Source: an uncultured Pseudomonadota bacterium (GTDB lineage Bacteria > Pseudomonadota > Alphaproteobacteria > Rs-D84). Taken from it: a stretch of 64,000 nucleotides of DNA. Shown here one piece after another: positions 1 to 64,000 of this stretch; position 1 is the first letter of the stretch; every line of letters starts with the position of its first letter. The notes beneath the pieces were generated by a model. It made no database searches. It saw nothing but the letters and a program-made list of their open reading frames with translations, and was not told the DNA's origin. The stretch lies in contig CASFWA010000003.1 of NCBI GenBank assembly GCA_949298405.1, positions 62,001-126,000 of the forward strand, given 5' to 3'. The position numbers were made by a program, and so were the translations under genes.

Positions 1-99
1 GATGTTTGTATTGTTGTCGGTGTAGGTTTGTTTGTCTTGAACTGGTATCTTGCAAGACGGCGTTGTTTAGAAAATGTAAAATCAAAAGGTGGTAAATAG
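1..99 (+). CDS. lspA: Lipoprotein signal peptidase (LspA), C-terminal end only
   Basis: The window opens inside this gene. Frame 1 reads 32 codons (DVCIVVGVGLFVLNWYLARR and a basic tail) to a TAG. An Asp followed by a hydrophobic Ile/Val/Gly-rich helix and a short Arg/Lys-rich cytoplasmic tail is how signal peptidase II proteins end; the Asp would be the second catalytic aspartate. LspA cleaves the signal peptide of diacylglyceryl-prolipoproteins, the step after Lgt, which is also in this window (60860-61660). yidC begins 3 nt after the stop, so the two are probably co-transcribed. The call rests on a short fragment. Confidence 0.65.
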   Translation, partial: DVCIVVGVGLFVLNWYLARRRCLENVKSKGGK

Positions 100-101
100 T
101 C

Positions 102-1691
102 ATGGTTAGATATTTAGATAATAATTCTGGGTTCAGACAGTGGAGTGCAAATAAAGACGCAAGTAAGGCACCTAAATCACGCTTAGGCGGTTTTTTGTGG
201 TGGGTTATATTATTTCTTGCTTCATGGTGGCTGCTTAGTTTTTGGATGGCACCGAAAAGCACCGAGACTGCTGTCACAGAAGAAAAACCGGTGGTAGAAG
301 ATTTATCTGCAGTTCCTGTATCAGAGATAAAATCTGATGATATTTCTGCAAATGTTCAAGGGTTAAGAATTTATGATGTAAAATTATTAAAGTTTGCAAA
401 AAATGGTTCTGATTCTGATGCGACGGTTCCTGTTTCTTTATTAAGTGGTGACGGTGCTTTTGCAGAAGTCGGATTTCTGGCACCAGGTACAACAACACCT
501 GTTGCAACAACTGTGTGGAAGAAAGACGGGGACGGGTTAATTTGGCGTAATTCTAATGGTGTTGAATATCGTCGTACTATTAATATAGACGGATATGTTG
601 TAACGATAGAGGACACAATTAAAAATAATTCAGGTAAAGAAATATCTGTTGCACCATACGCAAAAATAGTTCGTGCTAATGATATACCTTCGTCTGCTGG
701 GGTTTATACTGGTGCGATTACTTATGCAAATTCAGATATTGAACGTGATGATTGGTATGATTTGGATAAGAAATCTTTTGCTTATTCTACGACAAGTGGT
801 TTTGTAGGGTTTGCAGACCAATATTGGGAAACAATAGTTTCGGTTGATAGTCTAGATCAGACATTGCGTGTAAAAAAACAAGACGCAAAATTATATGAAG
901 CGGATGCTATTGCAAACGCGGTTTCAATTGCTGCAGGAGAAACAAAAGTCCTAACAACAAATTTATTTGTTGGACCTCGTGAACAATCGGTTTTAGATGC
1001 TGCAAATACGAAGATTGCAGGTATTGATGAAACTATAGATTATGGTTGGTTCTGGTTCTTGGCGCGTCCTATGTTGTGGGCTTTAAATGGTTTGAACTCA
1101 ATAGTTATGAATTATGGTGTTGCAATAATTATCTTAACCATATTGTTGCGTCTGGTGATATGGCCACTTACCAGAAAGTCATATACATCAATGATTGCAA
1201 TGCAGAAAATGCAACCAGAAATGGCACGCATACAGAAGTTATATGCAAATGACAAGGCTCGTATGCAGATGGAAATGATGCGTTTGTATCAGACACACAA
1301 GACATCGCCTATGTCTGGGTGTTTGCCTATGTTGATACAGATACCGATTTTCTTTGCGTTATATAAAGCATTGTTGGTTTCAGTACAGATGCGCAGTGCA
1401 CATTTCTTGTGGATATCTGATTTGGCGGCAATGGATCCGTATTTCATATTGCCGATACTTATGGGGTTAACAATGTGGTTGCAACAATATTTGCAGACAG
1501 CATCAACTGCAAAGAAAGAAGGTAATAAAAATGACCCTGTTGCACAGACTCAGAAGGTAATGAAATGGATGCCATTGATATTTACTGTAATGTTTGCATG
1601 GATGCCTGCAGGTTTGGTTCTTTATTGGACAGTATCAAATATATTTGGTATAGGTCAGATGTATTATATAAAGAAATATGCAAAGAAATAA
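102..1691 (+). CDS. yidC: Membrane protein insertase YidC
   Basis: YidC/Oxa1 family insertase of the inner membrane, which folds and inserts membrane proteins alone or with SecYEG. The 529-residue length fits Gram-negative YidC: an N-terminal signal-anchor helix (about residues 29-50), a large periplasmic beta domain (about 65-300), then the conserved core of five helices (about 310-525) with the amphipathic MQKMQPEMARIQKLYAND segment and the SPMSGCLPMLIQIPIFFALYKAL stretch shared by the family. AAGGTGG about 8 nt before the ATG is the ribosome site. It follows lspA directly rather than the common rpmH-rnpA context and ends at a clear intrinsic terminator. Confidence 0.97.
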   Translation: MVRYLDNNSGFRQWSANKDASKAPKSRLGGFLWWVILFLASWWLLSFWMAPKSTETAVTEEKPVVEDLSAVPVSEIKSDDISANVQGLRIYDVKLLKFAKNGSDSDATVPVSLLSGDGAFAEVGFLAPGTTTPVATTVWKKDGDGLIWRNSNGVEYRRTINIDGYVVTIEDTIKNNSGKEISVAPYAKIVRANDIPSSAGVYTGAITYANSDIERDDWYDLDKKSFAYSTTSGFVGFADQYWETIVSVDSLDQTLRVKKQDAKLYEADAIANAVSIAAGETKVLTTNLFVGPREQSVLDAANTKIAGIDETIDYGWFWFLARPMLWALNGLNSIVMNYGVAIIILTILLRLVIWPLTRKSYTSMIAMQKMQPEMARIQKLYANDKARMQMEMMRLYQTHKTSPMSGCLPMLIQIPIFFALYKALLVSVQMRSAHFLWISDLAAMDPYFILPILMGLTMWLQQYLQTASTAKKEGNKNDPVAQTQKVMKWMPLIFTVMFAWMPAGLVLYWTVSNIFGIGQMYYIKKYAKK

Positions 1692-1693
1692 AA

Positions 1694-1716
1694 AACGCCC
1701 GTCTAAGGGCGTTTTA
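1694..1716. terminator. Bidirectional terminator, yidC / minus-strand gene 1703-2038
   Basis: Perfect 7-bp stem AACGCCC/GGGCGTT with a 6-nt loop, T-rich on the plus side and A-rich on the other, so it works in both directions. The stop codon of the convergent minus-strand gene lies in the loop. Confidence 0.8.
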
Positions 1717-2038
1717 ATTTTTTATATAGCGCATATGGCGTTTGAATAAAAAATATGCGTAGACCGATAATTTTCTTTACAAGAGATACACAAGTTCTTG
1801 CATTTTTGAAATCATAATTTGGGTTACAATTTATTTTTATAAAATCCCAACCTGCATTACGTAATATGGTTAAGTCACGTTTGTTTAATTTTATGTATTT
1901 TATATTATTATATTTAATAAACTGTATAAGTATATATTGATTCCCTTTTTTTATGATGGGTGCACAATGTTTGTATTTTTTACAAAAAAGTTTTGGGAAA
2001 ATTTTAGAAGTTTTTTTTGAAAAACTAATGATTATCAT
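1703..2038 (-). CDS. Small basic protein of unknown function
   Basis: 111 residues, not recognised. The protein is very rich in Lys, Ile and Asn, has no obvious signal peptide, and contains scattered Cys residues and a more ordered C-terminal part (AGWDFIKIN..., ARTCVSLVKKIIGLR...TPYALYKKL). Two things favour a real gene: a GGAG motif 7 nt before the ATG, and a stop that falls exactly inside the bidirectional terminator at the end of yidC. It lies downstream of another small minus-strand gene and could be the last gene of that transcript. Confidence 0.5.
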   Translation of the reverse strand: MIIISFSKKTSKIFPKLFCKKYKHCAPIIKKGNQYILIQFIKYNNIKYIKLNKRDLTILRNAGWDFIKINCNPNYDFKNARTCVSLVKKIIGLRIFFIQTPYALYKKLKRP

Positions 2039-2086
2039 ATACTACTCCGTGATTATTACCGCACGCAAGATAGCGTGCGGTTTATG

Positions 2087-2440
2087 TTATTTTTCTATCC
2101 AGCCACGTTGTTTGGCAGCACTTTCTATTACTGTCATGGCCTGGTTCCATAATCTTGCAGCACGATTTTCTGCCCAAACATATTGATGAGGCGCGCGTCT
2201 GCGGTCACCAAATTTTTTCATGACACATAATTGTTCTTCGCTTAATTGACCTGACAGGTAAAGTTTTGTAATCAGGGTTTCTACATCAATTAATTCACAA
2301 GGCCTTTTTGTGCAAGAATTGCGATTCCTTACAAAACTGTTTTGCACGGATTTAGAATATAAAAACCAGAACCATAATTGTTCTGCATTTTGAAATTTTT
2401 CTGTTGTACAGATAGTTTGAGTATTGTTTTTTATTGTCAT
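2087..2440 (-). CDS. Conserved-looking hypothetical protein, 117 aa
   Basis: The start at 2440 is chosen because AAGGAG lies 8-10 nt upstream; a longer reading to 2521 has no such site. The protein is soluble, without signal peptide or membrane helix: an N-terminal aromatic stretch (EQLWFWFLYSK), a short Cys-containing middle (NSCTKRPCELID) and a helical C-terminus ending in WNQAMTVIESAAKQRGWIEK. I do not recognise the family. It lies downstream of the VirB genes on the same strand but is separated from them by two terminators, so it is probably transcribed separately. Confidence 0.7.
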   Translation of the reverse strand: MTIKNNTQTICTTEKFQNAEQLWFWFLYSKSVQNSFVRNRNSCTKRPCELIDVETLITKLYLSGQLSEEQLCVMKKFGDRRRAPHQYVWAENRAARLWNQAMTVIESAAKQRGWIEK

Positions 2441-2616
2441 TTTCTCTTTCTCCTTTTTGTATTTCATTACATGACACGATATATAGAACATGAATAGAAA
2501 ATTGTAAAAGGTTACAACCAATGGTTGAAAATCGAATCGGTTTTCTGATTCGTTAAAGGTTTTTGGTCTGTGGTATTCGAATCGTGTTTTTTATTAGTTT
2601 TTATATGCAAATAAAA

Positions 2617-2636
2617 AACGCGCATGAAAGCGCGTT
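2617..2636 (-). terminator. Second intrinsic terminator downstream of virB10
   Basis: AACGCGC-ATGAAA-GCGCGTT, a 7-bp stem followed on the minus strand by TTTTTTATT. It lies about 70 nt beyond the first virB10 terminator, so minus-strand transcripts meet two terminators in tandem. The 50 nt between them hold no convincing gene. The rest of 2441-2709 shows nothing else. Confidence 0.65.
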
Positions 2637-2708
2637 AAAAACATATTTATATTGTTTATTTATATAGATACATCTCCTATGTTTTCAATATTTTTTGTTA
2701 AAGAAAAA

Positions 2709-2724
2709 CCCACCTGACGGTGGG
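2709..2724 (-). terminator. Terminator of the virB8-virB9-virB10 operon
   Basis: CCCACC-TGAC-GGTGGG stem-loop followed on the minus strand by TTTTTCTTT, starting 5 nt after the virB10 stop codon. Confidence 0.85.
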
Positions 2725-2729
2725 TGGTT

Positions 2730-5228
2730 TTATAAGATTGGTGGGAAACAGTCACCGCCAGTTTCAGGGCAGCAATTAAATCCTTGTTCTCCCATATCTG
2801 TATAGATTTCACCAGGGCAGCATCCATATTCATCAGGCAATGTGCCGTTTTCATCACAAGTAATAACATTAACAACAGTTTCTTGTGTTTCTGCTTCTGG
2901 TGTTTGGAACGGATTTTGGATAGTCCCGTCTTCGTTATAGGTTAATCCAAGTATATCTTCATTATAAGATTGACTGCCTGAAATACCTGTTAACCCAGTT
3001 CCTGTGTTGAAGGAAGAACCTGTACCATAAGTATTTTGGAATGTCTGTTGTTGATTTTGGTACACTGCATCTTGCTTTGCATTGTTTATAGCCTGATAGC
3101 TGGTTGAACGGCAATAGAATTCAACTGTACTAAAACTATAACCTGCAGCATTTATTTCTGATAAGGTTTTGCTATCTGTTTTTGCTTTATATACCCCGCT
3201 GTCGTCCAGTTCGCACCATTGTGCCATATTGAACGAACGTACCTGACCAACCCAAGAACCGTCAGTGTAATCAACAAATACATTGTTTGCCCAACTATCA
3301 TTACGTTGATTGCGTGGGTCTTGTAAACCGGTTGCTTTTTGCATGTTTTGAACAGAGCACTTTTTAGAGTTATCATTACCGCAAGTAATAACAAGGTCTG
3401 TTGGTGAAAATACTGTAATACGAGTTCCCGCAGCAATTGAGAAAGGTGGAACTGTATTTTCCATCATATCAACCAGCAATTTTTGTGCAACTTGATTCCA
3501 TGCAGTTATAATTTCGTTCTTTGCGAGTTCAGAAGAACGAACTGTACCAGATTGAACAACAGTATTATTATCCAAATCGATTTGATTAATAAATGTGTCT
3601 GATATAGGTGCAATCAAATTAACTGCCGCAGGAACAATTGCAGTTAGCATTGGCATAACAAACTGTTCAACATAGTCCGTGCTACCGTATCCTGGAACAC
3701 CGACGCGTCCTTGAGAGTCACCAGAAAATGGAGTATTTGTGCCTTGGAAGTTAAATTCTACACCGTTTGGTAAAACGAATTGATACCAATTGATATTCAT
3801 ACGCCCAATTGATTTATAGGGGCCTGGTAATTCGCCGTTAAGATAACCCAACAGAAGTGTACCTGCAGGAATAACAACAGTTCTGCCGTTATCTGAATAT
3901 ACGTTTCTATCAACTGTTGCACGAACTGGTAAAGATTGACTTGTGCATTTCCCACTTGCATCCATTGAAGTACAATAAATTGATGGGTCTGCGCGAACTT
4001 CTGACACAATTGTTGCAGGAATTGGTTTATATTGACGCAGAACAAATGTTCTATCAAATGGGTCAGAAGAATATGTTGCGGTCTTGCTACTGGTACCGAC
4101 AATAACATCACCACTTTCAGGGATTTTAACAACTCGGCCTATTGTACCTGTTCCCGCGGTTGCACCTGCCTGTGCAGTAGATAATGCGGCTAATTCTTCG
4201 GATGTTAATTGGCGTGCTTTATTTACTTCTTTTTTTGATGCAGGATTTGATAACTGTGGCAGTGCACCGTTAGTTATTGCGACATAACCGATATGTTCTG
4301 CGTCGGTACCGATTTTTTTACCTGTATCTTTAATATCTGTGATTATACCATTGTCTGGGTTATAAACACCTGTTGGTGTGTCACAGTTTTTATCGGAAAA
4401 CGGATGAAAGTAATAAGCACCTGCTTCTGGGCGAATCCAACCACTTTGTACGCCAGATAAGTTATATCCAGGAAATGCGAAATCAGAGCAAGATTCTGCT
4501 GGTGTGGTATCTTCGATTATTTCTGCTACAACTGGGGCAGAAATTTTCTTTTCTTCTGCAAAAATATTTGTTGGCGCAATAGTTTCAATTTCTTCTTTTA
4601 TTTCCTGTTTTACAGGTGCTGTCACGTTTGGTTCTGGAAGAGTCGTTTCTTCAACAATTTCTATTGTTTTAACTTCTTCTTTCTTTGGTGCAACAGTTAT
4701 TTCTTCTACCGCTTTTGTTTCGACGACAGGTTCTTCTGCGCCCAGGACAAGAATAATCTTGCTTGTTTTTTTCATTACATCTGGTTCGTTTATGCCACGC
4801 CAATCTATATAAAGCTCGGTCGTTTCAGTTTGTGCTTTTGTTGTAGGTTGGTATTCTAAAATTATTGTACAAGAGTTATTTGTATCAATTTGCCCCATCC
4901 GGGTACAAGTCTGTTGCGGGTCAAGTAATCCTGCAATATTTTTATCTCGTCTAACATCCAAGATTTTTGCTGGTGCACTAGCGGATATTTTAACAGTTTG
5001 TTTTTCTTTTTCACCAACCAGAGTATTTCCCCAGTTAACAGAATCCGGGGAAATATTCAAAACAACTGCGACATCATCAGAATTTTTAATTTCTTCTTTT
5101 TCTTTATTTGTTAACAACAGAGTCAGAAGAATAAGCACGACAATGAAAGCAGCTGCTAAAAGCAACCATTGAATATGTTTTGGAGTATTTTTGCGTAAAT
5201 CTGAAAACTGTTTTTTGATATTGTTCAT
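2730..5228 (-). CDS. virB10: VirB10/TrbI-family type IV secretion core protein with ASH-like domain and Cys-rich tail
   Basis: VirB10-type proteins span inner membrane and periplasm and form the outer-membrane core with VirB7/VirB9. Order of parts in this 832-residue protein: cytoplasmic N-terminus; one membrane helix (about 20-42); an Ig-like domain with the ASH/Hydin pattern (about 55-150: VNWGNTLVGEKEKQTV, then GLLDPQQTC, SCTIILEYQP); an acidic Pro/Glu linker (about 165-245); an unassigned segment; the TrbI/VirB10 beta-barrel domain (about 410-640) with RNVYSDNGRTVVIPAGTLLLGYL, the SQGRVGVPGYGS turn, the Ala/Pro-rich antenna helix and FSIAAGTRITVFSPTDLVI; then a long C-terminal extension with six Cys in the last 45 residues. 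ATG 5228 is preferred to GTG 5231. DotG (type IVB) is the alternative, but the barrel motifs read as VirB10. Confidence 0.85.
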   Translation of the reverse strand: MNNIKKQFSDLRKNTPKHIQWLLLAAAFIVVLILLTLLLTNKEKEEIKNSDDVAVVLNISPDSVNWGNTLVGEKEKQTVKISASAPAKILDVRRDKNIAGLLDPQQTCTRMGQIDTNNSCTIILEYQPTTKAQTETTELYIDWRGINEPDVMKKTSKIILVLGAEEPVVETKAVEEITVAPKKEEVKTIEIVEETTLPEPNVTAPVKQEIKEEIETIAPTNIFAEEKKISAPVVAEIIEDTTPAESCSDFAFPGYNLSGVQSGWIRPEAGAYYFHPFSDKNCDTPTGVYNPDNGIITDIKDTGKKIGTDAEHIGYVAITNGALPQLSNPASKKEVNKARQLTSEELAALSTAQAGATAGTGTIGRVVKIPESGDVIVGTSSKTATYSSDPFDRTFVLRQYKPIPATIVSEVRADPSIYCTSMDASGKCTSQSLPVRATVDRNVYSDNGRTVVIPAGTLLLGYLNGELPGPYKSIGRMNINWYQFVLPNGVEFNFQGTNTPFSGDSQGRVGVPGYGSTDYVEQFVMPMLTAIVPAAVNLIAPISDTFINQIDLDNNTVVQSGTVRSSELAKNEIITAWNQVAQKLLVDMMENTVPPFSIAAGTRITVFSPTDLVITCGNDNSKKCSVQNMQKATGLQDPRNQRNDSWANNVFVDYTDGSWVGQVRSFNMAQWCELDDSGVYKAKTDSKTLSEINAAGYSFSTVEFYCRSTSYQAINNAKQDAVYQNQQQTFQNTYGTGSSFNTGTGLTGISGSQSYNEDILGLTYNEDGTIQNPFQTPEAETQETVVNVITCDENGTLPDEYGCCPGEIYTDMGEQGFNCCPETGGDCFPPIL

Positions 5229-5249
5229 CACTTATCCGCGCTTATAAAA

Positions 5250-6788
5250 CTATTGAATTCTAACAACATTGCAACTTGCACCGCTAAACTTCAACAATTG
5301 GTCACAAAGTTTTTGTGCTGTTTCTATATCAGACAGTGGCCCTATACGCAAGCGGTATAAGCGTGCCGCAGAAGATTCTGCGCCTAATTCACCAACCCCT
5401 TGTTCATCGACCGCAAAGAATACCATGTCCTTATATGGCGCAAGTATTCCTTGGCCGTCTTCGCCACTAAATTTTGCAAGCAGATTAGCCCAGTAATCAT
5501 CCAGTGCTTTTACAGATGTATCTGACTTTAATTCAACCGCCACACCTGTTTGATTAGATGTTATCAAAGGTATATTAGATTGTGGCAAGAAAGAACCCGC
5601 AGTTAGACGTTCTGTTGGAATCATAGACAAAGCAGTATTGCTGCTTGTCCCATAAGTTGCTGCTGGAACACCATAACCAGCAGGCATATAATAACCCGAT
5701 GTGCCTGTTCCCATTGCTGTATTCCCAACAAACATAGGTGTGGTTGTGTAATTGCCAACAGAAGCATTTATTGCAGATAAATCTGCATTGTATGCGATAT
5801 TGTTCAGTGACTGTCCGGACATCATGCTTTGCGCAACATTTGCTTCTGCCAGTGCCATTACGGATGCGGTGTCCGCAATCAAGAATGGTTTTTCGCGTTT
5901 CTTTATGCAGACGATGCGTTGCCCACTACGCAGAACCATATCACCAACTGCTTCAACAATCAGCAAGCGCCCATCTTCACCATCTGTGCGGAAACCGACT
6001 GGGGATTCTCCGCCTTCAACCAGCAGTGATACAACAGGACGTTGCGTCATAGCAATTACTTTGTCACCAAAGTCAATATAAGTAAAGATTCTGTCACGCC
6101 ATACACGTTCGGGTGCGATCACATAATCATCTGGGTTTGGAACAAATATGTCTAAATCAAATCTAAATTCGGACGGGTCTATCTTCATAGACTTAATCCA
6201 ACCATAGTCTTCACCGTCAACCCCAACTGTGCTACTTGAAGAAGATGATTTTTTGAATATTGATGATGAACCATTAGAATTTACGGCATTACCCGATGAG
6301 ACTGGTAAAGAAGCATTGCCATCTAAAACGACATCTACTTGTGAATAAGTAATTTCGCTAGAATTAGATGGTTCGCTGCGAAGATAGAATATATACTGAT
6401 TTCCAGATTTACCAGTGACAATAAAGTTAGTATCAGAACCTTGATTGCTGGATTCTGGGGTAATTAGAATAGTATTTCCACCTTGCTGCGCTTCAAATGT
6501 AAAAAGCCCCTGATTGCCGACTACGGCATCTGCAATCTGTTCGCCATTTGGCAAACTAATCATAGTGACCATGCCATTACGAAGTTTTACGGGCAAAACG
6601 CTACCTTTTGACCAACTTAATTGGGCGTATCCAGGCTTTGTACTGCCTGCGGCCATATTTGCATTTGGATTATCCCAAGCACTTTGTACACCATAAGATG
6701 TCGCAGAAGCGTTAGTATTGTACAACGCGCACAATGCAACTATGCAGAATATGGATACATTTAACTTTATTGCTTTCGAGAACGTCAT
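5250..6788 (-). CDS. virB9: VirB9/CagX-family type IV secretion protein fused to a C-terminal SPOR domain
   Basis: VirB9 forms the outer-membrane ring of the secretion channel with VirB10. The 512-residue protein has a Sec signal peptide (about 1-29), a VirB9 N-domain (about 45-150: RNGMVTMISLPNGEQIADAV, TNFIVTGKSGNQYIFYL), a Ser-rich linker, and the VirB9 C-domain (about 215-300: ERVWRDRIFTYIDFGDKVI, ending MVLRSGQRIVCI). Family members normally end here. This one continues with a Gly/Tyr/Thr linker and a last stretch (about 435-512: YRLRIGPLSDIETAQKLCDQL then SGASCNVVRIQ) that has the SPOR peptidoglycan-binding pattern. GAAGGAAAAGGC precedes the ATG. Next gene in the operon is virB10, 21 nt on. 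Confidence 0.87.
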   Translation of the reverse strand: MTFSKAIKLNVSIFCIVALCALYNTNASATSYGVQSAWDNPNANMAAGSTKPGYAQLSWSKGSVLPVKLRNGMVTMISLPNGEQIADAVVGNQGLFTFEAQQGGNTILITPESSNQGSDTNFIVTGKSGNQYIFYLRSEPSNSSEITYSQVDVVLDGNASLPVSSGNAVNSNGSSSIFKKSSSSSSTVGVDGEDYGWIKSMKIDPSEFRFDLDIFVPNPDDYVIAPERVWRDRIFTYIDFGDKVIAMTQRPVVSLLVEGGESPVGFRTDGEDGRLLIVEAVGDMVLRSGQRIVCIKKREKPFLIADTASVMALAEANVAQSMMSGQSLNNIAYNADLSAINASVGNYTTTPMFVGNTAMGTGTSGYYMPAGYGVPAATYGTSSNTALSMIPTERLTAGSFLPQSNIPLITSNQTGVAVELKSDTSVKALDDYWANLLAKFSGEDGQGILAPYKDMVFFAVDEQGVGELGAESSAARLYRLRIGPLSDIETAQKLCDQLLKFSGASCNVVRIQ

Positions 6789-6815
6789 GCCTTTTCCTTC
6801 CGTTTCTTTATTTAA

Positions 6816-7496
6816 CTACACACCAGTATCAGCCAAATACCCAGTGTTTAAGGGGTCGCCGTTGCCAGATTCTATTTCGTATTCAGAAATCCGAATGCCC
6901 AATGGGTTATTTATACGGTCAGCCCACTTTATTTTAGTGTTATCTTCCATATCTAATTTTACTTTTATTTTATACTCTTTTTTGTCCATCTGTCTATTAC
7001 TATCTGCACAGAAATACCTAAAAGTTATCGCGTATGTATCATCTGTTCGTGGCTCGATTGCGTTAGTATCAAATTCAACAGAACAAGAAAATTCAAAATC
7101 TGGCAAGTCCGACATCCATGCATTCCACATATCTGTCTGGATAAAATCGTTATAAACTTCTTGCGTTGACCAAGTATAAACCACACCTTCTGAATCATTG
7201 TTCCATTTTGTGCGCATAACGTTAGCATTTGGCACGATTTCATTTCTTGCCTTGATATATTCGCGAATGAATGCTTTTTTATAATTTTCCAGATTTTCAT
7301 CTGTTGGGTTAAGTTCGCGTAATACAACTTGTAAATCGTTTTTGGGAACAGTCATCAAAAAGAAGACCTGGGGTCTGTTTAACGGGAACATATTGTACAA
7401 AGTGAATACCATAGTTCCCAACACGACCAGCATTGCCGCAAAGACAAATGTCATCAGTCTAGATAGTAAAATTGGCGGTTCTACGCGGTCTTGCAA
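6816..7496 (-). CDS. virB8: VirB8-like type IV secretion inner-membrane protein
   Basis: 226 residues: a short cytoplasmic N-terminus, one membrane helix (about 14-37) and a periplasmic NTF2-like domain. Family signs are the KAFIREYIKARNEIVPN helix, a Trp/Tyr-rich middle (YTWSTQEVYNDFIQTDMWNAW) and the strand NPLGIRISEYEIE close to the C-terminus, matching the NPxGF/I..xY signature of VirB8. VirB8 bridges the inner-membrane complex and the VirB9/10 core. It is the first gene of a virB8-9-10 operon (gap to virB9 27 nt), with its own sigma70-like promoter upstream. DotI/IcmL of type IVB systems is related and is the alternative. Confidence 0.8.
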   Translation of the reverse strand: MQDRVEPPILLSRLMTFVFAAMLVVLGTMVFTLYNMFPLNRPQVFFLMTVPKNDLQVVLRELNPTDENLENYKKAFIREYIKARNEIVPNANVMRTKWNNDSEGVVYTWSTQEVYNDFIQTDMWNAWMSDLPDFEFSCSVEFDTNAIEPRTDDTYAITFRYFCADSNRQMDKKEYKIKVKLDMEDNTKIKWADRINNPLGIRISEYEIESGNGDPLNTGYLADTGV

Positions 7497-7523
7497 GTGT
7501 TCCTCTCTCTATATATCAAGAAG

Positions 7524-7553
7524 ATTGTAGAAAAAAACAAGAGGTCTGTGCAA
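7524..7553 (-). promoter_or_regulatory. Predicted sigma70 promoter of the virB8-9-10 operon
   Basis: Read on the minus strand: TTGCAC (7548-7553), 18-nt spacer, TACAAT (7524-7529), about 28 nt before the virB8 start. The -35 box overlaps one arm of a 13-nt inverted repeat. Confidence 0.6.
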
Positions 7554-7609
7554 GTAAAAAGTGTGCTAAAATCATAAATTAATGAAAAAGTTTTTTACTT
7601 TTTACTTGC
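7550..7609. repeat. 13-nt perfect inverted repeat over the virB promoter
   Basis: GCAAGTAAAAAGT (7550-7562) and ACTTTTTACTTGC (7597-7609) are exact inverse copies 34 nt apart, in the gap between virB8 and tRNA-Trp. The arms are too far apart for a usual terminator and one overlaps the virB -35 box, so an operator pair is possible. Confidence 0.6.
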
Positions 7610-7643
7610 GTGTATTTAATTAAAATCTTATAATACTTTCCAC

Positions 7644-7671
7644 TTGATTTTTTATACAAGTGTGCTATCGT
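7644..7671 (+). promoter_or_regulatory. Possible promoter of tRNA-Trp / secE operon
   Basis: TTGATT, 16-nt spacer, TATCGT, about 57 nt before the tRNA. The -10 match is moderate; TATAAT at 7628-7633 is a rival. Confidence 0.35.
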
Positions 7672-7727
7672 ATCGCAGACTATTGGGGGTCGGCGGTACA
7701 AAAGATGGGTAATAATTGTGTTAATAT

Positions 7728-7801
7728 AGGGGCATAGTTCAACGGTAGAATATCGGTCTCCAAAACCGCGGATGAGGGTTCGATTCCTTCTGCCCCTGCC
7801 A
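7728..7801 (+). tRNA. tRNA-Trp (CCA)
   Basis: Cloverleaf with acceptor stem AGGGGCA/TGCCCCT, anticodon loop CTCCAAA (anticodon CCA, 7760-7762), T-loop GGTTCGATTCC, discriminator G and encoded CCA end. A tRNA-Trp just before secE is common in proteobacteria. Confidence 0.97.
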
Positions 7802-7843
7802 GATTTCTGGGCTTTTGTATAGTCAAAACATGGACAAGATTTT

Positions 7844-8023
7844 ATGAAGAAAATACTAGAATATATCAAATCGGTTCGTAGTGAATGGTTCAAGATTGTT
7901 TGGCCGTCACGTGATAGTGTTATTCGTGCAACTATAATGATTTTAGTATTTTCGGGTTTGGCCGCATTATTCTTTTTTGTGATTGATAGTGTGCTAAACG
8001 CGATTGTGGGTTGGATTTTCTAA
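7844..8023 (+). CDS. secE: Preprotein translocase subunit SecE
   Basis: 59-residue single-span form of SecE, which clamps SecY in the Sec translocon. The N-terminal amphipathic helix carries the family motif (SVRSEWFKIVWPSRD, about residues 10-24) followed by one membrane helix (about 30-55). The length matches the short SecE of alphaproteobacteria. An ATG at 7830 was rejected because its frame stops after five codons. Gene order tRNA-Trp-secE-nusG is canonical; nusG follows after 18 nt. Confidence 0.95.
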   Translation: MKKILEYIKSVRSEWFKIVWPSRDSVIRATIMILVFSGLAALFFFVIDSVLNAIVGWIF

Positions 8024-8041
8024 CGGGCAAAGGAAGTGCAT

Positions 8042-8575
8042 ATGGAAGAAAAAATGCAATGGTTCGTCGTGAATGTTCATACTGGCTGCGAAGACAAGGT
8101 TGCACGCGGCTTGCGCGAACAGATTGATAAACGTCGTTTGAATGCGTATTTTGGTGAAATCTTGGTTCCGACGCGTGAAGTCACAGAGGTTAAGGCTGGC
8201 AAACGTGTAAAGTCTGAGAAAAAGTTTTTTCCAGGTTATATCGTTGTTCAAATGGTTATGAATAACGAAACTTTTTCTTTGGTTAAACTGATGCCTCAGG
8301 TTGTTATGTTCTTGGGTGCAAAGAATAAGCCTATTGCTGTGACCGAAGAAGAAGCACGTCGTTTATTAAAGCAGGTTGAAGAAGGTTCTGTTGTCACAGA
8401 AGACGTTGAATATGAAGTGGGACAAGAAGTTCATGTAATTGACGGGCCTTTTGCTGGCTTTAATGGTGTGGTATCAGAAGTAGACAATCTGAAACAAAAA
8501 ATGACAGTGACTATTTTGGTCTTTGGTCGTGAAACAAGTGTAGAGTTAGACTTTACACAGGTTGAAAGGGTTTAA
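8042..8575 (+). CDS. nusG: Transcription termination/antitermination factor NusG
   Basis: 177 residues: an NGN domain (about 5-110, starting MQWFVVNVHTGCEDKVARGL and including FFPGYIVVQM) that binds RNA polymerase, and a C-terminal KOW domain (about 125-177, GQEVHVIDGPFAGFNGVVSEVD) that contacts Rho or ribosomal protein S10. The ATG at 8042 is chosen over the GTG at 8036 because the AAAGGA site lies 8 nt before the ATG and almost touches the GTG. Its last codons carry the ribosome site for the following small ORF. Confidence 0.97.
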   Translation: MEEKMQWFVVNVHTGCEDKVARGLREQIDKRRLNAYFGEILVPTREVTEVKAGKRVKSEKKFFPGYIVVQMVMNNETFSLVKLMPQVVMFLGAKNKPIAVTEEEARRLLKQVEEGSVVTEDVEYEVGQEVHVIDGPFAGFNGVVSEVDNLKQKMTVTILVFGRETSVELDFTQVERV

Positions 8576-8576
8576 A

Positions 8577-8714
8577 ATGAAAGAAAGTGTTTCTGTGTCT
8601 GGTGAATTTGAAGCGGAAGCAAGCAGATTTGATGAAGGCGAAATGGCGCGTTATCAAAGATTAGTAGAGTGTCGTTCTAGGTTGGTTAAGAAGAGTAAAG
8701 AGAAAGTTTTATAA
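8577..8714 (+). CDS. Candidate 45-aa small protein between nusG and rplK
   Basis: The ORF starts 2 nt after the nusG TAA, with GAAAGGG 6 nt upstream of its ATG inside the nusG end, an arrangement suited to translational coupling. The product is highly charged: an acidic first half (EFEAEASRFDEGEMARYQRL) and a basic tail (RSRLVKKSKEKVL), likely helical, with one Cys. No family recognised. It fills most of the nusG-rplK gap, which is otherwise occupied by a hairpin. Short length keeps confidence moderate. Confidence 0.5.
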   Translation: MKESVSVSGEFEAEASRFDEGEMARYQRLVECRSRLVKKSKEKVL

Positions 8715-8771
8715 ACCCGAAAAGGTATTGAAAGAAATTTTTGTGGTTTTCTGAAAAAACAGTAAAATCAC

Positions 8772-8794
8772 ATTCCTTTGAAAAAAGGAATTTT
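8772..8794 (+). terminator. Hairpin in the rplK leader
   Basis: ATTCCTTT-GAAA-AAAGGAAT followed by TTTTG, about 53 nt upstream of rplK. AT-rich stem, so a weak terminator, attenuator or processing site rather than a full stop of transcription. Confidence 0.5.
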
Positions 8795-8846
8795 GTGGTA
8801 GATAGCCATATCGAACCACAAACACAACAAAAAATGGAGTGAACAA

Positions 8847-9278
8847 ATGGCAAAAAAAGAAGTAAAGGGGATTGTTAAATTAGTAGTCCCTGCAAAACAA
8901 GCGAATCCTGCGCCTCCTATTGGACCTGCGTTGGGTGCTGCTGGTGTAAACATCGCAGAATTCTGCAAACAGTTTAATGATAAGACTGCTGATAAAGAAC
9001 CAGGAATGCCAATTCCTTGCATTATCACAGTTTATACAGACCGCAGCTTTGAATTTATTATGAAGTTGCCACCTGTATCTTATTATATCAAAAAGGCATT
9101 GAAACTGAAAATTGGTTCTCACAAACCAGGTCGTGACTTTGTTGGTACAATCACAAAAGCACAGATTAAAGAAATTGCAGAAAACAAAATGCCAGACTTA
9201 AATTGCTCTACCATTGAATCTGCTATGAATATTGTTGCGGGTCAATGCCGTTCTATGGGCGTAAAGGTGGAGGAATAA
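8847..9278 (+). CDS. rplK: 50S ribosomal protein L11
   Basis: 143 residues, the usual L11 length. The N-terminal domain has [23 protein letters not shown], where thiostrepton-class antibiotics and release factors act; the C-terminal rRNA-binding domain has [18 protein letters not shown] and the closing [18 protein letters not shown]11 organises the GTPase centre of 23S rRNA with L10/L12. GGAGTG lies 7 nt upstream of the ATG; rplA begins 3 nt after the stop. Confidence 0.98.
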
Positions 9279-9281
9279 GAC

Positions 9282-9956
9282 ATGAAACTGACAAAAAGAC
9301 AAAAAACTTGGGCTCAGTTGGATACAGACAAAGTATATACTTTGGCTGATGCTATTGAAGCATTGCGTCCATATTGTTCTAAAAAGTTTGACGAAAGTTT
9401 AGAAATTGCAATTCGTTTGGGTGTTGATGTGACAAAGGCGGATCAAAACATCCGTGGGATGTTGTCATTACCAAATGGTACTGGAAAAACTGTACGCGTT
9501 GCAGTATTTACTGTAAATAGCGTGGACGAAGCAAAGAAAGCAGGTGCTGATGTTGTTGGTGGTGAAGATTTGATTGAAAAGGTTGCGGCAGGTGAAATTA
9601 ATTTTGACCGTGTTATTGCAACACCAGATATGATGCCAAAAATGTCAAAAGTTGCACGTGTTTTGGGGCCAAAAGGTTTAATGCCGAATCCAAAACTAGG
9701 AACTGTAACAAATAACGTTGCGGAAGCGGTTGCAACAGCAAAGGCGGGTCAGATTGAATACCGTGCTGAAAAGAAGGGTATTATTCACGCAGGTATTGGT
9801 AAAATGTCATTTGCAACAGATAAGTTGGTAGAAAATGCAAATGCATTGATTGACCAGTTGAAAAAGGTAAAACCTGCTTCTGTAAAAGGTCAGTATATTT
9901 TGGGTGCAGCGGTTGCTACAACTCAGGGTCCTGGCTTAAAGGTAGAAGTAAAATAA
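9282..9956 (+). CDS. rplA: 50S ribosomal protein L1
   Basis: 224 residues, close to the usual 230. L1 forms the mobile L1 stalk at the E site and in many bacteria represses its own L11-L1 mRNA. Family signatures include LEIAIRLGVDVTKADQNIRG, the central PDMMPKMSKVARVLGPKGLMPNPKLGTV and KKGIIHAGIGKMSF. Ribosome site GGAGG before the ATG; it is coupled to rplK with a 3-nt gap. Confidence 0.98.
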   Translation: MKLTKRQKTWAQLDTDKVYTLADAIEALRPYCSKKFDESLEIAIRLGVDVTKADQNIRGMLSLPNGTGKTVRVAVFTVNSVDEAKKAGADVVGGEDLIEKVAAGEINFDRVIATPDMMPKMSKVARVLGPKGLMPNPKLGTVTNNVAEAVATAKAGQIEYRAEKKGIIHAGIGKMSFATDKLVENANALIDQLKKVKPASVKGQYILGAAVATTQGPGLKVEVK

Positions 9957-10174
9957 TAAAACGCGGTTAGGTAAGGGATTACCTAGCCGCGAACGAGATT
10001 TCTGTCCGAGACTGATGGTGCCTGAAAAGACTTAATTGCCATCATAGACAAAGAAAAAAGATTCTTTGGGGCAGAATGAAGGCCCCACTCGATGGGAACA
10101 TCGAATGGAAAGTTTAACAAAACAGGGGATTTCGGGAACAAGTTTTCTGAAATCTTGTAAGTAAGGGTAAAGAT
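9957..10174 (+). promoter_or_regulatory. rplJ (L10) mRNA leader with attenuator-like hairpin
   Basis: The 218-nt gap starts with a 13-bp hairpin (CGCGGTTAGGTAA 9962-9974, loop GGGA, TTACCTAGCCGCG 9979-9991) without a T-run, followed by a structured G-rich stretch. In many bacteria the L10 leader binds the L10-L12 complex for autogenous repression. Position and length fit; I cannot confirm the binding fold by eye. Confidence 0.55.
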
Positions 10175-10651
10175 ATGAGACGCGAAGAAAAATCAGATTT
10201 GATTTCAGCGTTGCAGTCGTCCTTGAAAGAAGCAAACGGGGTTTTTGTTATTGAAAACCATGGTTTGACTGTTAAAGAAATGGAATCTTTGCGTAATGAA
10301 TTACGTCCACTTGTTTCTGTTTTCAAAGTAGTTAAAAACCGTTTGATGAAGTTAGCGTTGAAAGACACTGACTTTGAACCTGTATCCGAAATGATGAAAC
10401 GTCCGACTGCGGTTGCTGTTGCAACTGACGGGTTGGCTGTAACCAAAGTATTGGCAAAATTTGCGGAAGAACACCCAAATTTCTCAATCATTGGTGGTAA
10501 GATGGATGCAGATGTTCTAAGTAAAGACGACATTGTGCAATTATCCAAACTACCATCCCTGTTGGAAATCCGTGGTACAATCGCACGCATATTGGTCGAA
10601 CCAGCGTCACGTTTGGCACGTGTTTCTGCAGAGTATGGAAAAAAGAATTAA
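10175..10651 (+). CDS. rplJ: 50S ribosomal protein L10
   Basis: 158 residues: MRREEKSDLISALQSSLKEANGVFVIENHGLTVKEMESLRNELR is the rRNA-binding N-domain, and the C-terminal helix (LLEIRGTIARILVEPASRLARVSAEY) is the platform for L7/L12 dimers. It anchors the ribosomal stalk. The ribosome site AAGGGT is 6-8 nt before the ATG. It follows a long leader and precedes rplL by 47 nt with a small hairpin. Confidence 0.97.
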   Translation: MRREEKSDLISALQSSLKEANGVFVIENHGLTVKEMESLRNELRPLVSVFKVVKNRLMKLALKDTDFEPVSEMMKRPTAVAVATDGLAVTKVLAKFAEEHPNFSIIGGKMDADVLSKDDIVQLSKLPSLLEIRGTIARILVEPASRLARVSAEYGKKN

Positions 10652-10658
10652 AATATAC

Positions 10659-10676
10659 CAGAATGGTGACATTCTG
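10659..10676 (+). promoter_or_regulatory. Hairpin in the rplJ-rplL gap
   Basis: CAGAATG-GTGA-CATTCTG, a perfect 7-bp stem with a tetraloop, ending about 10 nt before the rplL ribosome site. No T-run follows. It may stabilise or tune rplL mRNA, since L7/L12 is made in excess over L10. Confidence 0.55.
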
Positions 10677-10698
10677 AATATTGTATAGGAGCAAAAAA

Positions 10699-11064
10699 AT
10701 GGCAGATATTCAAAAATTAGTTGAAGAATTGTCAAAATTAAGTGTTTTGGAAGCAGTTGAATTGTCCAAAGCGCTAGAAGAAGCATGGGGCGTAAGCGCT
10801 GCTGCTGCAGTTGCTGTTGCAGCAGGTCCTGCTGCTGCCGCTGCTGAAGAAAAGACAGAATTTGATGTTGTATTGGCAGAAGCTGGTGCAAACAAATTGG
10901 CTGTTATCAAGGCTGTTAAAGACATCACTGGTTTGGGTTTAGGCGAAGCGAAAGCTTTGGTTGAATCTGCACCAAAGACTGTCAAAGAAGCAGTTGCAAA
11001 AGATGAAGCCGACAAAATGAAGGCTACATTAGAAGCAGCTGGTGCAAAAGTTGAATTGAAATAA
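10699..11064 (+). CDS. rplL: 50S ribosomal protein L7/L12
   Basis: 121 residues. The N-terminal dimerisation helices ([30 protein letters not shown]) are followed by an Ala-rich hinge and the C-terminal domain that recruits translation factors ([35 protein letters not shown]). The ATG at 10699 is chosen because AGGAG lies 8 nt upstream; an upstream in-frame extension would add a non-homologous MYRSKK leader. Confidence 0.98.
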
Positions 11065-11122
11065 TTTGACTTGGAATCGCAAGATTCCGTGAACTGATAA
11101 GTCGCGACAAATTGCGACAAAA

Positions 11123-11166
11123 CGCCGCCCACTTGGGGATAAATCTTCAAGTGGGCACAAAGGCGT
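11123..11166 (+). promoter_or_regulatory. Strong hairpin in the rplL-rpoB gap
   Basis: GCCCACTTG (11127-11135) pairs with CAAGTGGGC (11148-11156), extended by CGCC/GGCG-type flanks. No T-run. At the E. coli homologous position an attenuator and RNase III site set rpoBC output; a similar role is inferred. Confidence 0.6.
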
Positions 11167-11235
11167 AAAAAGATATAACGATAAATAGTATCGTTCTCGT
11201 TTGCAAAACGCACACAAAAAAAAGGATTGAGACCC

Positions 11236-14200
11236 ATGGCAGTTATCCAAAAACGTAGAAAATCTTTTCGTAAAAGTTTTTTGCAAACTCCGCTTCCAGA
11301 TTTAGTTGAAATTCAATATAATTCTTACAGAGATTTCTTACAGGACGACGTTGACCCACAGAACAGAAAAAACATAGGGTTGCAGAACGTCTTTTCTTCA
11401 ATGTTTCCGATTAAAGATTATGCAGGTATTGCAGATCTTGAATTCGTAGAATATACATTGGATAAACCTGTATATAACGTAAAAGAATGTATGCTGCGGA
11501 ATTTGACTTATTCCAGCAAGTTAAAGTTGAAGCTGAGATTGATTTTATGGGATGTCGCAGAAGACGGTAAAAAGACTTTGCGCGATATCAAAGAACAAGA
11601 AATATTCATGGGCGAAGTGCCTTTAATGACAGAACGCGGCAGTTTTATTGCTGCTGGTGTTGAACGTGTTATTGTATCTCAGATGCACCGCGCGCAAGGC
11701 GTTGTTTTCGCAACAACAAAAGAAGCAAAAGTTGCGGGTAATCCTATTACTTATACAGCGCGTATTATACCAGAACATGGTAGTTGGATTGATTTTGAAG
11801 AATACAAGGGGGTTATATACGTTCGCATTGACCGTCGTCGTAAAGTTCCTGCAACTGTATTATTGCGTTGCTTGCCCGCTGCAGAAGATGAAAAGAAATG
11901 GCAGGCTGAACCACGTAAAGCAACAATTCGTGGTATGGATGATGCAGAAATTTTGGGCGCATTTTATAAACGTATGCCATTATCTTTTGATGGTAAAATG
12001 TGGATTGGCGAAACATCTGTATTCGAAGGTTTGGATAAATATCGTTTGAATTATGATATAATTAATCCGAAAGATAAAAAGCCTTTGGCAAACAAAGGTG
12101 ACCGTATGAATGCAAAGCGTCTGTCAAAGGTTATGGCGGCTTCCAAAGAATACGGCATTATGCCAGAAGCATTAGTTGGTGAATATTTGTTTGACCCGAT
12201 TATGAACGGTGAAGATGTTTTATTCCCAGCAGGTACAGAAATTACAGAAGAAGTATTAGCAGATATTGAAAAATTGGGTATTAAAAATATTTCTTTGATT
12301 TCTATTGATAATACAACAATCAGTGCACATATGCGCAATACTTTGATGGCAGATAAGACCACAAATCGTGAAGAAGCATTGATTGAAATTTATAATATTA
12401 TCAGACCAGGTGAACGTCCAACATTAGAAGCAGCAATTAACTTGTTTATGCGTCAAGGATTTGATTCTGCATATTATGATTTGTCTGCGGTTGGCCGTTT
12501 CAAGATGAATAAGCGTTTGAAGATTGATTCTGGTAAAAAGCCAGAAGATGAACGTTTGTTAACAAAGGCAGATTTCTTGGCTGTATTAAAGACTTTGGCT
12601 AATATAATTGACCATAAAGATACAGTTGATGATATTGATAATTTGTCTAATCGTCGTGTACGTACAGTTGGTGAATTATTAGAACAGAATTTCCGTACAG
12701 GTATGGTTCGTATTGAACGTTTGGTTCGTGAAAGTTTGTCTTCACCAAATATTGCGAATATGCAGCCACAGGATGTTATTAATGTAAAACCATTAATGTC
12801 TTTGGTTTCTGAATTCTTGGGGACATCACAGTTGTCTCAGTTTATGGACGCTTATAACCCATTATCAGAAGTTGAACACAAACGTTTGATTTCTGCTTTG
12901 GGGCCTGGCGGTTTGAATCGTGAACGTGCAGGTATTGATGTCCGAGACGTTCATCCGACACATTATGGAAGACTATGTCCTATTCACACACCAGAAGGTG
13001 CGAACATTGGTTTGATTAACCACTTGGCAACATATGCGCGTGTAAATCCATACGGATTTATCGAAACACCATACTATGTTGTAGAAAATAGTAAAATTAC
13101 CGACAAGATGGTTTATCTGACTGCTGATGAAGAATTAGGGCACAAGATTGCACAGGGTAATACACCTACAACATCTGCTGGGGTTTTGGCAGAAGACATG
13201 GTAACTGCACGTGTTGACGGTGAATTTACTATGGTGCCAAAAGAAGAAGTTGACTTAATCGACGTTGAACCACGTCAGGTAGTATCTATTGCAACAGGTT
13301 TGATACCGTTCGTTGAAAACGACGACGCGAACCGTGCTTTGATGGGTTCTAACATGCAACGTCAGGCAGTTCCATTATTGCGTGTTCAGGCACCACTTGT
13401 TGGAACTGGTATTGAACGTGAGGTTGCGCGTGATTCCAGAACAGGTAAGGTTGCAAAGCACAGCGGTATTGTAGAATCTGTTGATGCAAATCGTATCGTG
13501 GTAAAATGTATGAACAGCCGTAATGTTGTGACGGGTGTTGATATTTATAACCTAGAAAAATTTGAACGTAGCAATAGTGAAACTTTGGTACATCAGAAAC
13601 CATTGGTAAAAGTTGGTGACCGTGTATCTGCGGGTGATATTATTGCGGACGGTTCTTCTATGAACTATGGCGAATTAGCATTAGGACGCAATGTATTGGT
13701 AGCGTTCGTTCCATGGCGTGGTTATAACTACGAAGACTCTATCGTTATATCTGAACGTATTTCACGTGATGACGCATTTACATCTGTAAAGATTGTAGAA
13801 AAAGAAATCAAAGTTCGTGATACCCAGTTAGGGCCAGAAAGTCTGACACGCGATATTCCAAATGTAAGTGAAGAAGCGTTAAAGAACTTGGACGAATCAG
13901 GTATTATTTATGTTGGTGCACGTGTAAAACAAGGTGATATTTTGGTAGGTCGTGTATCACCAAAATCAGAAACTTTGTTGACGCCAGAAGAAGCATTGTT
14001 GCGTAATATCTTTGGTGAAAAAGCACTGAACGTTAAAGATTCTTCATTAAAGGTTGGGCCAAACGAAGAAGGAACAGTTATCGGTGTTAACGTATTGACT
14101 CGTCATGGTGTAAAGAAAGACGAACGTACACAGATGATTGAACTGCAAAAGATTGAAAAGATAAACAAGGATAGGGAAGAAGAAACATCTATCATTGAAA

Positions 14201-15372
14201 AAGGTTTTGCAGATCAAGTATTCCAAATTGCAGAAGGTCAAATCATTGACGCAGGTACAGGCAGTTTGAAACCATTTGTTGGTAAGAAACTGACAGAAGA
14301 AGTCTTTGAAGGTATAAAACCGTCTGATGTCAAGAAATTGGTTGTACGTAACAAAGAAGCACAGGCAAAAATTGATGAATTGCGTGAACAGCATGTTGCT
14401 AAACTGAAAGCATTGAACGAAAAAGCAGACGCAGAAGTAGCAAAAGTGACAGAAAGCAATTCTTTAAATGCGGGTGTCTTGAAAGAAGTAAAAGTTTATA
14501 TTGCTCACAAGATGAAACTGCAGCCTGGTGATAAGATGGCAGGTCGTCACGGAAACAAGGGTATTGTATCCAAGGTTGTACCAATTGAAGACATGCCATA
14601 TATGGAAGACGGTACACCAGTAGATATTGTATTGAACCCATTAGGCGTACCAAGTCGTATGAATATCGGTCAGATATTGGAAACTCACCTTGGTATGGCG
14701 GCACGTACATTGGGGCAGCAGATTGGCGAAGTTTTGGAAGAAGTAAAACAGAAGCGCGCTGTGACAGATGACTTGCGTACAATTATGGGTAAAGTCTATG
14801 GCAAAGAAGTTGCCGAAAAGTTAGAAAAAATGACAGATACGGATGTTCGTGCAGAAGCCGCATTGTTGAAAGATGGTGTACCTATGGCAACACCGACATT
14901 TGACGGTGCGACACCAGAAGACATTCGTTCTATGTTGAAACTAGCCAAACTGCCAGAATCAGGACAGTTCACTTTGTATGATGGTATGACAGGTGAAAAG
15001 TTTGCACGTCCTGTGACTGTCGGTGTAATGTACATGCTGAAACTGCATCACTTTGTTGATGAAAAGATTCATGCACGTTCAATTGGTAATTACTCTTTGG
15101 TAACGCAGCAGCCTTTGTCTGGTAAGGCTCACATGGGTGGTCAGCGTTTAGGTGAAATGGAAGTTTGGGCATTAGAAGCACATGGTGCGGCCCACTTACT
15201 GCGCGAAATGTTGACTGTAAAGTCTGACGATATTGTTGGTCGTACAAAGATGTATGAATCAATTATATCTGGCAGCAACGATATCCAGACGGGTACACCA
15301 GAAGCCTTTAACGTATTTGTTCGCGAATTGCGTGGTTTGGGCTTGGCGATGACACCAAAGAAAATAGATTAA
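11236..15372 (+). CDS. rpoB: RNA polymerase beta subunit
   Basis: 1378 residues, normal for an alphaproteobacterial beta subunit. Visible landmarks are the N-terminal [10 protein letters not shown], the rifampicin-region [50 protein letters not shown], the catalytic-site [13 protein letters not shown], and [14 protein letters not shown], which contacts substrate. The start is the ATG at 11236, 9 nt after AAAAGGA; the TTG at 11227 touches that site. The gene is intact and separate from rpoC. Confidence 0.99.
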
Positions 15373-15420
15373 GTGGCGGCGGCTGTGCACATTACCCAGT
15401 TGGGTAATGCCGCCAGCCAC
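15373..15420 (+). promoter_or_regulatory. Long hairpin between rpoB and rpoC
   Basis: An inner perfect stem CATTACCCA-GT-TGGGTAATG lies inside an outer GTGGCGGCGGC / GCCGCCAGCCAC pairing, filling the gap right after the rpoB stop. No T-run, so more likely a processing or mRNA-stability element than a terminator. Confidence 0.65.
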
Positions 15421-15454
15421 GTAGTACTTTTAGCGACTGAAAGGAGCAAAATAC

Positions 15455-18400
15455 ATGACCAATATGTTGCAGAAGATATTTGGACAAATTGAAACCAAGG
15501 AACAGTTTGACGCGTTGCGCATCACTATTGCGTCACCAGAAGAAATACTGTCTTGGTCACATGGCGAAGTAAAAAAGCCAGAAACTATTAATTACCACTC
15601 ATTAAAACCAGAGCCAGAGGGATTGTTCTGCCAGCAAATCTTCGGACCTGTCAAAGATTATGAATGTGCTTGTGGTAAGTACAAAAGAATCAAGTTCCGT
15701 GGCGTTGTTTGCGAACGTTGTGGTGTAGAAGTTGGTTCTTCTACTGTTCGTCGTGAACGTATGGGGCATATAAAGTTGGCTATGCCTGTTGCGCATACAT
15801 GGTTCTTGCGTGAAGGTAAAATTGCAACATTGTTAAATAACTTGCCTCAGAAGAAATTGGAACAGGTTATTTCTTATGATGCTTATATCGTTATTGAACC
15901 AGGTTTGACTAACTTGAAACAATACGATGTTATAAGTGAAGATGAATATCAAAATGCGGTTGAAGAATTCGGTGCAGATGCATTTCATGTAGGCATCGGT
16001 GCAGAAGGTATCAGAAAAATTATTTCAGAATTAGATATGGGTGATGAACGCACTCGTTTACGCGCTGAATTGTCAGGTGTCAAATCAGAAGCAAAACGCA
16101 AAGCGTTAATCAAACAGTTGAAATTGGTTGAAGCATTTTTGGATTCTAAGACAGACCCAGCATGGATGTTGCCAGATGTTATTCCTGTAATACCACCTGA
16201 TATGCGTCCTTTGGTCACATTGGATGCGGGGCATGTTGCAGCATCTGATTTGAATGATTTATATCGTCGTGTAATCATCCGTAATAATCGTTTGAAAAGA
16301 TTTATGGAAATGCATGCGCCTGAAATCATTGTTCGCAATGAAAAACGTATGTTGCAAGAAGCAGTAGATTCTTTGTTCGATAATGGGCATAAGGCTCGTC
16401 CAATGGTTTCACAGAACCGTCGTCCATTGAAGTCTTTGTCTGATTCCTTGCGTGGTAAATCAGGTCGTTTCCGTATGAACATGTTAGGTAAACGTGTTGA
16501 TTACTCTGGACGTTCTGTAATTGTGTCTGGGCCATCATTGAAATTGCATCAGGTTGGTTTGCCAAAGACAATGGCGTTGGAATTGTTCAAACCATTCGTT
16601 TATGCAAGATTGTTGGCGGGTGATTATGCTAATACATTAAAGACTGCGCGCAAGATGGTTGAAAACGGGGAAGATATTGTTTGGGAAATTTTGGAAAAGG
16701 TTATTTACCAACATCCGGTATTGTTAAACCGTGCGCCTACTTTGCATAGATTGTCTTTGTTGGCATTCGAACCAGTTTTGATTGAAGGTAAGGCAATTCG
16801 TTTGCACCCATTGGTATGTAAGGGCTTTAACGCTGACTTCGACGGTGACCAGATGTCTGTTCACGTTCCTATCTCATTGGAAGCGCAGTTGGAAGCACGT
16901 ACATTGATGTTGTCTTCTAATAACGTTTTATCACCTGCAAACGGTGAACCTATGATTGTTCCATCACAAGACATGGTTTTGGGTGTTTACTACATTTCTT
17001 TGATTAATGGGGAACACACAGAAAAATCACCACGTTTTGCAAATATGGATGAAGTACAGTTGGCTTTGGAAAATAAGACAATAACTTTACATACACCTAT
17101 TATTGCTCGTATTAATGGTAAAACATACAAGACAACAGCGGGGCGTATGATATTGGGTGAATTGTTGCCAAAATCCGACAAAATGCCATTTGATTTAGTA
17201 AACAAAGTTATGCCTGTAAAAGAAATTAAAGCATTGCTTGCAACAACATATGAACGTTGTGGCGATAAAGAAACTATTTTGTTGGCAGACGCTTTAAAGA
17301 ATACAGGTTTTGAACAGGCTGCACGAAGTGGTATTTCTATCGGTTTCGATGACATTGTCATTCCAGAAGAAAAGAAAGAAATGATTGCAGAAGCCGAAAA
17401 AGCAGCAGAAGAAATCGAAGAACAGTACCAAAACGGTTTGTTATCTGGTGGTGAAAGACATAACAAGTTGATTGACTTGTGGCAGAAAACAACCGATAAG
17501 TTGGGTGACCTGGCTTACGCTGCGTTGGGTAAAACAACAGGAGACAATTGGAATTCTGTGTTAATGATGGCGTTATCTGGTGCACGTGGTTCCAAACGTC
17601 AGATTCAGCAGTTGGCAGGTATGCGTGGTATGATGCAGAAGCCAGACGGTTCTATTATTGAAGTTCCTATTATTTCGAACTTTAAGGAAGGTCTGACCAT
17701 GGCAGAATACTTTACGTCGACGCATGGTGCGCGTAAGGGTATGTCGGATACTGCTTTGAAGACGGCGGACGCTGGTTATTTGACACGTCGTTTGGTTGAA
17801 TTGGCTCAGAACACTGTTATTACAGAACATGATTGTGGTACGAAAGAATATATAACTGCAAAACCTGTATATCAAGGCAGCACATTATCGGTTGCTTTGG
17901 GTGATGTAGTTTTAGGACGTACAGCAGCACATGATATTGTTCATCCTATAACAAAAGAAGTCATTGTACCAGAAGGCGAATTAATCACAAAGACGGCGGC
18001 AAAGAAGATAAATGAATCAGGTTTGCCAAGCGTTGATGTTCGCAGTGTTCTGACATGTTGCAGTGACGGTTTGTGTGCAAAATGTTATGGTATGGATTTG
18101 TCACGTAATGCGCTGGTTCATGTTGGTGAAGCGGTTGGTGTTATTGCTGGTCAGTCCATTGGTGAACCTGGTACTCAGTTAACGTTGCGTACCTTCCACA
18201 TTGGTGGTGTTGCAGCAGGTGGTGCAGAAAGTCACTTTATCGAAGTTCCTGTTTCTGGTACTATAAAGTTGTCTGGTGTGAATACAATTAAGAATTCTGC
18301 TGGTCGTATCGTAGTATTATCAAGAAACGGTGAATTATCCGTTGTTGATGACAAGGGCGAAACATTATTTACAAGCAGCCTGCCATATGCATCTATGTTA

Positions 18401-19564
18401 ATTGTAAACGATGGTGACAAGGTAGAAAAAGGCGCGAAGGTTGCAGAATGGGACCCATATTCAAATACAATCATCGCTGAAAAAGACGGTATTGTTCAGT
18501 TTAATGACTTGATTGAAAACGTATCTTATCAGGAAGAAGTTGATTCTATGACAGGTATTGTTTCACGTAAGGTTATTAACTGGAAAACAAATACAAAGAA
18601 AGCATTGAACCCATCAATTACATTGGTAAATGAAAAGGGCGAAATACTGTCATTGGGTGGTAAGAAGATTGCTGAATACTTATTGCCTATGTATTCTATC
18701 TTGAACGTAGCAAACGGTGCGACAGTTGCAGCGGGTGATGTTTTGGCAAGAATTCCAGTTCAGTCTAAACGTACAAGCGATATTACTGGTGGTTTGCCAC
18801 GAGTAAACGAATTGTTAGAAGTTCGCCGTCCTGCAAACCCAGCATTGTTGGCTGAAATAGATGGTACGATTGAATTAGAAGACGCAAAGTCAAAGATAAT
18901 TATCCGCATTGTACCAGATAACGGAACAGCACCTGTAGAATATGCAGTACCAAAAGGTACGAACTTGTTGGTTCGCAGCGGTGACGTTGTAAGAAAAGCA
19001 GACAAGTTGGTTGATGGTGATCCAGTGCCACAAGATATTTTACGTATTTTGGGTCAGAAAGCCTTGGCAACCTTTATGGTAGAACAGATACAGCAAGTTT
19101 ATCGTCTGCAGGGTGTGGTAATTAATGACAAGCATATTGAAATTTTGATACGTGAAATGACACGTCGTGTAGAAATCACGAATCCAGGTGATACAGGGTT
19201 CTTGATGGGGCAGGTTGTTGACCGTGTTGATTTTGAAGAAGAGAATACTCGTGTTATTCATGACGGTGGTAAACCAGCAGAAGCATCGCAAGTTTTGGTT
19301 GGGTTGACACGTGCATCTTTGACAAGTCGTTCATTTATATCTAATGCTTCGTTCCAACAGACAACTAAGGTATTGGTTGATGCAGCGATTAGCGGTGCGA
19401 CAGATAAATTGGTTGGTATTAATGAAAACTTAATTGTTGGTCGTTTGATACCAATTGGAACAGGTGCATATGTTCGTCGTGTTCGTGAAATTGCGAAAGC
19501 AGAAGAAAAAGCAGAAAAGTTGGCTCGTGAAGGTGGCACACAACAGCAGTTGTTGGATATCTAA
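15455..19564 (+). CDS. rpoC: RNA polymerase beta' subunit
   Basis: 1369 residues, full length. The N-terminal zinc site is [20 protein letters not shown], the catalytic Mg-binding loop is NADFDGDQM, the switch and bridge regions follow, and a second zinc site is [12 protein letters not shown] with [37 protein letters not shown] lies 8 nt before the ATG. It ends at a hairpin 20 nt downstream, closing the secE-rpoC cluster. Confidence 0.99.
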   Translation: [1369 protein letters not shown]

Positions 19565-19584
19565 TCGAGATAACAGAAACATAA

Positions 19585-19622
19585 ACGCTCGGCATACTTT
19601 GTTCGTAAAGTGTGTCGGGCGT
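19585..19622 (+). terminator. Hairpin after rpoC, probable terminator
   Basis: ACGCTCGGCATACTTT pairs with AAAGTGTGTCGGGCGT (16 positions with a few G-T pairs) around a 6-nt loop. A T-run is lacking, so termination efficiency is uncertain. The next gene starts only 15 nt later. Confidence 0.55.
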
Positions 19623-19636
19623 TATGGGTTAAAGAA

Positions 19637-20035
19637 ATGAAAGAAATCCCAGCAATATTTTGTGATATAGATGGTGTTGTAAACAAGAAGTTTGCAATCG
19701 CTAACTATGACCGTTTTGGGGAACCAAATGAAAATATGATACGGGTTCTAGAAACATTAGGGCAGGATTTCACAATCGTTTTTATAACTGGTCGTTGGGC
19801 AATGGGGCAACAGAATGTAGAAGCACATATAAATAATTTGCTTCCTAATATAAAGAAGAGAATATTCTGTAAGCCACATGATTATCCAGGCACAACAGCG
19901 GAATATAAACTGGCAACGATAATAGCACTGGAAAAACAGGGGTATAAATTTTATATGGGGTTGGATGACCATAGTGCAGTAATAGGTTTGATGCATAATC
20001 ATGGTATGTTTGTGGCCCAAGTTATATCTGATTAA
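19637..20035 (+). CDS. HAD-superfamily phosphatase, polynucleotide kinase-3'-phosphatase-like
   Basis: 132 residues from the ATG at 19637; an earlier in-frame start (19610) lies inside the rpoC hairpin. HAD motifs are clear: motif I FCDIDGVV with the two catalytic Asp, motif II VFITGRW, a later Lys (KPHDYPGTTAEYK) and the acidic pair in GLDDHSAVIGL. No cap domain. Small capless HAD enzymes of this kind act on nucleic-acid 3'-phosphates or small phosphate esters; the substrate cannot be told. No clear ribosome site. It lies between rpoC and rpmF. Confidence 0.75.
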   Translation: MKEIPAIFCDIDGVVNKKFAIANYDRFGEPNENMIRVLETLGQDFTIVFITGRWAMGQQNVEAHINNLLPNIKKRIFCKPHDYPGTTAEYKLATIIALEKQGYKFYMGLDDHSAVIGLMHNHGMFVAQVISD

Positions 20036-20099
20036 AGTTTTCCTTGCAAAATAAGAAGTTTTTAATAAAATAACAAACTGTAAATAAAAGGATAACAAA

Positions 20100-20249
20100 A
20101 TGGCAACGCCAAAAAGTAAAACAAGTAAAGCACGTTCAGCACAGCGTCGTTCTCATGACGCATTGTCAATAATGCCATGCAGCGTATGTAAAACTTGTGG
20201 TGAAAAGAAACGTCCACATCATGTATGCCCTGCATGTGGTGCGAAATAA
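20100..20249 (+). CDS. rpmF: 50S ribosomal protein L32
   Basis: 49 residues. It begins MATPKSKTSKARSAQRRSHDAL, the typical L32 start, and carries a zinc-ribbon-like set of four Cys pairs/positions (CSVCKTCG and CPACG). AAAGGA lies before the ATG. rpmF followed by plsX is a widely conserved pair linking ribosome and lipid synthesis. Confidence 0.95.
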   Translation: MATPKSKTSKARSAQRRSHDALSIMPCSVCKTCGEKKRPHHVCPACGAK

Positions 20250-20314
20250 TTTATAAAAAAGATATAAAGGCAGATTGGGGCGCGATATGTGCCTTTCTGC
20301 TTTTTTAATGTACT

Positions 20315-21388
20315 ATGTCTACAGAAAAGAAAATTATTGCTATTGATGCCATGGGTGGGGACAAAGGCCCTAACGCTGTTCTTGGTGGCATGAATCAGTT
20401 CTTGTATCAGAACGGTGAAGATAAAGTATTTTTCCGTTTATTTGGTAATGAAAAAATATTACGTAAATTATTGGCAAAGTACCCGCGTGTGGCTCGTAAT
20501 TGCGATGTAATTCATGCACCAAACGCTATAAAAGGAACTGATAAAGTTCGTGATGTTATTCGTCATGCGCAAGACACTTCGATGTATATGGCGATTAAGG
20601 ATGTACGTGAAGGTAAATCTGCGGCTGTTGTAAGTGCTGGGAATACTGGAATATTGATGTCCTTGTCAAAATTAGCCTTAAAAACAATAGAGGGAATTTC
20701 AAGACCTGCGATTACAACTATGTTGCCGTCTGGTGGTGGGGATTCTCGTGTGGTTGTTTTGGATTTAGGTGCTAACGTTCAATGTGACGAAGGCAATTTG
20801 TTTGATTTTGCTATTCTGGGCAGTGTTTATGCAGAGGTTATCGGTAAAATGCCAAAACCAAAAGTTGGGGTTTTAAATATTGGTGAAGAAGATACCAAGG
20901 GTAATGAAACACTGCAGAAATTAAATAAGTTATTAAGTGCGCATAAAGATGAATTACCATACGAATATATTGGATTCGTCGAAGGTAATGATATCGGTGG
21001 TGGTAATGTTCAGGTTGTTGTGACGGACGGTTTTACAGGTAATATCGTTTTAAAGACAGTAGAAGGTACCGCTAAATTGATAAAACGAGTATTAGTGGAC
21101 AACTTGAAGAAATCTATTTTAGCAATTATTGGTGCGTTCTTTTTGGTTCATGTATTTAAGCGTTTAAAAAATAAGATTGACCCACGTTCTTATGCGGGTG
21201 CGACTTTCTTAGGCTTAAATGGATTCTCTGTAAAAACGCATGGAAACAGTGATGCGCTGGCATTTGCAAATTCTATTAAATATGCAGCAGATTTAACAGG
21301 TGCTAATTTGAACGATTTGATTAAAGCACGTGCGCATTCTGTTGCAAATATTCGTGAAGAGATATTAACGCAAAAAGAAGCAGAATAA
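20315..21388 (+). CDS. plsX: Phosphate acyltransferase PlsX
   Basis: 357 residues. PlsX makes acyl-phosphate from acyl-ACP, the first step to phosphatidic acid with PlsY. Signatures are the N-terminal IAIDAMGGDKGPNAVL, SAGNTGILMSLSKLALKTIEGISRPAI, LDLGANVQCD and the C-terminal YAGATFLGLNGFSVKTHGNSD. It follows rpmF and ends in two tandem terminators. In many alphaproteobacteria fabH and ihfA follow directly; here they lie 12 kb away at 33469-34698. Confidence 0.97.
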   Translation: MSTEKKIIAIDAMGGDKGPNAVLGGMNQFLYQNGEDKVFFRLFGNEKILRKLLAKYPRVARNCDVIHAPNAIKGTDKVRDVIRHAQDTSMYMAIKDVREGKSAAVVSAGNTGILMSLSKLALKTIEGISRPAITTMLPSGGGDSRVVVLDLGANVQCDEGNLFDFAILGSVYAEVIGKMPKPKVGVLNIGEEDTKGNETLQKLNKLLSAHKDELPYEYIGFVEGNDIGGGNVQVVVTDGFTGNIVLKTVEGTAKLIKRVLVDNLKKSILAIIGAFFLVHVFKRLKNKIDPRSYAGATFLGLNGFSVKTHGNSDALAFANSIKYAADLTGANLNDLIKARAHSVANIREEILTQKEAE

Positions 21389-21393
21389 ATAAG

Positions 21394-21415
21394 CGCCCCT
21401 TGTGGGCGTTTTTAA
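21394..21415 (+). terminator. plsX terminator
   Basis: CGCCC-CTTGT-GGGCG followed by TTTTTAATT, 5 nt after the plsX stop. Confidence 0.8.
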
Positions 21416-21448
21416 TTATATAAATGGGAATAGATGAATATTGATATT

Positions 21449-21472
21449 AATCGCTTTTTAAGCGATTTTTTT
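21449..21472 (+). terminator. Second terminator before the autotransporter
   Basis: AATCGCTT-TTT-AAGCGATT followed by TTTTTA. Perfect 8-bp stem, about 35 nt after the first; its U-tract ends about 15 nt before the autotransporter ribosome site, so it could also act as an attenuator for that gene. Confidence 0.7.
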
Positions 21473-21495
21473 ATTGTATTTCAATGGAGAGAAAA

Positions 21496-24207
21496 ATGCT
21501 TTTTATTAGAAAAATTCCTTTTTGTGTGATTGCTTTTTACGGTGTTTCCGCATATGCAACAGATGTATCAGATTTTAATTCTTTTTACAATGCGTACAAA
21601 ACAAATGCTGCGCAAAATGATATAACGATAACAGCAGACATAACGGCAAATCGTTTGGTTGGCGTTGCAGGAAGTGTGATTACAAATATTGATGGAGGTG
21701 GGTATAAATTTATAGGGGATAATTACAATGGTTTTACTGTTTCAAGTGGAAGCAGTATATCTTTTGCAAATGGTGGTAGTTTTAGTGTGTCTGGGCAAAG
21801 TGCAACGATAGAGAATTCTATTAATGGTTTTTATCAGTCGGGGCAGGGGGCAGTGTTTTCAAATGCAGGGGGTGATTTAACAATAGAAAATTCTGCTTTT
21901 AGTAATAATTCTTCGCGATATGGTGGCGGAGTATTTTACCAGACCAACAGCGGTAATTTAAATATATCGAATAGCGCATTTCAGAATAACAGTGTGACGC
22001 GTAGTAATGGTGGCGTAATTTATAATCAGTACAGAACGACTGCAAATATAGATGGAAGTTATTTTCAAGAAAATTCTGCCAGTAATTATGGTGGGGTAGT
22101 ATTCAATGATGGTAATTTAACAGTTGCGGATAGTGTTTTTAGTTCCAATACTGCGGCAAGTGGGGCTGCTATATATAATTCAAATACAGTCACAATGAAT
22201 AATGTGTCTTTTATAGATAACATAGGTACAGAAAGTGTGGGTGCAGTTTATACAACAGGTATGATGAATATAACAAACGGAACTTTTGAAAACAATAGGG
22301 GCGAAACAGGTGGCGCAATAGGTGTTTATGGAATTGTTGGGGATGGTTTATATACTGTTGTAAAAGATTCTACATTTACGGGTAATAGCGCAACATATGG
22401 TGGGGCGCTTTATAACTGGGACGATGCGTATATAATAGATAGTAGTTTTACAAATAATACCGCAACAGATAATGGTGGTGCAATTTTTAATATAAATGCA
22501 CTGTTTTTAATTGCACAGAATTCGGATATAGAATTTACAGGTAATGCTTCTTCTGGCGAGTCTAATGCGATATATACTTCAGAAATGTTAGGGTTAAATG
22601 CATCGACAGATTATCAGATTGTTTTTAACGACAAGATAACGGGTTCAGGTTCTATAGTAATAAATAATCCGTATACGTTGGAAGAAAGTGTTATGCCGAC
22701 AGGTGGAACAGTATTGCTTAATGAAGATATGAGTGATTTTAGCGGTGATGTAACAATAGCATCAGGAACAGTTCTGGTTAGTGATAGTGGGAAGTTTTTT
22801 GGGGCAACCGATTTGCAGGTAACAGGTGGGGTTTTAGATTTAGGAACTACGAATACCACAGTAAATACCGCAACATTTAGTTCTGAATCTACATTAAAAT
22901 TAAATATTCAAGATGCAGATAATTATGGGTATTTAACAGCAGATACATTTACAATATCTGATGGTGCATCATTAAGTGCAGTTTTAGGTTCTGATGCGAT
23001 GCAGGGTAGGGACTCGTTGCAAGTGCAGTTATTGCGTAGTTCTGCAGAGATAACCGATAAATTTTTACCTGATATAGATAATAATATTTATACATTTCTA
23101 AAGTTGGGGAATGGTTGGTATGAGGTACTTCAAGAAAGTACGTTTTTGGATGTTATAAGAGAGTCTGGTGGGTCGTTAAATAACGAGAATACAGCGATTA
23201 GTTGGCAAGATATGTCAGGAATTGATAGTGATGTTGCGGTTGCAGTGTCTAATTTATTAGATGCGCTTGTTCAAACTAACGCGCCAGAATATATAAAGGC
23301 GTTGACTGCGCTGGCGCCAACACCTGCACCATTGATGCAAATACTTGGTAATTCTTATGCGGATAGATTTAATAGTTTGATTTCTTTGGACGCGCGTAAT
23401 GAGAGTAGAATAGGTAGCGGAAAACTGTGGGGTGCTGCAATCGGTGGTGGCGGAAGATTAAAAGAAAGTGATAATTATGCAAACTTTGATATATACGGTT
23501 ATGGTTTTGGGTTGGGGGCAGAGATAGAAATAAGCGATTGGATGCTGGGGGTTGCGTATACTTATCAATATGATAGATTAAAAAGTTGGGCCAGAATTAT
23601 ACGTGCACCAACAAACGGTGGTGGGGTGTACGCAAAATATAATAATAAAAGCTTTATTTGGAATAATTCCGCAAGTTTTTTTTATAGCGATTTAAGTGAA
23701 ACTAAAAATGTAGCAGGATTACAATTGTATGATGACATAAATGTTTATACGACTAGTGTTCAGTCAGATGTTGGTTATGAAATGCCTGTTTATGATTTTC
23801 TTTTTACGCCAATGATTGGGGCAAAATATACATTTATGCACAGAGGTAATTCATCAGATACCGCAGGTCAAGAATTGTCTTCTGTGGATTTAAATTTTTT
23901 AACCTCGTATGCGAAACTTTCTGCGGAATATGAGATAGAGTATTCTAATGGTTTTAGCATGACTCCGCAGTTAGAAGTTGGTGGTTCGTATGATTGGCAT
24001 GCAGATATGGACGATATCGTTGTTGCGATAGGTGGTAATAAATATGCTATTTCTTCTGAACGGTTGCCCAGATGGCAGATGACAGCAGGTATTAAACTTA
24101 ATATGTGCTTTGGAAGTTTGTACAAATTATCAATAGGTGCAGAAGCATCGTTTAGAAATGGGTATAATGATTATACAGGCATGATAAAAGGCAGCATACG
24201 TTTTTGA
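21496..24207 (+). CDS. Autotransporter with Pmp-like beta-helix passenger
   Basis: 903 residues. A signal peptide (about 1-21, ending SAYA), a passenger of degenerate repeats (about 60-360), a spacer, and a C-terminal 12-strand-type autotransporter barrel (about 630-903) ending in an aromatic residue (GSIRF). The passenger repeats carry FxxN and GGxI/V motifs (FSNNSSRYGGGVF, FTGNSATYGGALYN, FTNNTATDNGGAIFN), the pattern of chlamydial polymorphic membrane proteins and a right-handed beta-helix. ATG 21496 is chosen over 21484 because GGAGA lies between them at the right distance. Likely surface adhesin; ligand unknown. Confidence 0.85.
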   Translation: MLFIRKIPFCVIAFYGVSAYATDVSDFNSFYNAYKTNAAQNDITITADITANRLVGVAGSVITNIDGGGYKFIGDNYNGFTVSSGSSISFANGGSFSVSGQSATIENSINGFYQSGQGAVFSNAGGDLTIENSAFSNNSSRYGGGVFYQTNSGNLNISNSAFQNNSVTRSNGGVIYNQYRTTANIDGSYFQENSASNYGGVVFNDGNLTVADSVFSSNTAASGAAIYNSNTVTMNNVSFIDNIGTESVGAVYTTGMMNITNGTFENNRGETGGAIGVYGIVGDGLYTVVKDSTFTGNSATYGGALYNWDDAYIIDSSFTNNTATDNGGAIFNINALFLIAQNSDIEFTGNASSGESNAIYTSEMLGLNASTDYQIVFNDKITGSGSIVINNPYTLEESVMPTGGTVLLNEDMSDFSGDVTIASGTVLVSDSGKFFGATDLQVTGGVLDLGTTNTTVNTATFSSESTLKLNIQDADNYGYLTADTFTISDGASLSAVLGSDAMQGRDSLQVQLLRSSAEITDKFLPDIDNNIYTFLKLGNGWYEVLQESTFLDVIRESGGSLNNENTAISWQDMSGIDSDVAVAVSNLLDALVQTNAPEYIKALTALAPTPAPLMQILGNSYADRFNSLISLDARNESRIGSGKLWGAAIGGGGRLKESDNYANFDIYGYGFGLGAEIEISDWMLGVAYTYQYDRLKSWARIIRAPTNGGGVYAKYNNKSFIWNNSASFFYSDLSETKNVAGLQLYDDINVYTTSVQSDVGYEMPVYDFLFTPMIGAKYTFMHRGNSSDTAGQELSSVDLNFLTSYAKLSAEYEIEYSNGFSMTPQLEVGGSYDWHADMDDIVVAIGGNKYAISSERLPRWQMTAGIKLNMCFGSLYKLSIGAEASFRNGYNDYTGMIKGSIRF

Positions 24208-24224
24208 TAAGTATAAAAACAGAA

Positions 24225-24248
24225 CCGTCGACAATTACTTGTCGACGG
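24225..24248 (-). terminator. Terminator of gene 24323-24658
   Basis: CCGTCGACAA-TTAC-TTGTCGACGG, a perfect 10-bp stem with a 4-nt loop, followed on the minus strand by TTCTGTTTTTA. It lies between convergent genes and can also stop autotransporter transcripts. A second small hairpin, TTCTGG-TTTC-CCAGAA, is at 24262-24277. Confidence 0.75.
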
Positions 24249-24322
24249 CTGCTCCCTTCCTTCTGGTTTCCCAGAAACTTTGTGCATGCTCTGTTTTTTT
24301 TTACCGCGCTTATGCGGGAAAA

Positions 24323-24658
24323 TCAGGCAGCTTTTGCAATCTTTTGTGCAGATTCTTTGTCTGCAGCATCCATAATCTTTTTAGCTTCTGCAAAGACCAT
24401 TTCTTTTACGCGTAATGCCAAAGTCTTTGTTTCCAAGCTTTCTGCTGCTACATCGAAGTTGTCTGTGCGAATTTGTAAAGATACATATGCGCCAACTAAT
24501 GAATTACGTGGTAAATCTTCAATTGAACGGGGGGCATTATTTTGACCGATTTGTAGTTCATCTGATAAGGATATAATCTGACGATCTTCATTAACCCAAA
24601 CTGTTGTTGTTAAAACTTGATTCAGAGCAATCATGATTTCTTTAATGTTTTTTGACAT
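24323..24658 (-). CDS. Conserved-looking small soluble protein, function unknown
   Basis: 111 residues with no signal peptide or membrane helix. It starts MSKNIKEIMIALNQVLTTTVWV, has a middle of short strands (SLVGAYVSLQIRTDNFDVAAESLETKTLALRVKEM) and an Ala/Lys-rich C-terminal helix (FAEAKKIMDAADKESAQKIAKAA). AAGGAGG precedes the ATG at the usual distance, a strong site implying good expression. I recognise no family. Monocistronic, between two terminators and the mraZ promoter region. Confidence 0.75.
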   Translation of the reverse strand: MSKNIKEIMIALNQVLTTTVWVNEDRQIISLSDELQIGQNNAPRSIEDLPRNSLVGAYVSLQIRTDNFDVAAESLETKTLALRVKEMVFAEAKKIMDAADKESAQKIAKAA

Positions 24659-24920
24659 GCGCGGTTCCCTCCTTTCTGGGTCTTTGTTAAAAAATCTTAT
24701 TTGTATTGTATATACATGGTGTATTTACAAAAATAAGTAAAACTTTTATTTTTTTTGATTTGTTTTTTCGCAGAAATCCTAGTTTTTAGCGGGTTTCTAA
24801 GAAAAAATATTCTTTTCTCCTTGTCTATACCTAAATCTTAGAACAAAAACGAATCGCAGGTCAAGAGGAAAATGCATTTATTTTAATTTTATTTAAAATT
24901 ATGATAGTTTTATTTTATAA

Positions 24921-24971
24921 ACCATAAAATACCATAAAATAATTATAAATTGTCATTGACAACCATAAAAT
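24921..24971. repeat. Three copies of ACCATAAAAT at the mraZ promoter
   Basis: Identical 10-mers at 24921-24930, 24931-24940 and 24962-24971. Start-to-start distances are 10 and 31 nt, near one and three helical turns, so all lie on one face of the DNA. The third begins right after the -35 box. Probable operator, with MraZ itself the natural candidate. The preceding 24659-24920 is AT-rich and shows nothing else clear. Confidence 0.75.
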
Positions 24972-24984
24972 AGCGTGCTAAATT
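24956..24984 (+). promoter_or_regulatory. Strong sigma70 promoter of mraZ
   Basis: TTGACA (24956-24961), 17-nt spacer, TAAATT (24979-24984). The spacer holds the third ACCATAAAAT repeat. Confidence 0.75.
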
Positions 24985-25039
24985 TCGTTTGAAGTCGGAA
25001 AGGGGAACGGGCAGATGCCCAAAAACAAAGACCGTAAAA

Positions 25040-25486
25040 ATGTCATTGTTTCTCTCATCTTATGAAAATCGTTTGGATACCAAGGGGCGTATATCTGTGC
25101 CTGCCTCCTTTCGGGCTTCTGTTGCGAATGAAAGATTTGCTGGTGTTGTTTTATATCGTTCTTTTACAAACAATTGTATCGAAGGGTTGTCTATGTCGCG
25201 TATGGAACAGTTGGCGGCTGCAACCGATAAAATGGGCGTTTTTGATAGTGAGTTAGATGACTTGTCGGCAATGCTTTTTGCTGATGCGCGTCCATTATCT
25301 TTTGATGTGACTGGACGTATTGTTATACCTGCGGATTTATTAAAGCATGCAGGTATCAAGGATACGGCGGTTTTTGTTGGGCGCGGTAACAGTTTTCAGA
25401 TATGGAATCCAGAGGCCTTTAAAAAAGCGCAAGAAAAGTCTTTAAATAATTTACGTTCTGTTCGTCCTAATTTGATTCTTTCTTAG
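25040..25486 (+). CDS. mraZ: Transcriptional regulator MraZ
   Basis: 148 residues, two AbrB-like halves with the paired signatures ENRLDTKGRISVPASFR (about 8-24) and FDVTGRIVIPADLLKHAGI (about 88-106). MraZ normally opens the division and cell wall (dcw) cluster and represses it by binding repeats upstream of itself. Here no rsmH, ftsL or mur gene follows: a terminator comes 90 nt later and then a convergent gene. The start at 25040 gives MSLFLSSYENRLD; a longer reading to 24989 would be unlike the family. Repeats at its promoter suggest self-regulation. Confidence 0.93.
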   Translation: MSLFLSSYENRLDTKGRISVPASFRASVANERFAGVVLYRSFTNNCIEGLSMSRMEQLAAATDKMGVFDSELDDLSAMLFADARPLSFDVTGRIVIPADLLKHAGIKDTAVFVGRGNSFQIWNPEAFKKAQEKSLNNLRSVRPNLILS

Positions 25487-25578
25487 GTAAAATGCGCAGT
25501 TTTATAATTGAATGCAATTTTGTTTTTTGTCGTGGTTGATTTGTGTTAAAAATTTTTAGAATATTAGGGTAATAAAAA

Positions 25579-25601
25579 AACCGCCATTTGGCGGTTTTTG
25601 T
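25579..25601. terminator. Bidirectional terminator mraZ / cysteine-rich protein gene
   Basis: AACCGCC-ATTT-GGCGGTT flanked by A-run and T-run, between convergent genes. Confidence 0.85.
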
Positions 25602-25605
25602 TTTT

Positions 25606-27669
25606 TTAGTCACCTGTTCCAAACATGTCTTCAACCCATTGTTTCAAGGTTTCGTTAGAACTTGCGTCTGCATTTCCGTTAACACTCATACAAGAAGTGA
25701 TTACAGATTTGCATGCGTTAATAGCGATATTGTTCTTTGTTGAACCACTTGTTGCATCTGCGTCATAGTTGTTCTGAGCCAAGCAGGATGATACGTCCAT
25801 GATGCAACTTTCAGCGTATTCAGACAGAACTTCATCTTGTGCAGACTTAATTTGAATCAGTGTGCGGTTCAAGAATTCTTTAATTACATTATTTGTTGGG
25901 TTGTACTTCAAATTCTGACCTGTACCAGTATATGTGACATCCTGGCATTTGTTCAAAACAGACATGCACATACCGTAGTTTTTACCGTCTTTATCATCGT
26001 GATATCCGATTTTATTTTGTAAAAATTCGGACATGTTTGTAGACGGTTTTTGTGCGGCATTTGCTGTAACTGTTTTTTCAATATAGTCACTTAATGTGCC
26101 AGAAGCGACATCTGTACCCCAAGCGTTTTTATTTGTTTCATAAACCCATGTTTTATAAAGTGCGCCATCTTCTATGTCGTTAGGCATACCTGGTTGGCTG
26201 CCAACAACAACTTCGCCGTTTACGATATATTTCCCGGTTGGGTCAAGACAGTTCTCGTAATCATCGCCGCAGACAAAGTCGTCTTGCATACATGAATCCA
26301 ATGCATTTATGCAACCGCGCAGGTCGTAAGAGTTTTTCTGTTGTGCAACCAAAAGACGCGCTTTTTGCAGAACACTTTTTGCATTTCTTACTGTTGCGGC
26401 CATTTGGTCATTAGAATCTGTTAGACTGCGTTCATAAACGATACATTGTTTATCAATTTCCAAATCATAAGCATTTGTAATAATAGATGTATCTACACCT
26501 TGTGCAGCGCAACTATTCAAAACAGATGCCTTACAACGTGCAGCGGCGGTTTTATATAATTGTTCGCCACGTTGGTTACTTATGCTTTCAGTAGATGTAC
26601 CAAGCAAAGAACTTAAATTAAATCCCGTGCTGTCAATTGTAAAGTCTAACAAACCAGACAAATCCAAACTTAAACCACTAGAAGTAGATGCAGAACCCGA
26701 TTGTACGTCTATAATCATGCCTTTGATTTTATCAAGGTCATTTTTCAATTGTGTATTATCAGTTGTTTGTTGCATTTCTAATTCTGCTTCGGTTTGTGTA
26801 AACAGAGTTTCTACTTCATCTGCGGTCAGACCGATGTATTGAATTTTCTGTGCAACATCTTGTAGTTCTTCTGTTGCTTGTTTCAGTGCTTCTTCTGTTT
26901 CTGCATAATTTTTTAAATTTGCACTACAACTGCAACGACCCTGGTTGTCGTCTAATACATTACAGAAGTTATCCATACAAGAAGTATATTGTGCTTTACA
27001 GAAATCAGTTAACTGCGCAAGTTCGTCCAAGGACATACTTGAAGAAGATGATGTTGTTTCAGATGATGTCGTTGTTGAAGTTGAACCAACACGAATTGTC
27101 GGGACTCTTGCCCTTACGGAAGCAGAACTGGATGCAGTGCTTGTATATAAAGGAACTGTGACAGTATCTGTTTGAACGATAGAAGCACGCGCTGTATTCG
27201 TGTTTGTTTTTTGAGATGCTTTTCTTGTTGTTACACCTGGTGTTTGATTTGTTGTACTTGTTGTGCGTGCGGTTGTAGAAGGACGACTGCTTGTAGCAGT
27301 TGTTGTATTACGAGATGGAACTGCGCGTGATGCAGATGTTATTGCAGAGCGTGTTGTCACAACGCGTGCAGGCGTAGAATTTGTATTACGTGTAGCAACA
27401 TTTCTGGTTGAACTTGTTGTGGAAGTTGCAACTGCGCGTGATGCAGCAGCGCGCCCTGTTGCGTTGCGTGGACTTACAGCAGTAGGAACGACGGGCGTTG
27501 CCGTCTTTTTTTCTTCTTCTTGTTCTGTTTCAACTTCTTCTTCTGCGACAGCAGGGTCGGCATATTCATCGGCATATTCCATGATTTCTTCATAGTAATA
27601 TGCAGGCGCAACTTCTGCAAAAGCCGGTAAGACCAACAGACTACTTAATACTGCGATAAATCTTTTCAT
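25606..27669 (-). CDS. Large cysteine-rich secreted protein, function unknown
   Basis: 687 residues from the ATG at 27669, supported by GAAGGG upstream and an immediate signal peptide (MKRFIAVLSSLLVLPAFA). After an acidic stretch comes a low-complexity Thr/Ser/Ala/Arg segment (about 45-190) containing many short TxR repeats. Then a Cys-rich part: DFCKAQYTSCMDNFCNVLDDNQGRCSCS, a coiled coil (about 245-310), and further Cys pairs (RCKASVLNSC, RGCINALDSCMQDDFVCGDDYENC, YGMCMSVLNKCQ, ESCIMDVSSC) through to the end. The even spacing suggests many periplasmic disulphides. No family recognised. Single gene. Confidence 0.85.
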   Translation of the reverse strand: MKRFIAVLSSLLVLPAFAEVAPAYYYEEIMEYADEYADPAVAEEEVETEQEEEKKTATPVVPTAVSPRNATGRAAASRAVATSTTSSTRNVATRNTNSTPARVVTTRSAITSASRAVPSRNTTTATSSRPSTTARTTSTTNQTPGVTTRKASQKTNTNTARASIVQTDTVTVPLYTSTASSSASVRARVPTIRVGSTSTTTSSETTSSSSSMSLDELAQLTDFCKAQYTSCMDNFCNVLDDNQGRCSCSANLKNYAETEEALKQATEELQDVAQKIQYIGLTADEVETLFTQTEAELEMQQTTDNTQLKNDLDKIKGMIIDVQSGSASTSSGLSLDLSGLLDFTIDSTGFNLSSLLGTSTESISNQRGEQLYKTAAARCKASVLNSCAAQGVDTSIITNAYDLEIDKQCIVYERSLTDSNDQMAATVRNAKSVLQKARLLVAQQKNSYDLRGCINALDSCMQDDFVCGDDYENCLDPTGKYIVNGEVVVGSQPGMPNDIEDGALYKTWVYETNKNAWGTDVASGTLSDYIEKTVTANAAQKPSTNMSEFLQNKIGYHDDKDGKNYGMCMSVLNKCQDVTYTGTGQNLKYNPTNNVIKEFLNRTLIQIKSAQDEVLSEYAESCIMDVSSCLAQNNYDADATSGSTKNNIAINACKSVITSCMSVNGNADASSNETLKQWVEDMFGTGD

Positions 27670-27769
27670 ATCGAAAACTTCCCTTCTATTACACTTAATT
27701 TTATCACATTCGCCAAAATCTAGCAAACAAAAAATAGACAAAAAACTTATGTTTTATATATTTTTTATC

Positions 27770-28795
27770 CTATTTTAAACCAGATACGTTTTTTTGCCAT
27801 TGCCAAGCGGATTTTAGAGTGTCTTCCAGGCTCCTTTTTGCAGCCCAGCCAAGTTTTTGGTTTGCCAAATCGGAAATTGCCCACAGTTCTGGAACATCGC
27901 CGGGGCGGCGTTCTGCGATGGTGTAATTAATTTTTATATTATTTGCGGATTCAAATGCTTTGATTAGTTCCATTACAGATAGACCGCGTCCTGTACCAAG
28001 GTTAAAAGTTTCTATACCTGGGTTGTTTTTTATCATGTATTGTATTGCGTCGATGTGTGCATCTGCTATGTCGTTAACATCAATATAGTCACGAACGCAA
28101 TATCCATCGTGTGTCGGGTAGTCATTACCAAAAATACTTAATCTTTCTCTTATGCCCGCGGCAGTTTGGGTTATGTATGGCATAAGGTTATTAGGAACGC
28201 CATTTGGCAGTTCGCCTATTTTACCCGAAGGGTGTGCGCCTATGGGGTTAAAATATCTGAGTTGTATTGCATTAAGTTCTGGGTGTGCACGAACAGTATC
28301 TTTTATTATTGTTTCGCCCATTACTTTTGTTGCACCATAAGGCGATGTGGCCGGTTGTAGAGGTGTTTGTTCTGTGACAGGTAATTTTTCTGGTTCGCCG
28401 TATACACATGCAGAAGAAGAAAATACTAAATTGGGTATATTAAATTCAACCATGTTTTCCAAGATGTTCATTAATGAATTTAGGTTGTTTTTATAATACA
28501 TAATTGGGTGTGCAACAGATTCACCAACTGCTTTTAAGGCTGCAAAATGAATAACGCCTACGGCATCATTGTTTTTTGAGAAAATATCTTTAATAGAAAT
28601 AGGATTTGTGCAGTCTGCTTTCTCGAAATCAGGTTTTATGCCTGTAATATCGGCTATTTTGTCTAATACATTTTCTTGTGAGTTTGATAGATTGTCGATT
28701 ATTAATACTTTAAAACCAGATTGTTGTAGCGCAACTGCTGTATGAGAACCGATATAACCGCATCCGCCGGTTATTATTATTTTGCTCTTTTGCAT
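27770..28795 (-). CDS. galE: UDP-glucose 4-epimerase
   Basis: 341 residues of the extended short-chain dehydrogenase family. NAD-binding GGCGYIGSHTAVALQ at the N-terminus, catalytic Tyr/Lys in SPYGATKVMGE, the upstream SSSACVYGEPEKLPVTE, and the substrate loop LRYFNPIGAHPSGKIGE and RDYIDVNDIADAH all match GalE. It interconverts UDP-glucose and UDP-galactose, feeding surface polysaccharide or galactose use. It stands alone; the glycosyltransferase at 40552-41715 is the only nearby sugar gene. Confidence 0.95.
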   Translation of the reverse strand: MQKSKIIITGGCGYIGSHTAVALQQSGFKVLIIDNLSNSQENVLDKIADITGIKPDFEKADCTNPISIKDIFSKNNDAVGVIHFAALKAVGESVAHPIMYYKNNLNSLMNILENMVEFNIPNLVFSSSACVYGEPEKLPVTEQTPLQPATSPYGATKVMGETIIKDTVRAHPELNAIQLRYFNPIGAHPSGKIGELPNGVPNNLMPYITQTAAGIRERLSIFGNDYPTHDGYCVRDYIDVNDIADAHIDAIQYMIKNNPGIETFNLGTGRGLSVMELIKAFESANNIKINYTIAERRPGDVPELWAISDLANQKLGWAAKRSLEDTLKSAWQWQKNVSGLK

Positions 28796-28881
28796 ATTTT
28801 CTCCTTTGTAAGATTATTATACTAAAAAAGAGTGCTTTAAAGGTTTTTTTTCGGATTGTTAATATTTTTAATGAATTTAAC

Positions 28882-28911
28882 TTGTAAAATTGATTTCAGA
28901 TATACTATAAT
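28882..28911 (+). promoter_or_regulatory. Predicted promoter of the phospholipase D-family gene
   Basis: TTGTAA (28882-28887), 18-nt spacer, TATAAT (28906-28911), about 20 nt before the start codon. Confidence 0.6.
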
Positions 28912-28931
28912 CGTAGGCAAAAGGGAAAAAA

Positions 28932-30518
28932 TTGTCTTGGTTAAAAAGGGTTTCTGTGTTTGTTTTTAGTTTACCGTTGATGGGGTGTACAACGGTTCCA
29001 ACGACTATACATGATGATAGGTTAAATAATTATGTGCCTAAGGTGACAAATGCAGATTTTAATTATGACCCTATGCAAACTCCGATAGCAAAATGTTATA
29101 AAAAAGAGTTAAAAAGCGGGGATGATATAAGTGGGGCGACTTTAATAGAAGACGGGCTGTCTGCGTTTGTTATAAGGGCGGCATTTGCGCGTATGGCGAC
29201 CAAGACGATTGATTTGCAAACGTATATTTATAGTAATGATTTCTCTTCCAAGGTTTTAATTGGCGAGTTAAAGAATGCTGCGGACAGGGGGGTAAAGGTT
29301 CGTATTTTACTAGACGACTATGGTACCAAGTCGGACATAGTTGATGTTATGCTGTTAAACCAGCATCCTAATATAGAGGTAAAAGTATTTAATACGGTAT
29401 CTAATCGTTCAAAACTGCTTTATTATCCGCAATTTTTATTAGATTTTAATCGTTTGAATTCCAGAATGCACAATAAATTATTTATTGTGGATAATGTTGC
29501 ATATATTACTGGTGGCAGAAATGTGGGCAGCAATTATTTTTATCCTGAAACAGCGTCAAACTTTTCTGATACAGATGTTTTGTTCATAGGGGATATGACA
29601 AAATATGCAACCGCAAGTTTTGATGAGTATTGGAATTATCATTTATCTATTCCTGCGTCCGTTTTCCCAAAGGCAAAATCTAAAAAAGCACTGAAGAAGT
29701 TAGAAAAAAAATTCAAGGAAATAGAAAAGAAAAGTCAAGAAGATATAAAACAATATAACAAAATAATATCACTTGTTCAGCATGAATACGAAAAAAAGAA
29801 TTTTGACTTTAGTTGGGGAAAGGGGAAGTTTTTAGCAGACCCACCGTCTAAAGTTGAAATGTCTATGGCAGAAAAGGAGAAATATAACGGTGATATAATC
29901 AAGGCCTTACAACATTTGTGGAAGGAAACGAATGATTCTGTATATATGTCCGCAGCGTACTTTGTGCCAGGACAGGGCGGTCTGGAACATATGTTGCACG
30001 AAGAAAAGTCCGGTGTTCATATGACAATTGTGACGAATTCTTTGGCGTCTACAAATGCGCCGACTGTTTATGCGAAATGGGAAAAATATAGAAAGAAACT
30101 TATAGAATCTGGTGCAGAAGTTTATGAATTTATGCTATCTGCAGAAAATTTGCGTGGCAAAGAGCACGATAGGGAACGTCATCAGTCGAGTTTTTCTGTT
30201 TTGCATAGTAAAACGATAGTTTTTGATGATGATATATCTTGGATAGGTAGTTTTAATTTGGATCCGCGTAGCGCATATTATAACACAGAAAATGTTGCAA
30301 TATTTGAAAGTAAGGAATTTGCTGACAAATTACGCGAAATGATTCTAAGGGATACAAAAACTTCGTGGCGTGTGACGATGGAAGATGGTGAACCGGTTTG
30401 GACTGGCAGCAGGCCTGGTGATAAAAAACCGCGTGTATATCATAAGTCACCAGATACAACTATATTTAGACGTATTTGGAAAAATATCACAAACCTTGTT
30501 CCAGAGAAGTTTGTGTGA
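28932..30518 (+). CDS. Phospholipase D-family lipoprotein, cardiolipin synthase-like (ClsC/YmdC type)
   Basis: 528 residues with two HKD motifs: HNKLFIVDNVAYITGGRN and HSKTIVFDDDISWIGSFNLDPRS, the paired catalytic site of PLD enzymes. A lipobox-like SLPLMGC near residue 19 predicts a lipoprotein processed by LspA. YmdC/ClsC enzymes make cardiolipin from PE and PG. The start is TTG (28932), with AAAAGGG upstream; the only nearby ATG falls inside the signal peptide. A Lys-rich helix lies between the two halves. Substrate is not proved. Confidence 0.85.
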   Translation: MSWLKRVSVFVFSLPLMGCTTVPTTIHDDRLNNYVPKVTNADFNYDPMQTPIAKCYKKELKSGDDISGATLIEDGLSAFVIRAAFARMATKTIDLQTYIYSNDFSSKVLIGELKNAADRGVKVRILLDDYGTKSDIVDVMLLNQHPNIEVKVFNTVSNRSKLLYYPQFLLDFNRLNSRMHNKLFIVDNVAYITGGRNVGSNYFYPETASNFSDTDVLFIGDMTKYATASFDEYWNYHLSIPASVFPKAKSKKALKKLEKKFKEIEKKSQEDIKQYNKIISLVQHEYEKKNFDFSWGKGKFLADPPSKVEMSMAEKEKYNGDIIKALQHLWKETNDSVYMSAAYFVPGQGGLEHMLHEEKSGVHMTIVTNSLASTNAPTVYAKWEKYRKKLIESGAEVYEFMLSAENLRGKEHDRERHQSSFSVLHSKTIVFDDDISWIGSFNLDPRSAYYNTENVAIFESKEFADKLREMILRDTKTSWRVTMEDGEPVWTGSRPGDKKPRVYHKSPDTTIFRRIWKNITNLVPEKFV

Positions 30519-30528
30519 TACAATTTTG

Positions 30529-30556
30529 TTGACAAAAATGCTTTATGTGATATTTT
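30529..30556 (+). promoter_or_regulatory. Possible promoter for a leaderless radical SAM mRNA
   Basis: TTGACA (30529-30534), 16-nt spacer, TATTTT (30551-30556). The predicted start of transcription falls at or just before the ATG at 30564, and no ribosome site is seen. Confidence 0.4.
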
Positions 30557-30563
30557 TGTCTAT

Positions 30564-31736
30564 ATGAAAGATGAAGTAATAAAAATTTCTGAACTGGGGC
30601 AAGATGAAGCAAAAGAGCCATTGTTTAAAACTTTATACAATGGGTTTATGGATTCATTTTCCAAAAAGCGTTTTGTAAAGAAGTGGGATTTTGTACCTGT
30701 TGATATAAGGCTTCGTTGCACAAATAGGTGTAATGAAAATTGTGCGCATTGTTTTGAGTGTAGTGGACCAAATCAGACTTTGAATTATATATCTGTTGAA
30801 GATGCGAAATATTATTTAAATTCTTTTTCTGGATTAAAAACTGTTTATATGACAGGTGGTGAATGGTCTTTGATATATGATGTGGAACCGCATTATATGT
30901 TAAAATTATTTAAAGAATTTGATATATCAAAGACGGATGTGTATTGTTTGCAGACTAATTGCAGATGGATTTTTGGACCAAAAAGAGAAGAGATATTAAG
31001 TGATTTGTTGCAGATTCAAAATGGTCTTGCCGCAAAAGGAAAGCAATTAAGATTAAGCACGTCAATTGATAGATATCATTCACCGCAAATAGCAGATTGT
31101 GTAAAAGAATTAATATCCTGTATTGCAAGTGATAAAAGATTTAAAGCGACTAAAATTGTAATTATGTCTGCTTGCATAGATTCTGGTATGGCAAAAGAAA
31201 AAGTTTTATTGCCAGATTTCTTTAAATCTCGTGGTGTGACATTAAAATTTGAACCTCAGAATATGGTGTTTTCTCCGTATTTCTATGTTTGTTATGCAAA
31301 TGATGTAAGAATTGTTGTTCATGAAGAAGGGCCGACAATGCGAATTGGCAGGGCAGCACAAAATAATTTTGGATATAAAATATTTTATCCGTCTATGCAG
31401 TGTGGTGGTCTTACAAAAGACACTCTTTGCATGGAATTATCTATGCAAGAAGACGGTATGATGAAATGGCATAGTTATTATGATTGGAATATTATGACGC
31501 CGTATAAAGATAAAAATGGTAAAAACAAACCTATTGCGCAGATAAAATCAGAATTGCTAAATGCTGCATGGAAAAAAGAATTTAAAGAAAATATGAAAGA
31601 ATTTATGTTTTGTATGATACCTGTTTATGGTTTATTACGCCGCATAAAAATAAATAAAGAAATAGAAAAGTCGTATTTAGAAAATAAGAAAAAAGTAGTA
31701 ATACGATTACAGAAAATCGATGAATTTTCTAAATAA
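30564..31736 (+). CDS. Radical SAM protein of unknown specificity
   Basis: 390 residues. The iron-sulphur/SAM motif CNENCAHC (Cys56, Cys60, Cys63) lies in RLRCTNRCNENCAHCFECSG, with extra Cys at 52 and 66; TGGEWSL is the SAM-contacting GGE-type motif. About residues 80-250 form the TIM-barrel half (LRLSTSIDRYHSP is a further strand). The C-terminal third has a few Cys (YPSMQCGGLTKDTLCMELS) that might bind an auxiliary cluster, and ends in a basic helix. No precursor peptide or partner enzyme is visible next to it, so peptide modification cannot be claimed. A terminator follows. Confidence 0.8.
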   Translation: MKDEVIKISELGQDEAKEPLFKTLYNGFMDSFSKKRFVKKWDFVPVDIRLRCTNRCNENCAHCFECSGPNQTLNYISVEDAKYYLNSFSGLKTVYMTGGEWSLIYDVEPHYMLKLFKEFDISKTDVYCLQTNCRWIFGPKREEILSDLLQIQNGLAAKGKQLRLSTSIDRYHSPQIADCVKELISCIASDKRFKATKIVIMSACIDSGMAKEKVLLPDFFKSRGVTLKFEPQNMVFSPYFYVCYANDVRIVVHEEGPTMRIGRAAQNNFGYKIFYPSMQCGGLTKDTLCMELSMQEDGMMKWHSYYDWNIMTPYKDKNGKNKPIAQIKSELLNAAWKKEFKENMKEFMFCMIPVYGLLRRIKINKEIEKSYLENKKKVVIRLQKIDEFSK

Positions 31737-31737
31737 A

Positions 31738-31776
31738 AACTCCTTGGCAATAAATCCCTTACAGCCGAGGAGTTTT
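31738..31776. terminator. Bidirectional terminator radical SAM gene / guaC
   Basis: AACTCCTTGGC pairs with GCCGAGGAGTT (one G-T), with A- and T-runs on the two sides. Confidence 0.75.
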
Positions 31777-31786
31777 TTAACAAGAT

Positions 31787-32872
31787 TTATTCCCCAAAAA
31801 CCGTATTTAATTGAGTGTTTACTCTATAAAATGTCGTGCATTTGGACACATCTTTTAATCTGCGTGCCCCGATGTATGTCATATAAGAACGAAGCCCACC
31901 AAGAATATCTTGGTTCATTTTGTCTATCGAACCTTTTAACGGAACTTCAACAACACGACCTTCACTTGCACGATATTTTGGCATGCCATGATAATGTTTG
32001 TTCTGTGCGTATTCGGACGACATTCCATAGAAAACTTTGAACTTTTTTATTTCTAATATTGGTTTTCCTGTTTCTGGGTCGATTTGGTTTGTTTGAAAAG
32101 TTTTTTCAATTATATCGCCCGCTGCTTCTTCACAACCTGCGTAAAATCCACCCATCATAACAAAGTCCGCACCTGCACCGAATGCTTTGCATATATCGCC
32201 AATATATACTACGCCGCCATCACTGCAAATTGCGCCGCCGATTCCATGTGCGGTATCTGCACATTCAAAGATGGTTGATAATTGTGGACGACCGACACCA
32301 GTAATTCTGCGTGTGATACAAGCACTGCCACTGCCGATTCCGCATTTTACTATATCTGCACCAGACAGAATTAGGTCTTCTACAAGTTCAGCAGTAACAG
32401 CATTCCCGACCATTAATAAAATATCTGGGAATTTATTGCGCATTTTAACAACTAATTCTTTTACGCGTGGAACATAAGCATTTGGAACATCAATACAAAT
32501 ATTTCTGCATTTGTCTGGATATTCAGTAAGTATTTTTTCTATTTTTTCATAGTCTTCATCGCGCAGCCCCATAGAAAGAAATACATAATCACGACAATCG
32601 TTTTCAGTTATGAATTTAATAAGTTCTTCAACAGGATAGTGTTTATGCAGACAGCAGAACATTTTATTTTGCATCATGTGTTTTGCGATTTCAAATGTCC
32701 CGACGGTCGCCATATTAGAAGTAATTATTCCTGTACCAGAAATTTTGCGTGGACACCATTTAAACTTGTATTCACGAATAATATCGACTTCTGAACGAGA
32801 GTTAATAAAAGAACGTTTTGGTTTAACTAAGACATCTTTAAAATCTAATTCTGTTTGTTCATATATTTTCAT
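31787..32872 (-). CDS. guaC: GMP reductase
   Basis: 361 residues of the IMPDH/GMPR TIM-barrel family without CBS domains, the size of GuaC. LDFKDVLVKPKRSFINSRSEVD at the start and ITSNMATVGTFEIA are GMP-reductase features; the catalytic loop KCGIGSGSACITRRITGVGRPQLS contains the nucleophilic Cys; DGGVVYIGDICKAFGAGADFVMMGG binds phosphate; YGMSSEYAQNKHY and EGRVVEVPLKG form the flap. It converts GMP to IMP with NADPH in purine salvage. Single gene between terminators. Confidence 0.95.
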   Translation of the reverse strand: MKIYEQTELDFKDVLVKPKRSFINSRSEVDIIREYKFKWCPRKISGTGIITSNMATVGTFEIAKHMMQNKMFCCLHKHYPVEELIKFITENDCRDYVFLSMGLRDEDYEKIEKILTEYPDKCRNICIDVPNAYVPRVKELVVKMRNKFPDILLMVGNAVTAELVEDLILSGADIVKCGIGSGSACITRRITGVGRPQLSTIFECADTAHGIGGAICSDGGVVYIGDICKAFGAGADFVMMGGFYAGCEEAAGDIIEKTFQTNQIDPETGKPILEIKKFKVFYGMSSEYAQNKHYHGMPKYRASEGRVVEVPLKGSIDKMNQDILGGLRSYMTYIGARRLKDVSKCTTFYRVNTQLNTVFGE

Positions 32873-32938
32873 ATTTTATCCTTACCTTTTACAATGAATT
32901 TTAGAACTAAAAATAATGCTGTTCAACAAATAAAAAAG

Positions 32939-32957
32939 GCCGGTAATTGCCGGCTTT
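32939..32957 (-). terminator. Terminator of the small membrane protein gene
   Basis: GCCGG-TAATTG-CCGGC followed on the minus strand by the T-rich complement of AAAAAA (32931-32937). Confidence 0.7.
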
Positions 32958-33287
32958 TTAATGATGTGCTATTATATGTAAAACGATGCTTATAATAAAT
33001 ATTGCGGTTATTATTCCCAGAATAATTTTTTGTGTTCTGTGACCACCTTTTTCATGACAATGTTCGCATTCGCATTTGCAATCTTTTAATACCAAGTACC
33101 AAGATAAAATCAGCATCACGGCAGAGAATACAAATAACCAAGGTTCAAACCAGTGTGGTATAAATTCTGCGTGTGCAAATTCCGGGGCGAAAAGAGATAC
33201 TATGGATAATACTATTGGCAATACGCAGCAGAAAAGGTGCGGCAGTATGCTTGCGATGATTCCAATTTTTATTGCTTTATTTCTCAT
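32958..33287 (-). CDS. Small membrane protein with CC motif and His/Cys loop, MerT/MerC-like
   Basis: 109 residues with three predicted helices (about 6-33, 46-66, 86-107). A vicinal Cys pair sits in the first helix (PHLFCCVLPIVL), as in MerT-type metal transporters, and the loop after the second helix reads CKCECEHCHEKGGH, a likely soft-metal site. The protein ends in His-His. Transport or sensing of a metal ion is inferred; no mercuric reductase or regulator is nearby. An alternative is an uncharacterised membrane family of gut bacteria. Confidence 0.6.
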   Translation of the reverse strand: MRNKAIKIGIIASILPHLFCCVLPIVLSIVSLFAPEFAHAEFIPHWFEPWLFVFSAVMLILSWYLVLKDCKCECEHCHEKGGHRTQKIILGIITAIFIISIVLHIIAHH

Positions 33288-33307
33288 GAAGGATTCTTTT
33301 GTTTTTT

Positions 33308-33383
33308 TGGTATCCCCAACAGGAATCGAACCTGTATCAAAGGTTTAGGAAACCTCTATTCTATCCAGTTGAACTATGGGGAC
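33308..33383 (-). tRNA. tRNA-Arg (CCT)
   Basis: Read on the minus strand: acceptor GTCCCCA / TGGGGAT, anticodon loop TTCCTAA (anticodon CCT), T-arm CAGGTTCGATTCCTG, encoded CCA end. 76 nt. Confidence 0.95.
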
Positions 33384-33415
33384 AGTGAACTATATTTTAT
33401 TCATAGATTTTAATA

Positions 33416-33444
33416 TTGCAAGTTGTAATCTCGGCTTGTATAAT
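33416..33444 (+). promoter_or_regulatory. Promoter of fabH-ihfA
   Basis: TTGCAA (33416-33421), 17-nt spacer, TATAAT (33439-33444), 24 nt before the fabH ATG. Confidence 0.75.
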
Positions 33445-33468
33445 ACCCCAGATAAAAAAGGAAGGTGT

Positions 33469-34407
33469 ATGGGAAGCAGACTTATTGGGTATGGGTCTTA
33501 TTTGCCTGAAAGGGTTATGACCAATCAAGATTTTGAAAAAATAATGGACACTTCTGATGAATGGATTGTTCAACGCACAGGTATGCGGGAACGTCATTTT
33601 GCACGTGATGATGAAACTGTTGTGGATTTGGCGACGGTTGCGGCACAACGTGCGCTAGATAATGCGGGGCTTACAATAAATGATATTGATTTGATAATCG
33701 TCGCCACCACAACGCCGGAACTAGATTTTCCATCGGTTGGTGTACAAGTTTTTGGTCGATTAGGGGCGACAAACAATGCGCCTGCATTTGATGTTCGTGG
33801 TGCTTGTACGGGGTATATTTATGCGTTGCATTGTGCGCGTGCGTTTTTTACGGCTGGTATTCATCATCGTATAATGGTTATCGGTGCGGAAAAAATGACA
33901 AGGTTTATAGATTGGCAAGATAGAAGTACAGCGGTATTATTTGGTGATGGTGCAGGTGCTTTGATATTTGAACATTCCACATCAAGTTATTCTGGTATAA
34001 TAGATACGGTTGTTATGTCAGATGGTAAAGAATTTGATATGTTGCATGGTTCTTTGGACCATCATATAATAATGAATGGACCAGAAACTTATAAGAAGGC
34101 AGTGACATTAATGCCCGAGGCAGCAAATTATATAATGGAACATGCTGGAATTACTGCAGATAATGTGGATTGGATAGTCCCGCATCAGGCGAATTTGCGT
34201 ATAATTCAAAGTGGTGCAGAAAGGTTGGGTTTCCCATTAGAAAAGATTTTGGTAACGGTTGATAAGCATGCGAACACAAGTGGTGCTTCTGGTGTATTAG
34301 CATTGTCATATGCGTTTGATAAAGGCTTGATAAAGAAGGGGCAATTAATATTATATCCTGCATTTGGCAGTGGGTTAACATGGGGTGCGGCTTTAATAAG
34401 GGTGTAA
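33469..34407 (+). CDS. fabH: 3-oxoacyl-ACP synthase III (FabH)
   Basis: 312 residues from the ATG at 33469, which has AAGGAAGG upstream; a longer reading would run into the tRNA-Arg and promoter. The catalytic triad is visible: Cys in FDVRGACTGYIYAL, His in WIVPHQANLRII and Asn in HANTSGASG. DTSDEWIVQRTGMRERHFA is the family N-terminal signature. It condenses acetyl-CoA with malonyl-ACP to start fatty acid synthesis. ihfA follows 3 nt after its stop, as in many alphaproteobacteria, but plsX, the usual first gene, is elsewhere. Confidence 0.97.
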   Translation: MGSRLIGYGSYLPERVMTNQDFEKIMDTSDEWIVQRTGMRERHFARDDETVVDLATVAAQRALDNAGLTINDIDLIIVATTTPELDFPSVGVQVFGRLGATNNAPAFDVRGACTGYIYALHCARAFFTAGIHHRIMVIGAEKMTRFIDWQDRSTAVLFGDGAGALIFEHSTSSYSGIIDTVVMSDGKEFDMLHGSLDHHIIMNGPETYKKAVTLMPEAANYIMEHAGITADNVDWIVPHQANLRIIQSGAERLGFPLEKILVTVDKHANTSGASGVLALSYAFDKGLIKKGQLILYPAFGSGLTWGAALIRV

Positions 34408-34410
34408 AAA

Positions 34411-34698
34411 ATGGCAACGATAACAAGAAGTGATTTTGCAAATCGGTTACGCGAACGTTTTGGCTTAACGACCGCGGATGCGTATAAGTTAGTTGATATA
34501 GTTTTTGATGAAATACGTGAATCGTTAATTCATGGGGAAGAAGTAAAATTTGCAGGTTTCGGCAGTTTTAAAATTTTGACCAAGGCGCAGCGAATGGGGC
34601 GTAATCCAAAAACGGGTGAACCTGCGGTAATCAGTGCGCGCAGGGTGGCATCGTTCAGACCCAGCAACGAATTTAGAAAGCGTGTTGCAGAACAATAA
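34411..34698 (+). CDS. ihfA: Integration host factor alpha subunit
   Basis: 95 residues of the HU/IHF DNA-bending family. ITRSDFANRLRERFGLTTADAYKLVDIVFDEIRESLIHGEEVKFAGFGSF and the minor-groove arm GRNPKTGEPAVISARRVASFRPS match IHF alpha better than HU (RMGRNPKTGE). It would pair with an IhfB encoded elsewhere. Co-transcribed with fabH; a terminator follows immediately. Confidence 0.92.
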   Translation: MATITRSDFANRLRERFGLTTADAYKLVDIVFDEIRESLIHGEEVKFAGFGSFKILTKAQRMGRNPKTGEPAVISARRVASFRPSNEFRKRVAEQ

Positions 34699-34701
34699 AA
34701 A

Positions 34702-34726
34702 CACCGGTAAATACCGGCGTTTTTTA
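34702..34726 (+). terminator. fabH-ihfA terminator
   Basis: CACCGGTA-AA-TACCGGCG with one internal mismatch, followed by TTTTTTATT. Confidence 0.75.
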
Positions 34727-34767
34727 TTAGCGACAAGATTTATTTTTTTGTGGGCTTGTGATGAAAT

Positions 34768-34795
34768 AAAAAAACCGGCATTTGCCGGCTTTTTT
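34768..34795. terminator. Terminator of the hemW-pepO operon (bidirectional)
   Basis: CCGGCA-TT-TGCCGG (34775-34788) with A-run before and T-run after, right at the pepO stop codon. Confidence 0.75.
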
Positions 34796-36788
34796 ACCAT
34801 AAGGTTATACGATTTTCTGGTGCTACATATAACTTTGCATCTGGCTGTATGTTAAATGCTTCGTACCATGCGCTTATATGTGGTAGTATTCCATTAACGC
34901 GCCATTTGCCAAGTGAATGTTCGTCCATTTTTGTCAGGCGCAGTGCTTCTTCGTCGCGCATATTTTGTGCCCACGCGCCAGCATATGCGACAAAGAATCT
35001 TTGGTCTGCACTAAGCCCTTCTACTTCATTGGTCTGTACACCGAAGTTTTTATATGCAGTAAAAGATATTGTGACACCGCCGTAGTCTGCCAGGTTTTCG
35101 CCCAGTGTGAATTCACCGTTTGCGTGTACACCTGGTGCAATTTCTATTTTGTTGAAAAATTCTTTCAACACATTTGCACGAACTTCAAAACCGCGTGCGT
35201 CATCTGCTGTCCACCAGTCTTTTAAATTTCCTTCTTTATCAAATTGACGGCCAGAATCATCGAAACCGTGTGTCATTTCGTGCCCGATTACACTTCCAAT
35301 TGCACCGTAGTTGAATGCGTCATCTGCACCCATGTCAAAGAAAGGTGGTTGCAGAATTCCGGCAGGAAAGCAAATCTCGTTTGTTGATGGGTCATAATAA
35401 GCATTTATTTCATGTGCGTTCATATACCATATTGTTGGGTCTTTCTTTTTACCAATTTTTTCCAACCAGAAAGCATCTTCGAACTTAGAAACGTTTACCA
35501 TATTATCCCACAGGGATTTATCGGCACTTATTTCTAGTTTTGAATAATCACGCCATTTATCTGGGTATCCGATTTTTGCTTTAAATGTATCTAGTTTTTC
35601 TAATGCTTTTTCTTTTGTTTCTTTTGACATCCAATCAAGGTTTTCAATTCTAATTGCATACGCGCGCTGCAGATTTTTTACTAATTGTTGCATACGTTCT
35701 TTGGCATCAGCAGAAAAATATTTATTTACATATAAGTGACCTATTTCTTCACCAAGAGATGCATCAAGTAAACCTATTGCGCGTTTCCAACGTGGTTTAG
35801 GTTCTTTTTGACCTGCCATTGTACGGTTATAGAAATCAAAAGATATGTTATATGATTTATCGTCTAACAAAGTATCGGCACCGCTTATAATGCGATACTT
35901 CAAATAAGTTTTGATTAGTTCTAAATCTGTATCGTTTATTATAGCAATAGATTCAGCAATCGCTTCTGGTTGATTTATGTTTATATATTCTGCTGCGCTG
36001 GCACCACGTGCTTGCAGGTATTTATCCCAGTCAAAGTTTTTGAATTGTTCTTTTACTTCTGCAACAGACATTTTGTGATAGTTTGCATGTGGGTCGCGCA
36101 GTTTTTCTTTTGGATAGAAAGACTTTGCCATACGTTCTTCTAAATTATATAAAGCGTCTACGTCAACAGATACGCCAAAGTTCTGCATTTGTTTTGCAAT
36201 AAATTCTTTATACTTTTTTCTAATTTCTACTGTTTTGTCATCTGTATCGAAATAATAGTCACGAGATAATCCAAGACCACCTTGACCTATATTGTATAAA
36301 TAGTATTCGCTGTCTTTTTCATCTAATGCGACACCGTCACCCCAGAACGCAGAAGAAAAAGTATGCATTTTACCAAGGTATTCTGGTAATTGTTCTTTCG
36401 TTTTGATTTCGTCTATTTCAGCAAGATAAGATTGAACAGGTGTTGTTTTATCTGTATTAAGTTTTTCTTCGTTTATCACGATTTTGTATAGTGTTCCGAT
36501 TTTCCCGTTGTCGGTTTCTGCAATTTCACGAACACGTTTCAGGTTTGTTTCGTTTAAGATTTCAAATGCACCATATCGTGTGTAATCATCTGGAATAGGA
36601 TTTGCTTTGCGCCAACCAAGAGTTGCATAATCAAAAAAGTTATCACCAGGTTTTACAGATAAGTCCATGTTTTCTAATTTTATTCCGGCATTCATAGTTT
36701 TCTCCTTTTGCGTGATAACGAAATAAGCGATTGTCACAGCGATTGCCACTGCAATTATTCCGATTATGTTTAATAGTTTGTTTTGCAT
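34794..36788 (-). CDS. M13-family metallopeptidase (neprilysin/PepO type)
   Basis: 664 residues. An N-terminal signal-anchor helix (about 5-27) places it in the periplasm. The zinc site HEMTH (near residue 504, VIGHEMTHGFDDSGRQFD) and the downstream Glu in GENLADYGG are those of gluzincin M13 peptidases; NAHEINAYYDPSTNEICFPAGILQPPFF precedes it, as in neprilysin. The N-terminal half is the all-helical lid. It probably degrades short peptides, perhaps host-derived. Second gene after hemW with a 4-nt gap. Confidence 0.92.
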   Translation of the reverse strand: MQNKLLNIIGIIAVAIAVTIAYFVITQKEKTMNAGIKLENMDLSVKPGDNFFDYATLGWRKANPIPDDYTRYGAFEILNETNLKRVREIAETDNGKIGTLYKIVINEEKLNTDKTTPVQSYLAEIDEIKTKEQLPEYLGKMHTFSSAFWGDGVALDEKDSEYYLYNIGQGGLGLSRDYYFDTDDKTVEIRKKYKEFIAKQMQNFGVSVDVDALYNLEERMAKSFYPKEKLRDPHANYHKMSVAEVKEQFKNFDWDKYLQARGASAAEYININQPEAIAESIAIINDTDLELIKTYLKYRIISGADTLLDDKSYNISFDFYNRTMAGQKEPKPRWKRAIGLLDASLGEEIGHLYVNKYFSADAKERMQQLVKNLQRAYAIRIENLDWMSKETKEKALEKLDTFKAKIGYPDKWRDYSKLEISADKSLWDNMVNVSKFEDAFWLEKIGKKKDPTIWYMNAHEINAYYDPSTNEICFPAGILQPPFFDMGADDAFNYGAIGSVIGHEMTHGFDDSGRQFDKEGNLKDWWTADDARGFEVRANVLKEFFNKIEIAPGVHANGEFTLGENLADYGGVTISFTAYKNFGVQTNEVEGLSADQRFFVAYAGAWAQNMRDEEALRLTKMDEHSLGKWRVNGILPHISAWYEAFNIQPDAKLYVAPENRITLW

Positions 36789-36792
36789 TTTT

Positions 36793-37851
36793 TTACCTCG
36801 TCAAGTTTATCAACAAATCGTCCAAAATCAACATGCCTTTTTCTGTGGCAGCAAGTCTATTTTGTGAAGTCACTTTTAATAATTCTGGGTTATTGGTTAC
36901 GAAATCAAAGTTTATAATTTTTTCTGTGTCTGAATCAAGTTTTATACCACGAACTTGACGAAGCCCAGTGATTAATTTTTCTATTGCGCGTACTTGATTA
37001 GAAATTTTTTCGAATTTTTGCTGGTTTCCCATTTGTTCGTACCAAATGTCATCTATTAAAATTCTGCCTGCTGCGCCTTGCCCTATACCTATATAAGGTT
37101 CGCCGTCCCAAACATTTTGATTGTGGCGGCATTCTTGACCATTGGCGGCATAATTAGAAACCTCGTAACGCGGCAGGTTAAGATTTTCAGAAATTGCCAT
37201 ATACATTTCTGCCATTTCTTCGTTACTGGGCATTTGTAAATTCATTTTGCCAAACGGTGTGTCAGGTTCGATGGTTAATTCGTACATAGAACAATGTGAT
37301 AAGCCCAATGAATTAATATCTTTGCAGATGTTTATGATGTCTTGATGCGTTTCATGTGGCAGACCGTAAATGAAATCTGCGGAAACGCGCAGACCTAAAT
37401 TTTGTGCGTCGTGTAATAAGTTTATTGCTTGCGTTGCATTATGAATTCTGCCCAAAAATTTTAGTTTGTCGTCATTTAGAGATTGTATGCCTATGGATAA
37501 TCTATTAATGCCTGCTTTTACGAAGTCTGATAATTTATTTTTATCTAGTGTCCCAGGGTTAGATTCCAATGTAATTTCACATTGATTGTCTAAATCAAAA
37601 CAAGATTTAATTGTGTTAATTATATTTTCAAATGTTTTAATCGGCATCAATGATGGTGTGCCCCCACCAAAGAATATGGTAGGAATAGAAATTTTGCCAA
37701 GTTTTTGCGCCCAGTACAGAATTTCATTTATTATACTTTCTTCATATTTGTCCCAGTCTGGTTCAGCACAAGCACGTGAAAAAAATGCGCAATAATTGCA
37801 CTTAGATAAGCAAAAAGGCACATGAATATATATATTATGAGGTTGAATCAT
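36793..37851 (-). CDS. hemW: Heme chaperone / HemN-like radical SAM protein HemW
   Basis: 352 residues. The cluster motif is CLSKCNYCAF (CxxxCxxC); GGGTPSL, ESNPGTL, RLSIGIQSLNDDKL and YGLPHETHQD follow in HemN/HemW order. HemW inserts heme in target proteins rather than acting as coproporphyrinogen oxidase; the short length without the HemN C-terminal extension favours HemW. It opens a two-gene operon with the M13 peptidase and is divergent from the outer-membrane protein gene at 37963. Confidence 0.9.
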   Translation of the reverse strand: MIQPHNIYIHVPFCLSKCNYCAFFSRACAEPDWDKYEESIINEILYWAQKLGKISIPTIFFGGGTPSLMPIKTFENIINTIKSCFDLDNQCEITLESNPGTLDKNKLSDFVKAGINRLSIGIQSLNDDKLKFLGRIHNATQAINLLHDAQNLGLRVSADFIYGLPHETHQDIINICKDINSLGLSHCSMYELTIEPDTPFGKMNLQMPSNEEMAEMYMAISENLNLPRYEVSNYAANGQECRHNQNVWDGEPYIGIGQGAAGRILIDDIWYEQMGNQQKFEKISNQVRAIEKLITGLRQVRGIKLDSDTEKIINFDFVTNNPELLKVTSQNRLAATEKGMLILDDLLINLTR

Positions 37852-37934
37852 GCTTCGTATTTTATAAAAAAAATAACTAAAATCCAGTAGATGATTTTAT
37901 AAAAAGAAAAATACTTTTTATGCTTTTTTTTTTA

Positions 37935-37943
37935 TGATATAAT
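37935..37943 (+). promoter_or_regulatory. Extended -10 promoter element, TGATATAAT
   Basis: TGATATAAT lies 19 nt before the ATG of the outer-membrane protein gene, giving a very short 5' leader. The same 9-mer recurs before 45531 and 55262. Confidence 0.55.
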
Positions 37944-37962
37944 ACATATAATAATTGCAGGA

Positions 37963-39444
37963 ATGAGAGTAAGGTTAATTTCGTTTATAAGTATGTTATC
38001 GTTGTCGGTTGGGGCGTACGCGTCAAACGAAGGTGTGCCTTCATACTATCAGACAGATACAAATAATACTGTAAATCGTGCGGCATATGGTCAATATCAG
38101 GAACAAGGTTATACAAAATATGTTGGGCAATCTGGGAACAAACAGGTTGTTGGCAGTCGTTCTTATTCTTATCAGGTTCCTCGCCCAACTGTACCACAAA
38201 TAACAGGGACTATGACGACTAACGGTATTGCAATTCCTGTATCAGAAGAACCTGCTACGACAATTTACGCTAAATACGCCAGACGTTTTGCTGATTTCCA
38301 ATTTGAAACGGGTGTAAATTCCGTCTTGGAATGGGATGATATGATATTTAATGAAATTGGTGTTGGTGCACAGCACAATTTCAGTCTGCGTAATTTTGAT
38401 ATGTTTGCATACGGTGAATACAGCATGGGCTTTATGTCGCATGGTGGTTTGTCTATGGATTATGATTTAAAACCCTATGATGAATCAGACCCGTCTTATG
38501 GTATATTTACAATTTCAGTTGGTGACCAGACGGGAAAGACAAATCATTTTAAGTTGGGTATTGGTGCTCATCATGTATGGGATATAGGTGGTTGGAAGTT
38601 ATCACCTTCGTTTGGTTATGAAATCTTCAATCATAATCTTGAAATGTCTAATCACTTGTATCCAAATCCTGGGATTTTTTTACCGTTAATGACTAACTTG
38701 GGTGATTATGTTTATGGTGACGTTTATGGTAATTATTATGCGTTGCCAATTAATGTAGAGGCACCAGAAGATTGGTATCAAGTATGTATGTCACCAGAAG
38801 ACATAAAGTTGGTTCAGGCACCTGCGGGTGGGGCCTTGGTGGATTTAGGTACTTCACTTGTGACGGGTGATTATGACCCAGCAATGGGGACAATACCTTG
38901 GGGGGTAGATTCAAATGAATGCGTAATTATCGGTGGTGATGGTCCGATATTAGTTGAAGGTACAACACATATTTATAATACTACATGGAGTGGTTTTTAT
39001 ATTGGGTTAGAAGTAGAAAAGCAGATGACTCTGAAGGATAACTTGCGGTTTTATGTTCAGTTTGGGTTACCTAATTATTCTTCAGAAGGTATATGGCCGA
39101 ATAGAACAGATTGGCAGCAGAACCCAAGTTTTATTGACGAGGGTAGTAATGATGCTTATTCTTATTCTGCAGAAATGGAGTATAATTATAAATTATCAGA
39201 CCGTATGCAATTGGCGATAAAGGTTGATACGAATTACTATTATGTAGGGAAAATTGGTGGTGAGTTGTATTTAGCAGAATATACAAGTTACGTTTTAGAT
39301 GAAAATGGTATGTATATTTTGGATGAAAATGGGTTGCCTATTTTGGAAACCGTTCCAGCAAGTACTCAGTATATAAGTAATCAATTAAATCATGCGGCGT
39401 GGCAATCATTTGGGTTACATGTCGGTATAAAATACGCGTTTTAA
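37963..39444 (+). CDS. Outer-membrane beta-barrel protein
   Basis: 493 residues: signal peptide (about 1-20, ending GAYA), a Gln/Tyr/Asn-rich N-terminal stretch, then amphipathic strands rich in aromatic residues, ending in a strand with C-terminal Phe (HVGIKYAF), the signal for barrel assembly. Near the C-terminus a loop has an internal repeat (VLDENGMYILDENGLPILE). Two Cys occur in the large middle loop region. Function unknown; porin or adhesin possible. The ATG has AGGA almost touching it, so initiation may depend on the short leader. mltB follows after 10 nt. Confidence 0.75.
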   Translation: MRVRLISFISMLSLSVGAYASNEGVPSYYQTDTNNTVNRAAYGQYQEQGYTKYVGQSGNKQVVGSRSYSYQVPRPTVPQITGTMTTNGIAIPVSEEPATTIYAKYARRFADFQFETGVNSVLEWDDMIFNEIGVGAQHNFSLRNFDMFAYGEYSMGFMSHGGLSMDYDLKPYDESDPSYGIFTISVGDQTGKTNHFKLGIGAHHVWDIGGWKLSPSFGYEIFNHNLEMSNHLYPNPGIFLPLMTNLGDYVYGDVYGNYYALPINVEAPEDWYQVCMSPEDIKLVQAPAGGALVDLGTSLVTGDYDPAMGTIPWGVDSNECVIIGGDGPILVEGTTHIYNTTWSGFYIGLEVEKQMTLKDNLRFYVQFGLPNYSSEGIWPNRTDWQQNPSFIDEGSNDAYSYSAEMEYNYKLSDRMQLAIKVDTNYYYVGKIGGELYLAEYTSYVLDENGMYILDENGLPILETVPASTQYISNQLNHAAWQSFGLHVGIKYAF

Positions 39445-39454
39445 AGGTGTCCTT

Positions 39455-40534
39455 ATGACTTTACGGAAAGTTGTCGCACGCCTTTGTGGCGTTGCGTTGT
39501 TGTCTTTTATGCCGTTATCTGCGCATGCAGATAGGGGGGTGTTTGATATAGATCGTTGGTATGCGATTATTGACAGTGTGCGAGTAAAAGCGGCTGCACA
39601 GCATATTTCGAAAGATACTATAAACGCCACTTTGCGTTCGCCGGCTTTTATTCCGTCTATTGTAAGAAGCGATAGAAATCAATCAGAATTTAAATTGACA
39701 TTAGAAGGTTATCTGGCTCGAACGGTAAGTTCTACAAGAATTGCCGAAGGTCATAAAATGCGTGAGACTTATCCGACTATGTTATCGCGGGTAGAGCAGA
39801 AATATGGTGTGCAACCTCATGTCATTTTAGCATTTTGGGGCTTGGAATCTAATTATGGGAAGTATAAGGCAGCGCATAAATTGACGGATGCTTTTATGAC
39901 ATTGATGTATGAGGGTAGAAGAGAGACTTTTTTTGAGAATCAGTTATTGGCTTTGATGAAAATAGCGGATGACAATGGTTTGGATATAAATGATATTCAT
40001 GGCAGTTGGGCGGGTGCCATGGGGCATTTTCAGTTTATACCTACTACTTTAAAGCAATATGGGGCTGACGGTAATGGTGACGGTAAAATTGACATAATAC
40101 ATAGTGTTGGTGATGCTATGTTTAGTGCTGGTAATTATTTAAATAAACTTGGTTGGAACCCTAATGAGAGGATAGTACGCAAAGTTATTTTACCAGCAGA
40201 TTTTGATGTTTCTTTATTAGATGGTAAAACAAAGAAGTCTTTATATGAATGGGCGATGATGGGTGTTATAAACCCAGATGGAACGCCTATTCCGATTACA
40301 GATATGACAGCGGGTTTGGTCGCGGATATAAATGTTGTAATTGAAAGAAGGGCAGAAGCCGCTGCGGCTGCGTCTGTAAATGCGGCCAATCCGAATGCAA
40401 TAGATACAGATGTTGCCCCGCAACCTGTTATAGAGGCATATTTAACATATCCTAATTTTTATCGCATCAAGCGTTGGAACAGTTCAAACTGGTATGCGAT
40501 TGCTATAGCAACCCTGGCAGACGAATTAAAATAA
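39455..40534 (+). CDS. mltB: Lytic murein transglycosylase B
   Basis: 359 residues with a signal peptide (about 1-25, SAHA) and no lipobox. The catalytic Glu is in LAFWGLESNYGKYK (near residue 131), with DALMTL-like DAFMTLMYEGRR, SWAGAMGHFQFIPTTLKQYG and DGDGKIDI-type calcium loop (GNGDGKIDI), all GH103/MltB features. It cleaves glycan strands to 1,6-anhydro-muropeptides in the periplasm. AAAGGTG lies 8 nt before the ATG; it is probably co-transcribed with the upstream barrel protein. Confidence 0.95.
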   Translation: MTLRKVVARLCGVALLSFMPLSAHADRGVFDIDRWYAIIDSVRVKAAAQHISKDTINATLRSPAFIPSIVRSDRNQSEFKLTLEGYLARTVSSTRIAEGHKMRETYPTMLSRVEQKYGVQPHVILAFWGLESNYGKYKAAHKLTDAFMTLMYEGRRETFFENQLLALMKIADDNGLDINDIHGSWAGAMGHFQFIPTTLKQYGADGNGDGKIDIIHSVGDAMFSAGNYLNKLGWNPNERIVRKVILPADFDVSLLDGKTKKSLYEWAMMGVINPDGTPIPITDMTAGLVADINVVIERRAEAAAAASVNAANPNAIDTDVAPQPVIEAYLTYPNFYRIKRWNSSNWYAIAIATLADELK

Positions 40535-40551
40535 GGCCCAAGATTTGGGTT

Positions 40552-41715
40552 TTATTTATTTCTTGTTGTATTTAAAATAAGGTTAATAATTTCAGCGGTT
40601 ATTTTATCAGAAGAAAAGTTTTTTAAATTTTCTGTTGCTTTTTTTATCATTGTTTCACGAGGTATATTATTATCCCATACTTGTTGCATAAGTTTGGCTA
40701 GTTGGGTTGTGTCGCCTGGGGTAAAAAGTAAACCTGCCTCGCCGTTCATCAAGATTTCAGCAGGACCATTTTTACAATCTGAGGCAATGTTCAATGTTTC
40801 ACATGCTGCGCTTTCTAACATTACCATTCCAAGACCTTCATTGTTGCTAGATAGAATATGAGCCATTGCACCACGCATATATCCAAAAGGTACAGGTACA
40901 GAACCTGTAAAAATAATATTGTCGTGACAATCTAAGGTGGCGACGTACTTTTTAAGTTCATCTGCTTGTCCACCATTACCGACTATTATAAGTTTTATAT
41001 CAGGTTTATTTTTGTAATGCCAGAAAACATCAAATGCTTTGATTATGGTATTTATATCTTTGTCTGAATCAAGTCTAGATACAGTACAAAAATATTTTTC
41101 AGGTAAAATTGATAAATGTGCAGAAGTTTCTTTTATTCCTTTATAATTTATGGGATTATATATTTGTATTATTTTATTTTTGTACTTTGGGTATTGCGCA
41201 GCAAAATCATTTAGAAAACTTTTTGTAATACATACTATTTTGTCATATGTATTAATCCGTTCTATTAAGTTATTTTCATTAAAATAATTTATTGAACCGT
41301 GAATCCAAGTAATTTTTTTGTTTGGTAAAAGTTTCATTAGTTTAAAAAACGCGCAGTTCTTATAGTCAATGATAATGTCACAGTTGGAAAATAAACCGCT
41401 GTGAATTGCCGCATGATTTTTTATTTTTTTATATATGCTATAAATAATTTTTCTTATGTTTGATAAAGGAAAAAAGTGCATATATTTATGTAGCCTTTCA
41501 AAAGTTGTTCCCATGGGGTATAGGGTATATAATTTGATATGAGGATGCTTGTTAAACCAATCTATAAAAAATTGTTCTTGCAGAGGTGTGTGCATTATCA
41601 CTGTGATGTCAGCATTTAGTTTTTTTGAAATATCGTCAAGAGTCTGTATAAAAACAGATTCTACACCGCCTATGACCATATTAGGAATACAAAAACAAAC
41701 TTTAAAAGATTGCAT
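40552..41715 (-). CDS. GT4-family glycosyltransferase
   Basis: 387 residues with GT-B fold features. The N-terminal GGVESVFIQTLDDI glycine loop and the C-terminal donor-binding part (FCTVSRLDSDKDINTIIKAF, KLIIVGNGGQADELKKYV, NIIFTGSVP, SSNNEGLGMVMLESAAC, with the EX7E pair) match GT4 enzymes that use nucleotide sugars. It probably adds a sugar to LPS, capsule or a glycolipid in the cytoplasm. Single gene, convergent with mltB; the 148-nt gap to olsB is divergent. Confidence 0.9.
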   Translation of the reverse strand: MQSFKVCFCIPNMVIGGVESVFIQTLDDISKKLNADITVIMHTPLQEQFFIDWFNKHPHIKLYTLYPMGTTFERLHKYMHFFPLSNIRKIIYSIYKKIKNHAAIHSGLFSNCDIIIDYKNCAFFKLMKLLPNKKITWIHGSINYFNENNLIERINTYDKIVCITKSFLNDFAAQYPKYKNKIIQIYNPINYKGIKETSAHLSILPEKYFCTVSRLDSDKDINTIIKAFDVFWHYKNKPDIKLIIVGNGGQADELKKYVATLDCHDNIIFTGSVPVPFGYMRGAMAHILSSNNEGLGMVMLESAACETLNIASDCKNGPAEILMNGEAGLLFTPGDTTQLAKLMQQVWDNNIPRETMIKKATENLKNFSSDKITAEIINLILNTTRNK

Positions 41716-41863
41716 ATAAAAACCTTATGGAATGAAATTATAATAGGGATTTACAGGGAATATAATAGGAATAGAGTCTTTCACAGGGGCATAAATAAAA
41801 ATAATTGAAAATGGCTGATTTCTTTGGTAATCTTGAACTTATATTATTATAAAAGGATTTTTT

Positions 41864-42823
41864 ATGGCTATAAAAGTTCGAGATTATGAAGTTAGATTAA
41901 CTCGTAACAAAGAAGAACGTCGCCAAGTTCGTCAGTTAAGATATGAAGTTTTTGTTGAGGAAGAGGGTGCTTCTGCGACAGAAGAACAGAAAAATCTTCG
42001 TGAAGAATATGATTCTCATGACAGGTTTGCAGAGTATATGGCTGTGTTTCATAACGGTAAAATAGTTGGTACATATAGAATAATTGATAGAAATGCCGCG
42101 GAAAAGATGGGCGGTTTTTATACAGAATCTGAGTTTAATATCTCTAAAATAAAAAGATATTCTGGTAATGTTGCGGAAATGTCACGTGCATGCGTTGCAA
42201 AAGAGTATCGTGAAAATGCATTGGTGATGCGAATGCTGTGGGCAGGTTTAGGTGAATATGTTGTTCGCCGCAAGATAATGATATTATTCGGTGTAGCGTC
42301 TTGGGTTGGAACGAAACCGGTTGAATCTGCGCAAGCGATATCGTATTTGTATTATAATCATTTATCACCATTAAGTTTGCGGGCAACAGTTCTGTCAGAA
42401 AATTTTGCGGAAGGTGTAAATCCTAAATTATCGCGTATGAATATTTTACCAAAAGAATTCATTGATGAAAATGATGCGCGTCATCAGATGACCCCATTAA
42501 TTAAGGGATATTTGCGTTTAGGTGCAACCTTTGGTAAGGGGGTTTTTATAGACAAGGCATTTAATTCATATGATGTATTTGTAATGTTGCAGACCAAGAA
42601 AATAGATGCAGCATATCAAAAACATTTCTTGGGTCGTGAAAATGCGCTGGAAGACTTTGATGTTAAAGATGGGAAAATGAAAACATTGGGGAAGATAATG
42701 CTATTTCCTGTGACAGGGTCTTTCAAAATAGTTCGTGCGTTTCTGGAATTCTTGTTGCGTGAAGATGCCGCAGATGCAGAGTATATTGAAGATTCTAAAG
42801 ATTCGGAAGATGGTGAAGAATAA
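41864..42823 (+). CDS. olsB: L-ornithine N-acyltransferase OlsB-like (GNAT)
   Basis: 319 residues. The N-terminal EVRLTRNKEERRQVRQLRYEVFVEEEGA and DRFAEYMAVFHNGKIVGTYRI are typical of the acyl-homoserine-lactone-synthase-like GNAT group that includes OlsB; LKGYLRLGATFGKGVFIDKAFNSYDVFVMLQT-type residues near 225-260 are also shared. OlsB makes lyso-ornithine lipid from 3-hydroxyacyl-ACP and ornithine. The stop overlaps the start of a PlsC-like gene (TAATG), recreating the known olsBA order. A C-terminal acidic extension is present. Haemolysin-like naming of this family is common in databases. Confidence 0.82.
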   Translation: MAIKVRDYEVRLTRNKEERRQVRQLRYEVFVEEEGASATEEQKNLREEYDSHDRFAEYMAVFHNGKIVGTYRIIDRNAAEKMGGFYTESEFNISKIKRYSGNVAEMSRACVAKEYRENALVMRMLWAGLGEYVVRRKIMILFGVASWVGTKPVESAQAISYLYYNHLSPLSLRATVLSENFAEGVNPKLSRMNILPKEFIDENDARHQMTPLIKGYLRLGATFGKGVFIDKAFNSYDVFVMLQTKKIDAAYQKHFLGRENALEDFDVKDGKMKTLGKIMLFPVTGSFKIVRAFLEFLLREDAADAEYIEDSKDSEDGEE

Positions 42824-43644
42824 TGTCTGGGGTTCGTCGGCAGAATATTTTTAATACCATTGGTGCGGCAATAAAGTTTGCAATTTTTTGGTTGTTGGTT
42901 GTTTTGCAATTGCCGATAATATTTTTATTGCCTCGCGGGCGTGCTTCTGTATGGTACATGAAAGTGTTTATGCGTTTTCTTTTGGTGCTTGCTGGAATAA
43001 AGATAACTGTTCATGGTAAATTATCAAAACATAGACCATTAATGGTTATATCAAATCATATTTCTATTTTTGAAATTGCCACATTTCCTGTTGCATTTGG
43101 TGGAAGTTTTATTGCCAAAAAGGAAATGGAATCTTGGCCACTAGTTGGATGGGTTGCCAAAAAATTTGGGGTGATTTTTGTAGACCGTCGTCCATCGCAT
43201 GCCAAGGATGCGTTAATGTTAGTGCAAGAAAGTGTTTCAAAAGTTCAGTATCCTATGTTCTTATTTCCAGAAGGAACGACAACTAATGGTGCATATGTAA
43301 AGCAATTTAAAAGCACATTATTTAATTTTGTTGAAAATTCGGATGTTGTTGTTCAGCCGATGGCTATGCATTATCGGTTTCGTGATGGTACGCCTATCAG
43401 TGATGAAGATTTAGCAGAGCATTTTGCATACTTTAATAATTCTAATCAGGATATGGGGCCAACATGCTCGCGTGAGCGTAGTGCATTTGGTCAGGTATTT
43501 CATATTATGGTTTTAGGTGGTTTTAGGGTAGAGATAACTGTTATGCCCCCACCGCCGTTGGCGGGAATGGATAGAAAGCAGATTGCAGAAACTCTGCACA
43601 AAATAGTTTCTGATAAATATATGGAATTAAAGAATAAAAATTAA
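42823..43644 (+). CDS. olsA: Lyso-ornithine lipid O-acyltransferase OlsA-like (PlsC family)
   Basis: 273 residues with an N-terminal membrane helix (about 16-37). PlsC-family motifs: SNHISIFE at residues 77-84, where the usual HX4D reads HX4E (His79, Glu84); FVDRR; and FPEGTTTNGAYVKQFK. It would add the second acyl chain to lyso-ornithine lipid or lysophosphatidic acid. Its 1-nt overlap with olsB supports the ornithine-lipid role. The Asp-to-Glu change at the catalytic dyad is unusual. Confidence 0.8.
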   Translation: MSGVRRQNIFNTIGAAIKFAIFWLLVVLQLPIIFLLPRGRASVWYMKVFMRFLLVLAGIKITVHGKLSKHRPLMVISNHISIFEIATFPVAFGGSFIAKKEMESWPLVGWVAKKFGVIFVDRRPSHAKDALMLVQESVSKVQYPMFLFPEGTTTNGAYVKQFKSTLFNFVENSDVVVQPMAMHYRFRDGTPISDEDLAEHFAYFNNSNQDMGPTCSRERSAFGQVFHIMVLGGFRVEITVMPPPPLAGMDRKQIAETLHKIVSDKYMELKNKN

Positions 43645-43665
43645 AAAAGAAAGAGAATAAAGATT

Positions 43666-45102
43666 ATGAAAACAGCGATAACACCGACGCGTGCGGAAAA
43701 TTTTAGTGAATGGTATCAAAATTTAATTGTTGCAGCAGATTTGGCAGAGAATTCACCTGTTCGTGGTTGTATGACAATTAAACCTTATGGTTGGGCAATA
43801 TGGGAATTGATGCGTGATGAAATGGATAAACGTATTAAGGCTTGTGGCGTTCAGAACGCTAACTTTCCTTTATTGATACCTATTGACTTCTTTAATAAAG
43901 AAGCGGAACATGTTGCAGGTTTTGCAAAAGAATGTGCGGTTGTGACACATCATCGTTTAAAAATGATAGACGGCAAATTGCAACCAGACCCAGATTCTAA
44001 ATTGACGGAACCATATATTATTCGTCCGACTTCTGAAACGATAATTGGTGACGCGATGTCACGTTGGGTACAAAGCTATCGTGATTTACCGTTAAAGTTA
44101 AATCAGTGGGTAAATGTGATGCGCTGGGAAATGCGTCCAAGATTGTTCTTGCGTACATCTGAATTTAACTGGCAAGAAGGTCATAACGTTTTTGCAACAC
44201 ACGAAGAAGCAAATGCGGATGCGCGTAAAATGCACAAAATGTATGGGGATTATATGCGCGAAGTTTTGGCGATACCTTCTATTATGGGTGAAAAGACCCC
44301 AGAAGAACGTTTTGCGGGTGCAGACCATACATATACCTTGGAGCATATTATGCAAGACGGCAAGGCCTTGCAGGCTGGTACATCGCACGATTTAGGACAA
44401 CATTTTTCTAAATCTTTTGGAATACAATTTTTGGGTACAGATGGTAAACTGCAACATGCATGGACGACATCTTGGGGGACTACGACCAGGATGATGGGCA
44501 GTTTGTTCATGATACATTCTGATGATGACGGTTTGGTTTTACCGCCAGCAGTTGCACCTTATCAGATTGTAATAATACCAATTGTTCGTGAAGAAAATGC
44601 AGTCGCATTGAATGCTTTTGCAGATAAAGTAGGTCAGCAATTGCGCGACAATGGTATCAGAGTGCTGGTTGATTCTTCTGATATGCGTGCACCAGATAAG
44701 ATGTGGAAATGGATTAAACGCGGCGTGCCATTACGTGTTGAAATTGGTGGGCGTGAAATGGAATCAGAATCTGTGACAATAACTCGTCGTGATATAGGTA
44801 AGGATTCTAAACGTACAATTTCTGTTGCTGATTTGATAAAAGAAGCGAAAGATATTCTAAATCAGATACAGGTTGACATGTATAATGCAGCAGAGGCGCG
44901 CAATAAGAAAATGATAAAAAATGTTGCGGATTTAGCGGCATTAGAATCAGCCTTAGAAAACGGCGAGATAGGTTTCTTCCGTATAAAGTATGACCAGACT
45001 ACAAACGAAGAGTTTGATGGGTTGATAGAGAAATATAAGATATCTCGTCGATGCTTAGACGATAAAGACCCGACTTATGTATTTGTTGCAAAGTCGTATT
45101 AA
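43666..45102 (+). CDS. proS: Prolyl-tRNA synthetase, archaeal/eukaryotic-type
   Basis: 478 residues of class II. It starts directly with FSEWYQNLIVAADLAENSPVRGCMTIKPYGWAIWELM, has LLIPIDFFNKEAEHVAGFAKECAVVT, YIIRPTSETIIGDAMSRW, MRWEMRPRLFLRTSEFNWQEGHNVF, then the anticodon domain and a short C-terminal domain ending in Tyr (VFVAKSY). These are marks of the ProS type found in archaea, eukaryotes and some bacteria, lacking the INS editing domain; most alphaproteobacteria have the bacterial-type enzyme. It catalyses charging of tRNA-Pro. Third gene after olsBA, gap 21 nt, followed by a terminator. Confidence 0.95.
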   Translation: MKTAITPTRAENFSEWYQNLIVAADLAENSPVRGCMTIKPYGWAIWELMRDEMDKRIKACGVQNANFPLLIPIDFFNKEAEHVAGFAKECAVVTHHRLKMIDGKLQPDPDSKLTEPYIIRPTSETIIGDAMSRWVQSYRDLPLKLNQWVNVMRWEMRPRLFLRTSEFNWQEGHNVFATHEEANADARKMHKMYGDYMREVLAIPSIMGEKTPEERFAGADHTYTLEHIMQDGKALQAGTSHDLGQHFSKSFGIQFLGTDGKLQHAWTTSWGTTTRMMGSLFMIHSDDDGLVLPPAVAPYQIVIIPIVREENAVALNAFADKVGQQLRDNGIRVLVDSSDMRAPDKMWKWIKRGVPLRVEIGGREMESESVTITRRDIGKDSKRTISVADLIKEAKDILNQIQVDMYNAAEARNKKMIKNVADLAALESALENGEIGFFRIKYDQTTNEEFDGLIEKYKISRRCLDDKDPTYVFVAKSY

Positions 45103-45103
45103 G

Positions 45104-45132
45104 AACTGGGGGCAGATCCCCAGTTTTTTTAT
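45104..45132 (+). terminator. olsB-olsA-proS terminator
   Basis: AACTGGGG-GCAGAT-CCCCAGTT followed by TTTTTTTA. Confidence 0.9.
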
Positions 45133-45214
45133 TTAATTATTTATGAAATAAATCCTATGGAAATAGTTTTGTCTTACTTTATAATTTTCTTAGGAAATAA
45201 ATCTAGGAATAAAA

Positions 45215-45469
45215 ATGAAAGATAAAGAAATACCAGAAGAAATGCGAATAAATCGCGGGGAAGAGACTTTTTATATAAACTTAGGAAAAAATATACGTAA
45301 AGTACGTAATAAATTAGGTCTTTCGATAGAAGATGTTGCAAAAAAGATAGGGGTCAGTGCCATACAATTAGAAAAATATGAAAATGGTGTTTTGGCTATA
45401 CCTATTTATCATTTTATGCCCTTGTTGCAATATATGGGCTTCCCAAAAGAGTTAGAGTCTGCAAAATAA
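45215..45469 (+). CDS. Xre-family helix-turn-helix protein
   Basis: 84 residues. NLGKNIRKVRNKLGLSIEDVAKKIGVSAIQLEKYENGVLAIPIYHFMPLLQYMG is a complete Cro/C1-type HTH domain; the LEKYENG recognition end and IPIYHFMPLLQ last helix are typical of small chromosomal Xre regulators common in alphaproteobacteria. A weak AGGAAT precedes the ATG. Its target is unknown; the ldh gene starts 61 nt later with its own promoter element. Confidence 0.85.
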   Translation: MKDKEIPEEMRINRGEETFYINLGKNIRKVRNKLGLSIEDVAKKIGVSAIQLEKYENGVLAIPIYHFMPLLQYMGFPKELESAK

Positions 45470-45493
45470 AATACCAGCATTGTGCTATTTTTC

Positions 45494-45502
45494 TGATATA
45501 AT
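45494..45502 (+). promoter_or_regulatory. Extended -10 element TGATATAAT before ldh
   Basis: TGATATAAT lies 28 nt upstream of the ldh ATG, with no strong -35 box. Confidence 0.5.
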
Positions 45503-45530
45503 ATTATCGAGTTATGGAGAGGAAAATATT

Positions 45531-46466
45531 ATGAAAATAGCAATCATAGGTGTTGGCAGTGTCGGTTCTGCGGTTGCGACTGCTGTAAAGAACACAGGTT
45601 TTGTGCATGAAATAGTTTTTTTTGACAGGGATAGTATTCGTGCGCGTGCAGCAGCAGAAGATTTGGGGCATGCTGCAAGTTTTAATTTTGATGTTAAAAT
45701 AAACGCAATTAGTAGTTATCGCGGGATTCGTGGTAGTGAAATAGTTATTATTGCGGCGGGCGCGAACCAGAAACCGGGTGAAACCAGAACTGATTTGCTA
45801 AACAAGAATGTTGAAGTAATAAAAGATATTGTGCCACGTGTAATGGCAAATGTTGATTCCAAGCATGTGAAAATAATTGTAGTGACAAATCCTTTGGATG
45901 TTTTAGTAATGCTTACACAGAAATTATCCAAATTACCTTCTAATCGTGTTATAGGTACTGGAACTATGTTAGATTCTGCGCGCTTGCGTACTATTTTATC
46001 AAGGCAGTTATCAGTTTCTACACAATCAATATGTGCGAATGTATTGGGCGAGCACGGTGATAGCAGTGTTGTTGATTGGGCATCTATTACTATTGGCGGT
46101 ATAAAGTTAGAAGATTTTTGTAAGCAAACAAAAGTATCATTGCCGATTACGACTCGCAATACAATAAGTCATCGTGTCCATAATGCCGCGTACGAGATAA
46201 TCCAAGGGCGTGGTGCTACCTGGGATGGAATAGGTGCGGCAGTTGCTGATTTATTGCGTTGTATAATAAATGATGAAAAAAGGGTTATGACAGTTAGTTG
46301 TGTATCAGGTGCAGGTAAAACCGCATTAGCCATGTCTTTGCCAAGGATTGTTGGGCGTGAAGGAGTTATTTCGACTTTATTGCCCAAGATGGCAGGGCCT
46401 GATGCTGCGGCTTTGCGACGTAGCGCGAAAATAATCAGAAAGAATTATGATTCAATAGGAAAATAG
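45531..46466 (+). CDS. ldh: L-lactate dehydrogenase
   Basis: 311 residues. The NAD fold starts KIAIIGVGSVGSAVATAVK; the acidic end of strand 2 is FFDRD; the specificity loop is AAGANQKPGETRTDLL with Gln80 where malate dehydrogenases have Arg, indicating pyruvate/lactate; the catalytic Arg is in GETR and the catalytic His in LGEHGDSSV. GGAGAGG before ATG 45531 decides the start. It regenerates NAD in fermentation. The very C-terminal part (SGAGKTALAMSLPRIVG...) keeps family layout. Confidence 0.92.
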   Translation: MKIAIIGVGSVGSAVATAVKNTGFVHEIVFFDRDSIRARAAAEDLGHAASFNFDVKINAISSYRGIRGSEIVIIAAGANQKPGETRTDLLNKNVEVIKDIVPRVMANVDSKHVKIIVVTNPLDVLVMLTQKLSKLPSNRVIGTGTMLDSARLRTILSRQLSVSTQSICANVLGEHGDSSVVDWASITIGGIKLEDFCKQTKVSLPITTRNTISHRVHNAAYEIIQGRGATWDGIGAAVADLLRCIINDEKRVMTVSCVSGAGKTALAMSLPRIVGREGVISTLLPKMAGPDAAALRRSAKIIRKNYDSIGK

Positions 46467-46473
46467 ATTTATA

Positions 46474-46501
46474 AGAATGGGTCTTGTGACCCATTCTTTT
46501 T
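46474..46501 (+). terminator. ldh terminator
   Basis: AGAATGGGTC-TTGT-GACCCATTCT followed by TTTTT; perfect 10-bp stem. Confidence 0.9.
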
Positions 46502-46536
46502 GGACAAGAATCCGATTTATATGGTTTATTTTGATG

Positions 46537-46545
46537 TGTTATAAT
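46537..46545 (+). promoter_or_regulatory. Extended -10 element TGTTATAAT
   Basis: TGTTATAAT lies 28 nt before the ATG of the small GNAT gene. Confidence 0.45.
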
Positions 46546-46573
46546 TAAATAAAATAAGGGAGAGCATTAAACC

Positions 46574-46873
46574 ATGGCAAAAGATATAACTTATGATATA
46601 TTTCCAGATGGTCTTGGTTTTTATGCAAAGTGTGAAGGTAATAACATTGGCGAGATTACATTTGTTAGGGTTGGTAAAGATAAGTTAATAATAGACCATA
46701 CAAATGTTTCAGAAAATTTCAGAAATGAAAATATCGGCTTAAATTTATTAAGGCATGTAGTTGATTTAGCAAGGAATCAGCACAGAAAAATTATAACAAT
46801 GTGTCCTTTTGCGCAGGCTATGTTTTGTCGTTATTCAGAATTTGATGATGTTCGTTTTTTGAACGTTAAATAA
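46574..46873 (+). CDS. Small GNAT-like N-acetyltransferase domain protein
   Basis: 99 residues, the size of the YidJ/NATD1-like single-domain GNAT group. NNIGEITFVRVGKDKLIIDHTNVSENFRNENIGLNLLRHVVDLARNQHRKIITMCPFAQAMFCR contains the beta4-alpha3 acetyl-CoA region (V..nFR.e.iG..L) and the CPFA...F motif close to the C-terminus, as in that group. The substrate is unknown. GGGAG lies about 12 nt before the ATG. Confidence 0.8.
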   Translation: MAKDITYDIFPDGLGFYAKCEGNNIGEITFVRVGKDKLIIDHTNVSENFRNENIGLNLLRHVVDLARNQHRKIITMCPFAQAMFCRYSEFDDVRFLNVK

Positions 46874-46939
46874 ACGCTTTTCTTTTATTGCAGCATTTTT
46901 ATTTTTTTATTAGCATTGCATTTAACGAGGAGAAAAAGT

Positions 46940-48322
46940 ATGACGCGTAAATTGCATATGTGGTTAGTCTTTTTGATATTCTTAAATGGTTATGTAAGTT
47001 TATCTTTAGAATTAGTTGTTTTACGGCAGTTGTCTTTTTATGTTGGTTCCAGCGCGGTAATTACTAGCATAATAATGGGGTTATTTTTAGGTTTTATGTC
47101 TTTGGGGTATTTTTTAGGTTCTTCTGAAAAAATAAAGACTTCAAACATAAGAAAAATTTTGTGTGCAAGTTTTATATTAATTTCATTTATTGCCTTTGCC
47201 GCGTCTAGTTTTCCATTAGTATCGGAATATTTTAAATGGTTATATGCCAACGGTATAACATCTAGTGTTATTCAAACTTTTATTTATTCATTAGTATTTT
47301 TGTCTATTGGTCCATTTTTATTTGGGTTTAATACCACATTGTTATCACGATGGTTGCATAAGTACAATACGAATTATACCGGCAGTATCATGGCGTGGGA
47401 TACAATTGGTTCTGTTATGGGGTCGTTGTTAACTACTTTAATTTTAATGCCCTTTATAGGTGTAAATTACACTGTTATGCTAGTTGTATGTTTAGCGTTA
47501 TTTGCGGCAATATTTACTTATAGGAAATGGTGGGTATTTTTAATTTGTATATTGATATTGGTGCCAACTTTGATAGTAAATAGTTCTACGGTTCAACGTA
47601 ATAAATACGGTATTTTGGTAAATAATGCTAATTCAACGATTGCTGTTTCTGAACAAGGAACTGCAAGAGTTTTAGATATGAATGGTTTGCCTATGTCTAT
47701 TTATGATGAAAGAAGCGGTTATATGGCAGAATATATAAATTATATAAATGAGAATTTTATTTATAATATGCCTAAAAATAAAAAATACAAAATTTTAGTT
47801 TTAGGTGCTGGTGGATTTACAGCTGGGTTAAAAGATACTTTTAATGATTATACTTTTGTTGATATAGAACATACATTAAAAGATGTTTCAGAAAAGCATT
47901 TTTTAAAGCAAAAATTAACTAAAAATAAAAAATTTATACTTCAAGACGCAAGTCAATATTTGAAAAACGTAGATGAAAAATATGATTTAATTTTATTAGA
48001 TGTTTATTCAAATTCATATCAGATACCAGAAGGTCTTATTACTGCCGAATTTATGGAACGTATAAAAGCAAGAATTGCTCCAGATGGTATAATAATTATG
48101 AATATGATTGTAAGTACAAGTTTTAAAAATAAATATTCTAAAGTATTTGATAATACTTTTCATACTGTATTTCCTTATAATACTCAACGTCAAGTAATAG
48201 GTGGATACAATCCATGGAAAGAAGGCGATATAGCAAATGTGTTGTATATTTATTATAATGTCGAAAACGATGGCAGAATTTACACAATAAATAAAACGCC
48301 TGTTATTTATGATAGGTATTAA
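46940..48322 (+). CDS. Membrane protein with spermidine-synthase-like methyltransferase-fold domain
   Basis: 460 residues. The first half has about seven to eight hydrophobic helices (residues 5-215) with a GSIMAWDTIGSVMGSLL segment; the second half (about 265-460) is a Rossmann fold like SpeE: YKILVLGAGGFTAGLKDTF, DIEHTLKDVSEKHF, and YDLILLDVYSNSYQIPEGLITAEFMERIKARIAPDG. Fused membrane SpeE-like proteins are widespread but their role is poorly known. Start 46940 chosen because GAGGAG lies 9 nt upstream. Ends at a terminator shared with sodB. Confidence 0.8.
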   Translation: MTRKLHMWLVFLIFLNGYVSLSLELVVLRQLSFYVGSSAVITSIIMGLFLGFMSLGYFLGSSEKIKTSNIRKILCASFILISFIAFAASSFPLVSEYFKWLYANGITSSVIQTFIYSLVFLSIGPFLFGFNTTLLSRWLHKYNTNYTGSIMAWDTIGSVMGSLLTTLILMPFIGVNYTVMLVVCLALFAAIFTYRKWWVFLICILILVPTLIVNSSTVQRNKYGILVNNANSTIAVSEQGTARVLDMNGLPMSIYDERSGYMAEYINYINENFIYNMPKNKKYKILVLGAGGFTAGLKDTFNDYTFVDIEHTLKDVSEKHFLKQKLTKNKKFILQDASQYLKNVDEKYDLILLDVYSNSYQIPEGLITAEFMERIKARIAPDGIIIMNMIVSTSFKNKYSKVFDNTFHTVFPYNTQRQVIGGYNPWKEGDIANVLYIYYNVENDGRIYTINKTPVIYDRY

Positions 48323-48326
48323 AAAA

Positions 48327-48349
48327 AGCGGGAATTTCCCGCTTTTTTA
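48327..48349. terminator. Bidirectional terminator with sodB
   Basis: AGCGGGA-ATT-TCCCGCT flanked by an A-run and a T-run; it overlaps the sodB stop. Confidence 0.85.
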
Positions 48350-48934
48350 TTTTTCTAAATTTTCTTTTACGAAATTCCAATTAATCAAATTTTTAAGTAT
48401 AGCATCTATAAAATCTGGGCGACGATTTTGATAATCTAAATAATAAGCATGCTCCCATACATCGATTGTCATAATAGGTTTTAAATCATGCGCGATTGGT
48501 GTGTCGGCGTTTGCGGTGCTTATGATTTTTAGTTCGTTATTTGCGTCGCGAACAAGCCATGCCCAACCACTGCCAAATACAGATGTCGCAACAGATTTAA
48601 ATTGTTCAAAAAAACTGTCTGCACTACCAAATGAATTTATTATTTCTTCTGGAATTGGCGATTTTTCTTTTGATAAGCATTTAAAAAAGAAATTGTGATT
48701 AAATACTTGTGCAGCATTGTTAAATATTTTTTTTGCTGATTCGTCTTTTGCGGATTTTGTGATAATTTCATTTAAAGGTAAATCTGCATATTTTGTATCT
48801 TGGAATAAGTCGTTTAAATTTTTTATATATGTCGCTAAATGCTTGCCGTGGTGGAAATTAATAGTTTGTTCTGACATATAAGGTTCCAGGTCTTTTGCAG
48901 AAAAAGCCAAAGGAAATTGATTTAAAGAAAACAT
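48347..48934 (-). CDS. sodB: Superoxide dismutase, Fe/Mn type
   Basis: 195 residues from the ATG at 48934, 10 nt after AGGAG; an upstream extension would be non-homologous. The metal ligands are visible: His in TINFHHGKHLATYIKNLN, the His of AQVFNHNFFF, and Asp/His in TIDVWEHAYYLDYQNRRPDFI. GSGWAWLV is also diagnostic. It removes superoxide in the cytoplasm, notable beside the fermentative genes. Confidence 0.96.
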   Translation of the reverse strand: MFSLNQFPLAFSAKDLEPYMSEQTINFHHGKHLATYIKNLNDLFQDTKYADLPLNEIITKSAKDESAKKIFNNAAQVFNHNFFFKCLSKEKSPIPEEIINSFGSADSFFEQFKSVATSVFGSGWAWLVRDANNELKIISTANADTPIAHDLKPIMTIDVWEHAYYLDYQNRRPDFIDAILKNLINWNFVKENLEK

Positions 48935-49070
48935 ATAAAAACTCCTTTTGATTGAATTGTGTATAACAATAAGCAGAAACACAACAGGATTTTTTTACAA
49001 ATAAAAATATAAAAATGGCTTGCACACGGGCATTCAGATTTCTATAATCCGAACAGAAAAGGAGAATTTT

Positions 49071-49646
49071 ATGAAAAAACTATCATTTTTATCTGCACTT
49101 TTAGGTTTGTTTTTTGTTGGCACAGCATCTGCGGCTGATATAACAATATATTATTCACCGTATTGCCCACATTGTCATCATGCACAGGAATTCTTTTCTA
49201 ACAAGATGATATATGAATATCCTAAGTTGCGTGTTGTTCAAGTAAATGTTATGGAAGAAAAAAATTTACCTGTTTTTCAGGAAGCGTTAGCAAAATGTGA
49301 ATATGATGATGGTGGTGTACCAGTTATCGTTGTTGGTGAAAAATGTTTCCAGGGGTACGCAGATTTTATGGAACAAGAATTGCGTGATGCAGTAGAAGTA
49401 GATTTATCCAGCAGAGAAAAAGAAACAGCCGCAGAAAATAAAAAGGCTTTAGAAGCGGACCCAGAAGCATTTAAGTCTAAACATTCTGATCGTAAAAATG
49501 CTATTTCTGAATATGACCCAAATGTTGCTGCTGCAGAAGCAGAAAAAAAAAGTAGCGAAGGCTCATCTGTTTATTTCTATGTATTGTTGATAGTCTTGGT
49601 TGCTGCATTGGGCTTTGTTCTGATCAGAAAGGATAAAAAGAAATAA
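49071..49646 (+). CDS. Membrane-anchored periplasmic thioredoxin/glutaredoxin-fold protein
   Basis: 191 residues. A signal peptide (about 1-21, GTASA), a redox domain with ITIYYSPYCPHCHHAQEFF, that is a CPHC active site as in DsbA, and a cis-Pro loop (DDGGVPVIVVGEKCFQGYA); then a charged helical stretch and a C-terminal membrane helix (about 165-186) with a Lys tail. The domain therefore sits in the periplasm facing substrates. It may help form or repair disulphides in the Cys-rich secreted proteins seen here; this is inference. GGAG 7 nt before the ATG decides the start. Confidence 0.8.
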   Translation: MKKLSFLSALLGLFFVGTASAADITIYYSPYCPHCHHAQEFFSNKMIYEYPKLRVVQVNVMEEKNLPVFQEALAKCEYDDGGVPVIVVGEKCFQGYADFMEQELRDAVEVDLSSREKETAAENKKALEADPEAFKSKHSDRKNAISEYDPNVAAAEAEKKSSEGSSVYFYVLLIVLVAALGFVLIRKDKKK

Positions 49647-49668
49647 GTTTAGATTCTTGGGATAAGTC

Positions 49669-50469
49669 ATGTTTGATTTAACTACTCTTGATTATATATA
49701 TGTGGGTGTCATTTTGGCATCCACAATTTGGGCCAGTGTTCGTGGTGGTGTATATGAAACGGTTGCGACTTTATCGTGGGTTGTGGCTGCAATTGCGGCA
49801 AGATTTGCATCACCATTATTAGATAAATTGTTACAAAATTTATTTAGTTTATCTGATTCGACCGTTGGAACACTGGTTGCATCTTATTTTATTGTATTTT
49901 TTGTAATTTTAATGTTGGTCGGTTTCTTCAACCAGAAATTGCGTGAAAAAATTCAAGACAGTATGATGAAGGTGACGGATCGTACTTTGGGTATAATTTT
50001 TGGTATTATCCGTGGAATTGTAGTTATGGGGGTAGTGTACTGGGTTGCGTTATGGTATTATTCTGATGCACCTATTTTGCCTAAATGGGTGGCCGAGGCT
50101 AGAACGCGTCCTATAATGCAGTTGACGGCGTTAAAATTAGATGAATGGTTTATCCCAGGTGAAGAAAATAACTTAATTCGTCGTGATATGACTGGTACAG
50201 AAGAAGCATTAGAGATTTATAAGAATTTGATAAATCCTGCGGTTTCCGACAAGAACGAAAGTAGTGCGCCTGCAAAGGTTTCAAATGCGAATCAACCAGA
50301 TACAGCAGATAAAGAATCTGTTGCAGAAGAAACGGGTTATAAATCATCTGAAAGAACTGCGCTTGAAAATCAGTTGTTGCAGATAGAAACCGCGGCGCGT
50401 GCAGAAGAAGAAAGAAACGCTGAATTGGAACAACAGGAACAAGAATTAGAAACGAATGATTTGATGTGA
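49669..50469 (+). CDS. cvpA: CvpA-family membrane protein
   Basis: 266 residues. The N-terminal four-helix part (about 5-150) matches CvpA: LTTLDYIYVGVILASTIWASVRGGVYETVATLSWVVAAI, then RTLGIIFGIIRGIVVMGVVYWV. The C-terminal 100 residues are cytoplasmic, acidic and coiled-coil-like (QLLQIETAARAEEERNAELEQQEQEL). CvpA proteins affect colicin V export and envelope homeostasis; the exact role is unclear. It lacks the neighbouring purF seen in many species. Gap to the upstream gene is 22 nt; likely co-transcribed. Confidence 0.85.
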   Translation: MFDLTTLDYIYVGVILASTIWASVRGGVYETVATLSWVVAAIAARFASPLLDKLLQNLFSLSDSTVGTLVASYFIVFFVILMLVGFFNQKLREKIQDSMMKVTDRTLGIIFGIIRGIVVMGVVYWVALWYYSDAPILPKWVAEARTRPIMQLTALKLDEWFIPGEENNLIRRDMTGTEEALEIYKNLINPAVSDKNESSAPAKVSNANQPDTADKESVAEETGYKSSERTALENQLLQIETAARAEEERNAELEQQEQELETNDLM

Positions 50470-50473
50470 TATT

Positions 50474-50494
50474 AGCCCCGAAAGGGGCTTTTTT
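50474..50494 (+). terminator. cvpA terminator
   Basis: AGCCCC-GAAA-GGGGCT followed by TTTTTAA. Confidence 0.9.
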
Positions 50495-50568
50495 AATAGG
50501 GTTTCGTTCTTAGTGATTTTTGTTTGTTTTTCTTTGAAAATATATTCTGTATAAGTACAGGATATAAA

Positions 50569-51321
50569 ATGAAAAGAAGTTTTTTATTAGTTAGCCTTAT
50601 TTTATCGGTTCCTTTTTCTGCATATGCAGATAGTGCGGTAAAAGGTGTTAACCCGGCAGATAACGTCACTAAAATGGAGTTGCTGCCAAGTTTGAATGTC
50701 ATAGATGCCGAAGGCAGGCCATCGGTCACGACTTTGGGCTTAAAATATGACAAGCAATTATATGGTGCGTACGGGATTAATTTTGAATTGCCGTTAAGCC
50801 ATTTTTCTGGATACGGAATAGCAGATAGTGGTATTGGGGATTTAAGAGTTCGTGGTCGCGGTCAATATAGATTTGGTAGAAATGTTATAATTGGTGCTGC
50901 TGAATTTGTTTTACCGACTGCAACATCTGATACGCTTGGTACCAGACAATATACATTTGACCCAACATTGGCATATGTTTATGCGTTTAGCCCAAATTTC
51001 TTTACTGCTTTGGTAGGTAAACAATTTATATCGTTATATAACTTGGATGAAGAAAAGTACCAAGACACAAATCAGACTCAGATTCGTATGTTAGTTGGGT
51101 ATTTGTCTAGTAAGGGTTGGTGGGCTGCATTAGACCCGCAAGTTTGGATAAACAATGAAGATGGTCGCACTGAATATTTAATGGAAGGCGAGATTGGTAC
51201 TATGTTGAATAGAACAACTGGTGTGTGGACCAGAGTAGGTAAAAGACTTGGTGGTGATTGGCACAGAAATGATTGGACGGTTTTATTAGGTATAAGATTT
51301 ATTCCAGGAAATAAAGAATAA
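50569..51321 (+). CDS. Outer-membrane beta-barrel protein, 250 aa
   Basis: Signal peptide (about 1-20, SAYA), then alternating strands with aromatic girdle residues (YGAYGINFELPLSHF, GRGQYRFGRNVIIGAAEFVLP, GKQFISLYNLD, WTVLLGIRFIPG). No Cys in the mature part. It resembles small porin or transporter-like barrels without a recognisable subfamily. The start is the ATG at 50569 immediately before the signal peptide. It is followed after 15 nt by a membrane protein gene. Confidence 0.7.
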   Translation: MKRSFLLVSLILSVPFSAYADSAVKGVNPADNVTKMELLPSLNVIDAEGRPSVTTLGLKYDKQLYGAYGINFELPLSHFSGYGIADSGIGDLRVRGRGQYRFGRNVIIGAAEFVLPTATSDTLGTRQYTFDPTLAYVYAFSPNFFTALVGKQFISLYNLDEEKYQDTNQTQIRMLVGYLSSKGWWAALDPQVWINNEDGRTEYLMEGEIGTMLNRTTGVWTRVGKRLGGDWHRNDWTVLLGIRFIPGNKE

Positions 51322-51336
51322 TCAAAAGGGGAAAAC

Positions 51337-51831
51337 ATGTTTTTAAAACTGAAAATTTATGTAACGATATTTGCGGTATATGAAATATTTGCGGTATTAT
51401 TTTTACACTCAAAAAGTATGTGCAATGACGTATTTACTACAAATTTTTGCTTAGACGGTGTGTCAAAATATTTTATTTTTTGTATAGCCGTTCCTGTTAT
51501 TGTGTCGTTGATAATAATGTGGGTTAACGAGATAAGGAAATATTTTAGAAGTAGGCATTCATTTTTTTATCGTGCAAAAAGTGCCGTACAAGATATGGCG
51601 TCTGAAATAAAAGATAGAGTAGCCGATAAAGTATCACCCCAGTATTTTGAAAGGCTAATAACAGCATTTTTGATAATCGGATTAAAACGTTATGCGGACA
51701 AAAATCCGAAAGTCAGAGAATTTTTAAAAGATGTAATAGGTCTTGATATATTTGAAGAAGATAAAGGAGGTGCAGAAAGAGAAAAAGAAAAGGTTTCGAC
51801 ACCGAAAAAGAAGAGGCAAACAAGAAGTTAA
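51337..51831 (+). CDS. Two-helix membrane protein with basic tail, unknown
   Basis: 164 residues: two N-terminal membrane helices (about 4-22 and 42-64), a helical middle (DMASEIKDRVADKVSPQYFERLITAFLIIGLKRYADKNPKVREFLKDVIG) and a Lys/Arg-rich C-terminus. AAAGGGG lies 7 nt before the ATG. No family recognised. It probably shares a transcript with the preceding barrel gene and ends at a terminator. Confidence 0.65.
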   Translation: MFLKLKIYVTIFAVYEIFAVLFLHSKSMCNDVFTTNFCLDGVSKYFIFCIAVPVIVSLIIMWVNEIRKYFRSRHSFFYRAKSAVQDMASEIKDRVADKVSPQYFERLITAFLIIGLKRYADKNPKVREFLKDVIGLDIFEEDKGGAEREKEKVSTPKKKRQTRS

Positions 51832-51835
51832 AAGG

Positions 51836-51859
51836 AACGGGCAAAAGCCCGTTTTTTTA
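51836..51859 (+). terminator. Terminator after 51337-51831
   Basis: AACGGGC-AAAA-GCCCGTT followed by TTTTTTA. Confidence 0.85.
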
Positions 51860-51866
51860 TAAAAAA

Positions 51867-51887
51867 CCGCAAGATTAAAACTTGCGG
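51867..51887 (-). terminator. tRNA-Thr terminator
   Basis: CCGCAAG-ATTAAAA-CTTGCGG, followed on the minus strand by TTTTTT, just past the tRNA 3' end. Confidence 0.75.
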
Positions 51888-51893
51888 AAATTC

Positions 51894-51969
51894 TGGTGCC
51901 AGTTGTCGGACTTGAACCAACGACCCTCTGATTACAAATCAGATGCTCTACCAGCTGAGCTAAACTGGC
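51894..51969 (-). tRNA. tRNA-Thr (TGT)
   Basis: Minus strand: acceptor GCCAGTT / AACTGGC, D-arm TAGCTCAGCTGGTAGAGCA, anticodon loop TTTGTAA (anticodon TGT), T-loop GGTTCAAGTCC, encoded CCA. 76 nt. Confidence 0.96.
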
Positions 51970-52054
51970 AACGTGATTTACTATACATGTTTCAAAATTC
52001 AATTTCAAGATAAAAATGCTTGCTTTTATAAAATAAGTGTAAAAAATTATAATT

Positions 52055-53299
52055 ATGACTAAATTACCAGAACTTTTGGCACCGGCGGGTACGCTGGATG
52101 CTTTTAAAACCGCCATTTTATATGGCGCAGATGCTATTTATGCGGGCCTGCCGGGATTTTCTATGCGGGCACGTGCAAAAATCACAACCGAAGAAGTAAA
52201 GCAGGGGATTGAACTTGCGCATGCTGCTGGGAAAAAGGTTTATTTAGCTTTTAACCTTTTTGCACATGACAGGGATTTCGTAAACATGCCACGTGTCAGC
52301 GAGGTTATAAATTATTTAAAACCTGATGCGCTTATTATTGCAGACCCAGGGGTTTTAATGTGGGTACGTGAAAATCACCCTGATATGCCGATACACATTT
52401 CTACGCAGGCAAATATTTGCTCTGCGTTAAGCGTAAAGTTCTGGCAGAATGCTGGTGCAAAACTTTGCGTGCTGGCACGTGAAGTGTCAAATGCAGAATT
52501 TAAAAGTATTCGTCAGCAGTGTCCTGATATGAAACTAGAAATTTTTGTACATGGTGCTATGTGTATGAGTTATTCGGGTCGTTGTTTGTTATCTAATTTT
52601 ATAACGGGGCGTCCTGCAAATCGTGGTGCGTGTGCGCAGTTGTGCCGTTGGAAATACGATGTCATTTTGCGCGAATGTGAATCCGGAATAGAAATGCCGA
52701 TAGAAGAAGACGAACGCGGTGCATATATAATGAATTCCAAAGATTTATGTTTGATGCCGCGCCTGCGCGAGGTTATAGAGGCGGGTCCAGATTCACTTAA
52801 AATTGAAGGACGTAATCGTAGTGAATATTATGTTGGTTCTGTAATTCATGCTTATCGTGCGGCATTAGATGCGTATAAGGAAAATCCAGAAAAATTTGAC
52901 CCGGCTCCATTTATGAAAGAATTGGAACGTTTAGAAACGCGTGGTTATACAACTGCATTTTTTGACGGAAATCTTGGTCCGGATGCTCATAATTACGAAA
53001 CAACACGTTCTACATCCGAATATCACGCAGCTGGTGTTATAACAAATGTTGACGAGAAAAATGTAACCCTAGAACTTCGTAATGAAATCAAGCAAGGGGA
53101 TGAAATAACATTTGTGCTACCAGGAATAATGGATGGGGTATCGGTTGTTCTGCCAAAAATAATTAATGCAAAGAATGGTGAAGAATTACCAAAAATGTCT
53201 GCGGGGCAACATAATAGTTTGGTTGTGTCGCGTGAATGGTTGGGGCAGGTTAATCAGGATAAGTTTGTGCCCTATGTTTTGGCGTACAAGCATAAATAA
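52055..53299 (+). CDS. trhP: U32-family tRNA hydroxylation protein (TrhP/YegQ-like)
   Basis: 414 residues. LLAPAGTLDAFKTAILYGADAIYAGLPGFSMRA at the N-terminus and the U32 signature EIFVHGAMCMSYSGRCLLSNFITGRPANRGACAQLCRWKY (near residues 165-205), with its Cys set likely binding an iron-sulphur cluster, identify a U32 protein. SLKIEGRNRSEYYVGSVIHAYR and the C-terminal beta-barrel extension favour YegQ/TrhP, which takes part in 5-hydroxyuridine formation in tRNA using prephenate. Older annotation as collagenase-like peptidase is possible but less likely. Confidence 0.88.
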   Translation: MTKLPELLAPAGTLDAFKTAILYGADAIYAGLPGFSMRARAKITTEEVKQGIELAHAAGKKVYLAFNLFAHDRDFVNMPRVSEVINYLKPDALIIADPGVLMWVRENHPDMPIHISTQANICSALSVKFWQNAGAKLCVLAREVSNAEFKSIRQQCPDMKLEIFVHGAMCMSYSGRCLLSNFITGRPANRGACAQLCRWKYDVILRECESGIEMPIEEDERGAYIMNSKDLCLMPRLREVIEAGPDSLKIEGRNRSEYYVGSVIHAYRAALDAYKENPEKFDPAPFMKELERLETRGYTTAFFDGNLGPDAHNYETTRSTSEYHAAGVITNVDEKNVTLELRNEIKQGDEITFVLPGIMDGVSVVLPKIINAKNGEELPKMSAGQHNSLVVSREWLGQVNQDKFVPYVLAYKHK

Positions 53300-53300
53300 A

Positions 53301-53328
53301 AAAGGACGAGGTTTCGTCCTTTTTTATT
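53301..53328. terminator. Bidirectional terminator trhP / 53337 gene
   Basis: AAAGGACGA-GGTT-TCGTCCTTT followed by TTTTATTTT, between convergent genes. Confidence 0.85.
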
Positions 53329-53336
53329 TTATTTAG

Positions 53337-53879
53337 TTATGCAGCATGTCTTTCGTTTTGGTTTTGCATTTGCCACATGATTAACATCTGCATTTTTTGT
53401 TGTGCAGACAGAAATTCTGACTGTGGTACAGGCTTTTGATTCTTTTGTTCTTTTGTTTCATATAAAGCCAAAGTATCGTTAAGATTCTTTAATGCTTCGT
53501 TAGTGTTTTTTGCTACACGCATATTCCATTCTTGTTTTTTTTCAGGTGTGCATTCAATTTTTGTGTCTTTTAAAGAGCTGGTCATAATAAGTTGAGACCA
53601 TTTTGCTTTATGTGCAGCAAAAATTTGGCGCATGTACATTGTTGCAGGGTTTTCAGAACTTTTTGATGAAATGAAAGATTTTAATTGTTCAATTGCTTTA
53701 TACCAAGCCTGTCCCAAGGAAGTACCTTTCAGCCAATTTGCAAAAGATAGACTGTAAAATAATTGGAAATATGCGGCAGAAATTTTCTTTTTGTCGGCTT
53801 CGCTTAATACTTTTTCTTGTTTTTTTTGTATGTTTTCGCCTGCGATTATTTTTATATATTGATTGAATTGGTCTTCCAT
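53337..53879 (-). CDS. Helical cytoplasmic protein, possibly phasin/PHA-granule-related, function unknown
   Basis: 180 residues, almost entirely helical. WLKGTSLGQAWYKAIEQLKSFISSK and NNTNEALKNLNDTLALYE-like amphipathic helices, no signal peptide; the C-terminus is Met/Gln-rich (QQKMQMLIMWQMQNQNERHAA). The layout recalls phasin or PhaE-type polyester-associated proteins, but no diagnostic motif confirms it and no phaC is in the window. AGGAGTG lies 7 nt before the ATG. Confidence 0.6.
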   Translation of the reverse strand: MEDQFNQYIKIIAGENIQKKQEKVLSEADKKKISAAYFQLFYSLSFANWLKGTSLGQAWYKAIEQLKSFISSKSSENPATMYMRQIFAAHKAKWSQLIMTSSLKDTKIECTPEKKQEWNMRVAKNTNEALKNLNDTLALYETKEQKNQKPVPQSEFLSAQQKMQMLIMWQMQNQNERHAA

Positions 53880-54031
53880 GATTACACTCCTTAGGCTACT
53901 TTTTTACTCCTTAATATATTTATGTAGTGCAAAAAGTTGTTGTTTCAAGTTTTTTGTCAAATGTAAAATTGTTTTGACTTTAATCTTATTCTATAGCACC
54001 CTAAGAATGCTCGTATCACAAAAACGTGCTA

Positions 54032-54082
54032 TTGCCAATAATGGGTGGTGCGGATACGAACCCCAGTCTTGCCAATAATGGG
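54032..54082 (+). repeat. Direct repeat TTGCCAATAATGGG x2 upstream of an OMP gene
   Basis: Identical 14-mers at 54032-54045 and 54069-54082, 37 nt apart and 36 nt from the ATG at 54119. They lie in the probable 5' leader or promoter; possible binding site for a regulator or RNA. The rest of 53880-54118 is AT-rich with nothing else definite. Confidence 0.65.
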
Positions 54083-54118
54083 GGCTGTGGAATTTCATCG
54101 AAAACAAGGAGTTAAATG

Positions 54119-55120
54119 ATGAAAAAAACTTTAAAGATGGCAGTTGCTGCATCTGTTTTGACAGTACCTGCAATGGCTGCTAACTTGGAAAACCCGTTGT
54201 ATTTACCAAGTTCTGGTGAATTATATTCAAAAACGGGTGCAGGTGTAATGTACAAAGTCACAGATAGTACACCAGTAAACGAATTGAAAGGTCACGCAGG
54301 GGCAACAGAATTCCCGATTTGGCGTGTAAGTGAAGATTTAGGTTATGGTATCACAGATCGTTTGGCTATCCGTGGTTCTTTTGCATATACTCAGGCAGAT
54401 GATATCAACCGTAAAGGTTTGAATCATGGTCGTGCAGGGTTGATTTATCGTGCGTTAGAATTCAATGATGGCACAGTATTGGATGTTTATGCAGATACTC
54501 ATTTGGGTGGTGTAAACAAAATGCGTGGTGCTTATATACCTGTGACACGAACACTTGGTTATTTCCAGTATGATAATTATTCCAACGGTCGTTGGGGTGC
54601 AGATGTTGGTGTTCGCTTTGGTAAAACATGGTCAAAGTTAACAACAAGTGCATTTGTTGAAGTTTTAAAAACATTCGGCAGTGATAACAATGTTATCGAT
54701 GTTTCTGCTTTGGGTGCGTTGATGCCAATGCCGGGCTTATTGCCAGATGAAATTTCTGTTGATTTGAAATCTACAACAGAAATTAATGCTGGTTTAAATG
54801 CTTTCTATCAGTTGACAGACAGATGGTCATTTGGTGGTGGCTTTAAGTATAATCATCATGCAGATAATGGTGTAAAAAGTTTAGCAACAGAAATAAATCC
54901 TGCTGCAAAACCTGTTGTTGCACCTTTGTTAGCAGGTTTATCTGACATGAACGATGGTTTTGATGAATATATCGTATCATTGTCTGTTGCAAATCAGTTG
55001 ACAGACACAGTTCAGGTTGCATTGTATGGTGAATATACATTCGACACTGCACATGATAATTCTCAGAACGGTTCTGACGTTAAAGCCGAAGTTGGCGTTC
55101 GTTTGAACTTGGCGTTCTAA
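54119..55120 (+). CDS. Outer-membrane beta-barrel protein, 333 aa
   Basis: Signal peptide (about 1-20, AMAA), then about 14 amphipathic strands (GDWRW-like patterns: LGYGITDRLAIRGSFAYTQ, WGADVGVRFGKTW, WSFGGGFKYNHH, VQVALYGEYTF), ending in LNLAF with C-terminal Phe. Cys-free. A porin-like or transport barrel of unknown substrate. AAGGAG fits the second of two consecutive ATG codons (54119) better than 54116. A strong terminator follows. Codon use is typical of highly expressed genes here. Confidence 0.78.
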   Translation: MKKTLKMAVAASVLTVPAMAANLENPLYLPSSGELYSKTGAGVMYKVTDSTPVNELKGHAGATEFPIWRVSEDLGYGITDRLAIRGSFAYTQADDINRKGLNHGRAGLIYRALEFNDGTVLDVYADTHLGGVNKMRGAYIPVTRTLGYFQYDNYSNGRWGADVGVRFGKTWSKLTTSAFVEVLKTFGSDNNVIDVSALGALMPMPGLLPDEISVDLKSTTEINAGLNAFYQLTDRWSFGGGFKYNHHADNGVKSLATEINPAAKPVVAPLLAGLSDMNDGFDEYIVSLSVANQLTDTVQVALYGEYTFDTAHDNSQNGSDVKAEVGVRLNLAF

Positions 55121-55152
55121 GATAAAAAAGCAAATTAACATATATTGGACAC

Positions 55153-55187
55153 AAAACCCGTCGAACTTCGACGGGTTTTCTTTTTAA
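55153..55187 (+). terminator. Terminator of the 54119 gene
   Basis: AAAACCCGTCGAA-C-TTCGACGGGTTTT followed by CTTTTTAAA, 13-bp stem. Confidence 0.9.
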
Positions 55188-55227
55188 AGGTAAAAAATAC
55201 TAAATACTTTTTTCTGGGGTGTTTTTA

Positions 55228-55236
55228 TGATATAAT
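55228..55236 (+). promoter_or_regulatory. Extended -10 element TGATATAAT
   Basis: TGATATAAT 25 nt before the ATG at 55262; identical to the elements at 37935 and 45494. Confidence 0.55.
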
Positions 55237-55261
55237 ATTTCCAAAGGAAAATGGAAAGGCT

Positions 55262-56353
55262 ATGAAAAAAGTCAGCATGTTTGCCGCGTTGGCTGGTTTT
55301 TTGTTTGGATTTTCAGGCAGTGCAGATGCTGCATATCCTGTTTATAATGGGTATCAGGGTACTAATGCGCAGGGGCAGGTCGTATATTTGCCGACAACAA
55401 CTGCAACAAATACGGTTGTGGCAACCACGGGGACGGTTGGAAATATTAATGCCGCAAGCCCGACAAGAATTACAGGAACTTTACCACGTGTGGGGTCGAA
55501 TACAACAAATGCAGGGCGTCAGTATTATCAACCTGCAGATTACGATAGGCTTGCCGATAGTGGGTTATATGTTGGTTTGTCTGTTGGTTATTCCGCAAGT
55601 GTTGGTGGTTCTATGATTGCCGACTATATGGGCGAACAAAATGCCTTTTTTGTACCTGGTGCTTTCCAAGAGGCTGATTTTAACACAGATACGGTTTTGC
55701 CGTTGCAGTTATCAGTAGGTGCTGCAATAAACAATGATATTCGTGTGGATTTCTCGTATTTGCGGTATTCTGGTATAAGTTATCCAAGTATGGTTCAATC
55801 TTCGGATGGTGTTGGTGGTTATGTTGATGCCGAGGTTGACGGTGGTGCAATCACATCTAATGCGACCATGTTGAATATGTACTATAACATAGATGCGTAT
55901 ACTGGTTATATTGCAGGTGGTGCATTAAGACCTTATGTTGGTGTTGGTGTTGGTATTTCTTTAAATACAATATCTGATTACGTTGTATATGATAATACTT
56001 TCTATTCTGAAATGGAACCTGGCGCAGCAGGTGCGGGCGATTTAACAGGTATATCAGATGTTTATGCATACCATAATGGTGGTACATCAGAACAGTTGGC
56101 GTTCATGTTTGAAGGTGGTGTCACAACAGAATTGGATGGTGGCATCAAATTGGATTTCTTTGTCAGATATACGAACTTGGGCAAGGTCAGAACATCTGGC
56201 AGTATCATAGTTTCCCAGACAGAATGGTTGGGTGATGGTGCGGGTTCTGAATATCCTGCGCCATACGATAGTGTGTTCCATTACACAAACTGGTATGAAA
56301 GTGGTCGTTTAAGCACTGTTGATATGGGTATCAGATTAAGACTGCAATTCTAA
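55262..56353 (+). CDS. Outer-membrane beta-barrel protein, 363 aa
   Basis: Start at 55262 (AAAGG upstream) gives a signal peptide (about 1-23, ADA). A Thr/Asn/Gln-rich N-terminal stretch (about 25-95) precedes an opacity-like barrel: SGLYVGLSVGYSASVGGSMIADYMG, LQLSVGAAINNDIRVDFSYLRYSG, LRPYVGVGVGISLNT, FMFEGGVTTELDGGIKLDFFVRYTNLG, and the last strand VDMGIRLRLQF. This is the shape of small surface antigens of alphaproteobacteria (Opa/OmpA-barrel type). Function unknown. The next secreted protein follows after 62 nt. Confidence 0.78.
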   Translation: MKKVSMFAALAGFLFGFSGSADAAYPVYNGYQGTNAQGQVVYLPTTTATNTVVATTGTVGNINAASPTRITGTLPRVGSNTTNAGRQYYQPADYDRLADSGLYVGLSVGYSASVGGSMIADYMGEQNAFFVPGAFQEADFNTDTVLPLQLSVGAAINNDIRVDFSYLRYSGISYPSMVQSSDGVGGYVDAEVDGGAITSNATMLNMYYNIDAYTGYIAGGALRPYVGVGVGISLNTISDYVVYDNTFYSEMEPGAAGAGDLTGISDVYAYHNGGTSEQLAFMFEGGVTTELDGGIKLDFFVRYTNLGKVRTSGSIIVSQTEWLGDGAGSEYPAPYDSVFHYTNWYESGRLSTVDMGIRLRLQF

Positions 56354-56415
56354 AATGTCATCTGCAGTTTTGGGTTTGCGGTTGCGGTGACACGGTAAAA
56401 AAAGACGGAAGAATT

Positions 56416-58101
56416 ATGAAAAAAACGCATTCTATAATTAACTATTATTTATTTGCAGCGCTGATTAGTACATTTTCGGTTTCTGCAGATGCTGCAATTC
56501 GCGTTGGTAATATGTCGCGGAGTTATGCAGGTGCGTACAATCAAGTAAATGCTATGCGTCAGCAGGCGGATTATTATAATTCTCAGCCTACGACCGTCAT
56601 AACGCCTTCTACTGATACAGAAAATAATTTACCAGTTAGGGTTGCAGATAAAGATTTAGCAGAAAAAATAATTAACGGTAATAACGATACGCCCGTTGTT
56701 GTAAGTCAACTTGAACAATGTGCATCAATATATCCAAATGGTGAGTTTGCTTGGGATAGACCGACTTTGGGGTTGGGGGCAGGTGGTTCAAACACTTGTG
56801 TCGCAGTAGTTGAAATGCGTGGTTATCAGATGGGTGCAAATGGTTCTGATGTGGTGCTGGCGCGTGCAAATTTGGCTGCGGGTGATTCCGTAAAATGTAA
56901 CATTTCAGAATTTCCTGACGCAACTTATACTGTTGATGCGGGTAATATAGAATTCCCGGCCGACAGGGAACCTACGATGGATGATGTCGTCAAGGTTATG
57001 AACGAAGAGCAAAAGCAGAATGCGGTATTAAAAATTGCTGCGGGTGCGATTTTGGGCGGAATTGGTGGTAATATTGCCGGTAAGAATGATTTAGGTAATG
57101 ACAGTTTAATAGGTACAGATAAGGGGAAATTACAGGGAACGGCAATAGGCGCATTATCTGGTGCGGCCGTTATGGCAGGTAATGCTTATGCGGGCAAGGT
57201 TGTCGGCGATGTTATTTTATCTACTGGTGTGAACGCTGTTGCTGGTGGTGTTATTGGAAATATTATGGCATCAGGTGATTCTGTTTTAAGAATCGAAGAT
57301 TGTGAATTAAATGGTCGTGAAACAAGTTGCTTATGGGGAATGTTGGTTTCCAGTGAGTCTTTAAACCCAACAGAAACAGCATTTTACAATACTACTACAA
57401 GGAAAACATATGTTTGCGACCAGAATATGAAAAATTGTAAAGAGGAAGAACTTGTAAATGTAAAGTTAGAAGCCTATCCAGATAAAAATATTGATGAAAT
57501 TCAAGAACAGCAATTCGAAGAAATAATAAACAATGAAAAAAATCAATATTATATTGTTATGGACGGTGGTAATAGAACAATAGTAAATGCTTTAGATATG
57601 GATGGTAAAACACCTGCTATTGATCAAGGTATCTTTACAAAGATTAGTTCTGCTGGTCGTGTGGACAGACAAATTGCCGCCATGATTCCAGATGTCAGAG
57701 ATAAAGCGTTTGGTATGAAGCAGTCTGATTGGCGCGAGTGGAAAAGTGCACATAGAAACGGTGTTACTATTTATGGGCGCAGCACTCAGGGGCAACCTTA
57801 TAATTTGCCAGAAGATACAGAATATTCTATTAACGATTTTTATCCAATGATGGTAAATGCAGAAGATGGTGGAATTATTGATTTTAGTAACAAGGCCAGA
57901 TTAAAAACAACTTTAATCGGTGCAGGTGCGGGTGGTGCTTTGGGTGCTTTTGTCGGTTATCAAGGTGCGCAATCTGATATAGAAAATCGTTGGGTGACAG
58001 CGGTTCGTGAATATAAAGACTCGTTACAAAAGGTTTATTGTGTGACGGGCGACCGTTTCTTGGGTTATTACAATGATGTAATAATAATTCCAAATATGTA
58101 A
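56416..58101 (+). CDS. Secreted protein with glycine-zipper segments, unknown
   Basis: 561 residues: a signal peptide (about 1-26, SADA), a Cys-containing domain (QCASIYPNGEFAW, TCVAVVEMRG, SVKCNISEFPDATY), then two Gly/Ala-rich membrane-prone regions: about 210-300 (AAGAILGGIGGNIAG, AIGALSGAAVMAG, AVAGGVIGNIMAS) and about 496-515 (LIGAGAGGALGAFVGYQGA). Glycine zippers of this type occur in outer-membrane-inserting or pore-like proteins. Between them is a soluble segment with six Cys. Could be a surface protein or secretion accessory; no family assigned. Confidence 0.75.
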   Translation: MKKTHSIINYYLFAALISTFSVSADAAIRVGNMSRSYAGAYNQVNAMRQQADYYNSQPTTVITPSTDTENNLPVRVADKDLAEKIINGNNDTPVVVSQLEQCASIYPNGEFAWDRPTLGLGAGGSNTCVAVVEMRGYQMGANGSDVVLARANLAAGDSVKCNISEFPDATYTVDAGNIEFPADREPTMDDVVKVMNEEQKQNAVLKIAAGAILGGIGGNIAGKNDLGNDSLIGTDKGKLQGTAIGALSGAAVMAGNAYAGKVVGDVILSTGVNAVAGGVIGNIMASGDSVLRIEDCELNGRETSCLWGMLVSSESLNPTETAFYNTTTRKTYVCDQNMKNCKEEELVNVKLEAYPDKNIDEIQEQQFEEIINNEKNQYYIVMDGGNRTIVNALDMDGKTPAIDQGIFTKISSAGRVDRQIAAMIPDVRDKAFGMKQSDWREWKSAHRNGVTIYGRSTQGQPYNLPEDTEYSINDFYPMMVNAEDGGIIDFSNKARLKTTLIGAGAGGALGAFVGYQGAQSDIENRWVTAVREYKDSLQKVYCVTGDRFLGYYNDVIIIPNM

Positions 58102-58108
58102 TAAAAAA

Positions 58109-58131
58109 CGCCCTTTTCAGGGCGCTTTTTT
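58109..58131. terminator. Bidirectional terminator before glyS
   Basis: CGCCC-TTTTCA-GGGCG with A-run and T-run, between convergent genes. Confidence 0.85.
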
Positions 58132-59491
58132 ATTGGTTTATTATTTCTAGTACACGTTTAGATACATCTGCGATATTAACGCGTTCTTGTTCCATGGTGT
58201 CACGATGGCGCAAGGTTACAGTATGGTCTTCCAATGTTTGATGGTCGACAGTTATGCAGACTGGTGTACCAATTTCATCGTGCCTACGATAATTTTTACC
58301 GATATTACCAGAATTTTCTAATTCGATACGACCTATATTTAATTTGCGTAAAGAGTTTTCAATATCATTGGCTATATCTAATAATTCTGGAACGTTTCTG
58401 GCTAGTGGTATAACCGCTGCTTTGACGGGTGCTAGCCATGGTTTAAGTTTTAATACAAGACGGCTTTTGCCATCTGGTAATTCTTCTTCTGTATATGCTT
58501 CCAGCATAACGGCCAACATAGCACGATTAACACCCATAGCAGTTTCAATTACATATGGTATAAAGTTTTCCCCAGTTTGTGGGTCGCTGTAAGATAACTT
58601 TGTTGTGCTATCTTTGTTTTCCATAACATTTGCGTGTATATTGAATTCATCTTGTGCTTTTGTATGAGAGCCTAAGTCAAAATCTTGGCGATTGTGTATA
58701 CCTTCAACTTCGTCAAAACCGTCTGGGAAAGCATATTCAATATCACCTGCGGCTTTTGCATAGTGTGCAAGTTTTTCATGTGGTGTAAAACGTAGTTTTT
58801 CTGCTGGAATACCAAGAGAGTTTATCCACCAAGCAGTACGAATTTCTTTCCACATTTCGAAATACTTTTCATCTTCGTCTGGTCTAACAAAATATTGCAT
58901 TTCTGCCTGTTCGAATTCGCGCATACGGAAGACAAAGCCGCGTGGGGAAATTTCATTTCTAAACGCTTTACCGATTTGAGCGATACCGAAAGGTAGTTTA
59001 TGAGGTTTAGCATCTAAAACATTTTTAAAATTAACATAAGTTGTGGTTGCCGTTTCGGGGCGCAGATAAGCGTTAATTACGCCGTCCGCTGTTGCACCAA
59101 TGGAAAGCCCCATCATTAATTGATATGCGCGTGGTTCGGTGATTTCTGTACTGCCACAGTTGTCGCATTTTGTTGGGTCTTTCATTTTATCTTGGCGCAT
59201 ACGTGCGCCGCATTTTTTGCATTCAACCAGTGGGTCAGAAAAACTGCTTTCGTGACCAGAATATTTCCAAAGTAAACGGTTGCTGATAAGAGCCGCATCC
59301 AAACCTTCAACATCATTACGAGAATAAATCATTGCATTCCACCAGGCATTACGAATATTTTTCATTAATTCTACGCCATATGGACCATAATCATAAGCAC
59401 CACCTAAACCGCCATATATTTCAGAACCTGTGAAAATAAAACCGCGTCTTTTGCATAAAGCAACAATATCATTAATAGTTTTTGCTGGCAT
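58130..59491 (-). CDS. glyS: Glycyl-tRNA synthetase, single-chain alpha2 type
   Basis: 453 residues of class II. ALCKRRGFIFTGSEIYGGLGGAYDYGPYGVELMKNIRNAWW, a zinc-ribbon insert (CKKCGARM...CDNCGS), YLRPETATTTYVNFKN, FGIAQIGKAFRNEISPRGFVFRMREFEQAEMQYF and the C-terminal anticodon domain define the dimeric GlyRS of archaea, eukaryotes and many Gram-positives. Alphaproteobacteria usually use the tetrameric GlyQ/GlyS enzyme, so this is a displacement candidate. AGGGG precedes the ATG. Single gene. Confidence 0.95.
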   Translation of the reverse strand: MPAKTINDIVALCKRRGFIFTGSEIYGGLGGAYDYGPYGVELMKNIRNAWWNAMIYSRNDVEGLDAALISNRLLWKYSGHESSFSDPLVECKKCGARMRQDKMKDPTKCDNCGSTEITEPRAYQLMMGLSIGATADGVINAYLRPETATTTYVNFKNVLDAKPHKLPFGIAQIGKAFRNEISPRGFVFRMREFEQAEMQYFVRPDEDEKYFEMWKEIRTAWWINSLGIPAEKLRFTPHEKLAHYAKAAGDIEYAFPDGFDEVEGIHNRQDFDLGSHTKAQDEFNIHANVMENKDSTTKLSYSDPQTGENFIPYVIETAMGVNRAMLAVMLEAYTEEELPDGKSRLVLKLKPWLAPVKAAVIPLARNVPELLDIANDIENSLRKLNIGRIELENSGNIGKNYRRHDEIGTPVCITVDHQTLEDHTVTLRHRDTMEQERVNIADVSKRVLEIINQ

Positions 59492-59570
59492 TTTTCTACC
59501 CCTAAATGTTACAGGGTATATATTAAACAGATTTTAGTTTTTTGCAATAAATAATACGACAAATAAAAAA

Positions 59571-59586
59571 CGGGGCTTCAGCCCCG
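59571..59586 (-). terminator. Terminator of the BI-1/ferredoxin operon
   Basis: CGGGGC-TTCA-GCCCCG, followed on the minus strand by TTTTTTATTT, just after the ferredoxin gene. Confidence 0.85.
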
Positions 59587-59603
59587 TTAATAGTTATTTT
59601 TTA

Positions 59604-59786
59604 TTATTTTGCATCTGGTGCAATTGCCGCAACTGGGCATACTGCAGCGCAAGTTCCGCAAGACATACATTTTGCAGGGTCGATTACACATTTACCATCT
59701 GCGCCTGTTGAAATTGCCATAACTGGACATGCACCCATGCAAGTGTGACATCCAATACATTTAGCGGGGTCAATTTTATAAGCCAT
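59604..59786 (-). CDS. 2[4Fe-4S] ferredoxin
   Basis: 60 residues with two complete cluster motifs CIGCHTCMGACP and CMSCGTCAAVCP. A small clostridial-type ferredoxin for low-potential electron transfer in the cytoplasm, for example with pyruvate:ferredoxin oxidoreductase; none is in this window. Such ferredoxins suggest anaerobic metabolism. CGGAG 9 nt before the ATG. It follows the BI-1 gene by 24 nt, so likely the same mRNA. Confidence 0.95.
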   Translation of the reverse strand: MAYKIDPAKCIGCHTCMGACPVMAISTGADGKCVIDPAKCMSCGTCAAVCPVAAIAPDAK

Positions 59787-59810
59787 TTTTTTCTCCGTTT
59801 TTTATGTAAA

Positions 59811-60554
59811 TTAATCTCTATTAAGCAAACTTAACAGATATTGGAACATTGCTACAAAAGATATGTACAGATGCAAAGCACCCAGTACTGCCAATTGATT
59901 CTTTTGTGTTTCATCGCCGATGACTGCATATGCGCGCTTCAAGTTCTGCATATCATAAGCAGTAAATAAGGCAAATACCAATACACCGATAAAGCAAACT
60001 ATTGTACCGAAAGTGCCGCCTAATAATGCTGGCCATATAAATGAAGCGATGCCGACCAATATTAAACCAATCATACCCATCATCAAGAAAATGCCCATAA
60101 AAGACAAGTCTTTTACTGTTTTATAACCGAACAGAGCCATGCAAGCAAACATAACCGCAGCGATTATAAATGCGGACAAGATTGTATAAGGATTGTTTGT
60201 GACCGCAACTAACAACAAAGGTGTCATAACGATACCGATTAAGGCTGCATATAAGAATAATAACAACATACCTGTTGACGGTTTAAAACTGAATGCACGA
60301 ACTTGTGCCCATATAGATAAGGCCAATCCACCGAATAATAAAATATAATAGAAAGCGGAAAGCCCGTTTGTTGTAAACAATAATGTCCATAAAGGTGTGG
60401 CCATTGTTATAAAAGAAGCCAGTGCGGTGACACCAACTGCGCCAAACATTAATGCAAAGATACGTTTCAGATATAGTTCAATACCGCCAGATTGTTTGTT
60501 TGTGCGTTTTGAAGTATCTGCTTTGGTTTTAAGTGCAATACTTTTTACTGCCAT
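59811..60554 (-). CDS. Bax inhibitor-1/YccA family membrane protein
   Basis: 247 residues with seven predicted helices and the family ending TAYDMQNLKRAYAV then QLAVLGALHLYISFVAMFQYLLSLL. The conserved Asp of YDMQ is the pH/Ca-sensing position in the family. BI-1 proteins leak calcium or modulate membrane proteases such as FtsH. AAGGAG precedes the ATG. First gene of an operon with the ferredoxin. Confidence 0.92.
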   Translation of the reverse strand: MAVKSIALKTKADTSKRTNKQSGGIELYLKRIFALMFGAVGVTALASFITMATPLWTLLFTTNGLSAFYYILLFGGLALSIWAQVRAFSFKPSTGMLLLFLYAALIGIVMTPLLLVAVTNNPYTILSAFIIAAVMFACMALFGYKTVKDLSFMGIFLMMGMIGLILVGIASFIWPALLGGTFGTIVCFIGVLVFALFTAYDMQNLKRAYAVIGDETQKNQLAVLGALHLYISFVAMFQYLLSLLNRD

Positions 60555-60632
60555 TTATTTCTCCTTGTTAGTTATACAAATATATAATACAATAAAAGCA
60601 TTAATTCAAGACGAAACGATAAGGAGATTTTT

Positions 60633-60857
60633 ATGCCTACAAAAATGGAAAAAGCCAGAAGATTGCGCACTAAACAAATGGGGCAAAAGGCAGACTTAAA
60701 AGCAGATGCTAATTTGGCAAAAAAGCAACTGCACGAAAAATATAAAGATGCCGAGGCCGCTTTAAGAGAAATGATGAAGACGGAATCACCTAATAGTAAA
60801 AGATTAATTAAACAGATGGAAATTGTTGCTAATTTATCTCCATATAAAGAAATATAA
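60633..60857 (+). CDS. Small helical protein upstream of lgt, unknown
   Basis: 74 residues, strongly basic and helical (KMEKARRLRTKQMGQKADLKADANLAKKQLHEKYKDAEAALREMM), a probable coiled coil without Cys or membrane segment. AAGGAG lies 8 nt before the ATG. It ends 2 nt before the lgt start, so the two are almost certainly translated from one mRNA. No family recognised. Confidence 0.7.
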   Translation: MPTKMEKARRLRTKQMGQKADLKADANLAKKQLHEKYKDAEAALREMMKTESPNSKRLIKQMEIVANLSPYKEI

Positions 60858-60859
60858 AA

Positions 60860-61660
60860 ATGGCTATATACATAGAACCTATATCCCCCGTTGCATTTAG
60901 TATTTTGGGGTTAGACATACGTTGGTATGCGCTGGCATACGTTGCGGCATTTGTTATTGGGTATTTTGCATTTCGTTATTTTATGACGGGCAAAGACGAA
61001 AATGTGACGTTATCCAAAAAGCAAATAGATGATTTGTTAACTTATATAATTTTGGGTGTTATATTAGGCGGTCGTCTGGGGTATGTACTATTTTATAACT
61101 TATCGTTTTTTATTGCGCATCCATTAGAGATATTTGCAGTATGGCATGGTGGAATGAGTTTTCATGGTGGATTAATCGGTGTAATAATTGCAACTTTGTT
61201 ATTTGCTAAGAAAGAGAATCAGAACGGGTTAAGAATATTAGATGTTTTAGCAGTTATTGCACCAATAGGATTGTTCTTCGGAAGAATAGCCAACTTTATA
61301 AACATGGAAGTAATGGGGCGGCCGACAGATATGCCATGGGGGGTAGTATTTAATGGTCATGGTGAAATTCCGCGCCATCCAAGTCCTTTGTACGAGGCTG
61401 CAACCGAAGGTATTTTGTTATTTATAATAATGTATTGTTTGTATAAGTATACAAAGTTGCGTAAGTATCCTGGTGCGCTGGGTGGAATGCTTGGTATGTT
61501 GTACGCGATATTTAGAATAGGTTGCGAACAGTTTCGTGCACCAGATATCCAGATAGGCTTTTTGACAAGTTGGGGGCTAACAATGGGGCAGTTATTGTCT
61601 GGAATAATGTTTGCATGTGGATTGGGTTTATTTTTATATTCGATAAGGAAGAAGGTATAA
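60860..61660 (+). CDS. lgt: Prolipoprotein diacylglyceryl transferase
   Basis: 266 residues with seven helices. RWYALAYVAAFVIGYF, GGRLGYVLFYNL (catalytic Arg/Tyr region), AVWHGGMSFHGGLIG, and the Lgt signature GRIANFINMEVMGRPTDMPWGVVF are present, as is HPSPLYEA. Lgt adds diacylglycerol to the lipobox Cys, the step before LspA; the PLD-family lipoprotein at 28932 is a candidate substrate. Coupled to the small upstream gene; a tRNA-Ser region follows. Confidence 0.97.
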   Translation: MAIYIEPISPVAFSILGLDIRWYALAYVAAFVIGYFAFRYFMTGKDENVTLSKKQIDDLLTYIILGVILGGRLGYVLFYNLSFFIAHPLEIFAVWHGGMSFHGGLIGVIIATLLFAKKENQNGLRILDVLAVIAPIGLFFGRIANFINMEVMGRPTDMPWGVVFNGHGEIPRHPSPLYEAATEGILLFIIMYCLYKYTKLRKYPGALGGMLGMLYAIFRIGCEQFRAPDIQIGFLTSWGLTMGQLLSGIMFACGLGLFLYSIRKKV

Positions 61661-61716
61661 GAATAAAAGGCTTGAAAAAGAATATCTGATAGGTTATAGT
61701 TGTAAGCGCTAAAAGT

Positions 61717-61947
61717 AAACCGTAGGTTAAAAGGCCGTCGGTAAGAAGAGTTTCGGATGGGTAGCAGAGCGGGCAATAGCGGCGGTCTTGCATACGAGTC
61801 AGCGAGACGAGCATAGCGAAGTCGAGAGTGAACGAGTGGTGAGCAGCACCGATAGGTGCGATAAGCGAACAAAACCGTAGGTTGAAAGACCGTCGGTAAA
61901 AAGAGTTTCGGATGGGTGGCAGAGCGGTCGAATGCGGCGGTCTTGAA
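61717..61947 (+). repeat. Direct repeat: tRNA-Ser leader and 5' half in two copies
   Basis: Unit A (61717-61792) and unit B (61872-61947), offset 155 nt, match at about 67 of 76 positions by eye. Unit B is the leader and first half of the functional tRNA-Ser; unit A reaches the anticodon arm and then diverges (CTTGCATA instead of CTTGAAAA). The 79 nt between them are not repeated and show no gene. Confidence 0.85.
61755..61792 (+). pseudogene. Truncated tRNA-Ser (5' half only)
   Basis: GGATGGG acceptor 5' strand, D-arm (TAGCAGAGCGGGCAATAGC) and the start of the anticodon arm are present, but anticodon loop, variable arm, T-arm and CCA end are missing. Cannot form a tRNA. Confidence 0.75.
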
Positions 61948-61999
61948 AACCGTTGTGGGGGCAACTCCACCGGGGGTTCGAATCCCTCCCCATCCGCCA
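61910..61999 (+). tRNA. tRNA-Ser (TGA)
   Basis: 90 nt with acceptor GGATGGG / CCCATCC, anticodon loop CTTGAAA (anticodon TGA, 61944-61946), the long class II variable arm (GTGGGGGCAACTCCAC), T-arm GGGGGTTCGAATCCC-type, discriminator G and encoded CCA. Confidence 0.96.
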
Positions 62000-62012
62000 G
62001 GAATAAATAAAT

Positions 62013-62041
62013 CCCCACAAAATCCTTGTGGGGTTTGTTTT
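62013..62041 (+). terminator. tRNA-Ser terminator
   Basis: CCCCACAA-AATCC-TTGTGGGG followed by TTTGTTTTT. Confidence 0.85.
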
Positions 62042-62044
62042 TGC

Positions 62045-62065
62045 CCCAGAAACTGGGATTTTTTT
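62045..62065 (+). terminator. Second terminator after tRNA-Ser
   Basis: CCCAG-AAA-CTGGG followed by ATTTTTTTA. The region 62066-62160 that follows shows no supported gene. Confidence 0.65.
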
Positions 62066-62161
62066 ATGCACAACGGTACCAGTGTATACTCACCATTGTA
62101 CCAATCACGCCAAAAATCACCTCTGAACATACCTTGCCCAAAATCCCGATGCCAGTTTATA

Positions 62162-62190
62162 TTGCTTTTTATCGTAATTTGTGGTATAAT
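62162..62190 (+). promoter_or_regulatory. Strong promoter upstream of the toxin gene leader
   Basis: TTGCTT (62162-62167), 17-nt spacer, TATAAT (62185-62190) with extended -10 TGG. It is followed within 20 nt by the first of two terminators. Confidence 0.7.
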
Positions 62191-62206
62191 AATCAGCAAG
62201 AACAAG

Positions 62207-62230
62207 GGCAACATTTTGTTGCCGTTTTTT
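62207..62230 (+). terminator. Terminator / attenuator in the toxin gene leader
   Basis: GGCAAC-ATTTT-GTTGCC followed by GTTTTTTATT. A transcript from the promoter at 62162 would be only about 35 nt long here. Confidence 0.8.
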
Positions 62231-62233
62231 ATT

Positions 62234-62258
62234 GCCCCGCCACCTGCGGGGCTTTTTT
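62234..62258 (+). terminator. Second terminator in the toxin gene leader
   Basis: GCCCCGC-CACCT-GCGGGGC followed by TTTTTTAT, 21 nt before the toxin gene ATG. Confidence 0.85.
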
Positions 62259-62278
62259 ATAACACAGGGGAAAATAAT

Positions 62279-63295
62279 ATGGCTACAAATTGGGGAGATG
62301 TCACTTGGAATGAATATGGGGAATTAGTATTGGATATCTATAAACATCCGTCAGAATCAAAAGATGATGCAACTAATAAACCGAAACATACATATAAAGA
62401 GATAGATTGTGGTGGTGAATGTGGCGGGTGTGTTGCGTTGGTTGTTGATGGCGAAGTGGTGTCTGGTCCACCATTCCATCCGAACTGTAAATGTTCTTTG
62501 TCCGCAGAAGATATTGCGGATGCACCTGAACAAGAGTCTAATTTAGGTAATCCGGTTGGACCCGACAGAAATTCTGAACCGAGAGATGTTAAATGGTTGA
62601 AAGATGCTCTAAATAAACTTGGGTTTTATGAGCCCGATACCAGAGCCGGCGAAACGCCAGATGATTTAAATGAATATCCCAACCAGAATTTGTTTGATGG
62701 AATTAATAAATTTCAGCGCGAACATGGATTGCCCGAACGCGGAACTGTGAAGCCGGGGTATCAAACAGAAGCCAAAATAAACCGCGAATTACAACAACAA
62801 ACAAAAGAACCAAAAGCTGATTTTGAATACAATGGTTCAACGTTTAAAGGACCAATCAATGCAAAAGATAGCCAATATGCAGTTTTTGATGGAAAATCGT
62901 TGACCATTTATGACGATGGCGAAAAAGTTGCTGCATTTGCTGGGGTGTCCGGCAAGCCCGGATATCAATCTCCAGAATATCAAAATAAAACAGATACTGG
63001 GCCGATTCCACAAGGAACATATGTTGCGAGAAAAAAAGATTTTCAAAATAGAGATGATTATGGCCCTATAAAAAAATATACTTCGTGGCCTGGTGGTGAA
63101 CATGGTTGGGGAAAACATAGAGTATGGTTGGAACCCTCTAAAGAAACAAATACGTTTGGTCGAGGTGGTTTCAGTATTCATGGTGGCGAGGAGCCCGGTT
63201 CTGCTGGTTGCGTTGATCTAACAAGTGAAATGCCAGGGTTTGCAGATTGGTTCAAAAAGAATGGAAAAGACTTGATTATTAAGGTAAAATACTGA
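62279..63295 (+). CDS. Multidomain protein: Mu-F-like motif, PG-binding domain, Tlde1-like L,D-transpeptidase toxin domain
   Basis: 338 residues, no signal peptide. Part 1 (about 40-75) has Cys44, Cys48, Cys51 and HPNCKC (67-72), like the C..C...HPNCRC motif of phage Mu F-type head morphogenesis proteins. Part 2 (about 100-172) is a peptidoglycan_binding_1-type three-helix domain (VKWLKDALNKLGFYEPD, FDGINKFQREHGL). Part 3 (about 183-338) resembles DUF2778/Tlde1, with His301 (FSIHGG) and Cys311 (SAGCVDL) as the catalytic pair and GPIPQGTY, TNTFGRGGFSI around them. Tlde1 enzymes damage target-cell peptidoglycan. Start at 62279 follows AGGGG; an upstream frame crossing the tRNA-Ser was rejected. 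Confidence 0.78.
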   Translation: MATNWGDVTWNEYGELVLDIYKHPSESKDDATNKPKHTYKEIDCGGECGGCVALVVDGEVVSGPPFHPNCKCSLSAEDIADAPEQESNLGNPVGPDRNSEPRDVKWLKDALNKLGFYEPDTRAGETPDDLNEYPNQNLFDGINKFQREHGLPERGTVKPGYQTEAKINRELQQQTKEPKADFEYNGSTFKGPINAKDSQYAVFDGKSLTIYDDGEKVAAFAGVSGKPGYQSPEYQNKTDTGPIPQGTYVARKKDFQNRDDYGPIKKYTSWPGGEHGWGKHRVWLEPSKETNTFGRGGFSIHGGEEPGSAGCVDLTSEMPGFADWFKKNGKDLIIKVKY

Positions 63296-63312
63296 AAAAA
63301 CAAAGGCACAAA

Positions 63313-63639
63313 ATGAAAAAGATATCACACATAGTAAGTTGTGTTATAGCTATATGTCTATTTTTTGCCCTGTATGTTTTTTTATTTGATTTAGCGTGTA
63401 TTGGCAGAATTTCTAAATTTAATCATATTTGGACAGGGGGGTGTCCGTTTGATATTGATGGGGCTTATCTGAATTGCATGGCCAGCTATGACATTGTATC
63501 TATTGTGATAATATTATGCATGTTGTGTCTTTTATTATTTTATTTATTCAAAACATATCGCAAATGGGTATTGTTGATACCGATTTGTGGTTTTTTGCTG
63601 TTCAGTTTATCGGTTATAACATTTTGGGGACTGGTGTAG
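63313..63639 (+). CDS. Small membrane protein, candidate immunity protein
   Basis: 108 residues, three predicted helices (about 4-30, 62-80, 84-107) and a short external loop with two Cys (GGCPFDIDGAYLNC). The gene starts 17 nt after the Tlde1-like gene, same strand, with AAAGG upstream, as a cognate immunity gene would. No homology recognised, and known Tldi proteins are periplasmic rather than polytopic, so the immunity role is inferred from position and topology only. Confidence 0.6.
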   Translation: MKKISHIVSCVIAICLFFALYVFLFDLACIGRISKFNHIWTGGCPFDIDGAYLNCMASYDIVSIVIILCMLCLLLFYLFKTYRKWVLLIPICGFLLFSLSVITFWGLV

Positions 63640-63644
63640 TCTGC

Positions 63645-63752
63645 TTATAAATGCGTAATGTCGATGTCGGGGAAATGCGATGCAATATATTCCGCGGCGA
63701 GCCTGCGGTGGCATTGCAGTGCGGATTTTTCAGTGCATAACAGGCAAATGCG
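63645..63752 (-). pseudogene. DUF488-family gene remnant (C-terminal 35 codons)
   Basis: Minus-strand reading ICLLCTEKSALQCHRRLAAEY then IASHFPDIDITHL and a stop is the conserved end of DUF488 proteins (LLC.EK....CHR..). Upstream, at about 63752, the reading breaks abruptly into the toxin-domain fragment. No start or N-terminal part is present. Confidence 0.75.
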
Positions 63753-64000
63753 GTGTCTGGTCGTCCCGGTTACCAAAGCTCAGAATATCAAGACCAGAAA
63801 TCCAGAAGGTACGTATGTTGCAAGACAGGAACAGTTACAGTTTATGGATTTAAAAGGATTGATAGTTGGTAGTGCTGTTGTTGTAAAAGAAGACTCGGGT
63901 GGCAAATGGCCCGGCTCTTATTATTCATGGGGTAACTCTCGTGTTTGGTTGGAACCGTCAAAAGAAACTAACACGTACGGTCGCGATAATTTTAGTATCC
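63753..64000 (+). pseudogene. Second Tlde1-like domain fragment, frameshifted and cut by the window end
   Basis: VSGRPGYQSSEYQDQ, then after a frame change PEGTYVARQEQ... and WGNSRVWLEPSKETNTYGRDNFSI align with residues 223-300 of the intact protein at 62279-63295. A segment matching TDTGPIP is lost at the frame change, and the sequence from about 63835 to 63925 has diverged. There is no upstream N-terminal part. It runs off the window before the catalytic His/Cys. Confidence 0.8.

Follow-up and report, generated by a model that had tools for sequence, protein, structure and literature searches.

The SPOR fold normally serves to hold bare sugar chains of the cell wall where a cell divides. 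With denuded glycan bound, the SPOR domain of RlpA makes side-chain contacts through Q270, R302 and the pair R309/R311, the site being bordered by F274 (PMC6895207). Q270 is the conserved glycan contact, and mutation of this glutamine in FtsN and DamX was found to hurt septal localization; SPOR–glycan contacts are mostly made by the main chain, and sequence is poorly conserved among the SPOR domains that bind (PMC6895207). VirB9 belongs to a different machine, the type IV secretion system (T4SS), whose core complex has an outer layer built from at least 14 copies of the VirB9 C domain (PMC12857230). Extra domains in VirB7, VirB9 and VirB10 are a known theme of these systems (PMC9371333). The fixing and placing of T4SS rings in the cell wall is a poorly understood question, and a wall-type domain within VirB9, kept through a whole bacterial order, offers a direct handle on ring placement.

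Such a protein is encoded in the 64,000-nucleotide stretch of DNA analysed here (the window), whose host belongs to Rs-D84, an order of gut bacteria that have reduced genomes and are thought to be partner-dependent (PMC12306168). The features of the locus are as follows:

2730..5231, minus strand: VirB10, 833 aa, TrbI (PF03743, E 6.5e-16; Pfam), downstream neighbour of virB9
5250..6788, minus strand: VirB9 (CagX) with a C-terminal SPOR-derived domain, 512 aa, ATG start (open reading frame and Pfam)
5250..5546, minus strand: SPOR domain, residues 415-512 plus stop, with invariant W433, R481, G483, C495 and C506, and E419 at the usual Gln position
5550..5888, minus strand: linker, about residues 301-413, rich in Gly, Ser, Thr, Tyr and Asn, poorly conserved
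5898..6623, minus strand: VirB9 N- and C-terminal regions (CagX, residues 56-297; Pfam)
6816..7496, minus strand: VirB8, 226 aa (PF04335, E 9.5e-14; Pfam), upstream neighbour of virB9

The original prediction had placed complete VirB9 N and C regions before a linker, and this was borne out: CagX (PF03524, Pfam-A) spans both regions at E 9e-22 (residues 56-297), and the linker follows at about residues 301-413. The NCBIfam VirB9 model matches the 512-aa protein at E 1.8e-14, under its equivalog cutoff. Linker and SPOR domain together account for the roughly 210 extra C-terminal residues beyond the VirB9 regions. The C region of VirB9 is the best conserved part, with 98% identity in the genus and 76% in the order. 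Across the order, identity is 16% for the linker versus 35% for the SPOR domain, indicating that the tail is under selection while the linker drifts. The full-length structural model is poor (pLDDT 57.5, pTM 0.32), and residues 280-413 were modelled at pLDDT below 50.

The gene lies between virB8 and virB10, forming a virB8-virB9-virB10 operon, and the same 0.9 Mb genome carries virB3-virB4 (L169:10997-13769) and virB11 (L171:9389-10381) elsewhere. VirB4, VirB8, VirB9, VirB10 and VirB11 are all present, as in a VirB/VirD4 (P-type) T4SS. An I-type (Dot/Icm) DotI-DotH-DotG cluster, the first guess from gene order, was rejected, as Pfam gives VirB8, CagX and TrbI. No TrbL (PF04610) match for VirB6 was obtained in the genome; VirB6 may be too divergent for the model. 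VirD4 was not found in the whole assembly. Since a VirD4 of about 745 aa is encoded by each of the nine congeners tested, its absence is taken to reflect an assembly gap or recent loss; a VirD4-less, ComB-like uptake system was dropped for the same reason. The VirB10 of the operon weakly matches a choice-of-anchor-D (Ig-like) domain at residues 58-133, close to the N terminus, and has a cysteine-rich C-terminal tail, the end of which is common to a congener (L189). Genes for PilO, T2SSE and T2SSF of a type IVb pilus-like system occur a few kb from virB3-virB4 (L170:2519-7183). The window also holds, at 61916-63295 on the plus strand, a 459-aa open reading frame that combines a Tlde1 domain with a weakly matched peptidoglycan-binding domain and a segment rich in cysteine, and that could be a secreted wall-acting protein. 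At 21484-24207 on the plus strand lies a 907-aa protein that has repeats of the Chlamydia polymorphic membrane protein type and, by eye, an autotransporter-like C terminus.

The tail of this VirB9 is confirmed as a SPOR domain on a complete VirB9. Pfam-A detects SPOR (PF05036) over residues 472-510 and profile positions 38-76 at E 1.3e-4, with 22.6 bits where the cutoff is 21, and the last 88 residues alone match SPOR at E 7e-6. Among 32 VirB9 homologues, 30 match SPOR at E<=0.01. Across 31 genomes, matches of the VirB9 tails mostly begin at about profile position 36 and those of SPOR domains in other proteins mostly at position 2; the confinement of the Pfam match to the second half of the profile is attributed to divergence of beta1 and alpha1. 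When a profile was built from the SPOR domains of other proteins only, four VirB9 tails scored 15-21 bits, against 7.5 for the best of 9,000 shuffled tails.

A search of PDB sequences with the SPOR profile found no SPOR entry, and a comparison of folds was therefore needed. A domain-only AlphaFold2 model from 32 sequences (mean pLDDT 78.7, pTM 0.68) recovered the whole fold, with elements, counted from residue 408, at E8-16, H19-34, H43-48, E49-56, E68-78, H81-95 and E100-104. The predicted order, β-α-(α)-β-β-α-β, is that of the βαββαβ SPOR fold. In a Foldseek search of the PDB with this model, which returned 1171 matches altogether, the RlpA SPOR structures 6i09 and 6i05 led (probability 1.00 each; TM by target 0.68 and 0.65), followed by the DedD SPOR structure 6ztg (0.99). 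No match reached E<=0.001, the best being 1.3e-3, so the fold claim rests on the rank of these three structures, on their probabilities and on the agreement with Pfam. Thus, both the profile and the structure prediction agree with the SPOR identity that had been proposed from sequence; the length needed a small correction, the domain comprising about 98 residues (415-512) and not 75. That the tail is a chance resemblance to SPOR, or an artefact of a frameshift joining two genes, might be suggested by a single-sequence Pfam score barely above its cutoff, and is exceedingly improbable given 30 matching homologues of 32 and SPOR structures as the top fold matches; this reading had already been refuted by one reading frame conserved across many genomes, unbroken in nearly every homologue.

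Regarding distribution, 59 related genomes were searched, from the genus Candidatus Enterousia (GTDB order Rs-D84) plus outgroups. A VirB9 homologue was found in 52 of the 59, and in all 52 the match extends, in one or two pieces, into the SPOR region; the related sequences are mostly metagenome-assembled, and because the genomes are relatives such counts do not represent independent events. Two near-complete congeners (G022 and G333) gave no VirB9 match, yet both have VirD4, and G022 also has VirB4. Among 385 genomes sampled across the class, VirB9 with a SPOR tail was detected in 16, from seven other alphaproteobacterial families (f8, f27, f37, f53, f56, f78 and f95), with a virB8-virB9-virB10-virB11 cluster in the loci read, and in a phylum sample of 399 genomes all matches at 1e-15 were alphaproteobacterial. 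The fusion, for which a search for CagX plus SPOR architectures had been proposed at the outset, is thus no peculiarity of a single genome but is widespread within one alphaproteobacterial lineage. VirB9 relatives classed as SPOR-less (L156-L165) showed no hidden SPOR domain when tested with the profiles. In the other families, some VirB9-SPOR genes adjoin giant VirB10 genes encoding 2149-2831 aa (L176:9847-16890, L177:18-8510, L178:10882-17529, L180:2083-8529 and L190:10010-16588), and at two loci (L175 and L179) the VirB10 region is apparently split over two large open reading frames.

A version of the tail that is not annotated as such was also found in VirB9 proteins from plasmids of two Sphingomonadales, Erythrobacter aureus and Sphingosinicella sp. 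BN140058. These two tails scored 27-30 bits, against 11 for the best of 8,000 shuffled tails; Pfam makes no SPOR call in either. By eye, they carry Asp at the Gln position. The plasmid systems share the VirB9 tail with the present locus, and their virB genes are accompanied by VirD4 and a MobA/MobL relaxase; they differ in being transfer-type clusters, in having a shorter linker and in being annotated only as TrbG/VirB9. The SPOR tail therefore also occurs in transfer-type systems, and the cultured plasmid hosts, Erythrobacter and Sphingosinicella, render its role testable. The tail of a Microvirga plasmid VirB9 looks SPOR-like by eye, scored no better than shuffles and was not counted.

An IQ-TREE phylogeny of the VirB9 core, with the tail excluded and the root at the midpoint, places all 47 SPOR-bearing rows on one side of a branch with support 100/100. 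When the plasmid proteins were added, the SPOR-bearing rows and Microvirga, the latter on a long branch, formed one group (98/93); the need for two label changes in this tree is due solely to the non-scoring Microvirga tail. This clustering fits one ancient fusion, which is the simplest reading: the fusion probably arose once in an alphaproteobacterial T4SS lineage and was then kept. Under a midpoint root, loss of the tail in the other group is an alternative history that the tree allows.

To compare the residues of the putative binding groove, 32 VirB9 tails were aligned with SPOR domains that belong to other proteins of this genome and its relatives. Of these domains, 30 could be read; another two loci yielded no readable segment and lie outside the 30. 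At the position of RlpA Q270, all 30 SPOR domains of other proteins have Gln, and the VirB9 tails have Glu (31/32) or Asp (1/32), the residue of the present protein being E419. The Gln on beta1 that is typical of glycan-binding SPOR domains, and that is not part of the Pfam definition, is thus absent from the VirB9 tails. The F274 position is aromatic in 30 of 30 SPOR domains of other proteins, and the aromatic is missing from 32 of 32 tails. The Arg pair on β3, R479/R481, aligns with RlpA R309/R311: R481 is present in all 32 tails, and R479 is Arg in 25 and His in 7, so that the pair is largely kept and, judged by these two positions, so is the basic patch on the beta sheet, a SPOR trait. W433, L429, L480, G483, C495 and C506 are invariant among the VirB9 tails, and a VRxQ motif at the very end of the chain is conserved. 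From these patterns the groove looks re-specified and not merely decayed; conservation of an acidic residue over many families argues for a re-purposed groove over decay. The anion site could be closed by pairing of E419 with the two arginines. The exchange of Gln for Glu or Asp also represents a natural experiment on the range of ligands of the SPOR groove.

The original prediction had further suggested that a ring holding peptidoglycan by such a tail could be anchored to the wall or placed at the septum. The step from SPOR to denuded septal glycan fared less well: with an acidic residue at the Gln position and no aromatic in any of the 32 tails, and with both residues kept in all 30 other SPOR domains, septal placement is doubtful, although the ring may still be anchored in some way to the envelope or the wall. 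In its canonical form, the suggestion is that main-chain contacts and the Arg pair let the tail bind denuded glycan, so that the ring is tied to wall at the septum or to wall that has just been cleaved. It draws on the predicted SPOR fold, on the alignment of R479/R481 with the RlpA arginines and on three SPOR proteins of the usual kinds in the same genome (a SPOR-only membrane protein, a D-Ala-D-Ala carboxypeptidase and RlpA), which indicate that SPOR biology operates in the cell. Against it, the residue lost is the most conserved glycan contact, the one whose mutation impairs the septal localization of FtsN and DamX (PMC6895207). Since most SPOR contacts are made by the main chain, the Gln-to-Glu change may leave glycan binding intact, and for this reason canonical binding, although unlikely, keeps an appreciable minority of the weight.

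The reading somewhat favoured here is that the protein is the VirB9 of a VirB/VirD4-type T4SS and carries a re-specified SPOR module on a long flexible linker that docks the ring to a partner other than denuded septal glycan. The architecture, the predicted fold, the conservation, the residue swap and the phylogenetic clustering are directly supported; the copy number, the docking role and the partner are inferred. By analogy with other systems, the assembled ring would present many copies of the module, typically 14 or more, and because the SPOR domain is kept while the linker of about 110 residues drifts, the ring may be pictured as encircled by a collar of such modules on tethers. In each module, the groove would have been re-specified, with the glycan-reading Gln now Glu or Asp beside an Arg pair that is retained, and with loss of the aromatic stacker. 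Because both residues are lost, denuded septal glycan is a less favoured ligand than a protein or an altered wall: the module would most likely dock the ring onto an apparatus or envelope protein, or onto wall of a different chemistry. A more specific version, held only tentatively, is that a multivalent SPOR collar with the Gln-to-Glu/Asp groove might read a partner bound to the wall, or wall of another chemistry, and so provide the ring with a wall address that is not shared by division proteins. The tail might instead be a structural piece of the outer-membrane complex, packed between ring subunits or onto VirB10 and making no contact with the wall. Extra domains of VirB7, VirB9 and VirB10 are a recurring route of T4SS ring diversification (PMC9371333), and the giant VirB10 relatives in other orders make expanded rings plausible. 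However, a long, poorly conserved linker modelled at low confidence suits a tethered module better, even if ring proteins can have long linkers, and such a packed ring piece is considered improbable.

How does this VirB9 compare with known systems? As had been anticipated, no VirB9 with a SPOR domain was found described in the open-access literature, absence from which is not proof, and the word 'SPOR' does not occur in a 2025 T4SS review. Like VirB9/TraO/CagX (PF03524) of P-type T4SSs, the present protein has complete N and C regions and the gene order virB8-virB9-virB10, and the VirB9 profile recovers X. citri VirB9 (6gyb), TrwF and TraO; unlike it, these known proteins include no SPOR-bearing member found described. 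The expanded outer-membrane complexes of the Dot/Icm and Cag systems are alike in having enlarged VirB9 and VirB10 homologues with added domains (PMC9371333), but what has been added there is domains of other kinds, or further subunits such as DotK, SPOR not being reported in the texts compared. With the SPOR domains (PF05036) of RlpA, FtsN, DamX and DedD, the VirB9 tail shares the βαββαβ fold and the Arg pair on beta3; the Gly-Pro after beta3 is common to the tail and known SPOR domains, and its C..C pair is common to FtsN-like SPORs of the same genus. It differs from known SPOR domains in its longer alpha1 region and in being borne by a secretion ring, not by a division or wall enzyme. A wall-related domain within an outer-membrane ring protein is also found in the AMIN domains of the pilus secretin PilQ, which are of unrelated fold and family and belong to another machine.
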